A stretch of 64,000 bases of DNA from Myxococcus xanthus (GTDB lineage Bacteria; Myxococcota; Myxococcia; Myxococcales; Myxococcaceae). The notes beneath the pieces are model-generated. The model did not search any database. It saw nothing but the letters and a program-made list of their open reading frames with translations, and was not told where the DNA came from. Positions 1 to 64,000 of this stretch are shown here, piece after piece. Numbering within the stretch: position 1 is the stretch's first letter; each line of letters opens with the position of its first letter. The DNA is taken from positions 682,001 to 746,000 of the forward strand of contig NZ_FNOH01000002.1 of assembly GCF_900106535.1 (NCBI RefSeq), in the 5' to 3' direction. Made by a program: the position numbers and the translations under genes.

Positions 1-1757
1 TGATCTGCGATACCTGCGGCCTGGCCGTACCTGCCGACACCACCGTGTGCCCACGCGATGGGACGGTGGTGCTGTCGTCGTTCGACGTGCCCCCGCGCGA
101 GGAGCCGAACGTGGTGGTACAGGCCTCAGAGCCTCCCCCGCCCGCGGCCGTGCAGAGGGACCCGCTCATCGGCTTGAAGCTGGGCGAGTACGAGCTGCGC
201 TCGCGCATCGGCGTGGGCGGCATGGGGCTGGTGTACGAGGGCATCCAGCCGCTCATCGGCAAGCGCGTGGCGGTGAAGGTGCTGCGTCCGGAGCTGGCCC
301 ACTCCACCGAGCAGGTGGAGCGGCTGCTGGCGGAGGCCCGCGCCGTCAACGCCATCCGTCACCGGGGCATCATCGACATCTTCGGCTTCGGCCAGGTGCC
401 GGACGGCCGGCAGTACATCGTCATGGAGTACCTGGAGGGCCAGGCGCTCGACGCGGTGCTGACGGAGAAGAACCGGCTTCCGGTGCAGGAGGCGCTGGCG
501 CTGCTCGACGAGGTGCTGGCCGCGCTGGCCGCCGCGCATGGCGCGGGCGTGGTGCACCGCGACCTCAAGCCGAGCAACATCTTCCTGGTGCAGCAGCCGG
601 ACGGCTCGCGCTACGTGAAGGTGCTGGACTTCGGGCTCGCCAAGCGAGGCCAGGGCCCCACCGGCCGCACCGCGCAGACGCGCACGGACATGGTGGTGGG
701 CACGCCGGAGTACATGGCGCCGGAGCAGGCGCGCGGCCAGGAAGTGGGGCCGATGACGGACCTCTACGCCCTGGGTGTCGTCACCTTCGAAATCGTCACC
801 GGCCGCCTGCCCTTCGTGGGCAGCTCGCCGGTGGACCTGCTGATGAAGCACGTGGAGGCGCGGCCGCCTCGCCCGTCGGAGTTCGTCTCCGATTTGCCGC
901 CCGCGCTGGATGCCTTCATCTTGCAGATGCTCACCAAGGACCCGGAGACGCGCCCCAACTCCGCGGACGCGCTGCGGCAGCAGCTCCACAAGCTGCGCCG
1001 CACCCTGCGGGCCTCCACGCGCTCCAACCCCAGCGCGCTCGCGCCCGGCTTCGAGAAGGCCGCCGCGGTGGCGGAAGCGGACTCGCGCCGTCCCACCACG
1101 CCGGTGCCGGTGCCCCCGGAGCTGAACACCCCGCTGACCTCGCAGGAGCTGCGCGCCGCGGGCGTCCGCAGTCCGCTGCGCAAGCACCTGCCGCTGCTGG
1201 GTGCCGTGAGCTTCGCACTGCTGCTGCTCGCGGGCGCCGCCGCGGTCGTCATCCGCGGCGCGAAGGCCCCCGCGCTCGTGCCGCCGTCCATCATGCCGCA
1301 GCAAGCCGCGGCGCCGGAGCAGACCGCTGCGGTCACGCCGCAGCAAGCCGCGGCGCCGGAGCAGGCCGCGGCGGTCCCCTCGCCTCCCCCCGAGTCAGAG
1401 CAGGCCCCCGTGGAGGAAGTGCCGCTTCAGCCCCTGGTCGTCGCCGCCGTCGCGCCGGCTCCGCCGGACAGCGTGGAACGTCCGCCGCCGGCCCCGCGCG
1501 CCGAGGACACCCGAGTCGCGCCGCCCCGCCCCCTGAAAGCCTCCGCCCCCACGCTGGAGGACATCCTCCAGAGCATCAACCGGCTGGAGCGCCGGGTGGA
1601 CCGACTGGAGACGAGCGGGAAGATTGATGCCCCCAAGGCCAACGCCGCGCGCAACCTGCTGGCGAAGTACCGCGACGACGCGCGGGCCGACACCAGCGCC
1701 CACGCCCGCATCGACCTGCTCAAGAAGGTAACGGGCGTGGCGGGGATGATTCGCTGA
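1..1757 (+). CDS. Serine/threonine protein kinase, membrane-anchored (5' end cut by window edge)
   Basis: Reading frame 3 is open from the first base. Bases 1-2 are TG, so the true start is probably an NTG codon whose first base lies just outside the window. This gives an N-terminus with CDTC and then CPRDG, a zinc-ribbon-like Cys pattern. The GTG at 45 is an internal alternative. The kinase domain (about residues 60-330) has a glycine loop (GVGGMG), VAVK, HRDLKPSN, DFGLAK and GTPEYMAPEQA, so it should be catalytically active. A Pro/Ala-rich linker surrounds one membrane helix near residues 400-420. The C-terminus has a short Leu/Arg heptad stretch and a helical tail. The kinase faces the cytoplasm; the target is unknown. 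The convergent neighbour ends 12 bases away. Confidence 0.93.
   Translation, partial: ICDTCGLAVPADTTVCPRDGTVVLSSFDVPPREEPNVVVQASEPPPPAAVQRDPLIGLKLGEYELRSRIGVGGMGLVYEGIQPLIGKRVAVKVLRPELAHSTEQVERLLAEARAVNAIRHRGIIDIFGFGQVPDGRQYIVMEYLEGQALDAVLTEKNRLPVQEALALLDEVLAALAAAHGAGVVHRDLKPSNIFLVQQPDGSRYVKVLDFGLAKRGQGPTGRTAQTRTDMVVGTPEYMAPEQARGQEVGPMTDLYALGVVTFEIVTGRLPFVGSSPVDLLMKHVEARPPRPSEFVSDLPPALDAFILQMLTKDPETRPNSADALRQQLHKLRRTLRASTRSNPSALAPGFEKAAAVAEADSRRPTTPVPVPPELNTPLTSQELRAAGVRSPLRKHLPLLGAVSFALLLLAGAAAVVIRGAKAPALVPPSIMPQQAAAPEQTAAVTPQQAAAPEQAAAVPSPPPESEQAPVEEVPLQPLVVAAVAPAPPDSVERPPPAPRAEDTRVAPPRPLKASAPTLEDILQSINRLERRVDRLETSGKIDAPKANAARNLLAKYRDDARADTSAHARIDLLKKVTGVAGMIR
1296..1379 (+). repeat. Two 42-bp tandem repeats inside the kinase linker
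   Basis: Two adjacent 42-base units (1296-1337 and 1338-1379) encode PQQAAAPEQTAAVT and PQQAAAPEQAAAVP. The first 27 bases of each are identical. They lengthen the Ala/Pro/Gln linker after the membrane helix and look like a recent slippage or unequal-crossover duplication. Confidence 0.85.
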
Positions 1758-1769
1758 CCCGCGCCTGAC

Positions 1770-2540
1770 TCAGCGCGCGCAGGCCAGCGGCTGGGCCATG
1801 GCGTTGCGCGCGCGGTCCTCGCTCACCAACCGCCACGCCGCCAGGTCCTCCAGCAGCCGGTTGCGGTCCTGCCGGAGCACCGTGGGGTTCTTGCAAATCT
1901 TGATGCCGTAGTAGTCGGAGTACGGCGGCAGGGCCAGTTGCAGCTCGGCGAGCTCCTCCAGCTTCAACTCGCTCAGCTCACGGCCAAAGAGCGCCAGGGC
2001 CGCGTCCTCCACGCCGACGATGCCGCGCTCGAAGTAGATGATGGACAGGTCGTACGCGATGAGCTGGTCCTTCTGCATGAAGGTGTGGATGCGGTGTGCG
2101 GCCACCGACCGCTCACGCGTGCCCTCGATGCCCAGCGCGGCGGCGATGCGCATGGCCAGGACGCGCTCACACGCCCCATCTCCTGGCGGCGACGTACCTA
2201 CGGTGGCGCCCAGGAACAGACGCCAGGCCCACGCGGGCCCGTCCTCTCGTGGCGTCTGGAAGTACCGGGGGCACTCCAGGTGGCGGATGTAGAGGGCCAC
2301 CAGGTCCTTGGGCAGCTTGGAGAAATCCGGCCGCACGAAGGTGATGGGGCGCGGGTTGCGCTGGGACTGCCCCGCCCGGAGGCTCATCCGCTCGCCTTCG
2401 ATGCTGTGTTTGAGCTGCTTCTCCACGTCGAATTCGCTCTCCAGCGGCGGCAGCTTGCTCGCCGTGTAGAGGTACGTCAGCGGAATCACCACGCCGGCCA
2501 GGCCCAGCATGAACAAGATTGTCCAGAGCAGACTCTTCAC
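1770..2540 (-). CDS. Degenerate GT51 transglycosylase-like membrane protein
   Basis: 256 residues, GTG start. Residues 1-28 form a membrane anchor. The second half keeps the GT51 (penicillin-binding protein 1 transglycosylase) pattern: a region like the family's long helix with IIYFERGIVGVEDAALALFG, then LSELKLEELAELQLALP, then a basic RN-R stretch. The motifs that carry catalysis are not recognisable. Where the family has an ED..F..H motif this protein has LECPRYFQ, and no GGSTITQQ-like motif follows. It is also short for a GT51 domain protein. I infer an inactive or strongly diverged peptidoglycan glycosyltransferase homologue, perhaps regulatory. It converges on the kinase at the left and is divergent from the reductase at the right. 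Confidence 0.6.
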   Translation of the reverse strand: MKSLLWTILFMLGLAGVVIPLTYLYTASKLPPLESEFDVEKQLKHSIEGERMSLRAGQSQRNPRPITFVRPDFSKLPKDLVALYIRHLECPRYFQTPREDGPAWAWRLFLGATVGTSPPGDGACERVLAMRIAAALGIEGTRERSVAAHRIHTFMQKDQLIAYDLSIIYFERGIVGVEDAALALFGRELSELKLEELAELQLALPPYSDYYGIKICKNPTVLRQDRNRLLEDLAAWRLVSEDRARNAMAQPLACAR

Positions 2541-2594
2541 CCCCTCAGGCTACCAGGGGCAGCACGCGCCGGGCGCGTAGGTTAGAACCCCGAC

Positions 2595-3287
2595 ATGCAC
2601 GACTGGCACCCGGCCACCGTCACTGACAGTGCACCCGCCGCAGATGGCCTCACCGACCTCGTGCTGGACGTCCAGGGCACGCCCCTGGCCGGAACCCATG
2701 AGCGGCCCGGCCAATACGTCCACCTCCGCCTGCCTGGTGTGGGACAGGGGCTCTTTGCCATCGCCTCCCCGCCCGGCCGCCCGGGGACGCAATGGGAGTT
2801 CCTCCTCAAGGTGGGCAGCCCGCTGCCCGACGCCCTCATCCACCTTCCCCGGGGCGCCCACGTCGACGTGTCACGGCCAGAAGGACGGGGCTTCCCCCTG
2901 GAGCGCGCCCGCGGCCAGGACGTGCTCCTGTTCGCCACCGGCTCCGGCATCTCCGCCATCCGCTCCGTCATCACCAGCATCCAGTTGGAGCGCGGCGCCT
3001 ACGGCCAGGTGACGCTCTACTTCGGCGCGCGAACACCGGGCGCCTTCGCCTACACGGACGAACTCCACGAGTGGGAAGCCGGCGGGGTGCGTGTGGTGCG
3101 CACCGTCAGCCAGCCCGGCGCCAGCGGCTGGCAGGGCCTCACTGGCTATGTGCAGGCCCACCTGGCTGAAGAACCCGTGCAGGCCGCGGTGGCCTTCCTC
3201 TGCGGGCAGAAGGAGATGGTGCGGGGCGTGATGACGACGCTCCAGGCCCGCGGCATGCCCGCGGGTGACATCCACCTCAACTTCTGA
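2595..3287 (+). CDS. FNR-like FAD/NAD(P)-binding oxidoreductase
   Basis: 230 residues, ATG start. The order matches a ferredoxin-NADP reductase-type module. An N-terminal beta-barrel has PGQYVHLRLP and LFAIASPPG (the FAD-binding RxxS region, here without the usual Arg). An NAD(P)-binding half has FATGSGISAIRSVI and ends with LCGQKEMVRG. No [2Fe-2S] or globin domain is attached, so the electron partner must be another protein. The last residues, HLNF, resemble the aromatic C-terminal end of the family. It could serve in iron-sulfur or heme electron transfer; nothing nearby fixes the partner. It converges on the WD40 gene with a 15-base gap. Confidence 0.75.
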   Translation: MHDWHPATVTDSAPAADGLTDLVLDVQGTPLAGTHERPGQYVHLRLPGVGQGLFAIASPPGRPGTQWEFLLKVGSPLPDALIHLPRGAHVDVSRPEGRGFPLERARGQDVLLFATGSGISAIRSVITSIQLERGAYGQVTLYFGARTPGAFAYTDELHEWEAGGVRVVRTVSQPGASGWQGLTGYVQAHLAEEPVQAAVAFLCGQKEMVRGVMTTLQARGMPAGDIHLNF

Positions 3288-3302
3288 GCGGTGGAGTGAG
3301 GA

Positions 3303-4946
3303 CTACGGAGCGACGGACGCGCCGGCCGTGCCCGGCCCCTGCACAGTGGGCGATTCATAGCCCACGTCCAGCAGCACCGCCGCCGGGTCGCTGTCCCCGT
3401 CGCGGCTGGCCACCTGGGGCGTCCACGCGGCCACGCCCAGCCAGCGCCCATCCGGGCTGAAGCGCACGCGCCGCACGGACCAGTCGAAGCGGTGCTCGCC
3501 GCGCGCGTCCACGTCCCCTTCGGTGAACAGGTACACGCGCTTGTCCCAGCCGCCGCTGGCCAGCGAGCGCCCGTCCGGGGAGATGGCCGCGGTGGCCACC
3601 ACGCCCCGGTGCACCGGCCACTTCGCCAGCACCTGACCGGACTGCGCGTCCACCAGCGCGCCCGCGTTGAAGGGGCCCTGCGGCTCCTCCACGCCCTTGC
3701 GCTCGCGCTCGTACACGCCGCGGTCGCGCTCCGGCTTCTGCTCCGACAGCCCCACCCCCAGCCTCTGGCCGCGCGCGTCCACGGTGACGTCGCTCACGTA
3801 GGCCGGGAAGGGAAACTCCGAGCGCCGCGCGAGCACCAGCGCGTCCACCGTCACCGCGCCCTCGGGCGGGCCGCCCTTCAGCGACAGCACGGCCTCCTGC
3901 GTGACTTCGTCGAAGGCCACGTCCACCCGTTCGGAGAAGGGCGCGCCCAGCACGCCCTGGGTGCCCTGCGGCACGCACGCGTCACAGATGGCGACGTCTA
4001 CGCCCTCCACCCGCATGGACTTGAAGCGCAGGGACTGGGCCGGCGCCAGCCGCGCGGCGATGGTGCCCAGCGGCCCCGGCACGTTGACCGTCTCCTTCAA
4101 GAAGGGCACGTCGATGCCCGCCGCGGCGGCCGCCTCGCTGGTGAGCACCAGCGCGGGCGCGCGCGCATCCAACGCGAAGGACAGCGGCGCCTTGTCATTC
4201 ACCGTGCCGCCCAGCACCACGGAGCCGGCGCGCCGCTCGAAGCGCATGCGCGCCTGCCCCGGCCGCAGCCCCTCCACGGAGGTGCGCCAGGCCCGCACGT
4301 GCTTGTCCCAGCCGCCCGAATACAGCGTCCCGTCCGGCGCGAAGGCCAGCGCCGTCACCGGCCCCAGGTGTCCGCGCTCCTCGGAGCCGTACTCCAGCGC
4401 GGGCGCCGACAACACCGTCATCAGTCCCTTGTAGCTGCCCACCACCAGCCACTGCCCCTCCGGGTGGAAGGCCACCACGGACAGCGGTTCCTCGGTGCGG
4501 CGCTCCGCCACGAGCGCGCCGGTGGCCGCGTCGAAGAGGCGCACCACGCTGTCCTTGCCCGCGGTGGCCACGCGCGTGCCATCCGGGGAGAAGGCCACGC
4601 CCTCCACGTCGAACTCGTAGGGGTTGATGGCCGGGTCCGCCAGCATCGTCGGCTCGGCGGAGCCCAGCTCCCAGACGGAGAGGAAGTAGGACTTGCTGCC
4701 CAGGCGCGAGTACGCCACCCGGGCGCCTTGGGGCGCGAAGGCCAGGCCCCAGATGAAGTCCTTGTTGTTGAGGACGGCCTTGCGCCCAAGGCCCGAGGCG
4801 CTACCGGACACCCAGGTGCCCGGCTCCGACTCCAGCCGGGCGCTCAGCTCCGGGGACACCCGAGGAGGCGCGTGTGCACAGCCACCACCCCCTACCGCCA
4901 CCACCCCGCCCGCCAGCAGTGCGAACGCCCCCCTCGCGAACTTCAT
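3303..4946 (-). CDS. WD40-repeat lipoprotein with an inserted retropepsin-like domain
   Basis: 547 residues. A lipoprotein signal ends in a Gly-rich stretch with Cys23. WD40-type blades follow (AFSPDGTRVATAGKDSVVRLFD, shown here only by its pattern FSPDG...D..VR.F, repeated several times) up to about residue 230 and again from about 370 to 525. Between them, about residues 235-365 look like a retropepsin-type aspartyl protease fold: VVLGGTVNDKAPLSFALDAR, then VLTSEAAAAAG, then VLGAPFSERVDVAFD, where active relatives have DTG. Here the triad is DAR, so it is probably not a protease. The start overlaps the stop of the upstream lipoprotein gene by ATGA, so the two are likely co-translated. The role is unknown, probably a periplasmic scaffold. 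Confidence 0.75.
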   Translation of the reverse strand: MKFARGAFALLAGGVVAVGGGGCAHAPPRVSPELSARLESEPGTWVSGSASGLGRKAVLNNKDFIWGLAFAPQGARVAYSRLGSKSYFLSVWELGSAEPTMLADPAINPYEFDVEGVAFSPDGTRVATAGKDSVVRLFDAATGALVAERRTEEPLSVVAFHPEGQWLVVGSYKGLMTVLSAPALEYGSEERGHLGPVTALAFAPDGTLYSGGWDKHVRAWRTSVEGLRPGQARMRFERRAGSVVLGGTVNDKAPLSFALDARAPALVLTSEAAAAAGIDVPFLKETVNVPGPLGTIAARLAPAQSLRFKSMRVEGVDVAICDACVPQGTQGVLGAPFSERVDVAFDEVTQEAVLSLKGGPPEGAVTVDALVLARRSEFPFPAYVSDVTVDARGQRLGVGLSEQKPERDRGVYERERKGVEEPQGPFNAGALVDAQSGQVLAKWPVHRGVVATAAISPDGRSLASGGWDKRVYLFTEGDVDARGEHRFDWSVRRVRFSPDGRWLGVAAWTPQVASRDGDSDPAAVLLDVGYESPTVQGPGTAGASVAP

Positions 4947-7108
4947 GTCCCTGAGCCTCCTGACGCCGAGGCGGCCTTCTGCCGCTCCTTCTCGACGTTG
5001 ATTTCCGTGACGCCCTTGTTGTCGATGGACAACAGGAACAGCTGCTTCACCGCCTCGCGCTTCGCGTTGAAGGACGTGCGCCCGGTGGCCCCGTCGAAGT
5101 CCTTCAGGTTGGCCATCGCGTCACGCATCTGCGCGCGGGTGCGCGGTGCATCCTTCTGCTCCATGAGCTGCCGCAACATCCGACCGGAGTCGTAGCCAAT
5201 GGCCTCCAGCAGACCCGGGTCCCGCCCCGTCTCCGCCCGGTAGGCCTCGCGGTACTGCTCCACGAAGCGGCGCGTGGCCGGACGCTGCGAGTCCACGAAG
5301 AAGCCGTCCACGAACACCGAGCAGGTGACGAACTTGCCGCCGCGCTCCACCAGCTCCGGCAGCCCCGAGCGGCCCTTGGGGCTGCTCCACTGGTTGGCGC
5401 CGAAGAGCGTCACCGTCTTCAGCTCCTTCTTGCCCGTCGTCTTGCGGATGCGCTCCAAATCACGCGGGTCACACGCGTTGGTGACGATGTCCTCCACCGC
5501 CAGCGCGGGCGCCACCAGGCTGACGCGGCGCCAGTCGTCCGGCATGAAGATGGCGTCGAAGTCGATGATGGGCTCCACGCCGCTCTTCACCTTCTCCATC
5601 GCCTTGCGGCGGCGGAAGGCGTCCAGGTTCTCCCCCTGCACGTCGCGCACGCCCTCGATGTAGTCGCCGCGGTCATCCAGGTAGTAGCGGCCCACCAGCT
5701 TCTTGGCCTCGGTGGTGAAGGTCGTCTGGTCGTGCGAATAGCGCTCCGCCCCGCGCACGCCGCCGCCCCGCGCCACCACCTGGTCCCAGAAGGCATCCGC
5801 CAGCTCCACGCCGTAGGGGATGTTCGGGTACAGCAGCGCGAAGCGCTTGTAGCCCTTCACGTTCATCGCGTAGTCGGCGATGGCCTCCGCCTGCGCCGCG
5901 TTGGTGAGCATGTTGCGGAAGACGTAGCTGCCCAGCTCGGTGATGCCGTCCTGCCGGCTCATGGTCAGCAGCGGCACCTGGAGCTCCTCGGCCACCAGCG
6001 CCGCGCGCTTCGAGTCATCCGCCAGCAGGGGCCCCAACACGGCGATGGCGCCGTCGTCGAAGGCCAGTTGCTCCATGGCCTGGCCCGTCTTGTTGACGTC
6101 GCCCTGCGTGTCCTTCACCACCAGCTCCACGCCGCTGCCTTCCAGCCCCAGCTGGATGCCGCGCAGCACCGCCTCGCCAATGGGCTGGTAGCGGCCCGTC
6201 ATGGGCAGCAGCACGCCCACCGTGCGGGGGCGGGCCTCCACCCGGCGCGTGGCGCGGGCCAGCAGCTCGCGGGCCTGCGGCGCGAAGGCGTGGCCGGGCG
6301 CCTGGGCGAGGAAACGGTTCAGCGTCTCCTCCAGCCGCGTCCAGTCCCGCAGGTGGTAGTAGACGCGCGCCAACTTGAAGGTGATGACGGGCCACGCCGG
6401 GTTGGACGGCGACAGGCCCTCCGCCACGCGGGCGATGTCCACGAAGCCCGCGCGGCCCTCCACCAGCGCCTCCACCTTGGCCACCGCGGCGGCCTGCGCC
6501 TGAGCGCCCTGGGCCTGGCCCGCCTCGTCCACCGCAATCTGCAGCGCCTGCCCGTAGAGGCCGGCGCCCTCCGCGGCGCGAGCGGCCTCGTTGAGCAGTT
6601 GGGTGCGCTCGGCGCCACTGGCGCGCTCGGCGAGGCTGGAGAGCGTCTGGTACGCGTCGCGGTAGGCGCCCACCTCCATCGCGGAGACGGCCAGCTTGTG
6701 CTTGGCGTCATCCGCCCGCGAATGGAGCGGGTTCTCGAAGAGCAGCTCGTTGAAGCTCTTGCGCGCGTTGACGAAGTCCTTGGACTCGAAGAAGAGGACG
6801 CCGGCCTGATAGAGCGCGTCCTGGCCCGCGGTGGTGGCGGGATACGCCTTGCGCACCGACAGGTAGGCCTCCGCGGCCTTCTTCTTGTCCGGGGTGGCGC
6901 GGGCCGTCTGGGATGCCTGCGCCAGCGCCGCGTCGGCGGTGGGGTCCTTCTTCGCCTCCACCGAAGGACGCGTGGGGAACGGGTCTCCCGAAGGCAGGTC
7001 CCCGCCGGTGTCACCTCCGGAGGGCGTGCGGGTGGACCGGGGGCAGGCCGTCAGCAGCAGGGCCAGGGCGATGACGAGCGAGCGGCGCAGGGTGGGCAGG
7101 ACATCCAT
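4943..7108 (-). CDS. LpoA/LppC-like lipoprotein: helical repeats plus periplasmic-binding domain
   Basis: 721 residues from the ATG at 7108. I chose this start because it begins a clean lipoprotein signal with Cys22 (LALLLTAC); an ATG at 7123 is possible, while the longer open frame to 7288 gives Arg-rich noise. Residues about 60-285 contain TPR-like helices, including a YfiO-like AYLSVRKAYPATTAGQDALY pattern. From about 293 there is a type 1 periplasmic-binding fold (VGVLLPMTGRYQPIGEAVLRG, then GPLLADDSKRAALVAEE, then YDSGRMLRQLM near the end). This order matches LpoA/LppC, the outer-membrane activator of PBP1A, but could also be an ABC substrate-binding lipoprotein. The downstream WD40 gene overlaps it by ATGA. 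Confidence 0.8.
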   Translation of the reverse strand: MDVLPTLRRSLVIALALLLTACPRSTRTPSGGDTGGDLPSGDPFPTRPSVEAKKDPTADAALAQASQTARATPDKKKAAEAYLSVRKAYPATTAGQDALYQAGVLFFESKDFVNARKSFNELLFENPLHSRADDAKHKLAVSAMEVGAYRDAYQTLSSLAERASGAERTQLLNEAARAAEGAGLYGQALQIAVDEAGQAQGAQAQAAAVAKVEALVEGRAGFVDIARVAEGLSPSNPAWPVITFKLARVYYHLRDWTRLEETLNRFLAQAPGHAFAPQARELLARATRRVEARPRTVGVLLPMTGRYQPIGEAVLRGIQLGLEGSGVELVVKDTQGDVNKTGQAMEQLAFDDGAIAVLGPLLADDSKRAALVAEELQVPLLTMSRQDGITELGSYVFRNMLTNAAQAEAIADYAMNVKGYKRFALLYPNIPYGVELADAFWDQVVARGGGVRGAERYSHDQTTFTTEAKKLVGRYYLDDRGDYIEGVRDVQGENLDAFRRRKAMEKVKSGVEPIIDFDAIFMPDDWRRVSLVAPALAVEDIVTNACDPRDLERIRKTTGKKELKTVTLFGANQWSSPKGRSGLPELVERGGKFVTCSVFVDGFFVDSQRPATRRFVEQYREAYRAETGRDPGLLEAIGYDSGRMLRQLMEQKDAPRTRAQMRDAMANLKDFDGATGRTSFNAKREAVKQLFLLSIDNKGVTEINVEKERQKAASASGGSGT

Positions 7109-7294
7109 GGCAGGGGCGTGCATAGCAGTGGGGTGCGCCCCCGTCGACACCCGAGCGGGGGGAAGATTCCACTGCCAGGAACCGCTGTTTTGCAGTGCCC
7201 GTGCCCGCGGCGGCCTGCCGCGCCGCGGCGCCCGCCTGCCCACCAGGCGCGGCACGGAGGCCGCGCTTTCGCGGCCCCGCGCCCGCAACCGTCG

Positions 7295-8422
7295 TCAGCC
7301 GAACAGCTCCTTCACCTTGGCGATGAAGCTCTTCGACTGCGGGTGCGACTCCTCGCCGGAGGCCTCCGCGAACTTCTCCAGCAGCTCGCGCTGCTTCGAC
7401 GACAGCTCGGTGGGCGTCTCCACCACGACGCGCACGTGCTGGTCTCCCCGCTGCTGGCTGTGCAGGTGGGGGATGCCCTTGCCCTTGAGCCGGAACACCT
7501 TGCCGGACTGGGTGCCGTTGGGGACGGTCATCTTCACCTTGCCGTCCAGCGTGGGGACGTCGATTTTCGCGCCCAGCGCCGCCTGCGTGAAGGAGATGGG
7601 CACCTCGCAGAAGACCTCGTACTCCTCGCGCTGGAAGAGCGGGTGCTCCTTCACGATGACGGTGACGTAGAGGTCACCCGGCGGACCGCCCCGGTCTCCA
7701 GGCTCGCCCATGCCGGACAGCCGCACGCGCGTGCCGTTGTCCACGCCGCCCGGGATGGCCACCTCGATGACCTCCTCGGAGGGCACCTTGCCCGAGCCCT
7801 TGCAACGCGTGCACGGGTCCGGCACCACCGCGCCCGTGCCGCCGCAGTCACCACAGGGCCGGGACACCGCGAAGAAGCCCTGGGTGTAGCGCAGCTCGCC
7901 GCTGCCGCCGCACGCCGAGCAGGGCCGGGGCCCGGTGTTGCTCTTGCTGCCGGAGCCGGAGCAGGTGTCGCACTTCTTCGGCCGGGGAATGGTCACCTTG
8001 GGCCGGCAGCCGAAGGCCGCTTCCTCGAAGGTGATTTCCAGGTTGTAGCGCAGGTCCGCGCCACGCGAGCTCGTCCGCCGCCCTCCCCGGCCACCGCCGA
8101 AGATGTCGCCGAAAATCTCGCCGAAGATGTCGTTGATGTTGACGCCCTGGAACCCGCCCCCGGCGCCACCGAAGCCGTCGAAGGGGTTGCCCGCGTGCCC
8201 GAAGCGGTCGTACTTCGCCCGCCGTTCAGGGTCGCTCAGCACCTCATAGGCTTCCGAGGCCTCCTTGAACTTCTCCTCGGCGTCCGAGTTCCCCGGATTG
8301 CGATCCGGGTGGTACTGCAGCGCCACCTTGCGGAACGCGCTCTTGAGCTCCTGCGCGGAGACAGATTTCTGGACGCCCAGGACCTCGTAGTAGTCGCGTT
8401 TCTGACCCGCCGCCGCTGACAT
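7295..8422 (-). CDS. dnaJ: Chaperone protein DnaJ
   Basis: 375 residues, the usual length. The J domain (about 9-72) has HPD at 38-40. A Gly/Phe-rich linker follows (GGAGGGF). Then four zinc motifs, [24 protein letters not shown] and CTRCKGSG, and the two C-terminal beta domains. It stimulates the DnaK ATPase and delivers unfolded substrates in the cytoplasm. The ATG at 8422 is preceded by AGGGG about ten bases upstream. DnaK and GrpE are not in the window. A sigma-70-type promoter and a palindrome lie just upstream (separate entries). Confidence 0.98.
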
Positions 8423-8452
8423 TGATTACAACCCCTGGAATTTGCTGTGCTT

Positions 8453-8469
8453 TTTTACGCTACGTAAAA
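8453..8469. promoter_or_regulatory. Perfect palindrome in the dnaJ leader
   Basis: TTTTACG-CTA-CGTAAAA, 7-base arms and a 3-base centre, in an AT-rich patch that stands out from the surrounding DNA. It lies 31 bases from the dnaJ start and just downstream of the predicted transcription start, where an operator or a small leader hairpin would act. It does not match the CIRCE element. Confidence 0.5.
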
Positions 8470-8478
8470 TCTCGAGTC

Positions 8479-8506
8479 ACTATAACGCAGCGAAACGCAC
8501 CGGCAA
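8479..8506 (-). promoter_or_regulatory. Candidate sigma-70-type promoter for dnaJ
   Basis: On the minus strand TTGCCG (8506-8501), a 16-base spacer and TATAGT (8484-8479). This predicts a start near 8472 and a leader of about 50 bases before the ATG at 8422. It is a fair match to a vegetative promoter. Confidence 0.5.
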
Positions 8507-8590
8507 TCCAGTGGGGACACGCACCGCCCGCGCCCCCCCGGTGCCAGACGGGCATCCGGGCGGGTGGCGTGGTGGGAAGAGAGGAAGCCG

Positions 8591-9031
8591 TCAGACGGTC
8601 CACACGCGGTTGGCCGTCAGCTCCATCCGGGCCAGCCTGCGTTTGAGTCCGGGGTCCACCGCGCCCGTCGCGGCCCACTTGGGCACCACGAAGTGGAGCT
8701 CCGCGTTGTACAGCTTCGCGGCGCTGGCCAAGAGGCTCCAGCGGTTCTCCGCCGTGGGCTCGTCCACCATGTGCGGGGTGACGATTTCCAGGATGATGGG
8801 CGTGCGAGCCGAATCCGACTGCCGACAGGTGAAGTCGGGGCGATGGTCCTCGATGGTCCCCGACAGGATGGGAGGAGGCATGAAGCCGGGGAGGCGCGCC
8901 TTGATGTCCGTATAACCGATGGTGCGGAAGTACTCGGCCATCAGCCACAGGAGCCGCCGGCGCTCCTCGTCCTCCACCACCGGCTCACAGCCCGGATTGA
9001 ACAGGGCCTCTTTTTCGTTATTGGTTTCCAT
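8591..9031 (-). CDS. Hypothetical protein, possible PD-(D/E)XK-like fold
   Basis: 146 residues from the ATG at 9031, chosen because AGGGGAG sits three bases before it; the frame extends upstream to 9124 without a better site. Not recognised with confidence. The middle holds DHRPDFTCR followed after about ten residues by TPIILEIVTPH and later LHFVVPKW. This spacing of Pro-Asp and Glu-Ile-Val on predicted strands recalls restriction-endonuclease-like folds, but the usual Lys is missing. The N-terminal part is charged and helical (EDEERRRLLWLMAEYF). No signal peptide or membrane helix. It ends 168 bases before dnaJ starts, on the same strand, and is divergent from the ABC exporter. Confidence 0.7.
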   Translation of the reverse strand: METNNEKEALFNPGCEPVVEDEERRRLLWLMAEYFRTIGYTDIKARLPGFMPPPILSGTIEDHRPDFTCRQSDSARTPIILEIVTPHMVDEPTAENRWSLLASAAKLYNAELHFVVPKWAATGAVDPGLKRRLARMELTANRVWTV

Positions 9032-9189
9032 GGCTCCCCTGAACCTGTCCGCAGGGTTGAAGGTGGGCAATGGAACTGGCCCGGGCGCCGCAAACGCCCG
9101 GTGGCAGGGCAACCGACAGGGCACCAGCCCCCGAAACCCGGTAGCCTTGGACCTTCTGGCGACTCAGTGACAGAGTCCGCCGCCGAACA

Positions 9190-10953
9190 GTGGCTCCCCG
9201 TCCTTCTCCTCACGTCTATCGTCGGCTCCTCGGCTACCTCCGCCCGTACCGGCTGCTGCTCGCCGCGGGTGTAGGCGCGTCCGTGGCCGCGGCCATCGCC
9301 ACGTCCGCCTATGCCTGGGTGGTGGGCCCCCTGCTGCGCGCGCTGCTCACCCACGAGCCCGTCACCGTCGCCGGGGTATCCCTGCCGGGAGACGCCCTGC
9401 TCAAGCGGCTGCCCCTGCTCGTCGTGGCAGTGGCCATCGTGAAGGCCACCGCGCAGTTCCTCCAGGGCGGGCTGATGCAGCGGCTGGGACAGCGCGTGAT
9501 GGCGGACCTGCGCGGGTTCCTCTACGGACGGCTGCTCGGCCAGCCGCCCGCGTTCTTCGAGCGGCGGCACTCCGGTGAGCTGCTGGCGCGCTTCACCGCG
9601 GACGTGCCCCTGGTCGAGTTCTCCGTGACGCAGGCGCTCACGTCCTACGTGAAGGACGGGCTGCAAATCATCGCGCTGCTCGTCACCTGCTTCCTCATCG
9701 ACAAGACGCTGTTCCTCTTCACCTTCGTCGTCGTGCCAGTGACGGTGCTGCCCATCAACCGCTTCGCGCGCTCACTGAAGAAGGTGGCCACGCGCTCGCA
9801 GGAGCGGCTGGGCTCGCTGACGGCGCTCACCGCCGAGCAGCTCCAGAACCTGCCCGTGGTGCAGGCCTTCCGCGGACAGCCGCGGGCGCTGGAGGCCTTC
9901 GAGGTGGAGGCGGACAAGTACCTGGGGGAGATGCGCCGCTCGCTCTTCCTGCGCGGCGCGGTGAGCCCCACGGTGGAGCTCCTGGGCATCGCCGGCGTGG
10001 CCATGGCGGTGGCCTGGGGCGCGCGCGCGGTGGCGGCGGACCCTGCGTTGGCGGGGCGGCTGCTCTCCTTCATGGCCGCCGCGTTGCTGCTGTACCAGCC
10101 CGTGAAGTCGCTCAGCGGCACGCTGTCGCAGGTGCTGACGGGCATGGCCGCCGCGGAGCGCCTCTTCGCCATGGCGGACGAGCCGTCCGCGCCGGACGTG
10201 GGCGACGCCGCCGGGCCGCTGTCGCGCGAGCTGAGGCTGGAAGGCGTGCGGGCCACCTACGCGGACGGGCGCGAGGCGCTGCGCGGGGTGGACCTGGTGG
10301 TGCCCGCTGGCGCGCGCGTGGCGCTGGTGGGGCCCTCCGGCGCGGGCAAGACGACGCTGTTCTCCGTGCTGCTGGGCTTCTTGCCCACGTCGGGCGGACA
10401 GGTGCTGTGGGACGGGGCGCCGCTGACGGCGCTCCAGCCTTCCAGCGTGCGCGGCCAGGTGGCGTGGGTGCCCCAGGAGCCGGTGCTCTTCTCCGGCACC
10501 GTGCGGCACAACCTCCGCCTGGGCCGGCCCGAGGCGACGGACGAGGAGCTGTGGGAAGCGCTGCGGCTGGCGCACGCGGACGACTTCGTCCGCTCGCTTC
10601 CCGGCGGCCTGGATGAGTTGGTGGGCGAGCGCGGCGGCCGGTTGTCCGGCGGACAGCGGCAGCGGCTGGTGCTGGCGCGGGCCTTCCTGTGCCGCCCGTC
10701 GCTGCTGCTGCTGGACGAGCCCACCAGCGCGCTCGACGCGGCGAGCGAGGCCGCGGTGGGGGAAGGCCTGGTGGCCCTGATGAAGGGGCGCACGGTGCTC
10801 GTCATCGCGCACCGGCTGTCCACGGTGCGTGACGCGGACCTGATTGCCGTGGTGGAGGCCGGCCGCGTGGTGGAGGCCGGCACCCACGCGGAGCTGCTCG
10901 CCCTGCGGGGCCGGTACACGCAGCTCCTGGGCGAAGGCGCCGTCGCGGCGTGA
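9190..10953 (+). CDS. ABC exporter, fused permease-ATPase (MsbA/lipid-exporter type)
   Basis: 587 residues, GTG start. Residues 1-330 hold about six membrane helices of the type 1 exporter fold. From about 340 the ATPase has Walker A GPSGAGKTT (about 381), a Q-loop WVPQEPVLF, signature LSGGQRQR (about 487), Walker B LLLLDEPTSALD and the H-loop IAHRLST. It works as a homodimer in the inner membrane, driven by ATP. The early placement of a GLQIIALL helix and the half-transporter order fit MsbA-like lipid or drug exporters, but no substrate can be read from sequence. No lipopolysaccharide gene such as lpxK lies beside it. No strong ribosome site precedes the GTG. Confidence 0.92.
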   Translation: MAPRPSPHVYRRLLGYLRPYRLLLAAGVGASVAAAIATSAYAWVVGPLLRALLTHEPVTVAGVSLPGDALLKRLPLLVVAVAIVKATAQFLQGGLMQRLGQRVMADLRGFLYGRLLGQPPAFFERRHSGELLARFTADVPLVEFSVTQALTSYVKDGLQIIALLVTCFLIDKTLFLFTFVVVPVTVLPINRFARSLKKVATRSQERLGSLTALTAEQLQNLPVVQAFRGQPRALEAFEVEADKYLGEMRRSLFLRGAVSPTVELLGIAGVAMAVAWGARAVAADPALAGRLLSFMAAALLLYQPVKSLSGTLSQVLTGMAAAERLFAMADEPSAPDVGDAAGPLSRELRLEGVRATYADGREALRGVDLVVPAGARVALVGPSGAGKTTLFSVLLGFLPTSGGQVLWDGAPLTALQPSSVRGQVAWVPQEPVLFSGTVRHNLRLGRPEATDEELWEALRLAHADDFVRSLPGGLDELVGERGGRLSGGQRQRLVLARAFLCRPSLLLLDEPTSALDAASEAAVGEGLVALMKGRTVLVIAHRLSTVRDADLIAVVEAGRVVEAGTHAELLALRGRYTQLLGEGAVAA

Positions 10954-11047
10954 AGGCGGCGCGCGGCCCTGGCTGATGCCGGACATCCCTCCCGCTTCCG
11001 TCCTTGCACCTCCACCGTCGCTCTGCCAGCGTCCCTAGCTGACTTCG

Positions 11048-11425
11048 ATGCGTCCCCGGGAGCCCCATTCCCTCAACGCCTTGCTGCTCGTCCCCGCCCT
11101 GGCGCTCGCGGCCCTGGCGTGTGTGGCGGTGTCGGCTCGGCAGGGCACCCTGGCCACCGCGGCCACCCTGACGCTGCTGCTGCTCCCCGTCGTCTTCCGG
11201 TTGTGGACACGCACCTGGTACCGCGGGCTCGTGCTGCGCGGTGTGGGCGTCTTCCTCATGGGCATGCACGTGCCCCTGCTGCTGGCCGGCGTCCTCGCCT
11301 ATGGCCGCATCGGTTGCAACGGCGGCGGGTGTCCCAAGCTCTACCTGCTGGGTGTGCTCGTTTCTCCCATCGCAGGAGTGCTCGCGAGCGTCATCTACTG
11401 GCTCGTGGGTCGTCCCCCGGTCTAA
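11048..11425 (+). CDS. Small hypothetical membrane protein
   Basis: 125 residues with four hydrophobic helices: residues about 10-30, 35-52, 60-83 and 95-118. A short loop carries IGCNGGGCPKL, a Cys pair that could be oxidised if it faces the periplasm. No family recognised. The ATG is 94 bases after the ABC exporter stop, and the next membrane protein gene begins 38 bases later on the same strand, so the two may be cotranscribed. Confidence 0.75.
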   Translation: MRPREPHSLNALLLVPALALAALACVAVSARQGTLATAATLTLLLLPVVFRLWTRTWYRGLVLRGVGVFLMGMHVPLLLAGVLAYGRIGCNGGGCPKLYLLGVLVSPIAGVLASVIYWLVGRPPV

Positions 11426-11463
11426 TTTCACAGGCTTAACCGGAGAGACTACTCTCTCCTGAA

Positions 11464-12558
11464 ATGCTCGTTCCGCTCCGGCTTCGTCTCGCGCCCGGCC
11501 TGGCCGTGGCGCTGGCCGTGCCCATCACAGTGTTCGTGTGGTGCTTCACACTGGGTCCCCTGCTGGAGGGGATGGCCGGGGTGTCGCACGCATTCCAGGC
11601 GGCCGGGCCATTCGCCGCGCTGGTGGCGATGGCGCTGGCGCTGGAGGTGCCGCTGCTGTCCCTGGCGCTGGTCGGCTCCGGCATGGATCGGCGGGTGCCC
11701 TTGTCCGCGATGCTGGGACTGGCCACCCTGCCGTGGATGCTGGGGTTGATGGGCACCGAGGTCCTGATGGACCGGGTGCTGGCCTCCCTGCCCCGGCTGG
11801 ATACGGTGGAGGCGGGCCTGGTGCTTGCGACCAGCACGGGAGAGGCCATGGCGCCGCGGCTGCTGGGCGCCTGGACGAGCACCGCGCTGCTGCTGGGGCT
11901 GGCGCTGGGACTGGCGCTGGCGCACTTCGGCCCCACGGGCTTCCGGGAGCCTGCGGGCTCCCGCAACCGCGGACTGCTGCTGGCCAGCGGCGTCTCCGCG
12001 TCCCTGGCCTCGGTGGCCATGGTGGGCGCGCTCGAGGCCCGCCACCTGCTGAGCTTCCTCACCAGCCTGGCGCGGATGCCGGACGCGGAGCGCTCGGAGC
12101 TGATCGCCACGGGGCTCGCCGCGACGGCGAACCTGCGCGCGCTGCGGTGGACGTGCACCGGGGTGCTGGCGGTGCTGGGACTGACGCTGATGGCCCGGCG
12201 CGCCGGAGAAGACTCCCACTCGCCGCTGGGCTGGTCCGCCCGGCTGGTGCCCGCCACCGCGGTGGCCGTGCTGCTGGTGCTGGATGCGCACCCGGTGAGC
12301 TCCGCCACGGAACACGCGCCGGTGGCCATTCCCGCCGAACACGGCGAGAGCCCCTCGGGGAGCATGCCGCAGCCGCCCTCCGGAGACGTGAGCCCCGCTC
12401 AGCCCATCAAGATGAACGCCAGCATCCCGAACCCCACCAGCAACCCCAGGGCGAGCACCAGCAGCATCGTCACGCCCTCACCGCGCCGCACCACCGGAGG
12501 CGTGACGTCCTCCACCACCGCCACCGCAGCGGGCGGCACGTCGAAGACGGCGGCCTGA
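11464..12558 (+). CDS. Hypothetical multi-pass membrane protein with a low-complexity tail
   Basis: 364 residues, with about seven membrane helices up to residue 285, rich in Leu, Ala and Val. No family recognised. The last 53 codons (from base 12399) encode a Ser/Thr/Pro-rich tail (NASIPNPTSNPRASTSS) and lie antisense to the 3' end of the next gene. The tail is either a true extension or read-through of a lost stop. A small inverted repeat, GGAGAG-ACTACT-CTCTCC (11442-11459), sits directly before the ATG and could mask translation initiation. The protein is probably in one transcript with the 125-residue protein upstream. Confidence 0.75.
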   Translation: MLVPLRLRLAPGLAVALAVPITVFVWCFTLGPLLEGMAGVSHAFQAAGPFAALVAMALALEVPLLSLALVGSGMDRRVPLSAMLGLATLPWMLGLMGTEVLMDRVLASLPRLDTVEAGLVLATSTGEAMAPRLLGAWTSTALLLGLALGLALAHFGPTGFREPAGSRNRGLLLASGVSASLASVAMVGALEARHLLSFLTSLARMPDAERSELIATGLAATANLRALRWTCTGVLAVLGLTLMARRAGEDSHSPLGWSARLVPATAVAVLLVLDAHPVSSATEHAPVAIPAEHGESPSGSMPQPPSGDVSPAQPIKMNASIPNPTSNPRASTSSIVTPSPRRTTGGVTSSTTATAAGGTSKTAA

Positions 12559-13034
12559 GCCGTCGACACGACTGGCGCCTCCACGGCGGGCAGCGTGGGC
12601 TCGGAGGGACGGGTCAGGCCGCCCTTCATCTCCAAGCCTTCGCGTGCCAGCGCCAGCACCCGCTGCATGTGGAGCAGGTAGCGGTCCTGTCCCGTGTACG
12701 TGCCCATGGCGAGCGCGGCGCGCATCAGCCGCTGCGGCACGAGCTCCGGGTCCGTCTGGACCACCGCCGCGGCCGTGGGCTTGCCGCCGCCGCGCTCCAG
12801 GTAGCCGGTGCGCACGCCCTCACCGCTGGCCCACACGTAGTGGTCCTCCAGCAGCGTGAGCTCCTGCCGGCGCACGCGCCCCTCTGAATCCACCAGGGAC
12901 ATCAGCTCCGCGCCGTCCGGGCACAGGTGCCAGACGGTGCGCAGCCCATTCTCGCCGGGCGGGCCTTCCACCGCGTGGACGCGATAGAGCGCCTGCACCG
13001 CAGTCTTCAACGTTTCCACGGAGGTTTCTGCCAT
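12399..13034 (-). CDS. Hypothetical tail-anchored protein
   Basis: 211 residues from the ATG at 13034 (MAETSVETLK). The longer frame to 13118 has a basic, atypical N-terminus. A soluble alpha/beta region (about 1-125) includes VWHLCPDGAELMSLVD and LTLLEDHYVWASGEG. A linker rich in Pro, Val and Ala follows, and one C-terminal membrane helix (GVTMLLVLALGLLVGFGMLA) ends four residues from the stop. This is a tail-anchored layout. No family recognised. Its 3' end overlaps the convergent gene by 160 bases. It is divergent from the 74-residue gene, and matching 8-base inverted repeats flank the shared intergenic region. Confidence 0.75.
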   Translation of the reverse strand: MAETSVETLKTAVQALYRVHAVEGPPGENGLRTVWHLCPDGAELMSLVDSEGRVRRQELTLLEDHYVWASGEGVRTGYLERGGGKPTAAAVVQTDPELVPQRLMRAALAMGTYTGQDRYLLHMQRVLALAREGLEMKGGLTRPSEPTLPAVEAPVVSTAQAAVFDVPPAAVAVVEDVTPPVVRRGEGVTMLLVLALGLLVGFGMLAFILMG

Positions 13035-13142
13035 GTGTGAACGAAGACTAGGTGCGAAGGTCCCAAAACAAAAGACGACCCACCGCTCGCCTGCCTGTCG
13101 GCCCCGCTCCTCTCGCACCTGGAGCCTCCCTACTGTTCACAC
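13035..13142. promoter_or_regulatory. Inverted repeat bracketing a divergent promoter region
   Basis: GTGTGAAC (13035-13042) lies directly before the minus-strand start. Its reverse complement GTTCACAC (13135-13142) lies 16 bases before the plus-strand start at 13158. The 92 bases between must hold both promoters. The symmetry suggests, but does not prove, a regulator binding once per promoter. Confidence 0.3.
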
Positions 13143-13157
13143 CAGGAGGATTGAGCC

Positions 13158-13382
13158 ATGGCCATCACCCTTCCTGATGAGCCCATCGAGACGCCCTTCG
13201 AGGTCCCCGCCAACCGCCCCGAAGTCACGGACGAACCCACCGACGCCTTCATGAAGGCGCAGGTGAGCTGGGATGGCTGGGCCGCGCACGGAGGCGGCCA
13301 CGTCCCGGAAGACTACGCGTGGACCTCCAATCCCAAGGAGCGCCAGGACGAACTGATGGGCGAATGGCCCGGCGAGTCATGA
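13158..13382 (+). CDS. Small acidic hypothetical protein
   Basis: 74 residues. An excellent ribosome site, AGGAGG, lies ten bases before the ATG, which is the main evidence that this is real. The protein is acidic and Pro/Glu-rich at first (LPDEPIETPFEVP), then has WDGWAAHGGGHVPEDYAW and ends at GEWPGES. No signal peptide, helix or known domain. It may be a conserved small myxobacterial protein. Confidence 0.7.
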   Translation: MAITLPDEPIETPFEVPANRPEVTDEPTDAFMKAQVSWDGWAAHGGGHVPEDYAWTSNPKERQDELMGEWPGES

Positions 13383-13428
13383 AGCCGCGTGCGCCCGCCC
13401 GCCCGCTGTGCTTAGCGTGCCTGCCCAC

Positions 13429-14190
13429 ATGAGCCGCTCCCGCGACAGAGGTGATGACTTCCAACGCCACTTCGAGGGCGCCCAGACGCTTGATGGCCTG
13501 CTGGACCTGGCCGACAGCGGGCTGGACAGCGCCCAGGTGCTCGAACGCATGCGGGACGCCCGCGCCGAAGGCACGCCGCCCAGCGACGTCATCCCCGCGC
13601 TGTTCGACGAAGAGCCGCGCTTCCCCTCCCCCGAAATCGCCCGGCGCCTGTACCAGAACCTGCTGGGCCTCTGGGATTTGGTGGCGGAGGGAAAGCGCGT
13701 GCGGCTGGAAGACGAGGCCCGCCCGCCCCGCCCGAAGAAGGTGAAGGCCTCCGCGCCCGCGCCCTTCCACCCGGGGACGCCCACGGGCGAATTCGTGGAG
13801 GCCGCCTGGCGTTATCTGGAGGACGACGAGAAGACGCGCACGCGCTTCACCCATGCCTTCGAAAACCGGCAGGACGCGCTGCTGGGCGCGCTTGACGCGG
13901 CGGCGCTCACGGACGAAGGATATGGCGTCGCCCGCCACCTGCTCCTCGAGCTGTACGCCATGCTGGAGCTGGGCTGGCCGCCGGGACTCACGTCCGTCAA
14001 GCCGGCGGTGTTGGAGGCGGACACGGATGCCCCGCCAGTGCCTCAGCCGCTGAAGGACTACGCGGACGAGGCGCTCTTCGAGGCGGAGCAGGACGAGGAG
14101 CAGCCCCTGTCCTCCCAGGAACTGGAGGCGGTGCGGCGCCTCGTCCATCGCGGACTGGCGGCGCTGTGGGGCGCTCGCAAGGAGAGATGA
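13429..14190 (+). CDS. Hypothetical helical protein
   Basis: 253 residues from the ATG at 13429 (MSRSRDRGDD); the in-frame GTG at 13408 adds seven unlikely residues. Mostly acidic, amphipathic helices, with no signal peptide or membrane helix. It has a basic Pro/Lys stretch near residue 100 (PPRPKKVK) and ends QELEAVRRLVHRGLAALWG. No family recognised. The next gene starts three bases after its stop, so the two are almost certainly translated together and may work together. Confidence 0.75.
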   Translation: MSRSRDRGDDFQRHFEGAQTLDGLLDLADSGLDSAQVLERMRDARAEGTPPSDVIPALFDEEPRFPSPEIARRLYQNLLGLWDLVAEGKRVRLEDEARPPRPKKVKASAPAPFHPGTPTGEFVEAAWRYLEDDEKTRTRFTHAFENRQDALLGALDAAALTDEGYGVARHLLLELYAMLELGWPPGLTSVKPAVLEADTDAPPVPQPLKDYADEALFEAEQDEEQPLSSQELEAVRRLVHRGLAALWGARKER

Positions 14191-14193
14191 AGG

Positions 14194-14754
14194 ATGGCCA
14201 AGGACAAGGACGACAACGGCGGCGGCTTCTCCGGCAAGCGCAACAAGAGCTGGCGCGAAATCGACGCGGGGCGCGGCAAGGGCAGCAAGTACGCCTCCCG
14301 CCAGGACGACCCCGCGCAGCAGAAGCTGGAGCGCAGCGCGAGCTACCAGAAGTACAAGGCCGCCGCGGACGCGCTCTTCACCGGCGGCGAGCTGCCCGAA
14401 GGGCTGGCGAAGACGTTCGACCCCGAGGGCAAGCGCAAGGCCCAGAAGCAGGCCATGCAGAAGGTCACCGAGTCCGAGACGCGCGCCGACTGGGTGAAGG
14501 CCGTGGTGGACTACCTGGAGAAGTACCCGGAGCTGCCCGAGGACGCGTACTTCCTCGACAGCCTGCTGGACCACCCGCGCGAGCGCATCGTCGACAAGGC
14601 GCTGGCGAAGCTGGAGGTGCTCGGGGATGAAGGCAAGCTGAAGACCAAGGTGCCGCAGAGCCTGGACCAGCGCCTGAAGTCCGTCGAGCTGACGAGCATG
14701 GACCCCGACATGCAGGGCCGCGCCAAGGCGCTGCGCGAGAAACTGCGCGCCTGA
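14194..14754 (+). CDS. Hypothetical charged protein
   Basis: 186 residues, very rich in Lys, Glu and Asp and mostly helical. The N-terminus is Lys/Gly-rich (KDKDDNGGGFSGKRNKSWRE) and could bind nucleic acid. The middle has YFLDSLLDHPRERIVDKALAKLE, a helical pair. GAGAG/AAGG precedes the ATG, and the upstream gene ends three bases earlier. No family recognised. It converges on the Tad-type operon, leaving only three bases between stops. Confidence 0.8.
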   Translation: MAKDKDDNGGGFSGKRNKSWREIDAGRGKGSKYASRQDDPAQQKLERSASYQKYKAAADALFTGGELPEGLAKTFDPEGKRKAQKQAMQKVTESETRADWVKAVVDYLEKYPELPEDAYFLDSLLDHPRERIVDKALAKLEVLGDEGKLKTKVPQSLDQRLKSVELTSMDPDMQGRAKALREKLRA

Positions 14755-14757
14755 GCT

Positions 14758-15525
14758 TCAGCGCACGACAGCGGCGGGCCCAGGAGGCGGCGGTGGCACG
14801 CTCCGCCCGCCGCGATACACCAGCACCACGGCCCGTTGATTCCCCTCGCCCGGCTCGTGCACCACGCGCAGCTCCTCGCCCGTGCGCACGTAGAAGGACG
14901 TCTCCCCTTCCTCCAGCCTCCAGCCCGCGCGCGTGAGCGCCTGGGCGTAGAAGGCGTCCACGGCCTCGCCGGACAATGGGACGTGGAAGGCGAGCGTGCG
15001 TGAGCTCTCGCTGTTGACGCGCAGCACCTGGCTGGCCTGGGGCGGCATGGGCGCGAAGTCCCCCGCCGCCGCCGGGTCCCTGCGCAGGGCGTGATTGGCC
15101 TCACCGAGGTACATCAGCGTGGTGCGGTCCGGCTGCGGCTGGAAGATGACGGTGTAGGTGATGCCCCGGTGCCCGTCGATGGCGGTGAGCATCACCGCGC
15201 CGCTGGCGAGCTGCGGCTGCTCATGGCCCGGTGGCAGGTGCAGGCCCGCCTGGATGAAGGCGTCCGCGAAGCGCTGCACCAGGTCATCCATCCGCTCCTT
15301 CGCGTGCACGGCGCGCAGCGCGACGGGGATGCCCCCTGCCTCGACGATTTCATTCGACTCGACGGTGTCGATGACCTGCACGCGGGGCCAGGCAAAGCGC
15401 GGCCGCGCGGAAGCCTCGGGCTGCGCCGGGGACGCGGCGGGTGCCTTCGCCGCCGTGCCCTGGGCCACCACCGGCGCGGCGCCGAGCAGGCACGCCGTGA
15501 CGAGCAGCCCCCGGCGCCACGTCAC
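14758..15525 (-). CDS. Secreted hypothetical protein, last gene of the Tad-type operon
   Basis: 255 residues from a GTG at 15525 whose last two bases are shared with the TGA of the gene before it (GTGA). The longer open frame upstream is the antisense of that gene. Residues 1-22 are a signal peptide (LLVTACLLGAAPVVAQ). The mature part is a beta-rich domain of about 200 residues with VNSESSRTLAFHVP and LSGEAVDAFYAQALTRAGW, a pattern like small periplasmic accessory domains. No family recognised. Co-translation with the TadE/TadG-like genes suggests it serves the same surface structure. Confidence 0.75.
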   Translation of the reverse strand: MTWRRGLLVTACLLGAAPVVAQGTAAKAPAASPAQPEASARPRFAWPRVQVIDTVESNEIVEAGGIPVALRAVHAKERMDDLVQRFADAFIQAGLHLPPGHEQPQLASGAVMLTAIDGHRGITYTVIFQPQPDRTTLMYLGEANHALRRDPAAAGDFAPMPPQASQVLRVNSESSRTLAFHVPLSGEAVDAFYAQALTRAGWRLEEGETSFYVRTGEELRVVHEPGEGNQRAVVLVYRGGRSVPPPPPGPAAVVR

Positions 15526-16472
15526 CGCGGCACCCCGAGCCAGTGGCTCGCGCGGCCCACCTTGTACGAGCGGATGTTGGGCGCGTCGAAGGGCGTCACC
15601 TCCCAGCGCGTCTGGCCGCCGGCGTGCGTGGAGCCGAGGTTCTCCTCGTAGTTGTCCTCCTCGCCGCGGAAGCTCATGAAGAACTGGTCCTCGTTGACGC
15701 CGGCCGCGCCGGTGATTGCCGCGAGCGCGGAGCCGGCGTTCCCCCCCGCACCGTTGGCCCGGTACACGCGCTGCGCCCACTCGTAGTAGTCCGGGTTGGC
15801 GCACCGGCGCGCGCCGTTGATGTTGAGCGCGCAAGCCCGGCCCTCCTCCACGCCGCCCAGCCCCCAGTCATCCAGCAGCATGCCGAAGCGCGCCGTGCAG
15901 CGGCCACCCGAGGCGCGCCCGGCGGCGCACACCGTGAAGGCATCGGCGGCCCGGCGCTGGGACACCTTGAAGAACCCCTCCCGGCCATTCTCCAGATAGC
16001 GGCCAATCCGGACGCCGCGAATGCTCGAGGACGCGGTGCACCCCATGCCCTGCGTCCCCATGGCGATGGTGCCGGCCAGGTCCGGGTCGGCATCCGCCAT
16101 GGAGAGGCCGCGCACGGTGCCCGGCAGCTCCGGGCGGCAATCCACCTGGATGGGCTGCGCGCGGGCAATGGCCTGCTGGACGGCCACGCCCGTGCGGCCC
16201 ATGCGCTGACGCCCGTCGAAGTCCGCGTAGCGGCCATTGGCCTCCGCCTCGGCGGCGAGCACCGTGCCCCGTCGGCCCCACTCGTTGTCCTGCGGGTCGT
16301 GCATCACCCGGCCGGTGGCGTTCCACATCGCGAAGTTGGCGGCCTCCTGCACCTTGAGCGTCAGCGCGCCCACCTCGGCGAAGTAGATGCCGAACAGCAG
16401 GATGGTGACGAACACCATCACCCCCAGCGCCGTCTCCACCAGCGACTGGCCTCGTGCATGGCGAACCCGCAT
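15522..16472 (-). CDS. TadE-like pseudopilin-type protein
   Basis: 316 residues from the ATG at 16472, one base after the stop of the preceding gene. The N-terminus is basic, then has GQSLVETALGVMVFVTILLFG, the short-leader/hydrophobic-helix pattern of TadE-type minor pilins, with the usual Glu in the helix. The remaining 270 residues are extracytoplasmic and contain several Cys (VDCRPELPG, MGCTASS, TVCAAG, RCTARFG, RRCANPD), probably disulfide-bonded. TadE-like proteins help assemble Flp-type pili, but no CpaF ATPase or prepilin peptidase gene is in the window. Confidence 0.8.
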   Translation of the reverse strand: MRVRHARGQSLVETALGVMVFVTILLFGIYFAEVGALTLKVQEAANFAMWNATGRVMHDPQDNEWGRRGTVLAAEAEANGRYADFDGRQRMGRTGVAVQQAIARAQPIQVDCRPELPGTVRGLSMADADPDLAGTIAMGTQGMGCTASSSIRGVRIGRYLENGREGFFKVSQRRAADAFTVCAAGRASGGRCTARFGMLLDDWGLGGVEEGRACALNINGARRCANPDYYEWAQRVYRANGAGGNAGSALAAITGAAGVNEDQFFMSFRGEEDNYEENLGSTHAGGQTRWEVTPFDAPNIRSYKVGRASHWLGVPR

Positions 16473-16473
16473 G

Positions 16474-18012
16474 TCAGTAGCCCCTGTCGCCGGGGCCACC
16501 GCCCCGGTAGCCCACGGAGTGCAGCTCTCGCAGCGCCCGCGCGTGCCCGGAGAAGCCGGCGGCGGACAGGCTGTCCGCGGGCCGGTCATCCCGGGCGCCC
16601 TCCGCGCTCACCAGCGTGGCGCGCCAGAAGGGGTTGAGGAAGTTGGGGGGTTCGCGCCAGCCGCCGCCCTGCACCGCGGGCTGGGGCCGGTGGTAGTAGA
16701 CCATGCCAGCGGAGAGGGCCACCTGGTTGCGGTGCACGTCCTCGCGGCCCGTGGGGCGGATGCGGCCCAGCGGACTGCTGTTGTCGAACTCTGTTTCGGT
16801 CCCCGCGAAGCGGAAGCGGAAGAAGAGGTTCCACGGGTCCGGGCGGGCCCGGCGCTCCGCGCTCGCGTAGTCCCGGTACAGCATGCTGTACAGCTTGGGC
16901 TGGCCGTAGTGGTTGGACGCGCCCGCGTGCAGTTCGTCCACGTTGTAGCCAACGGAGTAGGGCCAGATGCCGGGGCACACCACGCACGCGCCCAGCGTAT
17001 GCGTCTCGTAGGTGGGCTTGCCGTCCTCCGGCGCCTGGCCCGGGGGCATGCGCGCGCCGTAGACGTGCTGGTCCTCGTGCGTCTGCTCCTCGTCGGACAT
17101 CACCCACGCATCCGTCGCGATGGGTGGAAGCGTCGGCGCTCGGGTGCAGCGCGTGGGGATGACGACGCGCCCGTGGTCATGCGCCGTCGAGTTGCGGCCC
17201 GACACGGTGTGGTACGTCGAGGGGTCCATCTGCGACACCGAGCCGTAGCGGCGAAAGCTGGTGGAGATGGCGGCGCCGCCGGTGCCGAAACCAGCGGTGC
17301 CTCCCGGACGGTTGTGGACCCACGTCCACCCCATGCTCCCCATGGTGGCGTTGAGCGCGGGGGTACCGCCGCCCGAAGGGCAGAGCGCTCCGTCCCCCAC
17401 GCCGCAGCCATAGGTGCCCGCCTTGATGGACTGGATGACGGCGTCGCGCTCCGGGACGTCGTTGCCACCATTGAGCTCGGAGAAGCTCTTGGCCGCGCCA
17501 GCGGACGGCGCGCGGAGCTCCGGGTTGACCGCCTGCGCGACACGCCGGGTGAGCTCCTGCTCCGCGATGTGCTCGCTCAGGAGCTTGCCGTAGATGTTGA
17601 GCCCGGCCTGGAACATGTTGCCGGCCCGGCCCTGGAGCTGCCGCACCTGCGTGGCGGCGGCAGCGTCCGCGGCGAACCACACCGGCGGCGGGATGGAGCC
17701 GGGGCAGGCCACGTCGTGCGCCGCGTATTCCTGGCTGCTGTGGCTGATGAGCGACTGGGTGCCGGCCATGGCCACCATGTGCGCCACCTGGGCGCGGTTC
17801 ATCACCGAGATGGCGTTGAAGGCGCGCGCCGTGGCCACCGCCTGGCTGTAGGCGGCCGCGTCCGCGGCCATCTGGATTTCGACGCGCTCCTTGGCGCGCA
17901 TGCCGAAGCCCAGCGTCATCAGCACCATCAACGTCAGCAGCAGCAGCGTCAGCGCGAACAGCACCAGCGCCTGGCCTCGCCGCGAGTGCCTCACGAGCCG
18001 TGGAGATTGCAC
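16474..18012 (-). CDS. TadG-like protein
   Basis: 512 residues from the GTG at 18012. A GGGAGG ribosome site lies six bases before it. A second in-frame GTG at 17994 overlaps the upstream stop as GTGA and is an alternative. The N-terminus has RRGQALVLFALTLLLLTLMV, a TadG-type membrane helix preceded by basic residues, then a helix with MAADAAAYSQAVATARAFNA. The large extracytoplasmic part has paired Cys (CGVGDGALC, CVVCPG) and an aromatic-rich end. Probably a surface-exposed component of the same assembly as its two TadE-like neighbours. Confidence 0.8.
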   Translation of the reverse strand: MQSPRLVRHSRRGQALVLFALTLLLLTLMVLMTLGFGMRAKERVEIQMAADAAAYSQAVATARAFNAISVMNRAQVAHMVAMAGTQSLISHSSQEYAAHDVACPGSIPPPVWFAADAAAATQVRQLQGRAGNMFQAGLNIYGKLLSEHIAEQELTRRVAQAVNPELRAPSAGAAKSFSELNGGNDVPERDAVIQSIKAGTYGCGVGDGALCPSGGGTPALNATMGSMGWTWVHNRPGGTAGFGTGGAAISTSFRRYGSVSQMDPSTYHTVSGRNSTAHDHGRVVIPTRCTRAPTLPPIATDAWVMSDEEQTHEDQHVYGARMPPGQAPEDGKPTYETHTLGACVVCPGIWPYSVGYNVDELHAGASNHYGQPKLYSMLYRDYASAERRARPDPWNLFFRFRFAGTETEFDNSSPLGRIRPTGREDVHRNQVALSAGMVYYHRPQPAVQGGGWREPPNFLNPFWRATLVSAEGARDDRPADSLSAAGFSGHARALRELHSVGYRGGGPGDRGY

Positions 18013-18785
18013 GCGGGACCTCCCATGAAGTACTCGGACATGACGGGCGTCATCATTCGCATGGCCGCGTTGACCTGGATGGGGAACACGAAGTGCCCCT
18101 GGTCGCTCCAGCGCACCATGCGCGTGCCCAAATCACCGCCGGGCCAGCCGTCGCGCCCCAGCGTGGCGCTCGTCTCGCCCCACCACGCGGAGCGGCGCTG
18201 CACCGGCATCAGCGGGTTGGCCGCCGTGTAGCGCCGGAGCCGGAAGTGGGCCAGCAGCATGCGGCTCATCACCCAGTTCGCGAAGGGGACGCGCATGTAG
18301 TACCAGGCCACCATGCGTATCTCCAACGTGCGGGCCCGCAGCGCCGCCGCGTTGTCCGTGGGCTGATCAAAGAGCAGGTCCTCGCCCCCCGTCAGCTCCT
18401 GCGCCCAGCCGGCATCCGGCGACTCCCGGACGATTTCAATCAACGGCTCGTTGAAGTCGCGCCCGTAGGAGCTACGCACCCGGAATTGGTTGTGACGGCG
18501 GGGGGAAAAGGCCGCAGCCAGGGTCTCCGAGCTGTCCGTGCGCGCCACCGTGGGCAACATGGTCACCAGCGCCGCGTGCATCATCGGCAGGCAGTTGCCG
18601 TGGTTGATGCTGCCCGCGCGCACCGCCCGGTATGCCGCCACCTGCGCCAGGATGCGGGCCTGGAGCATCATGAAGAGCTGCAGTGTCCCCAGGACAAGGA
18701 ACACCACCAGCGGAAGGGTCAGCGCCGCTTCCACCGCGGCCTGTCCCGACTGACGTCGTGTGCGTGGGGTGCCTCGGTGGATCAT
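17991..18785 (-). CDS. TadE-like pseudopilin-type protein, first gene of the operon
   Basis: 264 residues from the ATG at 18785, where GGAGG is five bases away; an ATG at 18800 is in frame but has no ribosome site. After a basic start comes RQSGQAAVEAALTLPLVVFL, the TadE pattern with Glu in a hydrophobic helix. The rest is a soluble domain with several Met and Arg and only two Cys. Four genes from 18785 to 14758 are joined by overlaps or single-base gaps and form one operon. The 140 bases upstream are unusually AT-rich and should hold the promoter. Confidence 0.8.
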   Translation of the reverse strand: MIHRGTPRTRRQSGQAAVEAALTLPLVVFLVLGTLQLFMMLQARILAQVAAYRAVRAGSINHGNCLPMMHAALVTMLPTVARTDSSETLAAAFSPRRHNQFRVRSSYGRDFNEPLIEIVRESPDAGWAQELTGGEDLLFDQPTDNAAALRARTLEIRMVAWYYMRVPFANWVMSRMLLAHFRLRRYTAANPLMPVQRRSAWWGETSATLGRDGWPGGDLGTRMVRWSDQGHFVFPIQVNAAMRMMTPVMSEYFMGGPACNLHGS

Positions 18786-18947
18786 ACGAGCCTCCACCAT
18801 CCTATTTCTCGTTGATTGAGGAATCGGTCAAATGGCCCGCCATCCTGAAAACGCGCGATTTCACTAGGAGAACAAAATCAGCAATTCTTGAAGTCCTAGC
18901 AACACGACATCACGCGTCAACAGGCGGACATTTGGGCAGGGGCGCCT

Positions 18948-21900
18948 TCAGCGGTTGAGGACGAAGCCGCAGGCGGAGTCGAGCACCACCTTGGCACCCG
19001 CCAGCGCGTCCAGCAGCCGGGCGTAGTGGGTGCGCTCCGCGTCCAGTTGCGCCTCCACGGCCTCGGTGGAGAGGCCCTGGTGCCCCAGGGACAGGCGCAG
19101 GCGGGCCACGGCGGCGTCGCGCTCGGCTTCAATGGCCTTGCGCGCCCGGGTGGCCAGCTTCGCCAGCTCTGACTCGGCGGCCTTCTGGCCCACGGGCACC
19201 GCCGCGTCCACGAAGTCCGCGAAGCCCGGGAAGGCAAGCGACACCTCGTCGCCCTTGAGCGACTTCCCTTCCTTCTCCAGCGCGGGCAGCAGCGTGGGGT
19301 CGGACTTGGGGCCGCCGGCGCCGTCCACCACGGCCACGTGCAGCAGTGTGCGTTCCAGGAAGCGCGCCAGTTGGCGGCTGGGCACCCGGGCGCCTGGGGA
19401 CGTGTCCTCTGGCTCCGGCAGTTGGGCGTGGAAGAGCAGCTCCACGCCGCGTCCCTTCTGGGGTCCACGCCGCTCGATGAAGCGGAAGGCGCTGCGCCCA
19501 TAGGGGCCGTCACGCAGGAAACCGAAGAGCGCCTCCACCAGCGGGTGGCCGGTGGCGAAGTACTCCAACTCCTCCGCCTCCACCGCGGTGTCGCGCCAGA
19601 AGGTGCCCAGCTGCGTGCGGTCCTCCATCACGTCGATGCCCGGCAGTCCGTCCACCTTCAGCGCGTGGCCGAACTGGAAGGCCACCTGGAAGGCCTCCAC
19701 CTGCTCGTCGGTGTCCACGCCGATGCCCACCCGGCGCGCCAGCTCCGTCACCGTCTCCTCCAGCCGCTCGTCCAGGTCGCGCGCGATGCCCCACAGGCCA
19801 TCCTCCACGCCGGACGCCTCCGCCTCGCCGTCCTCGTCCTCCTCGTCGGCCTCGATGCCCATGCGCTCCTGGGCGCGCTTCACCAGGCGCTCCACCGCGG
19901 GCCGGTCGAAGCTGCGCACGTCCAGGAGCGGGTCATAGGCGCGCTTCACCTGGGCGCGCGCCGCCTCCACGCGGGCCTTCAGCTCCTGCGCGTAGGCCAT
20001 GCGGGCCTCGCGCGGCATCAGCGCCAGCTCGGCCAGCCGCGCCTCCACCTCTTCCAGCACCGCGTCCAGGCCGCCCACCGTCTCGCCGAAGACGCCCACC
20101 GCGTCCGCCAGCAGCATCAGCACGTCGGAGGCCAGCGTGCCCGCCGGGTCGAAGACGTGAATCTCCACCGGATGCGTCTGGCCGATGCGGTCCAGCCGGC
20201 CAATGCGCTGCTCCACCGTGGCCGGGCTCCAAGGCAGGTCGTAGTGCACCAGGTGGTGCGCGAACTGGAAGTTGCGGCCCTCGCCGCCCACCTCCGTGCA
20301 CAGCAGCACCTTGGGCCCTTCCGGGTCACGGAAGCGCGCCACCTGCCGGTCGCGCTCCACCAGGGGCAAGTCACCGTGGTACCCCAGCGCCTCCACGCCC
20401 TCGCGGCCCAGCTCGGACTGGAGCGCGTCCAGCGTGTCGCGGCTCTCCGTGAAGACGAGCACCTTCGCCGCCGGCTCCGTCTTCCAGACGCCGCGCAGCA
20501 CGCCCAGGAAGGCGCCGAACTTCGCGTCGCGCGACGGCAACCGCAGCGCGTCCGCATGCCCCTTGAACACAGGGTTGGCGCGCACCGCGCCCGCGAAGGC
20601 GGCGGGGCTGGACTCCAGCCGGCGCAGCACGTTGCCCAGCGGCGCGCCGCGCAGGCTGGCCCCGGCGAGCACTGCCAGCGCGGCGTCGCGGACCGTCAGC
20701 TCCTCGGCGGGCAGCGTCACCGGGTGGCGGTGCAACCGGCGCGTGGAGAAGCCGCCCACCACCGCGCGGCGGTTGCGCACCAGCCGGTCACTGAGGCTGT
20801 ACGTCTCCGACAGGTGTTGCAGCAGCGCGTCGCGGTCCTTCAGCGAGGACAGCTTCGCGTCCTCGGGGAAGCGCTTCGCCAGCGCCTGCACCGCGGCGGA
20901 CGGCTTGCCGCCCTCCATCAGCGCGCGCACCGCGGCGGACAGCTCCTCCTGGCGCTTGAGGCGCTCCTCGAATCCCGCGACGGAGGGCGCCGTGGCCGCG
21001 TCGATGAGGGTGAGCAGGCCGTGGTACTCCGCCGGGTCCAACTGCATGGGCGTGGCGGTGAGCAGCAACAGGCCCCACGTGTTCTTCGCCAGCACCTGCG
21101 CGGCCTCGAAGGCGCGCTCGCCCTTGAGGTGGTGCGCCTCGTCGATGATGACCAAATCCCAGAAGGCGTCCTCACCGGCCAGCGCGCGGCGGTGCTCCTC
21201 GCTGCGCTGGAGCATCTCCAGGCTGGTCACCACCAGCGGGAAGCGCGCCCAAGGGGACACCTCCGGCGCTTCCTTCAGGGACTGCGCGTAGCGGTCCGAA
21301 TCCATCAGCGTGAAGAGCTGGTTGAACTTGTGGAACAGCTCCACCAGCCACTGCACGGTGAGGTGGCTGGGCGCCACCACCAGGCAGCGGCGCGCCAGTC
21401 CGGACAGGCGCAGCGCGCTGAACACCATGCCCGCCTCAATCGTCTTGCCCAGGCCCACCTCGTCCGCCAGCACGAAGCGCGGACGGCTGGCGGACAACAC
21501 GCGCTGCACCACGCCCACCTGGTGCGGCTTCACCATGATGCGGCTGGCCAGCAGCGCGCCCAGCGCATCGCAGCGGCGCTCGTCGTCCAGCACCAGCGCC
21601 TGCTTTCGCAGCGTGAAGGCCCGCGCCTCGCCCACGCGGCCCTCGCGCAGGGTGGACAGCAGGTCGGAGCGGGGCGGCAGCGCGCGCAGCGAGGACTCGG
21701 GGAGCTCGTCCTCCTCGTCGTTCTCCACGTAGCGCAGCACGTAGCGGCGCAGGCCGCGCGCCCCCGGCTCCTCGCGCACCACCAGCGCCAGGCGGCCCTT
21801 GTAGGTGATGACCGGCTCACCAGGAGGCAGCGGGTACTGCACCAGGGCTCCACCCTTGGTGGACACCAGCACCGGGGCGTCTTCCCGGGCGGGAAAGGCG

Positions 21901-22001
21901 ACGAGCGCCTTGGCGCCCTCCTCCTGCAGCGACAACAGATGCCCCACACCCCATTCGGGCTGCGGGAGGTAACGGACCTTCGAACCTTCGACTAGAGACA
22001 T
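18948..22001 (-). CDS. rapA: RapA-type SWI2/SNF2 ATPase (RNA-polymerase-associated recycling factor)
   Basis: 1017 residues from the ATG at 22001 (MSLVEGSKVRY); an ATG at 22016 is also in frame. The order matches E. coli RapA (968 residues): N-terminal beta-barrel-like start with PQPEWGVGHLLSL, SNF2 ATPase with ADEVGLGKTIEAG (about 179), IIDEAHHLKG (about 285) and LTATPMQL, second lobe with CTEVGGEGRNFQFA and QRIGRLDRIGQTHPVEIHV (about 602). The C-terminal region contains HPLVEALFGFLRDGPYG. An acidic insert (EADEEDEDGEAEA) lies near residue 715. Known role: releases stalled or post-termination RNA polymerase. It shares a 230-base intergenic region with the divergent kinase gene. Confidence 0.9.
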   Translation of the reverse strand: MSLVEGSKVRYLPQPEWGVGHLLSLQEEGAKALVAFPAREDAPVLVSTKGGALVQYPLPPGEPVITYKGRLALVVREEPGARGLRRYVLRYVENDEEDELPESSLRALPPRSDLLSTLREGRVGEARAFTLRKQALVLDDERRCDALGALLASRIMVKPHQVGVVQRVLSASRPRFVLADEVGLGKTIEAGMVFSALRLSGLARRCLVVAPSHLTVQWLVELFHKFNQLFTLMDSDRYAQSLKEAPEVSPWARFPLVVTSLEMLQRSEEHRRALAGEDAFWDLVIIDEAHHLKGERAFEAAQVLAKNTWGLLLLTATPMQLDPAEYHGLLTLIDAATAPSVAGFEERLKRQEELSAAVRALMEGGKPSAAVQALAKRFPEDAKLSSLKDRDALLQHLSETYSLSDRLVRNRRAVVGGFSTRRLHRHPVTLPAEELTVRDAALAVLAGASLRGAPLGNVLRRLESSPAAFAGAVRANPVFKGHADALRLPSRDAKFGAFLGVLRGVWKTEPAAKVLVFTESRDTLDALQSELGREGVEALGYHGDLPLVERDRQVARFRDPEGPKVLLCTEVGGEGRNFQFAHHLVHYDLPWSPATVEQRIGRLDRIGQTHPVEIHVFDPAGTLASDVLMLLADAVGVFGETVGGLDAVLEEVEARLAELALMPREARMAYAQELKARVEAARAQVKRAYDPLLDVRSFDRPAVERLVKRAQERMGIEADEEDEDGEAEASGVEDGLWGIARDLDERLEETVTELARRVGIGVDTDEQVEAFQVAFQFGHALKVDGLPGIDVMEDRTQLGTFWRDTAVEAEELEYFATGHPLVEALFGFLRDGPYGRSAFRFIERRGPQKGRGVELLFHAQLPEPEDTSPGARVPSRQLARFLERTLLHVAVVDGAGGPKSDPTLLPALEKEGKSLKGDEVSLAFPGFADFVDAAVPVGQKAAESELAKLATRARKAIEAERDAAVARLRLSLGHQGLSTEAVEAQLDAERTHYARLLDALAGAKVVLDSACGFVLNR

Positions 22002-22042
22002 GGAGCGTCCGCTCATAACCCCCTGTCCAGACGAAGGCCATT

Positions 22043-22137
22043 CCATGACGGCCTCCCATGACGGACTTTCGTCGGACGAAGCGCCCTCCGGAGGCCCGCA
22101 CCGCGCCGTCCGAGCGCCCCTGGGGTGGACCCACCCC
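22043..22137. promoter_or_regulatory. Repeat-rich divergent promoter region between rapA and the sensor kinase
   Basis: Three elements: a direct repeat CCATGACGG (22043-22051 and 22056-22064), a TTCGTC-G-GACGAA palindrome next to it, and a longer palindrome GGGGTGG-AC-CCACCCC (22122-22137). No good -35/-10 pair was found. Any of these could be an operator for either gene. Confidence 0.3.
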
Positions 22138-22231
22138 GTCCACCAGGACGATGTCTTCCAGCAGGCAGTCTGGGTGATGCTTTCCTCACCGACGGCACGC
22201 CCGGAAGGGTGCCTTGGGGGGGAGTCACCAC

Positions 22232-24076
22232 ATGATGCGCCGTTGGACATTCGCCCAGCGAGTGAGCGCCGGCTTGTCCGCCTGCCTGTTCGCCGGGTTG
22301 CTGCTGCTCGCGACGCTGCTGTCCGCCGTCTACGCGCAAGCCAGCATGCCCCCGGGCCACGGCGCCCAGCCCCAGGCCGTCCTGGCGGGGCTGCTGGGTC
22401 TGGCCTGCGTGGCGGCGCTGGGCTTCGTGCTCCACCGCGCGCTGGCTCCGCTGCATGCGCGCCACCAATCCAGCGAGCAGCACCTGCAGCTCCTCATGGA
22501 CGGGGTGACGGACTATGCGCTGTGCTTCCTGGACCGGCACGGCCGGGTGACGGCGTGGAACGCGGGCGCCGAGCGCCTCACGGGCTGGTCCGAGGTGGAG
22601 CTCGCCGGACGCGACGCGGACCGCATCTACCCGGTGGACGAGGTGGCCGCGGGCGTGCCCCGCGCGCACCGTGAGCGGGCCGCGCGCGAGGGGCGCCTGC
22701 TGGCGGAGGGCTGGCGGGTGCGCCGCGATGGCAGCCGCTTCTGGGCGGAGACGCTGCTCACCGCGCTGTACGACGCGCACGGGCGGCTGCGCGGCTTCGT
22801 GAAGGTGACACGTGACATCACCGAGCGCCGCCGGATGGAGCGGGCCCAGGCGCTCTTCGCGGAAGCCGGCCGCGTGCTCCAGCCGCTGTCTGGCGCGCGC
22901 GAAGTGGGCGAGGCCCTCACCCGGCTGTGCGTGCCCGAGGTGGCCGACGCCTGCATCCTCTTCCTCCCCTCCGAGGACGGCACGGTGCGTCCGCACGCGG
23001 TGGCCTGCGAGGACATCGCCGCCACCCACCGCATGTGGGAGCCGCTGCTGCGCTGTCCGGAGGATGGCGAGGTGGGCCCCTCCCGCGTGGTGCGCACGGG
23101 CCGCAGCGAGCTGCTCCCGGAGCTGGACGGCGCCCGGCTCCCGCCGGCGCTGGAAGGCAGCGCACACGGCGAGCTGCTGTGCGCGCTGGGCGTGACGTCC
23201 GCCCTCACGGTGCCGCTGGCGGTGGGCTCCCGCGTGCTGGGCGCGCTGTGCCTGCTGTCCACCGGCACGCACCGCCGCTTCGGCGAGGTGGACCGGGCCT
23301 TCATGGAGGAGCTGGCGGCGCGCGCCGCGCTCGCGCTCGACAACGCCCGGCTGCTGGCGCAGGCGCAGGACGCGCTGGAGCTCATCGGCATCGCCGCGCA
23401 TGACCTGGGCAACCCACTCAGCTCGCTCCAACTGCGGCTGCGGCGCCTGTCCATGCAGAGCGCCGGCACCTCCGACACGCGGCTGCGCGACGGCCTGGCC
23501 GGAGCCGAGGGCGAAACGCGGCGCCTGGGCCGGCTGGTGCACAACCTCCTGGACCTGTCCCGCCTGTCAGCGGGCCGCATGGTGCTGGACACGGAGCCGC
23601 TGGACCTGGCGCACCTGGTGCGCGAGGTGGTGGAACGTCACCGCGACCAGGCCAGCGCCGCGGGCTGCGCCCTCGGCATCCGCGTGGAGGAAGGCGCCAC
23701 CGGCCAGTGGGACCGGCAGCGCCTGGACCGCGTCATCACCAACCTGCTGAGCAACGCCCTCAAGTTCGGCCGCGGCCACCCCGTGGAGCTGCGCGTCCAG
23801 GCCGACACCCGCTGCGTCCGCTTGGCCATCCGGGACGGCGGCATCGGCATTGGCGTGGAAGCACAGCAGCGCCTGTTCCGCCGATTCCAGCGCGTCCATG
23901 CCGGCGGGCAGCACCCCGGCACCGGCTTGGGGCTCTACATCGTCCGCCAGCTCGTCGAGGCCCACGGGGGCACCATCCACGTCCAGAGCCGAACCGGGGA
24001 AGGCTCGGAATTCACGATTGAACTTCCCCGCAGGACAAACAAGGAATCCTGTTCAGTGAATGAAGTGCAGGTATGA
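22232..24076 (+). CDS. Membrane sensor histidine kinase, PAS-GAF
   Basis: 614 residues from the ATG at 22232, with GGGGGAG seven bases upstream; the TTG at 22214 is a weaker option. Two membrane helices (about 10-33 and 45-67) with a very short loop, so sensing is probably cytoplasmic. PAS about 85-205 (DYALCFLDRHGRVTAWNAGAE), GAF about 215-370, HisKA with AAHDLGNPLSSLQ (His390), and HATPase with NLLSNALKFG, IRDGGIGIG and GTGLGLYIVRQLVEAHGG. No receiver is attached and no response regulator is adjacent, so it is an orphan kinase. Confidence 0.93.
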   Translation: MMRRWTFAQRVSAGLSACLFAGLLLLATLLSAVYAQASMPPGHGAQPQAVLAGLLGLACVAALGFVLHRALAPLHARHQSSEQHLQLLMDGVTDYALCFLDRHGRVTAWNAGAERLTGWSEVELAGRDADRIYPVDEVAAGVPRAHRERAAREGRLLAEGWRVRRDGSRFWAETLLTALYDAHGRLRGFVKVTRDITERRRMERAQALFAEAGRVLQPLSGAREVGEALTRLCVPEVADACILFLPSEDGTVRPHAVACEDIAATHRMWEPLLRCPEDGEVGPSRVVRTGRSELLPELDGARLPPALEGSAHGELLCALGVTSALTVPLAVGSRVLGALCLLSTGTHRRFGEVDRAFMEELAARAALALDNARLLAQAQDALELIGIAAHDLGNPLSSLQLRLRRLSMQSAGTSDTRLRDGLAGAEGETRRLGRLVHNLLDLSRLSAGRMVLDTEPLDLAHLVREVVERHRDQASAAGCALGIRVEEGATGQWDRQRLDRVITNLLSNALKFGRGHPVELRVQADTRCVRLAIRDGGIGIGVEAQQRLFRRFQRVHAGGQHPGTGLGLYIVRQLVEAHGGTIHVQSRTGEGSEFTIELPRRTNKESCSVNEVQV

Positions 24077-24165
24077 CCTTGTGGGTGGGGCAGCCCTGCG
24101 GGGCAGGCATTCATCTCCTTGAAAACACAGCAGGTTTGACTCCAGGTGGATTGTTTTCCCAGAAG

Positions 24166-24193
24166 TTGAACAAATCTGTTCGTTGCAGATAAT
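24166..24193 (+). promoter_or_regulatory. Strong sigma-70-type promoter of the multiheme lipoprotein gene
   Basis: TTGAAC (24166-24171), 16-base spacer, GATAAT (24188-24193). It sits in an AT-rich island within GC-rich DNA. The predicted start near 24200 gives a leader of about 140 bases. Confidence 0.6.
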
Positions 24194-24212
24194 CTTCGTA
24201 CGGCTAAAAAGA

Positions 24213-24239
24213 CCCGAACCGGGGAAACCCGGAAACGGG
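24213..24239 (+). ncRNA. Structured 5' leader element (nested hairpin with GAAA tetraloop)
   Basis: CCGGG-GAAA-CCCGG (24219-24232) is a perfect 5-pair stem closed by a GNRA tetraloop, nested in an outer CCCG/CGGG stem (24213-24216 with 24236-24239) through an A-rich internal loop. It lies about 13 bases from the predicted transcription start and 101 bases before the coding ATG. It does not show the conserved core of GEMM c-di-GMP riboswitches by eye, so no class is assigned. Confidence 0.4.
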
Positions 24240-24340
24240 AGAGGCCCGGCCCACACCGCCCCACAGGCGACGGGTAACACGGCCCACTGGCCCCAGACGC
24301 CATGGCGGCGTCGGCTTTTACACGTACGAGGAGTTGCACC

Positions 24341-26197
24341 ATGGGTGGACTTGGAGCCCCCCGGGCCCTGCTCGCGTCGCTCGCAGGGCTGATGCTCGCC
24401 TGCGGCGGACAGGATGCCCCGGACGCAGCCTCGCTGGACACGCAGGCGCCGGACACGGTCTCGCTGGAGACAAGCTCGCTGGAGACACGCTCGCTGGACA
24501 CGCGGTCCGCGGAGAAGACGCTGCTGGACGCGGATCCCCAGTCGCTGCTCGGTGGCTGGCCCTGGCCCGGCAACAAGACGCCCGCGGTGGCGCTGGCGCT
24601 CGAGGTGAAGAACGGCGTGGGACAGCCGCTGCGCGTGCGCGAGGGATCCACCTTCTTCATCAACCAGATTGATATCCGCACCTTCGTCACCTCCACCAAG
24701 GACGAGGGCCTGCGCAACCTCATCGCCCAGAGCGACTTCGGCGGCCTGGGGTGGTGGGGCGTGCGTCAGGTGGACCAGGAGTCCATCGGCGCCCCGGGGC
24801 CCTACACCCGCCGCCGCTTCTTCCGGAACGCGGCGTGGATGGACCTGCCCAGCCACTTCATCGTGGAGCCGGTGGACTCGCGCGGCCGGCTCACCGGCGT
24901 CCCCATCCTGCTCAACGCGGGCACCGAGCATCAGCGCCGTGCGGGCATGGATGACTTCTTCATCCGCCGCTTCCGCGGCATCCAGACGGCCTCCGGCTGC
25001 GCCACGCCCGACGACTGCTCGGCCTCCACCCAGTTCGAGGAAGAGGCCATCCTGGAGCTGCGCAACGCGTACGAGCACGCCCAGCGTCAGACGCTCACGC
25101 TGCGCTCCGACACCCGCACGCTGCGCCTGCGCTGGAGCCTGCGTCCGGCCGCGCCCTACGAAATCCCGGTCGAGCAGGTGCGCGACGCGCGCTACACCTA
25201 CGGCTTCCGCATTGGCGTGGAGGCCCTCACCCCGCCTCGCCCGGACGGCACCTATGCCCCCGGCACGGAAATCAGCTTCCAGCTCACCCTGCGGGACGGT
25301 GCGGGCAACCGGCTCCACGACAAGGGATACCTGCCGCCCTACAACGAAGTGGCCCCCGACGGCACCGAATCCGGGCTGCAGTACTACCGGGCCTTCTTCG
25401 ACGCGACGACCACCTACTACCGGCGCAAGCACCGCGAGCGCATGCTGATGACGCAAATCATCGGGCCGGCGCAGAACATCCAGCCCATCCGCTCCATCGT
25501 CGCACTGGAGGCGTTCCTGGACCCCGAAGTGGACGAGCAGGTGGTGGCCACGCCCGAGCGCGACGGCGTCTTCTCGCAGTTCGCCACCCTGCCCTTCGCC
25601 AACGTCCTCTTCGGCGGCGCCTTCATCGACCCGAACCTCTGGAACCAACCCAACACGGACACCTGGCAGTTCAAGCTGCCGGACAACGCGGCCCCCGGCA
25701 CCTACCTGGTGACGGTGAAGGGCCGCCGCGTGTACCTGGGCGAGGACCTCCCCGGGTCGACGACCATTGAAATCCAGGTGGGGACCCCGCAGCGCACCCA
25801 GCCCAAGCACACCACCGGCCCCTGCACCTCCTGCCACAGCAAGGGCGGTGAGCTGGGCGTGGTGCTGCACGCCAACGACAACCGCGCCGCGTGCGCCGGG
25901 TGCCACGCCCCGCTCGCCTTCGAGCTGGAGGGCCCCATCTTCGTGCGCACCCACTTCATCCACTCGCGGTCCAACCGCTTTGACGCACCGCTCCAGCAGT
26001 GCTCGTCATGCCACCTGACGAAGGAGAGCATCCAGCGCACCAGCAAGGCCGCCTGCCTGTCCTGCCATAAGAGCTATCCTGACAGTCACGTGGCGCAATT
26101 CGGACCCATCGAGAGCATGTATGTGGGGGGCGGCGCTGAGTCTTTCCAGCAGTGCACCGGCGCCTGTCATACTCGGCACCCTGGAAGCGGCCTCTAA
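24341..26197 (+). CDS. Multiheme c-type cytochrome-like lipoprotein
   Basis: 618 residues. I chose the ATG at 24341 because GAGGAG is seven bases away and it starts a clean lipoprotein signal (LMLACGG, Cys21); the ATG at 24302 does not. Next comes a low-complexity LE/LD-T-repeat (SLETSSLETRSLDTRS). The body (about 70-480) is a beta-rich domain of unknown type. The last 125 residues carry four CXXCH motifs, CTSCH (495), CAGCH, CSSCH and CLSCH, plus a final CTGACH (CX3CH). Covalent heme would make it an electron-transfer protein anchored in the outer membrane. It is probably transcribed from the promoter and leader just upstream. Confidence 0.8.
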   Translation: MGGLGAPRALLASLAGLMLACGGQDAPDAASLDTQAPDTVSLETSSLETRSLDTRSAEKTLLDADPQSLLGGWPWPGNKTPAVALALEVKNGVGQPLRVREGSTFFINQIDIRTFVTSTKDEGLRNLIAQSDFGGLGWWGVRQVDQESIGAPGPYTRRRFFRNAAWMDLPSHFIVEPVDSRGRLTGVPILLNAGTEHQRRAGMDDFFIRRFRGIQTASGCATPDDCSASTQFEEEAILELRNAYEHAQRQTLTLRSDTRTLRLRWSLRPAAPYEIPVEQVRDARYTYGFRIGVEALTPPRPDGTYAPGTEISFQLTLRDGAGNRLHDKGYLPPYNEVAPDGTESGLQYYRAFFDATTTYYRRKHRERMLMTQIIGPAQNIQPIRSIVALEAFLDPEVDEQVVATPERDGVFSQFATLPFANVLFGGAFIDPNLWNQPNTDTWQFKLPDNAAPGTYLVTVKGRRVYLGEDLPGSTTIEIQVGTPQRTQPKHTTGPCTSCHSKGGELGVVLHANDNRAACAGCHAPLAFELEGPIFVRTHFIHSRSNRFDAPLQQCSSCHLTKESIQRTSKAACLSCHKSYPDSHVAQFGPIESMYVGGGAESFQQCTGACHTRHPGSGL

Positions 26198-26226
26198 CCC
26201 CCGCTCACGCACCTCGGAGTTCCTCC

Positions 26227-27387
26227 ATGGCTCAGGTCAAGATGCAGACGGCTCGCACCACGCTGAGGGAGCCAGATGCCGCCGCGGAGGACCTCCTGAG
26301 CCAACTGGGCAGCGACACGCCCCGCCTGGTGACGATGTTCGCCTCGCGGGAGCGTGACCAGCTCGCGCTCAACCGCGCCGTGCGTCAGCGGCTGCCGGCG
26401 GACACGCGCCTGATTGGCGCCACCACCGCGGGCGAGCTGGACAACACCGGCATCCACGAGGGCAGCGTGGTGATGAGCGCCCTCTTCGGCGACTTCGAGG
26501 TGGGCCTGGGCCTGGGCACCGGCCTGTCCGTGGACGCCATCAGCGCGGGCGCGGCCGCCATCAAGCGCGCGTGCGAGGACCTGGGCGTGCGGCAGCAGGA
26601 CCTGGACCCGCGCCGGTTCGTCGGCCTCGTGATTGACGACGGCTTCCGCTACAAGAAGGAAGAGCTGCTGCTCGGCATCCTGGAGAAGTGCCAGACGCTG
26701 GTGCTGGTGGGCGGCGGCGCCAGCGACGCCAACCGCGACCCGGCCAAGCAGTCCGCCATGGTGCACGTGGATGGCGAGGTCGCCACCGACGCGGTGCTGG
26801 TGGCCCTCTTCAAGACGAGCGCGCCCTGGGCCGCGCTCCGCTCCCACTGGTACGTGCCCACCGGTGAGAAGCTCACCATCACCAAGGTGGATGAAAGCCA
26901 CACCCGCGCGCTCGAAATCGACGGGCACCCGGCGGCCAAACGCTACGCGGAAATCCTGGGCGTGGGCGTGGAGGAGCTGGAGTTCGGCACGCCCCGGGGC
27001 TTCGCCGTGCGCCCCACCGCGCTGCGCGTGGGCCGGGAGTACTTCATCCGCGCCGCCTGGAGCCCGCAGGAGGATGGCTCCATCCTCTTCGCCAACCTGC
27101 TGGAGGAAGGCACCGAGCTGGAGCTGATGAAGCTGGGGGACATGGCCGGCATGACGCGCAGCTTCTTCACCGACGAGGTACCCCGCAGGGTCCAGAACCC
27201 CCAGGCCGCCCTGCTTTTTCACTGTGGTGGACGCATGTGGTACGCCAGCGCCACCAACACCGCGCAGCAACTGGCGGAAACGCTGAAGGCCGCACCCACC
27301 GCCGCCGGGATGAACGTGCACTTCGAAATCTATTCGGGGTTCCACATCAACACCACGCTGACCGCGCTGGTCTTCGGGGCGAACTGA
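26227..27387 (+). CDS. FIST-domain sensor protein
   Basis: 386 residues, ATG with GGAG seven bases upstream. It has an N-terminal FIST domain (LIGATTAGELDNTGIHEGSV, LVLVGGGASDANR) and a C-terminal FIST_C-type domain (LFHCGGRMWY, NVHFEIYSGFHINTTLTALVFG). FIST domains are known as ligand-binding sensor modules, proposed to bind small molecules such as amino acids. No signal peptide, so it is cytoplasmic. It is followed after three bases by a hybrid kinase that has no sensory domain of its own beyond one PAS, so I infer that it supplies the input to that kinase. Confidence 0.88.
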   Translation: MAQVKMQTARTTLREPDAAAEDLLSQLGSDTPRLVTMFASRERDQLALNRAVRQRLPADTRLIGATTAGELDNTGIHEGSVVMSALFGDFEVGLGLGTGLSVDAISAGAAAIKRACEDLGVRQQDLDPRRFVGLVIDDGFRYKKEELLLGILEKCQTLVLVGGGASDANRDPAKQSAMVHVDGEVATDAVLVALFKTSAPWAALRSHWYVPTGEKLTITKVDESHTRALEIDGHPAAKRYAEILGVGVEELEFGTPRGFAVRPTALRVGREYFIRAAWSPQEDGSILFANLLEEGTELELMKLGDMAGMTRSFFTDEVPRRVQNPQAALLFHCGGRMWYASATNTAQQLAETLKAAPTAAGMNVHFEIYSGFHINTTLTALVFGAN

Positions 27388-27390
27388 GCC

Positions 27391-30336
27391 ATGGCCTCCT
27401 CACAGCCTCCCTCTGACTCTCCGGCGGACAATGCGTCGCTCCTGCTCGTGGCCGGCGAGCGTGAGTGCCAACGCGTGGAGGAAGCCCTCCAGCACGCGGG
27501 CGTGACGGTGGTGACGGAGCGCGCCACCACGGCGGCCGCGGCGGAGGCCGCGCTGTCACGCACGTGGGGCTTGGTGCTGTGCGGCTCGGAAGTCCCCGAC
27601 ATGGGCTTCGCCGAGGTCCAGGCGTTGTGGAGCAAGCACGGCAAGGAGCTGCCCTTCGTGGTGCTGTCGCGCGACTGGTGCGAGGCCACGCTGGAGGCCA
27701 GCGTGCGCGCCGGAGCGCTCGACTACATCACCGAGGACCGCTTCAGCCGCCTGGCGCCCGTGGTGCAGCGCGAGCTCCGGATGACGGCGGACCGCCGCCG
27801 CCACACCGCCACCGCGGTGCAGTTGGAGCGCACCAACTACCTGATGGAGAACATCATCGACGCGATTCCGTTCGTCCTCTTCGTGAAGGACGCGGACACG
27901 CGCCGGTTGGTGGTGGCGAACAAGACGTTCGCGGACGCCTTCCGCGTCACCAAGGAATGGCTGCTGGGGAAGCTGGACCACGACTACTTCCCCAAGGAGC
28001 AGGCCGAGTCGTTCATCGCCATCGACACGGAGATTCTCGAAACCAAGCAGATGAAGTCCTTTGAGGAGGTGGCCCGCGCCGACGGCGTGGACCGCATCTT
28101 CGCCACGCGCAAGCTGCCCCTGCTCGACGAGCACGGCGTGGCCCGCTACGTGATGGGCGTCACCGAGGACATCACCGAGCGCAAGCATCACGAAGAGATG
28201 CTGCGCGCGTCCAAGGCGGAGCTGGAGGCGGCCAACAAGCAGCTCGCCGCCAGCCTGGAGGAAATCAAGCGCACCCGCGCCGTGTCCGCCCGCTCGCTGG
28301 CGTCCTACCAGCAGCGCGCGCTGCAGATGGAAATCATCCGTCAGCAGAACGAGGACCTGGACCGGCTGGCCCAGGAGCTGGCGGTGGCCAAGCGCAACGA
28401 GGAGGAGCGCGCCCGGGAAGCCGAAGCCGCCGCCCGCCTCAAGAGCGAGTTCCTGGCCAACTTCAGCCACGAAATCCGCACCCCACTCAACGGCATCATC
28501 GGCTACTGCGACCTGCTGATGCGCGAGGAGGGCCAACGGCTGACGGCGCACGGCCGCCGCGACCTCAACGTCGTGAAGACGAACGCCAAGACGCTGCTGG
28601 CGCTCATCAACGACATCCTGGACCTGTCCAAGATTGAGTCCGGCCGCGTGGAGGTCGTCACCGAGCAGGTGGACGTGCAGGAGCTGGCCGAGGAGTGCCT
28701 GGCCACGGTGAAGGAGTACCTCAAGGGCAAGGACGTGGCCCTCACCACCAACATCGACCCGTCCGCCCGCATGCTCCGCTCGGACGCGCTGAAGCTGCGG
28801 CAGATCATGCTCAACCTGCTCAGCAACGCCGCCAAGTTCACCGACGCGGGCGAGGTGGCGCTGAGCCTGGTGCCCGCGGGCAGCGAAGTCATCATGACGG
28901 TGGAGGACACCGGCGTCGGAATCCCCTCCGACGAGCTGCCCTTCATCTTCGAGAAGTTCCGCCAGGTGGACGGCTCCACCACGCGCAAGGTGGGCGGCAC
29001 CGGCCTGGGGCTGGCCATCGTCCGCGAGCTGTCCCGCGTGCTGGGTGGCAATGTCACCGTGACGTCCACGCTGGGCCGCGGCACCACCTTCACGGTGCGC
29101 CTGCCCACCACGCTGGAGACGCCGGACAACGGCGGCGGGCCGCACCTGGAGCGCGGCGTGCCCGTGTCGGAAGTGGCCCAGCACGTGGGCACCATGGCCC
29201 AGCCGGGCAGCACGGTGCTGGTGGTGGACGACGACCCGCTCATCCAGCAGCTGGTGGCCGGACAACTGGAGCCCGCCGGCTTCAAGGTGGTGGTGGCCGA
29301 GGACGGCATCGCCGCCCTCAAGCGGGCCCGCGAGCTGCGGCCCCAGGCCATCCTCCTGGACATCCACCTGCCCAAGCTGGACGGCTGGTCGGTGCTCAGC
29401 CAGCTCAAGAGCGAGCCCTCGCTGGCCGGCATCCCCGTCATCCTCATCTCCGTGGAAGAGCAGCGCGCGCGCGGCTTCTCCCTGGGCGCGTGCGAGTACC
29501 TCGTCAAACCGGTGGAGCCGGACCGCCTGGTGGAGGTGGTGCAGCGCAGCCTCCACCAGTCCTCTGGCACCTCCACCAGCGTGGGTGAGGTGCTGGTGGT
29601 GGACGACGACTCGGCCACCCGCGAGCTGGTCAGCCGCAACCTGCGCCGCGCCGGCTTCTCCACCTCCGAGGCCCGCAGCGGCGAGGACGCCCTGCTCAAG
29701 GCGCGCGTGTCCCCGCCCGCCCTGGTGGTGCTGGATTTGATGATGCCCAACCTGGACGGCTTCGAGGTCCTGCGCCGGCTGCGCGCGGAGAAGCTCCAGG
29801 TGCCCGTGGTGGTGCTCACCGGCAAGACGCTCTCCGCGGAGGAAGAGGCCCTCTTGCGTGACGGCTTCGCCGGCTTCGTGAAGAAGGGCGGCCACGCGCT
29901 GGAGGACGTCATCGCCCAGGCCAAGGGCCTGCTGCTGTCCCAGCGCGCCGCCAGCGCCGGCAAGCTGGCCCGCATCCTCTATGTGGAGGACAGCGCGCAG
30001 AACCGCGACATCGTCCGCCGCTACCTCAACGGCCACTTCGAAGTCATCGAAGCGGAGGACGGCGAGCACGGCTTGGAGCGTGCCATCCGCGACGCCCCGG
30101 ACCTCATCCTGATGGACCTGTCGCTTCCCCGCCTGGACGGCTGGGAAGTCACCCGCAGGTTGCGAGCCCTACCCGCCGCGGCCAATGTTCCCGTCATCGC
30201 GGTGACGGCACACGCGGGGCGGGAGTACCAGGACAAGGCACACGCGGCCGGTTGCACCGCGTATCTCACCAAGCCCCTTGATCGTGACCAGTTGCTCGAG
30301 ATGATTCGAAAGCATCTAGGGAGAACCCATGTCTGA
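27391..30336 (+). CDS. Hybrid sensor histidine kinase with three receivers
   Basis: 981 residues. Order: receiver-like N-terminal domain (about 15-130) whose phospho-acceptor site reads LCGSEVP, without Asp; PAS (about 150-270); coiled coil (about 275-350); HisKA with [12 protein letters not shown] (His360); HATPase with NLLSNAAKF and [12 protein letters not shown]; then three receivers with predicted acceptor Asp657, Asp782 and Asp909. No membrane helix. The gene sits between the FIST gene (three bases) and a lone receiver (8-base overlap), so FIST, kinase and receiver form a translated chain. The likely logic is FIST input and phosphorelay output. Confidence 0.93.
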
Positions 30337-30739
30337 AGAAAAAGCGCGCGTCCTGGTGGTGGACGACGACCCGGACCTGCTCGACCTCGTACAGCGCTCG
30401 CTGAGCGCCTACGGCTTCGAGGTGCTCACGCACACCTCCGCGCTGGGTGTCTCCAACCTCGTCCGCTCGGTGGAGCCGGACTTCGTCCTCATCGACGTGA
30501 ACTTCCCCGCGCTCAAGGGTGACAAGGTCGTCAACCTGGCGCGCCAGTACGCGCTGCCGAAGACGAAGTTCATCCTCTATTCAGCATCCGACGAATCGAA
30601 GCTGCGCTCACTGGCGCTCGCGTCCGGTGCGGACGGATATATCTCTAAAAGCGTGCAGGGCGAGGAGCTGGCACAGCGCCTGCGCGCCTTCCACCTGAAG
30701 CCCCGGCCGCCCACACCGACGCCCGCTCCCACCAGCTGA
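30329..30739 (+). CDS. Single-domain response regulator
   Basis: 136 residues: one receiver domain with DDD near residues 12-14 and phospho-acceptor Asp56, Ser in the YSASDE region, and Lys in SKSVQGEE. A Pro/Thr tail follows. No DNA-binding output, so it probably passes phosphate on or acts by protein contact. Its ATG overlaps the hybrid kinase stop by eight bases. A close paralogue lies at 34683-35090 and shares ALGVSNLVR/SLGVSNLVR, KFILYSASDES and SVQGEELAQRL. Confidence 0.93.
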   Translation: MSEEKARVLVVDDDPDLLDLVQRSLSAYGFEVLTHTSALGVSNLVRSVEPDFVLIDVNFPALKGDKVVNLARQYALPKTKFILYSASDESKLRSLALASGADGYISKSVQGEELAQRLRAFHLKPRPPTPTPAPTS

Positions 30740-30756
30740 ACGCCGGATGACATGCC

Positions 30757-30784
30757 CGCGGGTCCCGTTGGGACGGGGCCCGCG
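30757..30784 (+). terminator. Hairpin after the FIST/kinase/receiver operon
   Basis: CGCGGG (30757-30762) pairs with CCCGCG (30779-30784), and TCCC with GGGA inside, around a GTT loop with a 5-base bulge. No T run follows, so it is a weak intrinsic terminator at best. Confidence 0.35.
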
Positions 30785-30824
30785 ATTCCACACCTTCCGA
30801 GCTCCCCCCACTCAGGAGGGCCGT

Positions 30825-31673
30825 ATGAGCGCGTCCATCGATTACAGTCACGCCGAAAAACTACGACTCGAACTGGCAGAACCCCTCTTCAACCCCCTCT
30901 TGAAGAAGTGGGTGGGCAAGGGCGAGCTCGATTACGAGGTCTACCTCAAGACGCCCACGCTGCTGTCGCTGCAGGCGCCGGACGGCGAGCGCGTCGCCCA
31001 CGACGAGCTGATGTTCCAGGTGGTGCACCAGGCGCAGGAGCTCTGGCTGAAGCTGGCCTCGCGCGAGGCGGTGGAAGTCGTAGCCGAGCTGGACCGGGAC
31101 GCGCTGTGGGCCGCCTCGTCGCGGCTGGAGCGCATCTGCCGGGTGCTCCAGGCGGTGAAGCAGGAGCTGGCCATCCTGGAGACGATGACGCCGGACACCT
31201 ACCAGGTCATCCGGCGCAGCCTGGGCAACGGCAGCGGCCAGGAGTCCCCCGGCTACAACATGCTGCGGCGGGTAGCGCTGGGGCTGGAAGGCGCCCTGGA
31301 CCGGCTGCTCGCGCGGCGCGGGCTGGCGCTGGCGTCCGTGTACACCTCGGGTGGCCCGGACGACTTGAAGCGAATCTGCGAGCAGTTGGTGGACATGGAC
31401 GAGGCCTTCCAGGGCTGGCTCCATGCGCACTTCCAGCTGGTGCGCCGCACCATTGGCGTGGACCGCACCGTGAAAGCGCTGGACGGCCTGCCCACGCAGG
31501 TGCTCGCGGGGCGGATGATGCTGCCGCTGTTCCGCCAGCTCTGGGACGTGCGGCTGGAGCTGACGTCCGGGTGGCAGCGCGAGGGCGGCATCGCCCCGGG
31601 TGCCAACCGGGCCCCTCCAGGCGGCGGCTGCCCCATGGCGCACGCGGCCAGAATGCAGGTGGAACAGCCATGA
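30825..31673 (+). CDS. Tryptophan-2,3-dioxygenase-like heme enzyme (histidine-ligated heme aromatic oxygenase)
   Basis: 282 residues, ATG four bases after AGGAGGG. The family signature HDELMFQVVHQAQELWLK is intact, with His68 as the active-site base. WLHAHFQLVRRTIG places the heme-ligand histidine at His202. The GTGGS-type loop that holds the substrate amino group in true tryptophan dioxygenases is absent; the sequence there is DGLPTQVLAG. The C-terminal tail has GGGCPMAH, possibly a heme-contacting CP motif. This points to the wider superfamily (TDO, PrnB, MarE, SfmD, LmbB2). The substrate is an aromatic amino acid or relative, but not known. The next gene overlaps the stop by ATGA. Confidence 0.8.
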   Translation: MSASIDYSHAEKLRLELAEPLFNPLLKKWVGKGELDYEVYLKTPTLLSLQAPDGERVAHDELMFQVVHQAQELWLKLASREAVEVVAELDRDALWAASSRLERICRVLQAVKQELAILETMTPDTYQVIRRSLGNGSGQESPGYNMLRRVALGLEGALDRLLARRGLALASVYTSGGPDDLKRICEQLVDMDEAFQGWLHAHFQLVRRTIGVDRTVKALDGLPTQVLAGRMMLPLFRQLWDVRLELTSGWQREGGIAPGANRAPPGGGCPMAHAARMQVEQP

Positions 31674-32704
31674 AGGGGGAGGCCACGGCCCTGGCTTCCA
31701 CCCCTCGCGCACTGCTTCACCTGCTGTACAACGGCGCCCGCGCCGTGGACGTCCTGGAGGCCTCCCTGGACCTGGGGCTGCTGGACGCCCTGGAGCCGGG
31801 CCCCGTCACCCTGGGAGAGCTGGCGACGCGGCACCGGCTGGTGCCCGTGCGGCTCTACAAGCTGCTCGACTGTCTGGAGAGCCTGGGGCTGGTGCGGCGC
31901 GAGCAGCCCACCGACGCGCTGGAGTCCGCGCGCTACCAGGCCGTCCCGGGCCTGCGCGCCGCTGCGCAGGCCGTGCTGGGCCCGCAGTCCCTGGAGAAGG
32001 ACCGGGAGCGCTACGCCTGGCACGAGTTGCACGGGCAGCTTCCGCAGGTGCTGCGCGGTGAGCGCTCCATGCCCCCCGCCGCCTTCGACTGGCCTCCGCG
32101 CACCGCCGAGCAGGTGGCGGGTTTCGAGGCCAGCATGGCCGCGGGCCTGCCCCCCATCCTGGAGACGTTCCGCGCCCACCGCGGCCGGCTCTGGGAGCGC
32201 GGCGGCCGCGTGCTCGATGTGGGCGGGGGTGACGGCACGCTGGCCGCCCATCTGGCGAGCGAACACCCGGGCCTTCACGTGGACGTGTTCAACCTGCCCG
32301 CCACCGAGCCACTGGTGGCGCGCACCCGCGAGCGCTTTGGACTCTCCCCCGAGCGCCTGGGCTTCCAGGGCGGAGACTTCCTCCGGGAACCGCTGCCCGG
32401 CGGCTACGACACGCTCTGCTTCGTGCGGGTGCTGCATGACTGGCCCGCGGACACGGCGCGCGCGCTGCTCGTGGCCGCGCGCGACGCGCTCCCACCCGGT
32501 GGCCGCGTCCTCATCTGCGAGGAGTTCCGCACCCCGGAGCGCCTGGCGGCCCAGTTCTTCTGGTCCTACTTCCTCATGGGCGTGGACACCTGCGTGAGCC
32601 GACTGCGCGAGGTGGAGCACTACCTGCGCGTCCTGGACGAGACGGGTTTCAAGGACGCCGAAGTCCTGCCCGGCCCCTTCGAACTCATCCTGGCCCACCG
32701 GTAA
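31670..32704 (+). CDS. SAM-dependent O-methyltransferase (Methyltransferase_2 type)
   Basis: 344 residues. ATG overlaps the upstream TGA (ATGA), so translation is coupled to the heme enzyme. An N-terminal winged-helix dimerisation domain (about 1-95; LRRREQPTD-type region ELATRHRLVPVRLYKLLDCL) precedes a Rossmann domain with LDVGGGDGTLAAHL (about 181) and catalytic HDW at His256. Homologues methylate hydroxyls of aromatic metabolites, as in acetylserotonin or polyketide tailoring. With the oxygenase it suggests a two-step hydroxylation and methylation of an aromatic compound; no NRPS or PKS gene is near. Confidence 0.88.
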   Translation: MKGEATALASTPRALLHLLYNGARAVDVLEASLDLGLLDALEPGPVTLGELATRHRLVPVRLYKLLDCLESLGLVRREQPTDALESARYQAVPGLRAAAQAVLGPQSLEKDRERYAWHELHGQLPQVLRGERSMPPAAFDWPPRTAEQVAGFEASMAAGLPPILETFRAHRGRLWERGGRVLDVGGGDGTLAAHLASEHPGLHVDVFNLPATEPLVARTRERFGLSPERLGFQGGDFLREPLPGGYDTLCFVRVLHDWPADTARALLVAARDALPPGGRVLICEEFRTPERLAAQFFWSYFLMGVDTCVSRLREVEHYLRVLDETGFKDAEVLPGPFELILAHR

Positions 32705-32720
32705 AAACGATAGGACCTCA

Positions 32721-32735
32721 CAGGTGGGTCACCTG
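32721..32735. promoter_or_regulatory. Palindrome upstream of a sigma-54 promoter (candidate activator site)
   Basis: CAGGTG-GGT-CACCTG, a perfect 6-base inverted repeat, lies 86 bases before the -24/-12 element, where an enhancer-binding protein dimer would bind. A looser TCACCGG/CCGGTGA pair (about 32751 and 32811) lies between them. Confidence 0.45.
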
Positions 32736-32820
32736 ATTGTCCGCCAAGTGTCACCGGCCCCACCGCACCGCGCCAGGGAAGCGCTGGTAGAATGAGAGCA
32801 CCCCGTGTCCGGTGAAACCC

Positions 32821-32836
32821 TGGCACGGTTTCTGCA
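32821..32836 (+). promoter_or_regulatory. Sigma-54 (-24/-12) promoter
   Basis: TGGCACGGTTTCTGCA matches the sigma-54 consensus TGGCACG-N4-TTGCA at every conserved base except one T (C here). GG and GC are ten bases apart, as required. The predicted start is near 32847, 55 bases before the hydrolase ATG at 32902. Activation would need an NtrC-type regulator. Confidence 0.75.
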
Positions 32837-32901
32837 ATCTTCCAGTCCGTAGCGCGTGTAGCACGGCAGCGACGCAGTCCGACAAAGAGGAGGGACTCCG
32901 C

Positions 32902-33690
32902 ATGAAGAAGCAGGGTTCACGCAGGTCGGATGAAGGCTCGGAGAAGGCGGTCCGCGGGCTGGTGACACAGCCGCAAGGCACGGGAGGCTGGACGCCGCCC
33001 GCCGCGGACGGAGAGGTCCGCATCCCCGTGGAGGAAGGGGTGGAGCTGAGGGGTCTGCTCCAAGTCCCTCCGGGCGCCACCGGCGTGGTGGTGATGGTCC
33101 GGGGCCACGGCAGCAGCCGCCGCGGCGCCACGGACCAGGAAGTCGCCCGGCTGCTCCAGCACGAGGGGCTGGCCACCCTGGCGGTGGACCTGCTGACGGC
33201 GGCGGAAGAGGAGGCCTGCCGCGAGCGGGACCTGCGCTTCAACCTGGGCCTCTTCGGCGGACGCCTGGCGGGCGTGGCGCGCTGGCTGCGGCGCGCGCCT
33301 CGCACCAGCGCCCTGCGCATCGGCTACTTCGGGGCGTACACGGGCGCGGCCGCGGCCCTGGCCGCCGCGGCGATGCGGCCGGAGGCGGTGGACGCGGTGG
33401 TGTGCCGGGGCGGACGCCTGGCGCAGCCGGGGGCGGCGCTGGCCCGGGTGCGCGCGCCCACCCTGCTCATCGTCGGCGCGGAGGACACGTCCGCGCAGGA
33501 GCCCCACCGCCGCACCTACGCCGCGCTGACGACGGAGAAGCGCCTGGAGGTCATCCCCGGCGCCACGCACCGCTTCGAGGAGCCCGGCACGCTGACGCAG
33601 ATGGTGGACCTGGCGTGCATCTGGTTCCTCCAGCACCTGGGCGCGCCGCGCTGGGATTCCCTGCCCGCGCCGCGCGCCGCCGGGAGCTGA
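32902..33690 (+). CDS. Dienelactone-hydrolase-like alpha/beta hydrolase with Tyr in place of the nucleophile Ser
   Basis: 262 residues from the ATG at 32902, with AGAGGAGGG just upstream; the longer frame to 32812 would read through the sigma-54 promoter. The fold pattern is of the hydrolase half found fused to or beside phosphoribosyltransferases: VVMVRGHGSSRRG, LRIGYFGAYTGAAAAL, VRAPTLLIVGAEDTS, and VIPGATHRFEEPGTL. The usual GASTGAAAAL carries the nucleophile Ser. Here the codon 33337-33339 is TAC (Tyr146), one base from Ser. The Asp and His of the triad remain. It is either inactive or uses another chemistry. Transcription is probably from the sigma-54 promoter. Confidence 0.8.
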   Translation: MKKQGSRRSDEGSEKAVRGLVTQPQGTGGWTPPAADGEVRIPVEEGVELRGLLQVPPGATGVVVMVRGHGSSRRGATDQEVARLLQHEGLATLAVDLLTAAEEEACRERDLRFNLGLFGGRLAGVARWLRRAPRTSALRIGYFGAYTGAAAALAAAAMRPEAVDAVVCRGGRLAQPGAALARVRAPTLLIVGAEDTSAQEPHRRTYAALTTEKRLEVIPGATHRFEEPGTLTQMVDLACIWFLQHLGAPRWDSLPAPRAAGS

Positions 33691-33711
33691 CGCACCGGCT
33701 TTCCACACGGT

Positions 33712-33744
33712 GGGCCAGGGCAGCCAGCAGCGCTGCCCTGGCCC
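33712..33744. terminator. Bidirectional terminator-like hairpin
   Basis: A perfect 13-base stem, GGGCCAGGGCAGC (33712-33724) with GCTGCCCTGGCCC (33732-33744), around a 7-base loop. It lies between convergent stops at 33690 and 33870. There is no T run, but the stem is very stable. Confidence 0.65.
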
Positions 33745-33869
33745 CCAGCGGACGCCCTGGCGTGGGGGGGAGAAGGCGCGAGCGCGCCTGACGCCCAGGC
33801 ACCTCGACGGTGCCACCAGTCGTGGCGCGCTCCCAGTGGCCAGCGGTCTGACGCGCAAGCCCTCCGGGC

Positions 33870-34532
33870 TCAGAGGCTTGCCGGGCGCTGCACACCCAAC
33901 TGGCACCCGAGGACCGCCAACTGCGTGCGGTTCTCCGAGCCCACCTTCTTGTAGATGGCGGTGATGTGCGCCTTCACCGTGCGCTCGGTGATGCCCAGGC
34001 ATGCGGCGATCCGCAGGTTGTCCGCGCCCGCGGCGATGTAGCCCAGCACCTCGCGCTCACGCGGCGTCAGCCGGCCCAGCTCGCCCCGCGGCGACGCCTC
34101 CGGCCGGGGCCACGCCAACCCCGCGGGCAGCAGCCGCTCGCCACGCACCACCCGCTCCACCGCCTCCACCACCTCCGCGCAGCCCACGTTCTGTTTCCAC
34201 AGGTAGCCGGCCGCGCCCGCCTGGAGGCATTGCTCCACCACCTCCGCCTCGCGGTGGCCCGACAGCACCAGCGGCTTCACCGCCGGGAAGAAGTCATGCA
34301 GACACTGGAGCGCCGACATCCCGCTGGTGGACGCCTCCCACCCCGGCAGCTCCAGGCGCAGGTCCACCAGCGCGACATGGGGCAGCGTCTCGCGCACACG
34401 CGCGAAGAACGGCGCGGGCTCCCCGAAGTCCGCCACCACGTCCATGCCCGCGCCTTCCAGCACAGCCACCAGGGCCTCCCGGAAGACCTGCTGGTCCTCC
34501 AGGATGGCCACCCGGATGCGTTCCGATTCCAT
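33870..34532 (-). CDS. NarL/FixJ-type response regulator
   Basis: 220 residues from the ATG at 34532 (MESERIRVAI), with GGAAGG three bases upstream. The receiver has acceptor Asp57 (ALVDLRL) and a LWKQ region near residue 115. The C-terminal LuxR-type helix-turn-helix has LTPREREVLGYIAAGADN, then RIAACLGITERTVKAHITAIYKKVG. It is a transcription factor activated by phosphorylation. No kinase is adjacent. The 150-base gap to the divergent lone receiver contains an inverted repeat that it might bind. Confidence 0.93.
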   Translation of the reverse strand: MESERIRVAILEDQQVFREALVAVLEGAGMDVVADFGEPAPFFARVRETLPHVALVDLRLELPGWEASTSGMSALQCLHDFFPAVKPLVLSGHREAEVVEQCLQAGAAGYLWKQNVGCAEVVEAVERVVRGERLLPAGLAWPRPEASPRGELGRLTPREREVLGYIAAGADNLRIAACLGITERTVKAHITAIYKKVGSENRTQLAVLGCQLGVQRPASL

Positions 34533-34584
34533 GGCCCTTCCACCCTCCCCTGTCCGTCCCCTGCGATTCAACCCCGCTAAGGGG

Positions 34585-34613
34585 ATTCCCTCATGTGGGG
34601 GGCGACAGGGAAT
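34585..34613. promoter_or_regulatory. Inverted repeat over a candidate promoter between two divergent regulators
   Basis: ATTCCCT (34585-34591) and AGGGAAT (34607-34613), 7-base arms around 15 bases. On the plus strand a weak promoter, GCGACA (34602-34607), 17 bases, GATACT (34625-34630), overlaps it. Repression or autoregulation at the divergent LuxR/receiver promoters is plausible. Confidence 0.4.
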
Positions 34614-34682
34614 GACGTCTGGAGGATACTTACCCCGTCAGGAAGCACCCGCAGTGCCATCCGCACGCTGAAGGGGGAAGCC

Positions 34683-35090
34683 ATGCCGGAGACCAAGATT
34701 CGCGTCCTCATCGTGGACGATGACCAGGACCAGCTCTCCCTCGTGGAGCGCACCCTCTCCGCCTTCGGCTTCGACGTCCGCACCCACCGCTCCTCCCTGG
34801 GCGTGTCCAACCTGGTGCGCACCACCCAGCCGGACCTGGTGCTGCTGGACGTGAACATCCCCGCGCTCAGCGGAGACAAGGTGCTCACGCTCGCGCGCGG
34901 TCAGGCCCCCAAGGGCACGAAGTTCATCCTCTACTCCGCGTCGGACGAATCCCAGTTGCGCGCCCTGGCGCGCGCCTCGGGCGCGGACGGCTACATCTGC
35001 AAGAGCGTGCAGGGCGAGGAGCTGGCCCAGCGGCTGGAAGCGCTCCACCTCAAGCCCGCGGCTTCGGAAGCCGTGCAGGCCGCGCGTTAG
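34683..35090 (+). CDS. Single-domain response regulator, paralogue of the 30.3-kb receiver
   Basis: 135 residues. Receiver with DDD near residues 12-14, acceptor Asp56, KFILYSASDESQ and CKSVQGEELAQRLE. It is very like the protein at 30329-30739 over its whole length, more so than typical receivers, which suggests a recent duplication. Ribosome site GGGGGAAG before the ATG. It converges on the ABC1 kinase with a 13-base gap and has no kinase partner next to it, so it may share input with its paralogue. Confidence 0.93.
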   Translation: MPETKIRVLIVDDDQDQLSLVERTLSAFGFDVRTHRSSLGVSNLVRTTQPDLVLLDVNIPALSGDKVLTLARGQAPKGTKFILYSASDESQLRALARASGADGYICKSVQGEELAQRLEALHLKPAASEAVQAAR

Positions 35091-35103
35091 CGCGGCGCCG
35101 GCC

Positions 35104-36408
35104 TCACGCGGGCAGGTCCGTCACTTCCAGGAAGACCGCGCGGAAGTCCCCCCGCGCGCCGATGAGCCTCAGGTTCTGCGCCAGCCCACCGGTGGAGCGG
35201 AAGAACATCATCGCCTCCGGTGGCGGCCTGATTTTCAGGAAGCGCGGCGCGTTGCGCGAGAAGTGGTGGCGCATGTCGCGGTTGATTTCGCAGACCGCGT
35301 AGTCGTAGTCCGGCAGGCGCATGGGCCGCCCGGCGATGCGCAGCACCTCGGTGATGAGGTCCTCGGCCTCGTCGTCCGGAAGCTCCACGGTGAAGCCCAC
35401 CTCCCGGCTCAGGCTCAGGATGTCCAACGGCTCCATGCGCATCGTCTGCCGGAGCATGCGCTGGTTGACGTCCACGAAGCGCGGGGAGAAGCGCTTGATG
35501 GAGCCGAAGTCCAGCAAGCCCAGCCGCCCGTCCGGCATCACCATGAAGTTGCCCGGGTGCGGGTCCGCGTGGATTTCGCCCGCGCCGAAGAAGGGCCCGT
35601 AGGTGGCGAGGATGAGCTGGCGCGCCACGCGGAAGCGCGCCTCGTTGGAGGGATTCGTCGGCAGCCAGTCCTTGAGGGTGAGCCCCTCCAGCAGCTCCAG
35701 CGTCAGCACCCGCTTCGCGCTGTGGCTGGAGATGACGGCGGGCACACACAGCTCCGGCAGCTTCGCCACGCTGCGCGCGAAGCCCTCGGCCAGCTCGGCC
35801 TCGCGGTGGTAGTCCAACTCCAGCAGCATCTCGTCGCGGAACTCCTGGAAGTAGGCGCCTGCATCGGACACGCGCAGCACCGTCGACGCCGTCTTCGCCA
35901 CGATGCCCAGGTTCGCCATGTCGTTGGCCAGGGACACGTCGATGCCGGGGTATTGCACCTTCACCGCCACCGCCCGGCCGTCCTCCAGCACCGCGCGGTG
36001 CACCTGCCCCAGCGACGCGGCCGCCAACGGCTCCTCGCTGAACTCGCGGAAGAGCGACTCCGGCGGCGCGCCCAGCTCCGCCTGGACCACGCGCGACACC
36101 TGCGCGTAGGACATGGAGGGCGCCTGGTTCTGCAGCCGCGCCAGCACCTGCCGCACCTCGGGGGTGAGCAGGTCCGGGTCCATGGAGATGGCCTGTCCCA
36201 TCTTCATGGCGGCCCCCTTGAGCTCGCCCAGGGTGGAGACCAGCTTCTCCGCGGCCTCCTTGCTGAGCAGGTCGGGCGTGCTCCCGGACAGGCGCTTCGC
36301 GCCGCTCTTGAGCACATCCGTGCCCACCTGCACGGAGAGGCCTGCCAGCTTGCGCAGGCGGTTGAAGCGGCCCTGGGGAGGAAGCTTGTCGTCGGGGTCG
36401 GAGGCCAT
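35104..36408 (-). CDS. ABC1/AarF (UbiB-type) atypical kinase
   Basis: 434 residues, ATG start. It has the ABC1 hallmark motifs: KMGQ (residues 69-72), the Ala-rich loop [30 protein letters not shown] and [10 protein letters not shown]. This family binds nucleotide atypically and is linked to coenzyme Q or other isoprenoid lipid metabolism, often with very weak protein kinase activity. There is no membrane helix at the C-terminus, unlike UbiB. No ubiquinone or menaquinone genes are nearby. The next gene upstream is a Ser/Thr pseudokinase on the same strand, 76 bases away. Confidence 0.92.
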
Positions 36409-36484
36409 GGGAGCTGAAGTGGATTAACGAGGAGGGCCCCGCCAGACGCAAGGCATGACGCCCCGCCGAGACAGCCAGGCCGCC

Positions 36485-37531
36485 CTACCTGGAGGCGGGC
36501 GCGGCCCCCGGCGGCCCCCGGAGCGTGTACCAACTGGGAAGCCGCTCCAGCTCCAGGGCCTCTGGATGCGCCACGCCGCCGTCGAGCGCCACCGACGCCT
36601 GCAATGCCGCGCGCAGCTCGGCCGCACTGGCATAACGGTCCCCCGGGCGGCGCGCCATGGCCTTGAGCAGCACGCGTGACAGCGCCGACGGGATGCCCGC
36701 CGGCAGCGGTGGCACCTCCCGAGCGTGGCCATGGGGCGGCTCCTCCGCCGCGTGCCCGCGCGAGGACAGCCGGCCCGAGACCAGCAGCGCGCCCAGCACG
36801 CCCACGGCGAAGAGGTCAGCGGCCACCGACAGGTCGGCGGCGCCATCGGGGGAAGGGAGCAACCCGGCGATGCCGAAGTCCAGCAGCTTCACGTGCTGGC
36901 GGCCATTCGCATCGGGGATGAGGAAGATGCTGGCGGGATTGAGACTGCCGTGGGCGATGCCGTGCGCATGCGCGGCGCCCAGCGCGTCACACACCTGGGT
37001 GAGCAGGTCCACCACCAGCGCGGACGCCAGCGGCCCCTTCGCGAAGGCGGTCAGGCTCTGTCCCTCCAGGTACTCCCTGACGAGGTAGGGACGCCCGTCG
37101 CGCATGCCCAGGTCGTAGAGCGAAACGATGTGCGCGTGCTGGATGAGCGTCAGCGTGCGCGCCGCCTGAAGGAACCGAGCGACCTGCGCCGGGTCCTGCG
37201 TCACGTGCGTGTGAAGCACCTGGATGGCCACGCGCTTCTGGATGAGCGCGTGCTCCGCGAGCAGCACGACGCCCAGGCTCCCCCGGCCCAGCTCTCGCAG
37301 CAGCCGGAAGTGGCCCACCTGCTGTCCCACCAGCGAGGCCGCCGAGGACGGGAGCGGGGCCTCCCTCGCGGGCGGCACCATGAAGGATGGCGGACACCCC
37401 ATGGACACACGACGCGCGCCCGCCCGGGCCGGACACTCGCAGGCCCCCCCGTGCGCGGGGACACAGCCACACGGGGACCGGAAGGTCTGGGTGAACACGG
37501 GAACGGAGGTGGTGACGTCCGACCGGGACAT
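36485..37531 (-). CDS. Serine/threonine pseudokinase
   Basis: 348 residues from the ATG at 37531; AAGGA is ten bases upstream. A Cys-rich start (CGC...CEC, residues 21-33) precedes the kinase fold (about 73-335). The glycine loop LGRGSLGVV is kept and DFG is kept (Asp218). But the ATP-binding Lys is Gln104 (VAIQVL), the alpha-C Glu is Ala (LQAARTL against LAEAR), and HRDLKPSN is HGSLNPAS (Asp to Ser196). Three of the key catalytic residues are lost together, so it should not phosphorylate. Compare the first kinase in the window, which keeps all. The C-terminus has no membrane helix. Probably a scaffold or allosteric regulator. Confidence 0.85.
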   Translation of the reverse strand: MSRSDVTTSVPVFTQTFRSPCGCVPAHGGACECPARAGARRVSMGCPPSFMVPPAREAPLPSSAASLVGQQVGHFRLLRELGRGSLGVVLLAEHALIQKRVAIQVLHTHVTQDPAQVARFLQAARTLTLIQHAHIVSLYDLGMRDGRPYLVREYLEGQSLTAFAKGPLASALVVDLLTQVCDALGAAHAHGIAHGSLNPASIFLIPDANGRQHVKLLDFGIAGLLPSPDGAADLSVAADLFAVGVLGALLVSGRLSSRGHAAEEPPHGHAREVPPLPAGIPSALSRVLLKAMARRPGDRYASAAELRAALQASVALDGGVAHPEALELERLPSWYTLRGPPGAAPASR

Positions 37532-37917
37532 GATGCCAACGTCCTTCGCGCGACAGGCGCCCCCGCTCCGGCCAGCAGCCAGTGGGCCCACGCACGAGCC
37601 AGCGCGAAATGGGTTTCGGAAGATGTGACAGTGCCCGTTCGGAACGCGCGTCCTGGCGCTCCGATGTCCCCCTCCTTGAGCTGAAACCCTAACGCCGTCA
37701 CGGCGCGTTTCGCGACGCCCTTCGGAACGTGCGTCGAACGCGCAACGACCGCTCTGTTCGGCGGAGCACGCACGCCTCGCGGGACCTCCATGGTAGACGT
37801 CGCGCCACCGTCTGGAGCCTCGGCAAGTGTGCTGCGCTCAACGCGCGTCCGCGCCCGTGAGCCGAGCGCGGCGGACCTCCCCGCCCAGGTGCGGACGGGG
37901 AGGTGCGTTCATCCACG
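37532..37917. other. Intergenic region (386 bp) with a repeated 15-base motif
   Basis: No supported gene. It contains TTCGGAACGCGCGTC (37638-37652) and TTCGGAACGTGCGTC (37721-37735), which differ at one base and lie 83 bases apart, and a 9-base inverted repeat near 37875-37904. Both genes around it read on the minus strand. The repeats may be regulator sites for the pseudokinase gene, whose start lies at its left end. Confidence 0.5.
37875..37904 (-). terminator. Hairpin just after the repeat lipoprotein gene
   Basis: ACCTCCCCG (37875-37883) and CGGGGAGGT (37896-37904), a perfect 9-base stem with a 12-base loop, 14 bases past the stop of the minus-strand gene. There is no T run, so termination is likely but not assured. 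Confidence 0.45.
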
Positions 37918-38469
37918 TCAGCCGATGACGGGATCGCAGGTGTTGTCCTCGCCGCACATCAGCCCCAGGCAGCAGGCGGCGGACTCACCACAAGCCTCGC
38001 CAATGGGCGCGCACACCGGAGCACCCGCGTCCGGCTCCTCGCCACCGCCGGCATCCGGCTCCTCGCCACTGCCAGCATCCGGCTCCTCGCCACCGCCGGC
38101 ATCCGGCTCCTCGCCACTGCCGGCATCCGGCTCCTCGCCGCCCCCTTCGCAGGGGCCCAGCGTGTCTCCATGCCGCTCATGCGCCGGCCAGGCCGACGTG
38201 GACACCGAGATGGTGTGCGCGTTGGCGGGGTTGCCGGGGGGAATGTGGCAGATGGTGACCTTGCCCGGCGTGGCGTCATCGTCCCCGGGGTACGTCGGCT
38301 CGTCGCCGAAGACAGGGCCTCCTTCGCCGGCCTTGCCTCCCAGCCCGCCGCTCTGAGGGGTCTGCGTGTCCGACTCACCGCCCGACGGTGAACCGCCACA
38401 ACCGCCCGCGAGCAGTGAGCACAGGGCCATCACCACCGCGGACGAGAAAACAGGATTGAGGCTTCGCAT
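37918..38469 (-). CDS. Secreted lipoprotein with EEPDAG repeats and a cystine-knot-like tail
   Basis: 183 residues from the ATG at 38469, with GGAG seven bases upstream. Lipoprotein signal with LLAGGC (Cys24). Next a Gly/Asp-rich stretch, then VTICHIPPGNPANAHT and AHERHGDTLGPC, a motif found in secreted bacterial proteins. Five EEPDAG repeats follow. The C-terminal 30 residues have six Cys spaced C-x6-C-x5-CC-x4-C-x5-C, the framework of inhibitor-cystine-knot peptides. It should be on the cell surface or outside. Function unknown; it could be an adhesin or a small disulfide-rich effector. Confidence 0.75.
   Translation of the reverse strand: MRSLNPVFSSAVVMALCSLLAGGCGGSPSGGESDTQTPQSGGLGGKAGEGGPVFGDEPTYPGDDDATPGKVTICHIPPGNPANAHTISVSTSAWPAHERHGDTLGPCEGGGEEPDAGSGEEPDAGGGEEPDAGSGEEPDAGGGEEPDAGAPVCAPIGEACGESAACCLGLMCGEDNTCDPVIG
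38027..38142 (-). repeat. 24-bp tandem repeats encoding EEPDAG(S/G)G
   Basis: Five near-identical 24-base units encode EEPDAG followed by SG or GG in strict alternation, so a 48-base higher-order unit is visible. The array is likely to vary in length between strains. Confidence 0.85.
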
Positions 38470-38729
38470 CGGTATGCTCCAGGTACGGGTGTACGATTGC
38501 TGCCACCCACGCCGGGCCTCATCCACGACGACCTCAGCCACCACCTTGCACATGTCGACACCAGTCCGCGGGCAGGGGCGCGGCTTCTGGAGTCACAAGC
38601 GCGGTTCGTCCAGGACTCGGCCCCCCGCGGATACAGCCACCACGGAGATTAGACTCGCCCACAGCCCCATCGGCCACGCGTTTTCGCACGCCCTCACCGT
38701 GTCGACAGCACGACTGAAAACGTCCTGTA

Positions 38730-39533
38730 TCAGCTCACGCTTTCAGCGCTGTATCGCGCGATGAGTCCGGTGCGCACGGCCTGTCGGTGTACCCGCGTGA
38801 AGAAGGCACACGCGAGCAGGATTTCCACCACCGCGAGGCAAGCCCCCCACAGCAGCGTGGACACCTGGAACGCGCCCCCCGCCGCGAGCGTGCGCATGCC
38901 CTCGAACACGTACGAGGGTGGTAGCAGATGGGACACGGCCTGCATCCACGCGGGCAGCGTGGACAGCGGGTAGAACACGCCGGCGAAGGGCGACAGCAGC
39001 GCGGGGATGGGCCAGACGAACCACTCCGACGCCGGGCCCAGGCGCAGCACCAGCGCGCAGCCGAAGATGCCCAGCGCGATGCCGAACAGGAACAGCACCA
39101 GCAGGAAGGGCACGAAGAGCACGCCGTAGGCGGCGAAGGACAGGCCGAAGACGGTGCTGGCCAGCACCAGCATCACCAACAAGCCCAGGGTGCTGGTGGC
39201 GATGCTGGAGAGCACCAGCCCGCCCAGGTATTCGGAGATGGTGAGCGGGGACGCGAACATGTTGAGGAAGTTGCGCGACCACACGTCCTCGAAGAACACC
39301 ATCGTCACGCCCTGCATGACGCGGATGAAGAAGTCCCACAGCAGGACGGCGCCCAGCAGCACCGGAACGAAGTTGTATTCCTGGGAGGTGACGGTGTTGA
39401 GGTAGCGGCTCATGAAGCCCCACAGCACCATGTCGATGGCCACCCACGCGAAGAGTGGCAGGAAGCGCGCGAGGCTCCCTCGCAGGAGGTAGTAGTGGCG
39501 AAGCGCGACGGCGGCGGCCCGGTGCAGGTGCAT
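38730..39533 (-). CDS. ABC-2 type permease
   Basis: 267 residues from the ATG at 39533, two bases after the ATPase stop. Six hydrophobic helices of the ABC-2 family (FLPLFAWVAIDMVLWGF, LLGAVLLWDFFI, ILLACAFFTRV). The family exports drugs, polysaccharides or other compounds. With the ATPase just upstream it forms a two-gene exporter. Substrate not readable from sequence. The 260 bases to the lipoprotein gene hold no other supported gene. Confidence 0.9.
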   Translation of the reverse strand: MHLHRAAAVALRHYYLLRGSLARFLPLFAWVAIDMVLWGFMSRYLNTVTSQEYNFVPVLLGAVLLWDFFIRVMQGVTMVFFEDVWSRNFLNMFASPLTISEYLGGLVLSSIATSTLGLLVMLVLASTVFGLSFAAYGVLFVPFLLVLFLFGIALGIFGCALVLRLGPASEWFVWPIPALLSPFAGVFYPLSTLPAWMQAVSHLLPPSYVFEGMRTLAAGGAFQVSTLLWGACLAVVEILLACAFFTRVHRQAVRTGLIARYSAESVS

Positions 39534-39535
39534 GG

Positions 39536-40312
39536 TCAGCTCCGCTCCAGCGCGAGCGGCTCGCGCGCCACGGCGATGAAGAGTTCTTCCAGCGAGGCCT
39601 GGCCGTGCTCGCCGGGCAGCGTTCGCGGGTTGCCTTCCAGGAGCACCCGGCCGCGCGCCAGGAACAACACCCTGTCGCAGACCTCCTCCACCTCGTACAT
39701 GTTGTGGGACGTCCACAGCACGCCGCCGGCGTCCCGCGCGGCGAACTCGCGAATCCGGGCGCGGATGTCTCGAGCCGTCGCGGGGTCCAGCGACGCGGTG
39801 GGCTCATCCAGGAGCAACAGGTGCGGACGGTTGAGCATCGCCTTCGCCAGCGCCACGCGAGTCTGCTCTCCGGAGGACAGCACGCCACACTTCACGTCGC
39901 GGTACTTCACCAGGTCGAACTGCTCCAGCAACTCCGCGATGCGCGCCCCCAGGGACTTCACCCCGTAGATGAGGCCGAAGACGCGCAGGTTCTGGTACAC
40001 GGAGAGGTTGCCCGGCAGCGGCGAGTAGACGGCGGCGAAGTTCGTCAGCGCCAACGCGGCGGAGCGCTGCGCCGCCAGGTCCAGGTCCTGGATGTGGATG
40101 GTGCCGGACGTGGGCTGCAGCACGCCGAGCACCATGTTGATGGTGGTCGTCTTCCCCGCGCCGTTGGGGCCCAGCAGCCCGACAATCTCTCCGCGTCCCA
40201 CCTCGAAGGAGACACCCTCCACCGCGGCCTTGCCGCCGTACTCCTTCCGCAACTTCGCCACCGACAACGCCTTGGGCACGTCCGCCCTTCCCACGGTCAC
40301 CATGGCGCGCAT
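39536..40312 (-). CDS. ABC-2 type transporter ATPase
   Basis: 258 residues. Walker A GPNGAGKTTT (about 49-58), Q-loop region FAAVYSPLPG, signature LSSGEQTRVALAKAM, Walker B LLLLDEPTASLD and H-loop TSHNMYEVEE. The signature has LSSGE where LSGGQ is usual, which is common in ABC-2 exporters. It starts inside the 3' end of the three-GAF kinase gene (ATG 40312, 16-base overlap; ATG 40303 is an alternative), so the kinase, ATPase and permease are probably one transcript. Confidence 0.93.
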   Translation of the reverse strand: MRAMVTVGRADVPKALSVAKLRKEYGGKAAVEGVSFEVGRGEIVGLLGPNGAGKTTTINMVLGVLQPTSGTIHIQDLDLAAQRSAALALTNFAAVYSPLPGNLSVYQNLRVFGLIYGVKSLGARIAELLEQFDLVKYRDVKCGVLSSGEQTRVALAKAMLNRPHLLLLDEPTASLDPATARDIRARIREFAARDAGGVLWTSHNMYEVEEVCDRVLFLARGRVLLEGNPRTLPGEHGQASLEELFIAVAREPLALERS

Positions 40313-42810
40313 TGTGCCGTGGACCGGGGCAGGCGCACGGTGAAGATGGAACCCAGCCCGGGCCGGCTCTCCACCTCGATGCGGCCGCCCATGGCGTCCA
40401 CGATCTGCCGGCTGATGTAGAGCCCCAGTCCCAGGCCGCCATAGTGCCGGTCGGACACCGCGCGCTCGAAGCGGCCGAACAGGCGCGGCAGGTCCTCCGC
40501 GGCGATGCCGATGCCCTCGTCACGCACCGACACCCGCACCATCTCCTCGCCCTCGAAGGCCGCCTCCACCAGGACAGGCCGGCCCGCGCCGTACTTGGCC
40601 GCGTTGGTGAGCAGGTTCACCAGCACCTGGTCCAGCCGCAGCGCATCCCACTTCCCCGGCAGCGGGCCCGGCACCTCCACCCGCACCGGACAGCCCGCCT
40701 GGGAGAACACCTCCTCCATGCGGTCCACCGCGTCGCGCACCGCCTGGCCCAGGTCCACGTCGGACGGCTCCAGCATCAGCCGCCCCAGCGAAATCCGGCT
40801 GACGTCCAGCAGGCTGTCCACCAGCGCGCTCAGCCGCTGCACCTGCCGCACGGCCGTGGCCAGCCGGGGCCGCACCTTGTCCCCCACGTCTCCGAGCGCG
40901 GCGCGGTCGATGAGCCCGTGCTGGAGCTTCAGGCTGGTGAGCGGCGTCTTCAGCTCATGGCTGGCCACGGAGAGGAACTCGTCGCGCAGACGCACCGCGG
41001 CCTGCGCGTCCCGGTACAGCGACGCGTTCTCCAACGCCACCGCCACGCGCCGCGCCAGCTCCTCCGCCATGGCCACGTCGGCGGTGACCAGCCGGCGGCA
41101 GGGGGCCGCGGTGCCCAGCGTGATGACGCCCAGCGTGCGTCCGCGCATGCGCACCGCCACCGCGAGCAGCGAGTGTGGATTCAGCGCCTCCAGGAACGCG
41201 CGGTGCTCGGGCCCCTGGCACATGCGCTCGCGCAGCTCCGGCCCCACCTCGGGCAAGAAGCGCGTCTCCCCCGACAGGAAGCACTCGCGCGCCGGGTGCA
41301 GCGTGCCCTCCACCCATGGAAGGGACAGCGAGGCCAGCACCGACACGTCCCGCTCTGGCTCCCGGTGGGACGCGGCCACGGCGCGCGGCACGCCGTCCGC
41401 TCCCATCAACTCCACCAGGCAGTACGTGGCCACGTTTCGCGCGGCCACTCGCGCCAGGTGCTCCAGCGTCCACTCCACGTCGTCCAGGTGCTCGGCCAGC
41501 GCGCGGCTCGCCTCCAGCAGGAAGAAGAGCCGCTCCTCGGCCTCCTTGCCCGCCTCCAGCGCCACGTGCAGCTTGCCGCCGCGCTCACGCAGCGCCTCGT
41601 ACAGCGCCGCGCGCTCCAGCGCCTGCGCGCACTGCTGCGCCAGCGAGGACAGGAAGCCGCGCTCCTCCGCGAGGAACACCTGCGGCCCGTCCCACGTGAA
41701 CAGCAGGAAGCCCCGGATGCGGTGCTCCACCTTCAAGGGCAGCACCGCCCAGGCCCCGGGCCCCACGCCCTGGACGAGGTCCCGCGCCCACTCGGGCACG
41801 GCGCGCGGCACCGCCGCGTGGGTGGAGAACCACTGCGGCTCCAACTGCTCCAGCGCCCGGTCCACGCCGGGCACCTGGTCCGCCCACAGCCCTCGCAGGG
41901 TATCCAGCACCGCCGGTGCGTAACCGAAGGAGCCCAGCACGTGCAGCCGGCCATCCTCCAGCATGCCGAGCACCGCGCCGCGCGCCGGGCCCGCGGGGCG
42001 CAACTCCTCGCGCATCAGCGCTTCGGCCACGTCCTCGGCGGTGGCCGCGCGGGACAGGGCCGCGGTGATGGCCTGGAGGCGCTCGGTGCGCTGCTGCGCG
42101 CCGCGCGCCTCCGCGTACAGCAGCGCGTTGTCCAGGGACAGGCTGGCGCGCCGGGCCAGCTCCAACGCCAGCTCCAGGTCGGACGCGCCGGGCACACCGT
42201 CCGAGTCGCCCCGGACCAGCGACAGCGCACCGAGCACGCGGCCTCGCGCCAGCAGCGGCACGATGAGGCCCGCCCGGATGCCCAGGCGCCGCGCCACCTC
42301 CAACTGCGCCTCCGTGAGCACCACGCCCGGCAGCATCCCGTCCAGGACTTCGGGAAGGAGGGCGGCCTTGCCGGTGCGCAGCACCTCCGGGATACCGCCC
42401 TCGGCCGTCAGGTCCAGGGGCTGGAGGCGTGCCAGCTCGTGCACCAGCGGCACCTGCTCCGCCAGGCGGTGCGCCGCGGCCACCCGCTCAACCCGCCCGT
42501 CCGCCGTGAGCACGTCCACCGCGCACCAGTCCGCCAACAGCGGCACGGCCAACTCCGCCAGCCGCTTGAGCACCGTGCCCGAATCCAGAGAGGACGACAG
42601 CAGCTCGCCCGCGCTGGCCAGGAACGCGAGGCGCTCCTCCGCGTCGTCACTGCCGCGCAAGCGGACGGCATTCCCGGCCCCACCCCCACCCACCTGGGAC
42701 TCCAGCCCTCGCGGCGGACACACCGCGTCCGGTTCCGTGGAGACGGACCGCTCGGGTTCGCGCTCGTCCACGGACGCGGGCCGCGAGGATGAAGAAGGGC
42801 GGCGCGACAT
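40297..42810 (-). CDS. Sensor histidine kinase with three GAF domains
   Basis: 837 residues from the ATG at 42810 (MSRRPSSSSR); the frame extends to 42876 but adds basic sequence. An N-terminal Ser/Pro-rich tail, then three GAF-like domains (about 85-230, 250-420 and 435-590), each with an ALE/ALD-N helix (LSLDNALLYAEA, ALERAALYEAL, ALENASLYRDA). HisKA has VASHELKTPLTSL (His618), HATPase has NLLTNAAKYG, VRDEGIGI and GLGLGLYISRQIVDAMGG. No membrane helix, so it senses cytoplasmic ligands. It overlaps the ABC exporter genes, which suggests that it controls or is controlled with them. Confidence 0.9.
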   Translation of the reverse strand: MSRRPSSSSRPASVDEREPERSVSTEPDAVCPPRGLESQVGGGGAGNAVRLRGSDDAEERLAFLASAGELLSSSLDSGTVLKRLAELAVPLLADWCAVDVLTADGRVERVAAAHRLAEQVPLVHELARLQPLDLTAEGGIPEVLRTGKAALLPEVLDGMLPGVVLTEAQLEVARRLGIRAGLIVPLLARGRVLGALSLVRGDSDGVPGASDLELALELARRASLSLDNALLYAEARGAQQRTERLQAITAALSRAATAEDVAEALMREELRPAGPARGAVLGMLEDGRLHVLGSFGYAPAVLDTLRGLWADQVPGVDRALEQLEPQWFSTHAAVPRAVPEWARDLVQGVGPGAWAVLPLKVEHRIRGFLLFTWDGPQVFLAEERGFLSSLAQQCAQALERAALYEALRERGGKLHVALEAGKEAEERLFFLLEASRALAEHLDDVEWTLEHLARVAARNVATYCLVELMGADGVPRAVAASHREPERDVSVLASLSLPWVEGTLHPARECFLSGETRFLPEVGPELRERMCQGPEHRAFLEALNPHSLLAVAVRMRGRTLGVITLGTAAPCRRLVTADVAMAEELARRVAVALENASLYRDAQAAVRLRDEFLSVASHELKTPLTSLKLQHGLIDRAALGDVGDKVRPRLATAVRQVQRLSALVDSLLDVSRISLGRLMLEPSDVDLGQAVRDAVDRMEEVFSQAGCPVRVEVPGPLPGKWDALRLDQVLVNLLTNAAKYGAGRPVLVEAAFEGEEMVRVSVRDEGIGIAAEDLPRLFGRFERAVSDRHYGGLGLGLYISRQIVDAMGGRIEVESRPGLGSIFTVRLPRSTAQCAPW

Positions 42811-42913
42811 GGGGTGTCGGAGATAATGACGCCCCTCCACCTGCGACAACGGTGCCCGGACGCAGGTACGAGGCAAGTGTCAGCCAGATGACCTGCCAGA
42901 CAACGGCGCGGCC

Positions 42914-43189
42914 CTACCCGGAGCCGTGGCGGTTCGCGCGGTTCTTGTCCCAGATGGCGTAGAGGATGAGCAGGAAGGCGAAGAGCCGCACCACGTAGAT
43001 GTAGTGGCGCCGCTCGTCATCCACGTCCAGCAACGCCGCCACCACCGAGTTGCCCGCCAGCATCGTGAAGGCCAGCGCGAAGAAGGCGAAGAGCCGGTCC
43101 TTCGACTGGACCCAGAAGCGCAGGAAGAACAGCGCGCTCGCCAGCCACGCCATCGCCACCGCACCGTTGAGCATGGGCTTGAGCATCAT
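42914..43189 (-). CDS. Small membrane protein, DUF5985-like
   Basis: 91 residues with three membrane helices (about 5-24, 32-52 and 65-82) and charged loops with DERRHYIY and WDKNRANRHG. It resembles the adjacent 86-residue protein in layout, and I think both belong to the DUF5985-type family, though this is from memory of the pattern rather than a search. Third gene of an operon with a winged-helix regulator. Confidence 0.7.
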   Translation of the reverse strand: MMLKPMLNGAVAMAWLASALFFLRFWVQSKDRLFAFFALAFTMLAGNSVVAALLDVDDERRHYIYVVRLFAFLLILYAIWDKNRANRHGSG

Positions 43190-43195
43190 GGCACC

Positions 43196-43456
43196 TCAGG
43201 ACGCGTCCCAGATGAGGCCATAGAGCAGGACAGAGGCACTGGACAACGTGGCGATGGCGCGCGGCATGTACAGGTCGATGGTGGCGGGCAGCAGCACCAG
43301 GTCCACGAAGAGGAGCACATTGCTGACCACCAAGCCCACGAAGCACAGCCCACTCCACAGGAGCAGCCGCATGCCCGTACGCTTGTAGGCCCGGAGCAGC
43401 AGCACCGCGCACGCCACGCTCGTCAACGCACACAGGATGTAGACTGCTTCAGCCAT
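43196..43456 (-). CDS. Small membrane protein, DUF5985-like
   Basis: 86 residues with three membrane helices (VYILCALTSVACAVLLLRAY, LLLWSGLCFVGLVVSNVLLF, IATLSSASVLLYGLIW). ATG overlaps the regulator's stop by eight bases, and the other small membrane gene starts six bases after its stop. The pair may form a small membrane complex whose expression the regulator controls. Confidence 0.7.
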   Translation of the reverse strand: MAEAVYILCALTSVACAVLLLRAYKRTGMRLLLWSGLCFVGLVVSNVLLFVDLVLLPATIDLYMPRAIATLSSASVLLYGLIWDAS

Positions 43457-43850
43457 GGCCGTCCTTGTCCTTCTTCAGGATGAATGCCTCGGCAAAGCCC
43501 CGCACCTTGTCCAGCGGCCTCGAGAAGATGAAGGAGATGACGCTGACGCGCTTCGCGCTGTACACCGCCGCCAGCTCCGTCACCGCCTGCACATCCTCCG
43601 ACGACTCAGGACCGTAGCGATACGACGGAGGTGAGGCACCATCGCTCACCAGCATGCGTCGGTTCGTCAGGTCCTCCAGCCTGGAGGCGGCGGAAGCATC
43701 TGTAATGCGCAGTTCCAGACTCACCGCCGATGCCGTCCACTCCCTGTCCGCGCGCGCCCGAAGCAGGAGGAGCACCTCCAGCTTCTCCAGGGAGTCGATG
43801 TGCGTCGAGATGAAGCGCTGGACCCGCTGTGGGATTCCGGCGTCACTCAC
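43449..43850 (-). CDS. Winged-helix-like regulator
   Basis: 133 residues from a GTG at 43850 with AGGTGG four bases before it. The N-terminal half is helical with a winged-helix pattern: LEVLLLLRARADREWTASAVS, then LRITDASAASRLEDLTNRRM, then a turn and YRYGPESSED wing. The C-terminal half is amphipathic (VYSAKRVSVISFIFSR). No signal peptide. Probably a DNA-binding regulator of its operon. It reads from the 55 bases before it, after the stop of the receiver-PAS gene. Confidence 0.65.
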   Translation of the reverse strand: MSDAGIPQRVQRFISTHIDSLEKLEVLLLLRARADREWTASAVSLELRITDASAASRLEDLTNRRMLVSDGASPPSYRYGPESSEDVQAVTELAAVYSAKRVSVISFIFSRPLDKVRGFAEAFILKKDKDGHG

Positions 43851-43905
43851 ACGGCCACCTTGCCCATGTTATTTTGTGCGTCAACCATTTCTCGACCGGC
43901 GATGT

Positions 43906-45042
43906 TCAGCGCGCGGGCCGAGGAGGGTTGCCCGCCTGGCTGCCCTCTTCCGCTAGCAAGGAGCCCTCCTCGCGCTCCTGTCCGGGGCTCCCGGTGCTCA
44001 AGCCCGGAAGGTTCCGCAGCACCTCGATGAGCCGAGTGAGCGGGCCTGTGTCCTCCCCCTGCGCCTCCAGTGTAGCGATGTGCTCCGTCAGCGGCAGGGG
44101 GAGCCAGTCGTGGCGAGCGGCGGCTCGGAGCGCCGTCACGTCCAAGAGGCCCAGCACCATGGTCTCCGGGCGTCCATGCATGCGAGGCAGCCGCTCACTG
44201 GAAGCGAGCACCGAACCGCGCTGGCCGCCCACGTTCCACTCCACGGGGAACGCCTGGAACACCTCACCGCGCGCGGCGCGCATCAGCGGCAGGTCTTCAT
44301 CCGCGAGCAGCCGGCCATCCGCGCCGCGGAAGCATGCGTCCGCATGCAGCGCGCGCGCCTCGCGGTAGGCCAGACAGCCCCCCGCCAGCCCTTGCGCCGC
44401 CCGGTTGGCCAGCAGGGTGTGGCCGCTTCCCGGCTCCACCAACGCCAGCGGCATGGGGAGCGCGGCAATCGCCGCCTCCAGCCAGCGCTGCTGGTTTCGG
44501 TTGGTTTCTGAACGAAGCCGTTCGGCCTCCACGCGCCGCTGCGCCTCCAGCAACTCCCGCGCGTGCTCGCGCTGCTGGGCCTCGCGCAGCGCCTCCGCCT
44601 GCCGCCGCACCAGCTCCGTCTTGCGGTACAGCTCCACGAAGACGCTCACCTTGGAGCGCAGGATGGCGGGCTCGAAGGGCTTGAGCAGGAAGTCCACCGC
44701 GCCCATGGCATAGCCGCGCAGCTCCGGATGTGGCCCCCGCGACAGCCCGGTGAGGAAGATGACGGGCGTGCCGCGACTGCGCTCTCGCTCGCGGATGAGC
44801 TGGGCCGTCTCGAAGCCGTCCATGTCCGGCATGACGACGTCCAGGAGGATGACGGCGAAGTCCTGCGTCAGCAGGTGACGCAGCGCCTCGCGGCCGCTGC
44901 TCGCGGTGACCAGCCGCTGCCCCAGGGGCGCAAGCGTCGCCTCCAGCGCCAGCAGGTTCTCCGGCTGGTCATCCACCAGCAGCAGGCAGACGGGCTCCGC
45001 CGGAATCGCCGGCAGGCGCTCGCGCGTCGGCGCGCCGCTCAA
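43906..45042 (-). CDS. Response regulator with coiled coil and PAS-like domain
   Basis: 378 residues. Receiver (about 17-135) with DDQ near residues 24-26, acceptor Asp68 and Lys in FLLKPFEP. A coiled coil (about 140-195, REAQQREHARELLEAQRR) leads to a PAS-like domain with IAALPMPLALVEPGSGHTLLANRAA and LLDVTALR. No kinase, GGDEF or DNA-binding domain follows, so it is an output or adaptor protein. It starts by ATGA overlap with the CheB-like gene and closes the four-gene operon begun by the HAMP-array kinase. Confidence 0.88.
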   Translation of the reverse strand: MSGAPTRERLPAIPAEPVCLLLVDDQPENLLALEATLAPLGQRLVTASSGREALRHLLTQDFAVILLDVVMPDMDGFETAQLIRERERSRGTPVIFLTGLSRGPHPELRGYAMGAVDFLLKPFEPAILRSKVSVFVELYRKTELVRRQAEALREAQQREHARELLEAQRRVEAERLRSETNRNQQRWLEAAIAALPMPLALVEPGSGHTLLANRAAQGLAGGCLAYREARALHADACFRGADGRLLADEDLPLMRAARGEVFQAFPVEWNVGGQRGSVLASSERLPRMHGRPETMVLGLLDVTALRAAARHDWLPLPLTEHIATLEAQGEDTGPLTRLIEVLRNLPGLSTGSPGQEREEGSLLAEEGSQAGNPPRPAR

Positions 45043-45596
45043 GGCAGCACCTTAGAACGCGGCACATAGGCCAGCCGCGCGAGCCACCCTCCCACGGAAC
45101 CCAACGTCAATTGCGCCATCGCTCCCTCCTCACCCGCTCCGCCCGTCTGGAGCGTGCTCACCACGGCCACCCGGGCGCCTCTCGCATGGAGCACCTGCAA
45201 GCCCGCCACCCCATCCTCGTGCCCCGCGAAGAGCAGCCCCGCGGCCCTGGGGCCATGGCTGTCCGCCGCGGATTCGAAGAGCGCGTCCAGGCCGGGCCGC
45301 TGCCCATGCTCGGGCGGCTCCACGGACAGGGACACGCAGCCCCGGTCCACCAGCAAGTGGTAGCCCGCGGGCGCCAGGTACACGGCGCCGGGCAGCAGCG
45401 GGTCCTTGTCGTCCGGCTCCACCACCGGCAGCGCGCAGCGGCGGCCCAGCGGCGCGGCCAGCGCGTCCAGAGGGCCCCGGTGCAGCGCCAACGCCACCGG
45501 CACGGGTAGGTGCGGAGGCAACAGCGCCAGCACCGACTCCACGTCCGCCGCCGCGCAGCGCGGCGCCCCCACCACCAGCAGCCCCAAGGGATTCAT
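45039..45596 (-). CDS. CheB-methylesterase-like protein without the nucleophile
   Basis: 185 residues, one CheB catalytic-domain fold without receiver. It keeps YLAPAGYHLLVD, RPGLDALFESAADSHG and LLFAGHEDGVAGL, with His39 (ALALHRG) and Asp128. The GASTGG that carries the Ser nucleophile in CheB is GAPRCA here (residues 10-15, Pro12 in place of Ser). It should not demethylate glutamates. Its ATG overlaps the CheR stop (ATGA). Probably a binding partner or inhibitor in the CheR pathway, although another nucleophile cannot be excluded. Confidence 0.8.
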   Translation of the reverse strand: MNPLGLLVVGAPRCAAADVESVLALLPPHLPVPVALALHRGPLDALAAPLGRRCALPVVEPDDKDPLLPGAVYLAPAGYHLLVDRGCVSLSVEPPEHGQRPGLDALFESAADSHGPRAAGLLFAGHEDGVAGLQVLHARGARVAVVSTLQTGGAGEEGAMAQLTLGSVGGWLARLAYVPRSKVLP

Positions 45597-46429
45597 GCCA
45601 CCCTCCTGAAGATGCGACCACAGTCATCCAGCATCTCGTAGGCCCCCGCGTGCGGCGTGCGCGCCAGCGACTCCTTGCGCCCCAGACACAGGAAGCCGAA
45701 GCGGGCGAGGCTCTCGAAGAGGCGGCCGTGGATGTGGTCGTGCAGTGCACGATTGAAGGTCAGCAACGTGTCCCGGCACACGATGACGTGGAACTCGTTG
45801 AACGAGCCATCCGTGGCCAGGTTGTGCTGGGTGAAGAAGATGCCGTCGCGCAGCCGGGGCTGGAGCAGCGCCCAGTTGCCATCGCGCGTGTAGTAGTCGG
45901 AGAGCGCGCCCTTCCCGCCCGCCTCCAGGTAGCGCTGCGCGTCCTCCTGCGTGGGCAGCGGCAGCACGCCGGTGCGCGCGTCCGCCAGCAGCCCTTCACT
46001 CGCGTCGGACGCATACAGCCGGCACTTGCCCCACAGCCCTTCCTCATGGAGGAGGATGGCCAGCGCGTACGTGTCCTCGCCGGTTCCACAGCCCGCGTGC
46101 CATACACGCACGGAGGGCCAGGTGCGAAGCACCGGCACCACCCGGGTGCGGAAGTCGCGGAAGAAGGCGGCCTCCGCGAACAGGGCGGGCGGTGTGCAGG
46201 ACAGCGTGCGCAGCAGCGCGTCCAACGCCTCGGCGTCGTGCAGCACGCGGGCCTGGAGCGCGGAGAAGCTGTCCAGCCGCTCCTCGCGGAGGTGGTGCCG
46301 CAGCCGCCGCAAGAGCTGCGGCCGGGAGCGGCTGCGCAGGTCGAAGCCCCATTGCCGGGCCACGCCCTCCAGCAGCAGGTCCACCTCCAGCGCCTCCAGC
46401 TCCGCGCCGCGCGCGCCGGGCCCCGTCAT
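45593..46429 (-). CDS. CheR-type glutamate methyltransferase
   Basis: 278 residues from the ATG at 46429, which overlaps the TGA of the giant kinase (ATGA). An N-terminal helical domain (about 15-95) leads to [17 protein letters not shown], and a SAM-binding [19 protein letters not shown], then [14 protein letters not shown] and [17 protein letters not shown]. The catalytic signatures look intact, unlike its CheB-like neighbour. Classical CheR methylates chemoreceptors; no receptor with a methylation domain is in the window, so the substrate may be a HAMP/coiled-coil region of the kinase or an unknown protein. Confidence 0.85.
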
Positions 46430-49400
46430 CCGGAGACCTCCGTGCGCGAACCGCGCGGCGGCATGCCCCGCGGCGCGTGCAGCCACACGCGCAGCAGGCT
46501 GAGCAGCTTCTCGATGTCCACCGGCTTGGTGATGTAGTCGGACGCACCGGCCTCCAGGCACTTCTCCCGGTCCCCCTTCATGGCCTTGGCGGTGAGGGCC
46601 AGGATGGGCAGATGGACGAAGCGCTCCATGCGGCGGATGGCGCGCATGGCCTGGTAGCCGTCCATCTCCGGCATCATCACGTCCATCAGCACCAGCTCGA
46701 TGTCGGCGTCCTTCTCCAACTGGTCCAGTCCCTCGCGAGCGCTCTCCGCGAAGGCCACCTTCATGCCGTAGCGCTCCAGCACGGTGTTGAGGGCGAAGAT
46801 GTTGCGCACGTCGTCGTCCACGACCAGCACCTTGCGGTTCACCAGCAAGGGGTCCTTCTCGCGCGCCTTCTCCAGCATGCGGCGCTTGGGCTCGGTCAGG
46901 TCCGAGGGCGAGCGGTGGAGGAACAGGCTCGTCTCCTCCAGCAGCCGCTCCGGGCTCTGCGCGTCCTTCACCACGATGGCCTCGGCCACCCGCCGCAGCT
47001 CCGTCTCCTGGGCGCGCGTCAGCTCGCGGCCCGTGTAGACGATGAGCGGCGGCCCGCCCGCGCCGTGCGCCTCATGGACGCGGCGGATGAGCTCCGTGCC
47101 GGGCATGTCCGGCAGCCCCAGGTCCAGCACCATGCAGTCGAAGCGGCGCTCGGCCAGCGCGGCCAGGGCCTCCGCCGCGGTCCCCACCGCCACCGTCTGC
47201 ACGTCATCACTGCCCAGGAGCTCCGTCAGCGTCTGGCGGTGGACGGGGTCGTCCTCCACCACGAGCAGCCCGCGGCCCTTGCGCTCCACGAAGCGCTTGA
47301 GGGACTCCAGCGCGGCCACCGCCGCCTCCGGGTCCGCCGCCGCGCGCAGGTGGCCAATGGCGCCCAGGTTGAGCGAGCGCTCGCGGTGGTCCTCCACCGA
47401 CACCGTGTACACCGGCAGCGCGCGAGTGGACGCGTCGTGCTTCAGCCGGTCCAGCACCACCCAGCCCGCCATCTCCGGCAGGTCCAGGTCCACCGCCACG
47501 GCCGCTGGCCGCGTGTTGCGGACGGCGTCCAGCGCGTCCTCCACCTCGGTAGACACCAGCAGCTTGAAGCCCGTGCCCTGCGCCGCGGCACGCAGGCGCG
47601 CGGCATGGTCCGCCAGGTGCGTCACGGCCAGCAGCACCTTGTCTCCAGGCAGGATGGAGCTCCGGTCATCGTCGATGTCCATCCGGCTCAGCGAAGACAC
47701 CCGCGACTCGGAGACTGGCTCCGCGATGGGCGCGGGGAGCACCGTGGTGGCCAGCGGGTTGTAGTCCCAGCGCGCATGCTCCTCCGGCGGACGCTCCGCC
47801 ATGAAGGCCAGCGGCAGGTAGAGGGTGAAGGCGCTGCCCCTGCCCACGTCGCTCTCCAGCCGGATTTCGCCGCCGAGCAGTCGCGCGATTTCACGGCTGA
47901 TGGACAGGCCCAGGCCGGTGCCCCCGTACTTGCGGGCGGTGGAGCCATCCGCCTGCTGGAAGGCCTCGAAGATGATTTGATGCTTGTCCTTCGGGATGCC
48001 GATGCCTGTGTCCGCCACGGTGAAGGCGACCACCGAGGGCGCGGAGGACAACATGGCGTGGTCCGGAGACCAGCCGCCCTTCGCCAGACCGATGTGCAGC
48101 GACACCGAGCCGGACTCGGTGAACTTGAAGGCGTTGGACAGCAGGTTCTTGAGCACCTGTTGCAGGCGCTTCGCGTCCGTCTCCAGCTCGCCGGGCAGTG
48201 AATCCCCCAGGCCGATGTGGAACTCCAACCCCTTTTTGTCCGCCACCTGCCGGAAGGTGCGGTCCACGAACTCGCGCAAGTCGCCGAAGCGCAGCGGACC
48301 CACGTCCACCGCCATGGTGCCGGATTCAATCTTCGACAGGTCGAGGATGTCGTTGATGAGCTCCAGCAGGTCCGCGCCGGACGCGTGAATCGTCTTGGCG
48401 AACTCCACCTGCCGCGACGTGAGGTTGCCATCCACGTTGTCACTGAGCGTCTGGCTGAGGATGAGCAGCGAGTTGAGCGGCGTACGCAGCTCGTGGCTCA
48501 TGTTGGCCAGGAACTCGGACTTGTACTTGGACGTGAGGCTCAGCTGTTCGGCCTTCTCCTCCAGGGCGAGCTTGGCCTGCTCCACCTCGCCATTCTTGCG
48601 CTCCACCTCCGTCTTCTGCTCGGAGAGCAGCTTCGCCTTCTCCTGGAGCTCCTCGTTGGTGCTGCGCAGCTCCTCCTGCTGACGCTTGAGCAGCTCCTCC
48701 GACTGCTGAAGCGAAGTGGCCTGCTGCTCCAGGCGCTTGTTCGTCTCCGTCAGCTCCTCCTGCTGCTTGCGGAGCTCGTCCGTCAGCGCCTGCGACTGCT
48801 TCAGCAGCGCCTCGGTGCGCATGTTGGCGGCAATCGTGTTGAGCACGATGCCGATGGACTCCGTGAGCTGCTCCAGGAAGCCCATATGGACCTCACTGAA
48901 GGTGTGGAAGGAGGCCAGCTCGATGACGGCTTTGACTTCCCCTTCGAAGAGCACCGGCAGCACCACGATGTTGCGTGGCACCTCCTCGCCCAGGCCGGAC
49001 GCGATGCGGATGTAGCTGTCCGGCACGTCCGACAGGAGGATGGGCTCCTTCTCCAGGGCGCACTGGCCCACCAGGCCCTCGCCGTACTTGAAGGTGTTCG
49101 CCAGTCCCTTGCGCTGGCGGTACGCGTAGGACGCCAGCAGCTTGAGCATCTGGTCGCCGCCGTCCGCGCGCTCGGAGATGTAGAAGACGCCGTGCTGGGC
49201 ATCCACCAGCGGCGCCAGCTCCGACAGGATGACCTTGGACACCGTGAGCAAATCCCGCTGCCCCTGGAGAACGCGGGTGAACTTGGCCAGGTTCGTCTTG
49301 AGCCAATCCTGCTCCGTGTTCTTCCGCGTGGTGTCCTTCAGGTTGCGGATCATCTCGTTGATGTTGTCCTTCAGGGCGGCCACTTCGCCCTGGGCGGACA

Positions 49401-52329
49401 CGGTGATGAACCGCGTGAGGTCACCCTTCGTCACGGCGGTGGCCACCTCGGCGATGGCGCGCACCTGCGTGGTGAGGTTGGCGGCGAGCTGGTTCACGTT
49501 GTCCGTGAGGTCGCGCCAGATGCCCGCCGTACCGGGCACACGGGCCTGACCACCCAGCTTCCCTTCGATGCCCACCTCGCGGGCCACCGTCGTCACCTGG
49601 TCGGCGAACACCGCCAGGGTGTCGATCATGCCGTTGATGGTGTCCGCCAGCTCGGCGATTTCACCCTTCGCGTCCACCACCAGCTTGCGCTTCAGGTCGC
49701 CGTTGGCCACCGACGTCACGACCTTGGCGATGCCGCGCACCTGCGTGGTGAGATTGGAGGCCATGGAGTTCACGTTGTCCGTGAGGTCCTTCCACGTGCC
49801 GGCCACGCCCTTCACCTCGGCCTGACCGCCCAGCTTGCCCTCGGTGCCCACCTCGCGCGCCACGCGCGTCACTTCCGAGGCGAACGAGTTGAGCTGGTCC
49901 ACCATCGTGTTGATGGTGTTCTTCAGCTCCAGGATTTCGCCCTGCACATCCACGGTGATTTTCTTCGACAGGTCGCCCTTGGCGACGGCCGTCGTCACCT
50001 CGGCGATGTTGCGCACCTGGGACGTCAGGTTCGACGCCATGGAGTTCACGTTGTCCGTGAGGTCCTTCCACGTGCCTGCCACGCCCTTCACCACGGCCTG
50101 GCCGCCCAGCTTGCCCTCCGTCCCCACCTCGCGCGCCACACGCGTCACTTCCGACGCGAACGAGTTGAGCTGGTCCACCATCGTGTTGATGGTGTTCTTC
50201 AGCTCCAGGATTTCGCCTCGCACGTCCACGGTGATTTTCTTGGAGAGGTCACCATTGGCCACGGCCGTGGTGACTTCCGCGATGTTGCGCACCTGGGACG
50301 TGAGGTTGGACGCCATGCTGTTCACGTTGTCGGTGAGGTCCTTCCACGTTCCACCGACGCCGCGCACGACGGCCTGACCACCGAGCTTTCCTTCCGTACC
50401 CACCTCGCGCGCCACGCGCGTCACTTCCGAGGCGAAGGACGACAGTTGGTCCACCATCGTGTTGATGGTGTTCTTCAGCTCCAGGATTTCACCGCGCACG
50501 TCCACGGTGATCTTCTTGGAGAGGTCACCGCGCGCCACCGCCATCGTCACCTCGGCGATGTTTCGCACCTGGGACGTGAGGTTGGACGCCATGCTGTTCA
50601 CGTTGTCGGTGAGGTCCTTCCACGTTCCACCGACGCCGCGAACGATGGCCTGACCACCGAGCTTTCCTTCCGTACCGACTTCCTTCGCGACGCGCGTCAC
50701 TTCCGAGGCGAAGGATGACAACTGGTCCACCATCGTGTTGATGGTGTTCTTCAGCTCCAGCACCTCGCCCTTGGCATCGACGGTAATCTTCTTCGACAGG
50801 TCGCCCTTGGCGACGGCCGTCGTCACCTCGGCGATGTTGCGCACCTGAGACGTCAGGTTCGACGCCATGGAGTTCACGTTGTCGGTGAGGTCCTTCCACG
50901 TGCCGCCGACACCGCGCACGACGGCCTGTCCTCCGAGCTTGCCCTCCGTGCCCACTTCACGCGCCACGCGCGTCACTTCCGAGGCAAATGAGTTGAGCTG
51001 GTCCACCATCGTGTTGATGGTGTTCTTCAGCTCCAGGATTTCGCCGCGCACGTCGACGGTGATTTTCTTCGACAGGTCGCCGTTCGCCACCGCCGTCGTC
51101 ACCTCGGCGATGTTGCGCACCTGCGACGTGAGGTTGGACGCCATGCTGTTCACGTTGTCCGTGAGGTCCTTCCACACGCCGGCCACGCCCTTCACATCGG
51201 CCTGACCGCCCAGCTTTCCGTCGGTGCCCACCTCGCGCGCCACGCGCGTCACTTCCGAGGCGAACGAGTTGAGCTGGTCCACCATCGTGTTGATGGTGTT
51301 CTTCAGCTCCAACACCTCGCCCTTGGCATCGACGGTAATCTTCTTCGACAGGTCACCCTTGGCGACGGCCGTCGTCACCTCGGCGATGTTGCGCACCTGG
51401 GACGTCAGGTTCGACGCCATGGAGTTCACGTTGTCGGTGAGGTCCTTCCACGTGCCACCGACACCGCGCACGACGGCCTGTCCGCCCAGCTTGCCCTCCG
51501 TGCCCACTTCACGCGCCACACGCGTCACTTCCGAGGCGAACGAGTTGAGCTGGTCCACCATCGTGTTGATGGTGTTCTTCAGCTCCAGGATTTCGCCGCG
51601 CACGTCGACGGTGATCTTCTTCGACAGGTCGCCCTTGGCGACGGCCGTCGTCACCTCGGCGATGCTCCGCACCTGCGCGGTGAGGTTGGAGGCCATGGAG
51701 TTCACGTTGTCCGTGAGGTCCTTCCACGTGCCGGCCACGCCCTTCACCTTGGCCTGACCGCCCAGCTTTCCGTCGGTGCCCACCTCGCGGGCCACGCGCG
51801 TCACCTCGGAAGCGAATGCGCCGAGCTGCTCCACCATCCCGTTCACCAACCGGGCGGTGCGGAGGAACTCGCCTCGGAGGGGACGTCCATCCACTTCCAG
51901 GGCCATGGTCTGCGACAGGTCACCTTTGGCCACGGCGCCGATGACGCGGCCCATCTCCGTCGTCGGTTGCACCAGGTCGGCCACCAGCATGTTCACCGAC
52001 TCGACACAGTCGCCCCACGAGCCCAGCGCGCCCACCACGTTGCCGCGCTGGGTGATGCGGCCTTCCTTGCCCACCACGTTGCCGATGCGCTCGAACTCAC
52101 GGGCCATGCGCTCGCTGAGTTCGATGATTTCGTTCAACGTGTCCGCCACCTTCCCGGCGCTGCCCACCTTGTCCACCGGCATGCGCACGGAGAAGTCGCC
52201 CTTGCGGACGGCGGTGAGGACCCGCAGCAACTGGCGCGAGTCGAGCGACTGCGAATCATCCTCCCGGATTCGCGGTGAAGGGGGAGCCGCGACAGCTTCA
52301 CGGCGGGAGGAAACCTTCTTCGTGGCCAT
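46426..52329 (-). CDS. Poly-HAMP hybrid histidine kinase, cytoplasmic
   Basis: 1967 residues, ATG with AGGA six bases upstream, no membrane helix. About eleven HAMP units fill residues 25-970; each inner unit is 92 residues and reads [26 protein letters not shown] and [24 protein letters not shown] (about 1020-1170), long coiled coil (about 1175-1265), HisKA with [11 protein letters not shown] (His1279), HATPase with NLLSNAFKF and [18 protein letters not shown], then three receivers with candidate acceptors Asp1614, Asp1736 and Asp1883. The first receiver lacks the usual acidic pair. The layout matches fungal group III kinases (Nik1/Os-1). Followed by CheR, CheB-like and receiver-PAS genes. 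Confidence 0.93.
49760..51835 (-). repeat. 276-bp tandem repeats (HAMP-encoding)
   Basis: The marker ACCATCGTGTTGATGG recurs at 49901, 50177, 50453, 50729, 51005, 51281 and 51557, exactly 276 bases apart each time. The seven units are nearly identical in DNA, including silent positions; flanking units at both ends are more diverged. Gene conversion or recent expansion is likely. Confidence 0.93.
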
Positions 52330-52553
52330 ATGAGTTCCTGGTCGGTCCCGGGACGGCGAAGCACGGGCTGCCGTCCTGCGGGAATCTCGCAGCTAGAGCG
52401 TGTTCTCTCGCGCTTTCGCACACTTGGACCAGTCCCCCTGGGACGCCCGGCTGGCCATCAGCCGACATTCCGGGAGGACTTCGTCCGGCAGCCAACACTG
52501 GCTCGGACGCGGCGCCACTCGGTGTGAAAGTCGATGCGCTCGCTGACGGAGCA

Positions 52554-52569
52554 GGCAGGCTCAGTGCCG
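52554..52569 (-). promoter_or_regulatory. Possible sigma-54 element upstream of the poly-HAMP kinase
   Basis: On the minus strand CGGCACTGAGCCTGCC has GG and GC ten bases apart and the GGCAC core, but two T positions of the consensus are lost. It spans the 3' end of the upstream gene and would give a leader of about 210 bases before 52329. Confidence 0.25.
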
Positions 52570-53385
52570 GACGCGGGGCGCGGGCGCGCGGACGCGCACC
52601 TGCATCTGCTCGTCTCCGGCCACGACGCTGCTGAGCACCTCGCGCTGCTCCGGTGACAGCCGGGCCACCGCGCGCAACGACGCCACCAGCACCAGGGACT
52701 CCAGCGGAGACGGCACGCTGATGCCGTCCGGCCCCGTCTTCAGGGGCAGCGGCAGGCGCGGGGCGCGCCCCGCGGCGGTGAGCGCGTCCACGGCATACGA
52801 AGGGGACGTGTCCAGCGTGACGGCAATCGCGGGCAGGCTGGTGGCGGCGTCACCCTGGCCACGCGCCTGCATCTCCATCAACATCTGCAGCGCGCCCGGC
52901 TTGAAGTACAGCGCCAGTCCCGCGCGCCCGTCCCCCATGTGGAAGACGCACCCCTCGAAGGTGTGGTTCATCGGCCCGGTGACGGCCACCTCGAAGGGCT
53001 GGCTGTCATCCCAATGCGTCCAGGGCCGCGCATCCCAGTACTCCGTCGACGCCTGCACGAAGAGCAGCGCCTTGTCCGAGCCAAGCCCGGACAAGCCTCG
53101 CTGCCCCCACGCCACGAAGGTCGCGATGGCCGCGCAGGAAGACAGCGCTTGCGGTGAAGGCTCCGCCACGGCGAGCCCCAGCTCCGCGCCCGCGGCGGCC
53201 AGCGCCGGCGCGCAGCGCACCTCCGCCGCGTCCACCCCTTCCAGCAGGGCCCGCAGCCCCGCCCCGTCGTCCGATTCGAACACAGGCGCGGCGGGCTCTC
53301 CGGAATCGGAGATACGCAGATACACCTGGACCTGCGTGTTGCCCTGACTGAGTGGCACGGGGCCCAGCTTGAGCAGGTAGAACAT
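52561..53385 (-). CDS. Hypothetical protein, third gene of the KaiC-like operon
   Basis: 274 residues, ATG at 53385, five bases after the receiver gene. Beta-rich, without signal peptide or membrane helix. Recognisable features are VAVTGPMNHTFEGCVFHMGDGRAG and a C-terminal SPEQREVLSSVVAGDEQMQVRVRAP. No family recognised. Position alone links it to the KaiC-like ATPase and receiver. Confidence 0.75.
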   Translation of the reverse strand: MFYLLKLGPVPLSQGNTQVQVYLRISDSGEPAAPVFESDDGAGLRALLEGVDAAEVRCAPALAAAGAELGLAVAEPSPQALSSCAAIATFVAWGQRGLSGLGSDKALLFVQASTEYWDARPWTHWDDSQPFEVAVTGPMNHTFEGCVFHMGDGRAGLALYFKPGALQMLMEMQARGQGDAATSLPAIAVTLDTSPSYAVDALTAAGRAPRLPLPLKTGPDGISVPSPLESLVLVASLRAVARLSPEQREVLSSVVAGDEQMQVRVRAPAPRVRH

Positions 53386-53390
53386 GGGGC

Positions 53391-53756
53391 TCAGCCTTGC
53401 TTTCCGTCCAGGGCCTTGCGGACCTGTCGCATCAGCGCGTGGATGTCGAAGGGCTTCTGGAGGAACGGCATGCCAGGATACCGATGCCGCAGCGCGGACA
53501 CGTCCACCGCGCTCATCCCCATGAGTGAGACATCCTTGTAGGCCGGCTCGGCCCGGATGCGCTCGATGAGTGCCGGTCCGTCCAGAACGGGCATCATCCA
53601 GTCAGTGAGGACCAGGTCCGGCCGGAGCTCCGCCATCCGCTCCAGCGCCTCACGGCCGTGAGAGGCCGTCAGGACGCGATAGCCCTCCTCCCGAAGGAGG
53701 TCCGCCAGGGCTTCCAGGATGCCCTGCTCGTCATCCACCACCAGGACCGTCTCCAT
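53391..53756 (-). CDS. Single-domain response regulator
   Basis: 121 residues from the ATG at 53756 (METVLVVDDE); the longer frame to 53846 is the antisense of the KaiC gene. Receiver with DDE at 8-10, acceptor Asp52 (LTDWMMP) and Lys in FLQKPFDIH. No output domain. It lies 28 bases after the KaiC-like gene, suggesting that it takes signals to or from it. Confidence 0.9.
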   Translation of the reverse strand: METVLVVDDEQGILEALADLLREEGYRVLTASHGREALERMAELRPDLVLTDWMMPVLDGPALIERIRAEPAYKDVSLMGMSAVDVSALRHRYPGMPFLQKPFDIHALMRQVRKALDGKQG

Positions 53757-53784
53757 ACGGGTGGTACTACTCCTCGACGTTCGT

Positions 53785-55260
53785 TCAGAAATGGCCAGTG
53801 CCCGGGTGCCGGGCAAGTCCCGTGAGCAGGGTATCCACAGCGACACTGAAGGGGGGCAGCACCTCGATTCCCTGGGGTGTGATGACGAACTCCCTCAGGG
53901 TGGGGTCATAGTGGGTGTCACGCATCTTGAAGATGCTCAGCAGCCTGCGCAGGCGGCCTTCGAGCTCGACATGTCTCAGGAAAAAGAGGTTCTCCGCCAC
54001 AGCGGAAGGACCCACCTCCATCGGGACGTCCAGCACCGGACCGAAGAGCCGCGGTGTCTCCATGCCGAAGAGGGTGGTGGTCCCCGTGCAACGCAGCTCC
54101 TGGGTGAGGGCCGCGAAGAACGAATTGATGCGCGCGGGCTCGGGCGAGGCCTGTTGCATGGCGCTGAGCCCGTCCACGAACACCCGCTTCACGTTGCGCC
54201 GCCGAACGTCCGACAGGAGCTGGTCCGCCAACACGTCGAGAATGCACTCGGAAGGCGGCTGCCAGATGAAGTTGAGCCGTCCATCCGCCATAGCGCCGCC
54301 CAGGTCGATACCCGCGGATGCAACCTTGCCCAACAGCCGGTTGGGCGGCTCGTAGAAGCCCATGTACAGACAGTGCTCGCCCTGCTTCAGACCCTCTGCC
54401 AGCAAGCTGCATCCCAGCAGCGTCTTGCCCGCGCCAGGTGGACCGAGCAGCAGGGAGGTGGACCCCGCCGCCAGCCCCTCCGGGAAGAGCGCGTCCAGGG
54501 ACGGAACGCCGAAGTGGAGGCGGTGGGCGCCCGGGTCCGGCGGCGGCGTGCGCTGCACCCGCGACTCCAACCGGGGGAAGACCTCCAACCCGTCGCTGGT
54601 GATGCGGAAGGCGTGGACGCCGTGCAGCGTGGGGCTCCCCCGGAACTTGCGCACTTGCAGCTCGCGCCAGGAGCGCACGCCCTGGGTGCGCTCGCGCAGC
54701 TCCAGGATGCCATCCACCATGGTGTATTCCGGATGGACGGCGGGACCGTTAGCGCTGGTGAGCAGCAGCGCCGTGAAGCGCGTCAGCCCGGCGGCGACCT
54801 GGAGCTCGTGGATGAACTTCTTGAAGTCGCGGCTGCTGCCGGCCGCCTCCTGCGCCTGCACCAGGCCATCCAGCACCAGGATGCTGGCGTTGTGGTTGCG
54901 CACCTCGCGCCGCAAGAGCTCCAGCAACCCCGGCAGCCCGTGCTCCTCCAGCGTGCGGAAGCCGCTGACGTAGTAGACGCCCTCGGGCAGCAGCGCCGAG
55001 TCGAAGAAGGCCATGTCCCGCATGTTGGCCAGCATGCGAGCGTGGGACTCCGCCAGCAGCGTGACATACAGGCACCGCGCGCCGGCGCGCCCCTGGTGGT
55101 AGCAGAGCTGGTTGGCGAAGAGCGTCTTCCCCGCGCCCGGCTCCCCCACGAAGATGTAGACACCCGACGACACGAGCCCGCCGCCCAGCACGGCGTCAAG
55201 CCCAGGCACGCCAGTCGATACGCGTGCGTCCTGCCGTGCGGGTTGCTCGGAAGAGGACAT
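53785..55260 (-). CDS. KaiC-like double RecA-fold ATPase
   Basis: 491 residues. Two RecA/KaiC domains: the first with GEPGAGKT (39-46), LYVTLLAESHARM and ILVLDGLVQ; the second with GPPGAGKT (about 271-278), LYMGFYEPPNRL and VFVDGLSAMQQA. The order is that of circadian-clock KaiC, but the conserved Ser/Thr phosphorylation sites and the C-terminal extension of KaiC are not visible, and no KaiA or KaiB gene is near. Such proteins act as oscillators or as ATP-dependent signalling switches. It is followed by a receiver and a hypothetical gene in one likely operon. Confidence 0.88.
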   Translation of the reverse strand: MSSSEQPARQDARVSTGVPGLDAVLGGGLVSSGVYIFVGEPGAGKTLFANQLCYHQGRAGARCLYVTLLAESHARMLANMRDMAFFDSALLPEGVYYVSGFRTLEEHGLPGLLELLRREVRNHNASILVLDGLVQAQEAAGSSRDFKKFIHELQVAAGLTRFTALLLTSANGPAVHPEYTMVDGILELRERTQGVRSWRELQVRKFRGSPTLHGVHAFRITSDGLEVFPRLESRVQRTPPPDPGAHRLHFGVPSLDALFPEGLAAGSTSLLLGPPGAGKTLLGCSLLAEGLKQGEHCLYMGFYEPPNRLLGKVASAGIDLGGAMADGRLNFIWQPPSECILDVLADQLLSDVRRRNVKRVFVDGLSAMQQASPEPARINSFFAALTQELRCTGTTTLFGMETPRLFGPVLDVPMEVGPSAVAENLFFLRHVELEGRLRRLLSIFKMRDTHYDPTLREFVITPQGIEVLPPFSVAVDTLLTGLARHPGTGHF

Positions 55261-55347
55261 GATGTCCGTTCCATACCGTAATTCGCCCCAGCGCGCGCCT
55301 CGGAATGTGAGAAGAGAACCGCGCGGGCCGTGAACAGCGAAAGGGCC

Positions 55348-55701
55348 TCAGCGGTCGGCGTCCAGCAGGGCGCGCAGGTCGTCGGGAATGGGCATGGGCG
55401 TGAGGATGCCCACGTTCGCGCCACCGGTGTTTCCCAGCGGTGCCCGCCCGAGCCATGAGCCTGGCGCGGCGACCAGCAACCGCACCACCTGCCCCACCCA
55501 CTCCGCGGCGTTCCGCCGGCGCCACCCGAACCCCAGCATGCGCCAGTGCACCCGCACGTGAGGGCCCGCGTGGGCCTGACTGAGGACGTGGACCCGCTCG
55601 AGGTGCCGCCAGGTACGCACATGCTCCGAACGCGACTCCGCTTCATGGGCCTCGCGCAACTCCGCTTCGAAAGCGGCGCGCAGCTTCGGCTTCATCGACA
55701 T
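55348..55701 (-). CDS. DUF3703-family protein
   Basis: 117 residues from the ATG at 55701 (MSMKPKLRAA) with GGGAAG five bases upstream. The sequence KPKLRAAFEAELREAHEAES, then WRHLERVHVLSQAHAGPHVRVHW and GNTGGANVGILTPMPIPDDL, is that of the DUF3703 family. Length fits. Function unknown, soluble and basic. It is 87 bases before the KaiC start. Confidence 0.85.
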   Translation of the reverse strand: MSMKPKLRAAFEAELREAHEAESRSEHVRTWRHLERVHVLSQAHAGPHVRVHWRMLGFGWRRRNAAEWVGQVVRLLVAAPGSWLGRAPLGNTGGANVGILTPMPIPDDLRALLDADR

Positions 55702-55765
55702 GGATTCTTCCCGGTCATGTCGCCACCTTCGCGCCACGAAGCCCCCGCCGGCTTGTAAGAACGCG

Positions 55766-56599
55766 CTATCGCGAGGGCGGGCGCACCCACTCCACCACCC
55801 CGGCAATCTCCGAAGGCTTGAGGCCGAAGGTGCGGCGGAAGGCGTGGTTCAGGTGCGCGCTGTCGGTGAAGCCCGCGGCGTGCGCGGCCTCGGTGAGCGA
55901 CGCGCCTTGTTGCAGATGCTCGGCGGCCCGGTGCAGGCGCAGCCAGAGGATGTAGGGCCGCAAGGGGAAGCCCACCTGCGCGCTGAACAGATGCGACAGC
56001 CGGCCCACCGACAAGCCCACGCGCGGAGCGAGCGTGGCCAGACGCACGTCTTCCTCCAGCGCCTCTGGCAGCAGCCGCAGCAGCTTCTTCACCGCGGGGT
56101 GGGTGGGCTTCGCGACGCCCGCGTCGGCTTGGAGCTCACGCAGCAGGACCTGCGTCTGCGCCTCGGCCTCCGCCCAGCGCACCGGCAACCGGCCAATGCC
56201 ACAGGCCCTCAAACGTTCGCCCGCCGCGCCCCACGCGGCCGCGTCCGCGCCAATGCCCAGCGTCGCCAGCCTGCGGCCCACCAGGTCCTCCGCGGGGACG
56301 TGGAGCAGCACCGCTGCCAGGGCGCCTTCAACGATGGCGTGCTCGGCGTCCGGAGGAACGACGGCCGCCTGACATGCGACCTCCTGCTGACGGGCGTCGC
56401 GCAGGCGCACCGGCGCGTCCAGGGACAGCAGGACCTGAAAGGTGGGGTGGGCGTGCGGGTCCGTTGGAGCGAGCGGCCCCACGTACATCAAGCGCCGGGG
56501 GCCGAAGAAGACGCGCCCCAACCACCGGTCCTCACGGGAAGGCGGCACACGGGCGCGGGCGAGGCGAGGAGGCGGCATGGGGCGGGCTCGGTGCGCCAT
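55766..56599 (-). CDS. AraC-family transcriptional regulator
   Basis: 277 residues from the ATG at 56599 (MAHRARPMPP); an ATG at 56578 is a close alternative. The N-terminal cupin-like domain has FFGPRRLMYVGPLAPTDPHA and a loop ending VVPPDAEHAI. The C-terminal AraC helix-turn-helix pair is LATLAPRVGLSVGRLSHLFS, then LTEAAHAAGFTDSAHLNHAFRRTFG with the final PSE motif. It probably binds a small ligand. It is divergent from the PAS kinase, across a 200-base region. Confidence 0.9.
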   Translation of the reverse strand: MAHRARPMPPPRLARARVPPSREDRWLGRVFFGPRRLMYVGPLAPTDPHAHPTFQVLLSLDAPVRLRDARQQEVACQAAVVPPDAEHAIVEGALAAVLLHVPAEDLVGRRLATLGIGADAAAWGAAGERLRACGIGRLPVRWAEAEAQTQVLLRELQADAGVAKPTHPAVKKLLRLLPEALEEDVRLATLAPRVGLSVGRLSHLFSAQVGFPLRPYILWLRLHRAAEHLQQGASLTEAAHAAGFTDSAHLNHAFRRTFGLKPSEIAGVVEWVRPPSR

Positions 56600-56799
56600 C
56601 CTCGCATGTCTCCGCCTGCGCATTCCCCGCGAGGAAGCAAGGCCCTGCCCCAGGGCGCCCCGGCCTGCCCGGTTCCGGAGATTCGGCGGACGATGCACCC
56701 CTGGCCGTAAGGGGCCGGTGGCGCCCGGCTCCCCGGGTGTATTGATTGAAGAAGGTCCGAGACACGGGAGAGCCCCCGCTCCAGGGGAGGGAGCGCGCC

Positions 56800-58341
56800 A
56801 TGGCGGAGAGGGAGCCGGGCCTCGACGCAGCGGGGGACGTCAGCCCGCCTGCCCGGGGTGGACATGACGCGCTGGTCGACAATGTCGACGGCATCGTCTG
56901 GGAGGCAGACCCCTCCGTCCGCTTCATCTTCGTGAGCAAGCAGGCGGAGCGGCTGCTCGGCTATCCGGTGGAGCAGTGGCTCACCGAGCCTCACTTCTGG
57001 TTGGAGCACCTGCATCCAGACGACCGGGCCTGGGCCTCCACCTATTGCCACACCGCGGTGGAGCAGTGCCTTCCCCACGAATTCGAATACCGGATGCTGG
57101 CCGCGGACGGCCGCGTCGTCTGGCTGCGTGACATCGTCACCGTGCTGTCCAAGGACGGCCGCGCCCACCGGCTTCAAGGCGTCATGGTGGACGTCACCGA
57201 GCAGCATCAGGCCCAGGAGCGGCTGGAGCAGACGGTGTCCCTGCTGGAGGCCACGCTCGACTCGACGGCGGACGGACTGCTGGTGGTCGACCGGGACGGA
57301 CACATCACCGCCTGCAACCGCCAATTCGAGCAGCTCTGGGGACTGACGGGACTGGCTGCCTGCACGCACGACGCGACGCTGCTCGCGGCCGTGCGCGAGA
57401 AGTTGAAGGCCCCGGACGCCTTCTTGTCGCGGGTCCAGTCCCTGTACGAGGAGCCAAGCCAGGAGAGCTTCGACATCATCGAACTGCGCAACGGCCGCAT
57501 CCTGGAGCGCTACTCCCTGCCTCAGCGGCGGCGCGGGCTCATCACCGGCCGCGTCTGGAGCTTCCGCGACGTCACCGAGCGCGTGCACGCACAGCGCACG
57601 CAGGAGCGGCTGCTGGCCGAGGCGCACGAGGCCATTCGCGTGCGCGACGACTTCCTCTCCATCGCCGCCCACGAGCTCAAGACGCCCCTGACGCCGCTGC
57701 GCCTCCACCTGGAGCTGCTGAAGCGGGCGCTGGCGGCCAGGGAGCCCATCGCGCCCGAGCGCGTGGACAAGGCCATGGCGCAGGTGGACCGCCTGTCCGC
57801 GCTGGTCAATGATCTGGTGGACGCCACCAGCGTGGAGGCGGGCCGGCTGAAGCTGCAACGCAAACCCGTGTCGCTCCTGGAGGTGGCGAACGAAGCGTGC
57901 TCGGAGTTCCGTGGCCTCAGCGCGGAGCATGCCTTCATGTGCGAGCTCCCCCAGGAGGACCTCCTCGTCATGGGCGACCGGGGCCGGCTGTCACAGGTGC
58001 TGGCCAACCTCCTGGAGAACGCCGTCAAATACAGCCCGCTGGGCGGCACCGTGCGCGTCTCCCTGTCTCACGTGGACGGCAACGCCGTGCTCAGCGTGGC
58101 GGACGGTGGCATCGGCATCTCCCGGGAGGAGCAGGCGCACCTCTTCGGCCGCTTCTTCCGCGCGAGCAACGCGCCCGTATCCGGCTTCGGGGGCCTGGGC
58201 CTGGGGCTCTACATCTGCCGGGACATCATCGAACGGCACGGCGGTCACATCTGGGTGGACAGCGAGCTGGGCCGAGGCTCCACGTTCCATGTCTCGCTGC
58301 CCGTGCTGACCGCGACGGCGCAATGGGAGGCCCGGCCCTGA
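56800..58341 (+). CDS. Sensor histidine kinase with two PAS domains
   Basis: 513 residues from the ATG at 56800, with GGGGAGGG upstream. PAS 1 (about 25-140) has VDGIVWEADPSVRFIFVSK and a PAC end VMVDVTEQHQA. PAS 2 (about 150-265) has LDSTADGLLVVDRDGHITACN. HisKA has IAAHELKTPLTPL (His291), and HATPase has NLLENAVKYS, VADGGIGI and GLGLGLYICRDIIERHGG. No membrane helix. No response regulator is next to it, so it is an orphan cytoplasmic sensor. Confidence 0.93.
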   Translation: MAEREPGLDAAGDVSPPARGGHDALVDNVDGIVWEADPSVRFIFVSKQAERLLGYPVEQWLTEPHFWLEHLHPDDRAWASTYCHTAVEQCLPHEFEYRMLAADGRVVWLRDIVTVLSKDGRAHRLQGVMVDVTEQHQAQERLEQTVSLLEATLDSTADGLLVVDRDGHITACNRQFEQLWGLTGLAACTHDATLLAAVREKLKAPDAFLSRVQSLYEEPSQESFDIIELRNGRILERYSLPQRRRGLITGRVWSFRDVTERVHAQRTQERLLAEAHEAIRVRDDFLSIAAHELKTPLTPLRLHLELLKRALAAREPIAPERVDKAMAQVDRLSALVNDLVDATSVEAGRLKLQRKPVSLLEVANEACSEFRGLSAEHAFMCELPQEDLLVMGDRGRLSQVLANLLENAVKYSPLGGTVRVSLSHVDGNAVLSVADGGIGISREEQAHLFGRFFRASNAPVSGFGGLGLGLYICRDIIERHGGHIWVDSELGRGSTFHVSLPVLTATAQWEARP

Positions 58342-58347
58342 CGCGGC

Positions 58348-60471
58348 TCACCGCAGGACCGAGCCACTGCTGAGCCGCGACACGGCGCCGTGCAACATGC
58401 CCAACTGGCGGGGCACCCGTTCGAGCAACGCGCCGAAGACGGGGTCATCCGTCTTGCACGACACCTTCAACGGCGGCAGGGGCGGCGGCACGCGCCGGTC
58501 CGTGAGCGCGTCCGCGAGTTCGTCGAGCGCGCGCCCCGCCTGGTGCGCCAACTGCTTCAACTGGTCGGGAACCTCCGCCTCCGGCCGCTCCATGCCCAGG
58601 GCCGTCACCACGGTGGCGAAGCGGCGCGCATAGGTGATGACGGCCATGCCTGACTCGAGCTGCTGGGGCGGGCCATGGTACTCGGCGGTGAGCCGCTCGA
58701 AGGAGGCCTCCGCGTCCAGCAGCGCCAGGCTGAAGGTGCGCCGCGCGGCGCCCACCTCGGGCCGGGTGCCGCTGCGTCGGGAGATGACCTCGCGCAGGTA
58801 TTCACCATCCGCGCGTAACGCGGTCGCCGCGGCTTCCGGGAAGCGGCGGCGCTCCGGCATGGGCCACAGCAGCCACGCGCCCGTCAGCGCCAGCGCGCAG
58901 GCCACCAGCACTCCCAGCGCGCGCTGGCCGGCGAGGCTCCAGTCCCCCGAGCTCAACGTGGCCAGCAGCAGGTAGTCGGGCGTGAGCAGGACCTGGAAGG
59001 CACCGAAGTTGATGGGCAGGAGGGACACCGACACCGCCGTGAGCAGGACGATGACGGCGAGCAGCGCGGAGGGAGAATGCACGCGCGTGGCAATCACCGC
59101 CGCCAGGCATGCGCCCAGCAGCGTCCCGCCGACGCGCTGGAGCGCGCGCTCCTCGGTGATGGCCGAATACGGTTGGAGGATGGCGATGACGGTGAGGCTC
59201 ACCCAGTGGGCGTCACGGATGCCCAGCGCCCGCGTCACCACCAGCGCCGCCGTCGCCACCAGCCCCACGCGCAGCGCGTGCCGGAAGACGAGCGAGTCGG
59301 AGCGGAGGTGGTCGCGAAGCGGGGCCAGCCACGAGCGCGTGCGCAGCGGCTCCTGGCCCACCACGCTCCGCCCGCGGTCGGACACCGGGTCGCCATGGAG
59401 CAGGCCCGCGGCCGTCTCGTGCGCCACTCCCGCCAACTCCCGCAGCTTCCCGAAGAGCGCCTCCACGTGGATGGACAGCGGGTCCTCGCGGTTCCGGATG
59501 TCTGGAGCAGGCCGGTAGAGCCGTCTGCGCGAGCGAGGCACCATCCGGGGCGCGCGCGGGACGCCTTCATTTCGCTCGCGCACCAGCACCTGCTCCACCC
59601 AGCTCGCCATGGCCGCGTAGGCGTCACACAGCGAGTCCACGCGTGCGCGCAGCGGCAGGAAGCGGGGCTCGCGCACGGCCGCCTCCATGGCCTCGGCCAG
59701 GGCGATGAGCTGGGCGGACATCGGCTCGCACGTCTCGAGCAACACGAGCAGGTGCTCGCCGCGCCGGGACCTGCCCAGGTGGGTGCCGCGCATGGCCCCC
59801 AGCGTGGCGCGCGCCTGCTCCATGAGGGGCCGCACACTCATGTGCCGCTCCGCGGCCTCCACCCACTCCTGGGAGCTGGCGCCCTCGCGCGACAGGCGGC
59901 CCAAATCCCAGCACGCCTCCGCCAGCTCCCCGTACACGCGCGCGATGGCCCTCCGCGCCGGGCGGTAGGGCCGCAAGGGCCACAGCACCAGGGACAGCGT
60001 CATGGCCCACAGGCCGCCGAAGAGCAGCCAGAAGGCGCGGGCCAGCGCGGCATCCACGCCCACCGCGGGCGCGCCCAACGACACGACGAAGATGACCGCG
60101 AGCTGCCCGCCGACGGAGCCCGCCGTCTCTCCGTAGCTCCGCGCGAAGGCCGCCGCCGTCACCCCCAGCCACATCAAGGATACGTCCAGCCACGGCATGG
60201 ACCCGCCCGGCGCGCCCAGCGCTCCCACCAGGGCCCCCAGCAGCGTCACCGCGCCCAGCTCCTTCGCGCGCGTCCGGTACGAGCCGCCCTTGTCGGCCAG
60301 CGACACCAGGAGACCGGTCAAGCCTCCCCAGCTCGCGTCCTTCACGCCCAACAGGAACGCGAGGACCAGGGGGACGGAGGTGGCCAGCGCGGTCCGCAAG
60401 CCCGCGCCAATGGCGGGCTTTCCTGGCCGGACGCGGAGGACGGAGCGCAGGTGTCTCAGCAGTCGGCGCAT
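58348..60471 (-). CDS. FUSC-family aromatic-acid exporter-like protein
   Basis: 707 residues from the ATG at 60471 (MRRLLRHLRS); the much longer frame to 61386 reads through the antisense of the AtoE-type gene and gives low-complexity sequence. Two membrane halves: helices at about 25-165 (GLRTALATSVPLVLAFLLG) and about 390-545 (RVGLVATAALVVTRALGIRDAHWV). Soluble regions lie between and after. This duplicated order is that of FUSC/YccS/AaeB exporters, which move aromatic acids or other small molecules out. Transport direction and substrate are not determined. Confidence 0.85.
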   Translation of the reverse strand: MRRLLRHLRSVLRVRPGKPAIGAGLRTALATSVPLVLAFLLGVKDASWGGLTGLLVSLADKGGSYRTRAKELGAVTLLGALVGALGAPGGSMPWLDVSLMWLGVTAAAFARSYGETAGSVGGQLAVIFVVSLGAPAVGVDAALARAFWLLFGGLWAMTLSLVLWPLRPYRPARRAIARVYGELAEACWDLGRLSREGASSQEWVEAAERHMSVRPLMEQARATLGAMRGTHLGRSRRGEHLLVLLETCEPMSAQLIALAEAMEAAVREPRFLPLRARVDSLCDAYAAMASWVEQVLVRERNEGVPRAPRMVPRSRRRLYRPAPDIRNREDPLSIHVEALFGKLRELAGVAHETAAGLLHGDPVSDRGRSVVGQEPLRTRSWLAPLRDHLRSDSLVFRHALRVGLVATAALVVTRALGIRDAHWVSLTVIAILQPYSAITEERALQRVGGTLLGACLAAVIATRVHSPSALLAVIVLLTAVSVSLLPINFGAFQVLLTPDYLLLATLSSGDWSLAGQRALGVLVACALALTGAWLLWPMPERRRFPEAAATALRADGEYLREVISRRSGTRPEVGAARRTFSLALLDAEASFERLTAEYHGPPQQLESGMAVITYARRFATVVTALGMERPEAEVPDQLKQLAHQAGRALDELADALTDRRVPPPLPPLKVSCKTDDPVFGALLERVPRQLGMLHGAVSRLSSGSVLR

Positions 60472-60648
60472 CCTGGAGCGTTGACACCGTGCGGCGCGGA
60501 AGGAACCTCCGCCCTCCCTCTCCGGGCACCCCTTCAGCCAGGGGAGCCTGCGTGCCCGGGCTCGTGCGGCCAGGGCTCGCGACGGGATTGCGCCGCCGGC
60601 GCGCCGCACATGCCGTAACGTGCCGGCCCTGCCAAGGAGCGACACCTC

Positions 60649-61992
60649 GTGGAGACCCTTGTCCGAATCGCGGAGAGCCTCGGCCGCTTCTCTTCGCGCT
60701 TCGTCCCCAGCGCGTTCGCCATCGCCGTCCTGCTCACGCTGCTCACCATGGCGCTGGCCACCGGCTGGGCCGGCGCCGCGCCGCCCGCCGTGCTGGACGC
60801 CTGGGGCGGCGGCTTCTGGGAGCTGCTCGGCTTCTCCATGCAGATGGCGCTGGTGATGTTCACCGGCTACCTGCTGGCCCTCACCGGCCCCGTGCGCGCG
60901 TTGCTGGAGCGCGCCGCGCGGGTGCCACGCACGCCCCGGGGCGCGGCGGCGTGGATGGCCTTCGTCTCCATGGCCCTGGCCTACGTCAACTGGGGTCTGT
61001 CCCTGGTGGCCAGCGCCATGCTGGTGCGCTTCATGGTGAAGCGCCGGCCGGACGTGGACTACCGGCTGCTGGTGGCGTGCGCGTACTTCGGCCTGGGCGC
61101 CACCTGGCACTCGGGCCTGTCCGCCTCCGCGCCGCTGCTGGTGGCCACGCCGGGCCACTTCCTGGAGAAGAGCCTGGGCGTGCTGCCCATCGACAGGACG
61201 CTCTTCTCGCCCTTCAACATCGGCCTCACGCTGGCCGTGGTGGCGGGGCTGACGCTGCTGGCGTGGCTGCTGCACCCGAAGCCGGAGAACACCGTCCGCG
61301 TGGACCCCGCGGTGCTGGAGTCCCTGGGCGACTTCACCCCGCCCCCGCGTCCCTCCGAGCGTGGCTTCGCCGCGTGGCTGGACCACTCACGGCTGCTCAA
61401 CACCGTCATCGGCGTCCTGGGGCTCGTGTGGCTGGCGCGGCACCTGTGGATGAATGGAGGCTGGCGCGCGCTCAACCTCAACGTGGTGAACTTCACCTTC
61501 CTGGTGCTGGCGGTGCTGCTGCACGGCACCCCCGCGCGGCTGCTCAAGGCCAGCGAGGAGGCCGGCACCGTGCTGCACGGCATCGTCCTCCAGTTCCCGC
61601 TGTACGCGGGCATCTACGGCATCTTCAAGGCCACCGGCCTGACGGAGCGCATCGGCGAGCTGTTCGTGTCGTTGTCCACGCGCGAGACGTTCCCCGCCAT
61701 CGTCTACCTGTACAGCGGCGTGGTGAACTACTTCGTCCCCTCCGGCGGCTCGAAGTGGGCCATTGAAGCGCCCTACCTCCTGGACGCCGCGACGCGGCTG
61801 GGCGTGGCGCCGGAGAAGGTGGTGCTGGCGTATGCGTGGGGCGACATGGCCACCGACCTCATCCAACCCTTCTGGGCGCTGCCGCTGCTGGCCGTGGCGC
61901 GCTTGGAGTTCAAAGAGCTCCTGGGATTCCTGCTGGTGGCCTTCCTCGTGTACCTGCCGCTGGTGACGCTGGCCTTCTTCCTCTTCGGCTGA
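60649..61992 (+). CDS. Short-chain fatty acid transporter, AtoE type
   Basis: 447 residues from a GTG at 60649, AAGGAG nine bases upstream. About twelve membrane helices with the AtoE pattern: GGFWELLGFSMQMALVMFTGYLLA, FGLGATWHSGLSASAPLLVATPGH, YSGVVNYFVPSGGSKWAIEAPY and LAYAWGDMATDLIQPFWALPLL. Members take up short-chain fatty acids such as acetoacetate or butyrate. No beta-oxidation or CoA-transferase gene is next to it. Confidence 0.9.
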   Translation: METLVRIAESLGRFSSRFVPSAFAIAVLLTLLTMALATGWAGAAPPAVLDAWGGGFWELLGFSMQMALVMFTGYLLALTGPVRALLERAARVPRTPRGAAAWMAFVSMALAYVNWGLSLVASAMLVRFMVKRRPDVDYRLLVACAYFGLGATWHSGLSASAPLLVATPGHFLEKSLGVLPIDRTLFSPFNIGLTLAVVAGLTLLAWLLHPKPENTVRVDPAVLESLGDFTPPPRPSERGFAAWLDHSRLLNTVIGVLGLVWLARHLWMNGGWRALNLNVVNFTFLVLAVLLHGTPARLLKASEEAGTVLHGIVLQFPLYAGIYGIFKATGLTERIGELFVSLSTRETFPAIVYLYSGVVNYFVPSGGSKWAIEAPYLLDAATRLGVAPEKVVLAYAWGDMATDLIQPFWALPLLAVARLEFKELLGFLLVAFLVYLPLVTLAFFLFG

Positions 61993-62074
61993 GCGGCGAC
62001 GCGGGCTGTGGTAGACCCAGCCTGGCAAGGCGGGCCTGGGGGCCTGTCACATCACGAGAACGAGGGGACTTGAG

Positions 62075-62575
62075 ATGGCGAAGATGCTGACGCGGGGCCT
62101 GCTGTGCGCGGTGCTGGGTATGTCGCCGGTGGCCATGGCGCAGGACGCGGAGCCCGCCGCCGCGCAGGTGAAGGCGCCGGACGCGGACGCGGTGCGTGAC
62201 ACCTGGAACTACTTCTACAAGGGCCAGGGCCAGGGCCCCGTGCTGGTGGAGGCCAAGGTCTGCACCGAGGTCGCCAAGGAAGGCCCCAACAAGTACGAGT
62301 GCACCGCGGAAGTCGGCCCGGAAGGCATCAAGGCCGGCACCAGCGTGATGCTGTGGCAGGCCTATCTGGTGCCGCAGGGCGACTCCGTCGAGGACATCAT
62401 GGTGCAGTCGAAGCAGGGCGCCGTCGTCCGTGAGACGAAGGACGTGAAGATCAAGGGCGAGGGCTGGCGCGCGCGGCAGTGGACGGGCCTGCGGCTGAAC
62501 AAGCCTGGCACCTGGACGGTGTCGGTGCTGCGCGGGGACCAGGTGCTGAAGGAGATTCAGGTCAAGGTGCTCTGA
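62075..62575 (+). CDS. Periplasmic hypothetical protein
   Basis: 166 residues with a signal peptide (MLTRGLLCAVLGMSPVAMAQ). The mature part is a beta-sandwich-like domain with VLVEAKVCTEVAKEGPNKYEC, a Cys pair 15 residues apart that could form a disulfide, and ends TWTVSVLRGDQVLKEIQVKV. No family recognised. GAGGGG precedes the ATG. It is 82 bases after the AtoE-type gene and ends just before a clear terminator. Confidence 0.8.
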   Translation: MAKMLTRGLLCAVLGMSPVAMAQDAEPAAAQVKAPDADAVRDTWNYFYKGQGQGPVLVEAKVCTEVAKEGPNKYECTAEVGPEGIKAGTSVMLWQAYLVPQGDSVEDIMVQSKQGAVVRETKDVKIKGEGWRARQWTGLRLNKPGTWTVSVLRGDQVLKEIQVKVL

Positions 62576-62604
62576 TTCACCCCTGAAGCAGGTGGAAGCA
62601 CCTC

Positions 62605-62641
62605 AGCGCCCGCCAGCGGCCCTCAGGCCACCTGGCGGGCG
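62605..62641 (+). terminator. Rho-independent terminator 1
   Basis: CGCCCGCCAG (62607-62616) and CTGGCGGGCG (62632-62641) form a 10-base stem with a 15-base loop, followed by GTTTGCGTT. It lies 31 bases past the stop of the upstream gene. Confidence 0.75.
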
Positions 62642-62708
62642 TTTGCGTTGGCGCACCCGGCACACACCTGCCTCCAAGGCCGGGCAGTCCGTCGTTTTTC
62701 CCCTGACG

Positions 62709-62733
62709 TTCCCTGCCGGACAGGGAGTTTTTT
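62709..62733 (+). terminator. Rho-independent terminator 2
   Basis: TCCCTG-CCGGA-CAGGGA stem and loop (62710-62726) with a directly following TTTTTT run (62728-62733). This is the clearest intrinsic terminator in the window; it may back up terminator 1. Confidence 0.8.
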
Positions 62734-62896
62734 CAGCGCGCCCGACATCCGCCTCTGCCCCGAGGGCAATGTTCCGTCCGTCTCCAGAGGGGAGCCGCCC
62801 CGCCACGGCGTCTGGCAATGCCCTTGCACAAGAGGTTCTCCGGTTGAGGGGCAGGGGGTTGTCGGGGCTGGGGTTGGGGGAGAGACCGGGGCGGGG

Positions 62897-64000
62897 ATGG
62901 TGGGGCGGCGGCGATGGGCAATCGGGGTGCTGGCGTTCGGGCTTCTCCTCGTGGGGTGCGGGGAGAGGGCGCACGCGGCAGCCCGCGCCCCGGGCTTGGA
63001 GGTGGCGGGGTCGGCTGCAGGTGAGGGCGAGGGGGTCCTGGCGTGGACGCGTCCGCTGGTGCTGGGGGACAGCGAAGCGCCACATGCCGTGGTGGCTCCC
63101 GACGGGGACGTCCTCGTCGCGGCGACCTACCGTGAGCCTCTGGACCTTGGGGGAGGCCCCCTGCCTTTCAACCACGTATCAAGAGCGCCTCACCTGCTGG
63201 TGGCGCGCTTCTCTTCGGAAGGCACCCTGCGCTGGGCGCATGGGCTGACACCGGAGGCAGACACCGCGCGCGCGCACGTGGGCGGGCTCACCGTGGATGG
63301 CGAAGGCAACGCGTGGCTGGGCGGCCTGTCCGCAGGCTTCGCGCAGGGCGCGGTGAAAATCCCGCCCGGAGCCTTCCTGGCCCGGCTGTCGCCTCAGGGC
63401 GCGCTGGAGCGCGTGCGGAACTTCGGCGGCACGGGTGCGCTCACCGTCAATGCGCTCGCGCCGGACGGCACTGGCGGCGTGGTGCTGGTGGGAGACTTCC
63501 AGGGCCAACGCGACTTCGGCGACGGCGTGAGGGAATCCCCACAGGGCCAGCGCTCCGCCTTCGCGGTGAGCCTGGACGCCAGCGGCCAGACGCGCTGGAG
63601 CCGCACCTGGGCCGCGGGGAGCGAAGGCCTGGTGACGGCCCGGGCCGTAGCGGTGGATGTCTTTGGCGGCGTGCACATCGCGGGGGCCTATGCGGGTTCC
63701 GTCTGCTTTGGCGGGCCGGCGCTCGTCACGGTGCGGCAGCGCACGCCTTTCGTGCTGAAGCTGTCTTCAGGCGGCGAACACGCCTGGAGCCGGGACTTGC
63801 GTGGCACCGAGGGCACCGCCAATGCCCTGGCGGTGGGCCCCGACCGCGTCTTCGTCGGTGGGAACTTCTCCGGGCGCTTCTACTTCCAGGGGAAGCCTCA
63901 TACCTCCAGCGGCTATCAGGGATTCGTGACTGTCTTTGATACCCATGGCAAGGAACGCTGGGCGCGCTCCTTCGCGGCCACCGCCACCGCGCTGGCCACG
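62897..64000 (+). CDS. Lipoprotein with beta-propeller-type repeats (3' end cut by window edge)
   Basis: 368 residues visible; open to the last base, so the stop is beyond the window. The ATG at 62897 follows a purine-rich GGGGAGAGACCGGGGCGGGG stretch. Lipoprotein signal with LLLVGC. The rest has repeating blades: a strand ending LRWAHGL, VRNFGG, RWSRTW, AWSRDL and ERWARSF, each 55-70 residues apart, with LALAPDG/AVAVDVFGG-type loops between. This is the SBBP-like beta-propeller pattern of secreted proteins. A surface or periplasmic binding role is likely; ligand unknown. Confidence 0.85.
   Translation, partial: MVGRRRWAIGVLAFGLLLVGCGERAHAAARAPGLEVAGSAAGEGEGVLAWTRPLVLGDSEAPHAVVAPDGDVLVAATYREPLDLGGGPLPFNHVSRAPHLLVARFSSEGTLRWAHGLTPEADTARAHVGGLTVDGEGNAWLGGLSAGFAQGAVKIPPGAFLARLSPQGALERVRNFGGTGALTVNALAPDGTGGVVLVGDFQGQRDFGDGVRESPQGQRSAFAVSLDASGQTRWSRTWAAGSEGLVTARAVAVDVFGGVHIAGAYAGSVCFGGPALVTVRQRTPFVLKLSSGGEHAWSRDLRGTEGTANALAVGPDRVFVGGNFSGRFYFQGKPHTSSGYQGFVTVFDTHGKERWARSFAATATALAT

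Follow-up and report, generated by a model that had tools for sequence, protein, structure and literature searches.

The locus raises the question of what a CheR-like and a CheB-like protein do in an operon with a cytoplasmic kinase. In the window, the whole 64,000-nucleotide stretch of Myxococcus xanthus DNA analysed here, four co-directional genes lie on the minus strand, as follows. The first (46426..52329) encodes a putative cytoplasmic poly-HAMP hybrid histidine kinase of 1967 residues, assigned to the AskA type by Pfam, the match of its HAMP part and the kinase tree. Next comes a CheR-like protein of 278 residues (45593..46429), a predicted methyltransferase pseudoenzyme on the evidence of its Pfam CheR match, AF2 fold and lost catalytic residues. 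A CheB-like protein of 185 residues without a receiver follows (45039..45596), a predicted methylesterase pseudoenzyme by its Pfam CheB_methylest match and AF2 fold. The last gene (43906..45042) encodes a REC-PAS protein of 378 residues, a relative of AskC with a receiver and a coiled-coil/PAS-like part and without a kinase domain. Of the three ATGA overlaps in the preliminary description, those of kinase/CheR and CheR/CheB stand, and the CheB/REC-PAS junction is TTGA. A Pfam scan covering the operon and its flanks, nine proteins in all, gave no CheA, CheW or chemoreceptor. The four-gene arrangement, when sought in other genomes, proved to be conserved: it is present in 30 of the 145 genomes of the order, and because it recurs it is not a product of chance. 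The operon is also found in M. xanthus AM003 (L115), with matches of 99% for CheR and 98% for the C-terminal part of the kinase.

The Pfam domains of the kinase are HAMP/HAMP_2, GAF, HisKA, HATPase and three receivers. Its HAMP array extends over residues 32–1007 (49309..52236, minus strand), where 11 canonical and about 10 divergent HAMPs alternate with a period of 92 residues; the earlier estimate of about eleven units thus matches the canonical set. Receiver 1 (47275..47640, minus strand) is degenerate, with the acidic pair replaced (LAVTH) and the Lys lost. The same pocket is lost in all 16 tabulated AskA-clade kinases, whereas the acidic pair and Lys are kept in 29 of 30 other rows, L094 being the exception. 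Receiver 3 (46471..46833, minus strand) is intact (DDD, D, K).

AskA is a poly-HAMP kinase that belongs to the AskABC complex of M. xanthus, which senses ambruticin and glycerol (PMC7643160). Elimination and map position make the kinase studied here the probable ortholog of AskA (MXAN_0712). The HAMP part of the kinase has matches at two loci in the genome at E ≤ 1e-40, among 150 scored of 341 first-look candidates. The second encodes a kinase of 2478 residues with a receiver-kinase directly after it. Since askC directly follows askB (PMC7643160), this other poly-HAMP kinase would correspond to AskB, leaving AskA for the operon. The two poly-HAMP kinase loci lie at 0.84 and 8.41 Mb in G118, a genome on one contig. 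One count speaks against the identity: nine units of the kinase carry LGGQA, versus the six partial HTH hits given for AskA in PMC7643160. If the assignment holds, a published developmental kinase gains three operon partners for which we found no study.

The CheR-like protein matches Pfam CheR_N and CheR, and its AF2 model (pLDDT 89.5) has a confident CheR fold, with 5ftw as the best match (TM 0.79). Arg98 and Tyr235 are described as catalytic residues of Salmonella CheR (PMC3447774). Mapped by alignment to 1bc5, these positions are occupied by Ala85 (codon 46175..46177, minus strand) and Thr224 (codon 45758..45760, minus strand). Both residues are lost in all 30 orthologs, Arg98 being replaced by A, S, T or D and Tyr235 by T, S or A; the protein is not the intact CheR for which it had been taken. 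Among 26 other CheRs of the order, the Arg is present in every one and the Tyr in 25, and across 80 named loci both residues are lost in 7/7 of the AskA clade and kept in 73/73 elsewhere. The SAM-binding loop, GCGTGED (46073..46093, minus strand), is kept, and G-C-G-[ST]-G-E is preserved in 30/30 orthologs. A new motif, CRD, is invariant. The CheR frame is open in all 30 genomes, which belong to three genus groups. An in-frame stop in G077, G083 and G084 (also L029, L030 and L033) falls upstream of this frame.

The CheB-like protein likewise has a confident fold of its family (AF2 pLDDT 88.0, TM 0.84 to 1chd). Its Pfam CheB_methylest match spans profile positions 2–140 of 174, and the C-terminal part of the profile is unmatched. 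The reported change of GASTGG to GAPRCA is correct: Pro12 (codon 45561..45563, minus strand), part of a GAPR invariant in 30/30 orthologs, is aligned to the nucleophile Ser164. That Ser is present in 20/20 other CheBs and in 32/32 CheBs neighbouring CheR in outside named loci. His39 and Asp128 of the triad are conserved; the TAxxxxMPxAAI segment is missing, and the GANxDG loop is one residue short. A Ser elsewhere in the fold was considered as a substitute nucleophile and rejected on sequence grounds. Only residues 91 and 109 are invariant Ser across the 30 orthologs, and these columns are mostly Ser in the catalytic relatives too, so that the sequences point to loss of the nucleophile with no replacement Ser apparent. 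The CheB frame is open in 30/30 genomes. Taken from the sequences, the prediction that the CheR-like and CheB-like proteins are pseudoenzymes is well supported. In one lineage, a writer and an eraser have both been stripped of catalytic residues and yet are still together in 30 genomes.

The fourth protein had been called a receiver-PAS protein. The receiver is found by Pfam, once; no PAS family matches at E 0.001, and PAS is retained as the earlier label. The protein shares 61% identity with the AskC candidate over residues 19–176. Outside the AskA clade, gene 4 has a kinase domain in 82 of the 87 loci with a match (100 inspected). As to the other five, the frames as extracted in L123, L170, L179 and L194 are cut short or mis-started, and L151 has a closed frame of 309 residues. 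The sequences show that the kinase domain of gene 4 was lost later than CheR catalysis, apparently twice: once in Myxococcus, and once in some members of the Hyalangium group.

Cassettes with the same gene order, kinase-CheR-CheB-REC(-HK), and a homologous kinase are found in cyanobacteria, Acidobacteriota, Chloroflexota and other myxobacteria. The CheRs of 73 outside cassettes are homologous to that of the operon (42–51%). These cassettes are catalytic, with CheR Arg98/Tyr235 kept in 73/73, the CheB Ser in 32/32 and a gene 4 that usually has a kinase domain, features that are lost here. Of 73 non-myxobacterial loci, 18 combine a poly-HAMP array with a catalytic CheR, a catalytic CheB and a related receiver; the distance from array to CheR is about 3 kb in 15 of these, as here, and about 7 kb in L154, L156 and L172. 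In the CheR tree (48 rows, quick method), the catalytic loss has one origin, with support of 100 and a stem of 1.32. The kinase tree was also made by a quick method, and both trees, which carry long-branch warnings, are relied on for the AskA clade only; neither places a particular catalytic cassette as its sister.

The composition was thought to match no described system. It is shared by the 18 loci above, and the kinase is, by elimination, the published AskA (PMC7643160). What stands is the joint loss of catalysis: among titles and abstract openings on CheR/CheB pseudoenzymes and on the cassette, we found no description of the paired loss or of the operon. The AskA/AskB/AskC system, as given in PMC7643160, has the same kinase architecture; each genome has two poly-HAMP kinases, with a receiver-kinase after the second, and gene 4 resembles the AskC receiver. 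The main text of that paper does not mention CheR or CheB, and in the passages available we found no discussion of the genes that follow askA.

We propose that an ancestral methylation module became a non-catalytic accessory trio that tunes the AskA/AskB/AskC switch, a scheme to which we give about an even chance. The ancestor would have been a catalytic cassette consisting of a poly-HAMP hybrid kinase, a CheR methyltransferase, a CheB methylesterase and a receiver-kinase. A single conversion would have taken place, in the ancestor that Myxococcus shares with the Hyalangium group. Because CheR and CheB appear to have lost their active sites and are nevertheless kept, they probably regulate AskA by binding rather than by chemistry. 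The steps that follow are inferred. Both proteins may still bind the HAMP/coiled-coil region of AskA, the likely ancestral substrate, and the CheR-like protein may have kept the ability to bind SAM/SAH and to signal it. Two-hybrid data show that Rec3 of AskA binds the AskC receiver (PMC7643160); the REC-PAS protein could dock on receiver 3 of AskA, or take phosphate from it, in competition with AskC. In this way the trio would tune the switch for fruiting and sporulation while methylating nothing. A stronger version is unlikely, namely that a dead scaffold of SAM/SAH-sensing pseudo-methyltransferase, pseudo-methylesterase and receiver decoy binds AskA at the former methylation places and links the choice of fruiting or sporulating to one-carbon metabolism.

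The alternative that survives best, although we think it rather unlikely, is that the trio is in slow decay, having lost catalysis to begin with and then the gene 4 kinase domain, with entire genes now being deleted, and that its proteins are irrelevant. Four Myxococcus genomes (G102, G111, G113 and G114) cleanly lack CheR, CheB and REC-PAS and keep AskA, so the trio is not essential to AskA; in G109 a CheR/CheB remnant is left and AskA is missing. The varied residues at the former catalytic positions and the long stem branch also fit decay. Against it are the CheR and CheB frames, open in 30/30 genomes across three genus groups, the invariant SAM loop and GAPR, and median dN/dS values below 1 (CheR 0.25, CheB 0.42, REC-PAS 0.37, by Nei-Gojobori, which is rough at high GC; that of CheB is not near zero). 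The domain-by-domain identity of AskA in the trio-less genomes shows no clear decay, receivers 1 and 2 being only slightly lower, and a docking site could not be read from it; that approach was dropped. Natural controls are provided by these sister genomes, by relatives whose fourth gene still encodes a kinase, and by relatives in which the cassette is fully catalytic.

It is improbable that the CheR-like and CheB-like proteins perform a new chemistry, using SAM or another nucleophile on a different substrate. The invariant GAPR and CRD, the conserved SAM loop and the remaining His39 and Asp128 would suit such a role, but the positions once held by Arg98 and Tyr235 are variable, which is unlike a new active site, and CheB is without its TAxxxxMPxAAI segment and short of one GANxDG-loop residue. 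Still less probable is a CheR or CheB encoded elsewhere that acts on AskA, with the local copies as recruiting adaptors: the genome has six other CheB-like matches, and some Myxococcus genomes have a catalytic paralogous cassette, but the window's own genome has no further CheR at E 1e-30. The one-way memory first suggested, in which CheR would methylate the kinase and a CheB deprived of its nucleophile Ser could not demethylate it, is highly improbable and unsupported, since no enzyme for the methylation is evident, the 30 genomes with the altered CheB also having a CheR without either catalytic residue, and bacteria with CheR R98A are reported to be non-swarming (PMC3447774).

Returning to the non-catalytic trio, two known groups of proteins offer partial parallels. 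The fungal group III hybrid histidine kinases (Nik1/Os-1/Bos1) are also cytoplasmic poly-HAMP hybrid kinases; the likeness of AskA to NIK1 is stated in PMC7643160, and we take it from the description there. In contrast to these, the operon has three receivers, a GAF domain and CheR/CheB-like neighbours. CheR-TPR proteins with an N-terminal TPR likewise lack the catalytic residues and are proposed in PMC3447774 to be possibly inactive; the CheR of the operon has no TPR, and its loss is paired with that of CheB in one operon.

The operon lies on the minus strand and encodes, in order, a poly-HAMP kinase of 1967 aa (46426–52329), a CheR-like protein of 278 aa (45593–46429), a CheB-like protein of 185 aa (45039–45596) and, as its fourth gene product, a receiver protein of 378 aa (43906–45042). 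Successive genes overlap by ATGA, ATGA and TTGA. The HAMP array of the kinase has 11 canonical units interleaved with about 10 divergent ones, with a period of 92 residues; a GAF domain, HisKA, HATPase and three receivers are also present. The segment 48001–52000, holding kinase and HAMP repeats, has a G+C of only 0.64–0.65, against 0.67–0.74 in the remaining 2-kb bins of the window. Just upstream (53391–55260), the gene of a KaiC-like two-domain ATPase overlaps a single receiver gene, and in Hyalangium a KaiC-like gene (61%) likewise lies upstream of askA (L120; L numbers denote extracted loci, G numbers the searched genomes of the order Myxococcales).

M. xanthus has two such kinases, AskA (MXAN_0712) and AskB (MXAN_6735), with the hybrid kinase AskC (MXAN_6734) encoded immediately 3′ of askB (main text of PMC7643160). 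The HAMP part of the window kinase matches two loci in the window's genome (E ≤ 1e-40; 150 scored among 341 first-look candidates), the second of which encodes 2478 aa and is directly followed by the gene of a 671-aa receiver-kinase. Since that locus, and not the window's, precedes a receiver-kinase as askB precedes askC, the window kinase is, by elimination, the AskA ortholog. The two poly-HAMP kinase loci of G118, a single-contig genome, are at 0.84 and 8.41 Mb, which would agree with the locus numbers MXAN_0712 and MXAN_6735. The AskC-like receiver-kinase follows the second poly-HAMP kinase in the window's genome, whereas in four Hyalangium-group loci (L100, L101, L103, L120) the askA operon has a second, AskC-like receiver-kinase a few kb further downstream.

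The AskA kinase is already published. The main text of PMC7643160 reports that AskA or AskB alone is enough for fruiting, an earlier claim that AskA is essential not being reproduced; that AskA, AskB and AskC all bind MrpC and FruA; that AskC binds ambruticin VS-3 weakly; and that AskA Rec3 interacts with the AskC receiver in two-hybrid assays. That main text makes no mention of CheR or CheB. In the main-text literature searched, one paper mentions MXAN_0712, none mentions any of the six neighbouring locus numbers that were tried, and a description of the CheR/CheB-like pair was not found.

The catalytic residues of CheR are R98 and Y235 in Salmonella numbering (PMC3447774 and PMC5907407), and R98A bacteria do not swarm (PMC3447774). 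The CheR-like protein, which a preliminary description had taken to be intact, has Ala85 and Thr224 at these positions; in 30/30 orthologs they are A/S/T/D and T/S/A, with the SAM loop kept in all. Among 26 other CheRs of the order, the G109 fragment left out, the Arg is kept in 26 and the Tyr in 25, the exception (L041) having Ser. In the CheB-like protein, the nucleophile Ser164 of GASTGG aligns to Pro within an invariant GAPR; the triad His and Asp are retained. Unlike its catalytic relatives, the protein has no C-terminal TAxxxxMPxAAI segment, and its GANxDG loop is shorter by one residue. The Ser is present in 20/20 other CheBs of the order compared. Predicted structures are confident CheR and CheB folds (pLDDT 89.5 and 88.0). 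Judged by sequence, both proteins lack their enzyme active sites.

Of the 145 genomes of the order searched, 30 have a CheB ortholog, all with E of at most 8.1e-61, the next match being at 2.5e-26. They comprise 22/27 of the window's genus group, own genome counted, and 8/8 from two further genus groups in the family. The CheR search of the 145 genomes returned the same 30 (at least 71% identity), a partial match in G109 (74% over query residues 25–223) and more distant relatives, none above 46%. The CheR, CheB and receiver genes adjoin one another in 30/30. The clade includes seven named records, four of them titled Myxococcus and one each Pyxidicoccus, Hyalangium and Comamonas; the last ('Comamonas sp. 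KCTC 72670', L116) has an askA operon 92–93% identical, and its title is probably wrong.

A CheR tree of 48 rows (quick method) places the 16 non-catalytic rows together in one group (support 100, stem 1.32), with a single change of state from catalytic to non-catalytic. The 16 AskA-clade kinases likewise form one group in a quick kinase tree (support 100, stem 1.03), and in all 16 the acidic pair and Lys of receiver 1 are gone, these being kept in 29/30 other rows. Neither tree identifies which of the catalytic cassettes is sister to this clade. The fourth gene has a histidine-kinase domain in 4/30 genomes (G081–G084) and none in all 22 Myxococcus and G077–G080; outside the clade, 82/87 fourth genes read have it. 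Because G077 and G079, the members of G077–G080 in the trees, cluster with members of G081–G084 in both (supports 90 and 98), the simplest account is that the domain was lost twice, later. The kinase domain of a GAF-histidine kinase at 40297–42876 shares 48–51% identity with the one in the fourth gene of the Hyalangium group (L101, L120).

The main rival reading is slow decay of the trio of CheR-like, CheB-like and receiver proteins. The CheB and CheR frames are uninterrupted in 30/30 genomes, and median within-genus dN/dS, by Nei–Gojobori and rough at this GC, is 0.25 for CheR (211/231 pairs used), 0.42 for CheB (213/231) and 0.37 for the receiver protein (218/231). In four Myxococcus genomes (G102, G111, G113, G114), AskA is present at about 85% identity over its post-HAMP part and is directly followed by the gene that usually comes after the trio, orthologs of the three being absent; the trio was lost there as a single unit and is dispensable for AskA. 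G109, with no AskA match, keeps a remnant of CheR residues 9–174 followed 8 bases later, in a different frame, by CheB residues 139–185. A 295-aa open frame there (L095:9088–9975) runs from the CheR-like N-terminal part out of frame through the CheB-like C-terminal remnant.

We favour retained function over decay: the writer, the eraser and one receiver of the AskA lineage read as dead yet constrained, and binding is therefore their likely residual function. The CheR-like and CheB-like proteins would dock on the HAMP/coil region of AskA, possibly with sensing of SAM/SAH, and the AskC-like receiver protein may dock on AskA receiver 3. In the catalytic relatives, CheR presumably methylates the cassette's own kinase and CheB presumably demethylates it.

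Among named loci, the best 80 of at least 576 confirmed candidates, CheR Arg and Tyr and CheB Ser are all lost in 7/7 AskA-clade loci, and both CheR residues are kept in 73/73 others. CheB Ser is kept in all 32 of these with a nearby CheB match; no CheB was found within 4 kb downstream in the other 41, some of which are incomplete. In L045 (G086), from the same family as the window's genome, the poly-HAMP kinase reaches 79% identity across the HAMPs, and CheR and CheB look catalytic. In L087–L092 (G075, G073, G076, G045, G048, G043) and L094 (G018), the gene after a poly-HAMP kinase encodes a CheR that keeps its catalytic residues, no CheB match occurs within the extracted stretch, and an AskC-like receiver-kinase is upstream in 5/7; these are a better place than the window operon to seek methylation without a local demethylase, as the preliminary description had proposed here. 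The cassette type is present in several phyla. Among L122–L193, mostly in Paenibacillus and Saccharibacillus, are kinase–CheR–receiver-kinase cassettes with the CheR catalytic residues kept and no CheB found nearby (41/73 non-myxobacterial loci are without a match within 4 kb).
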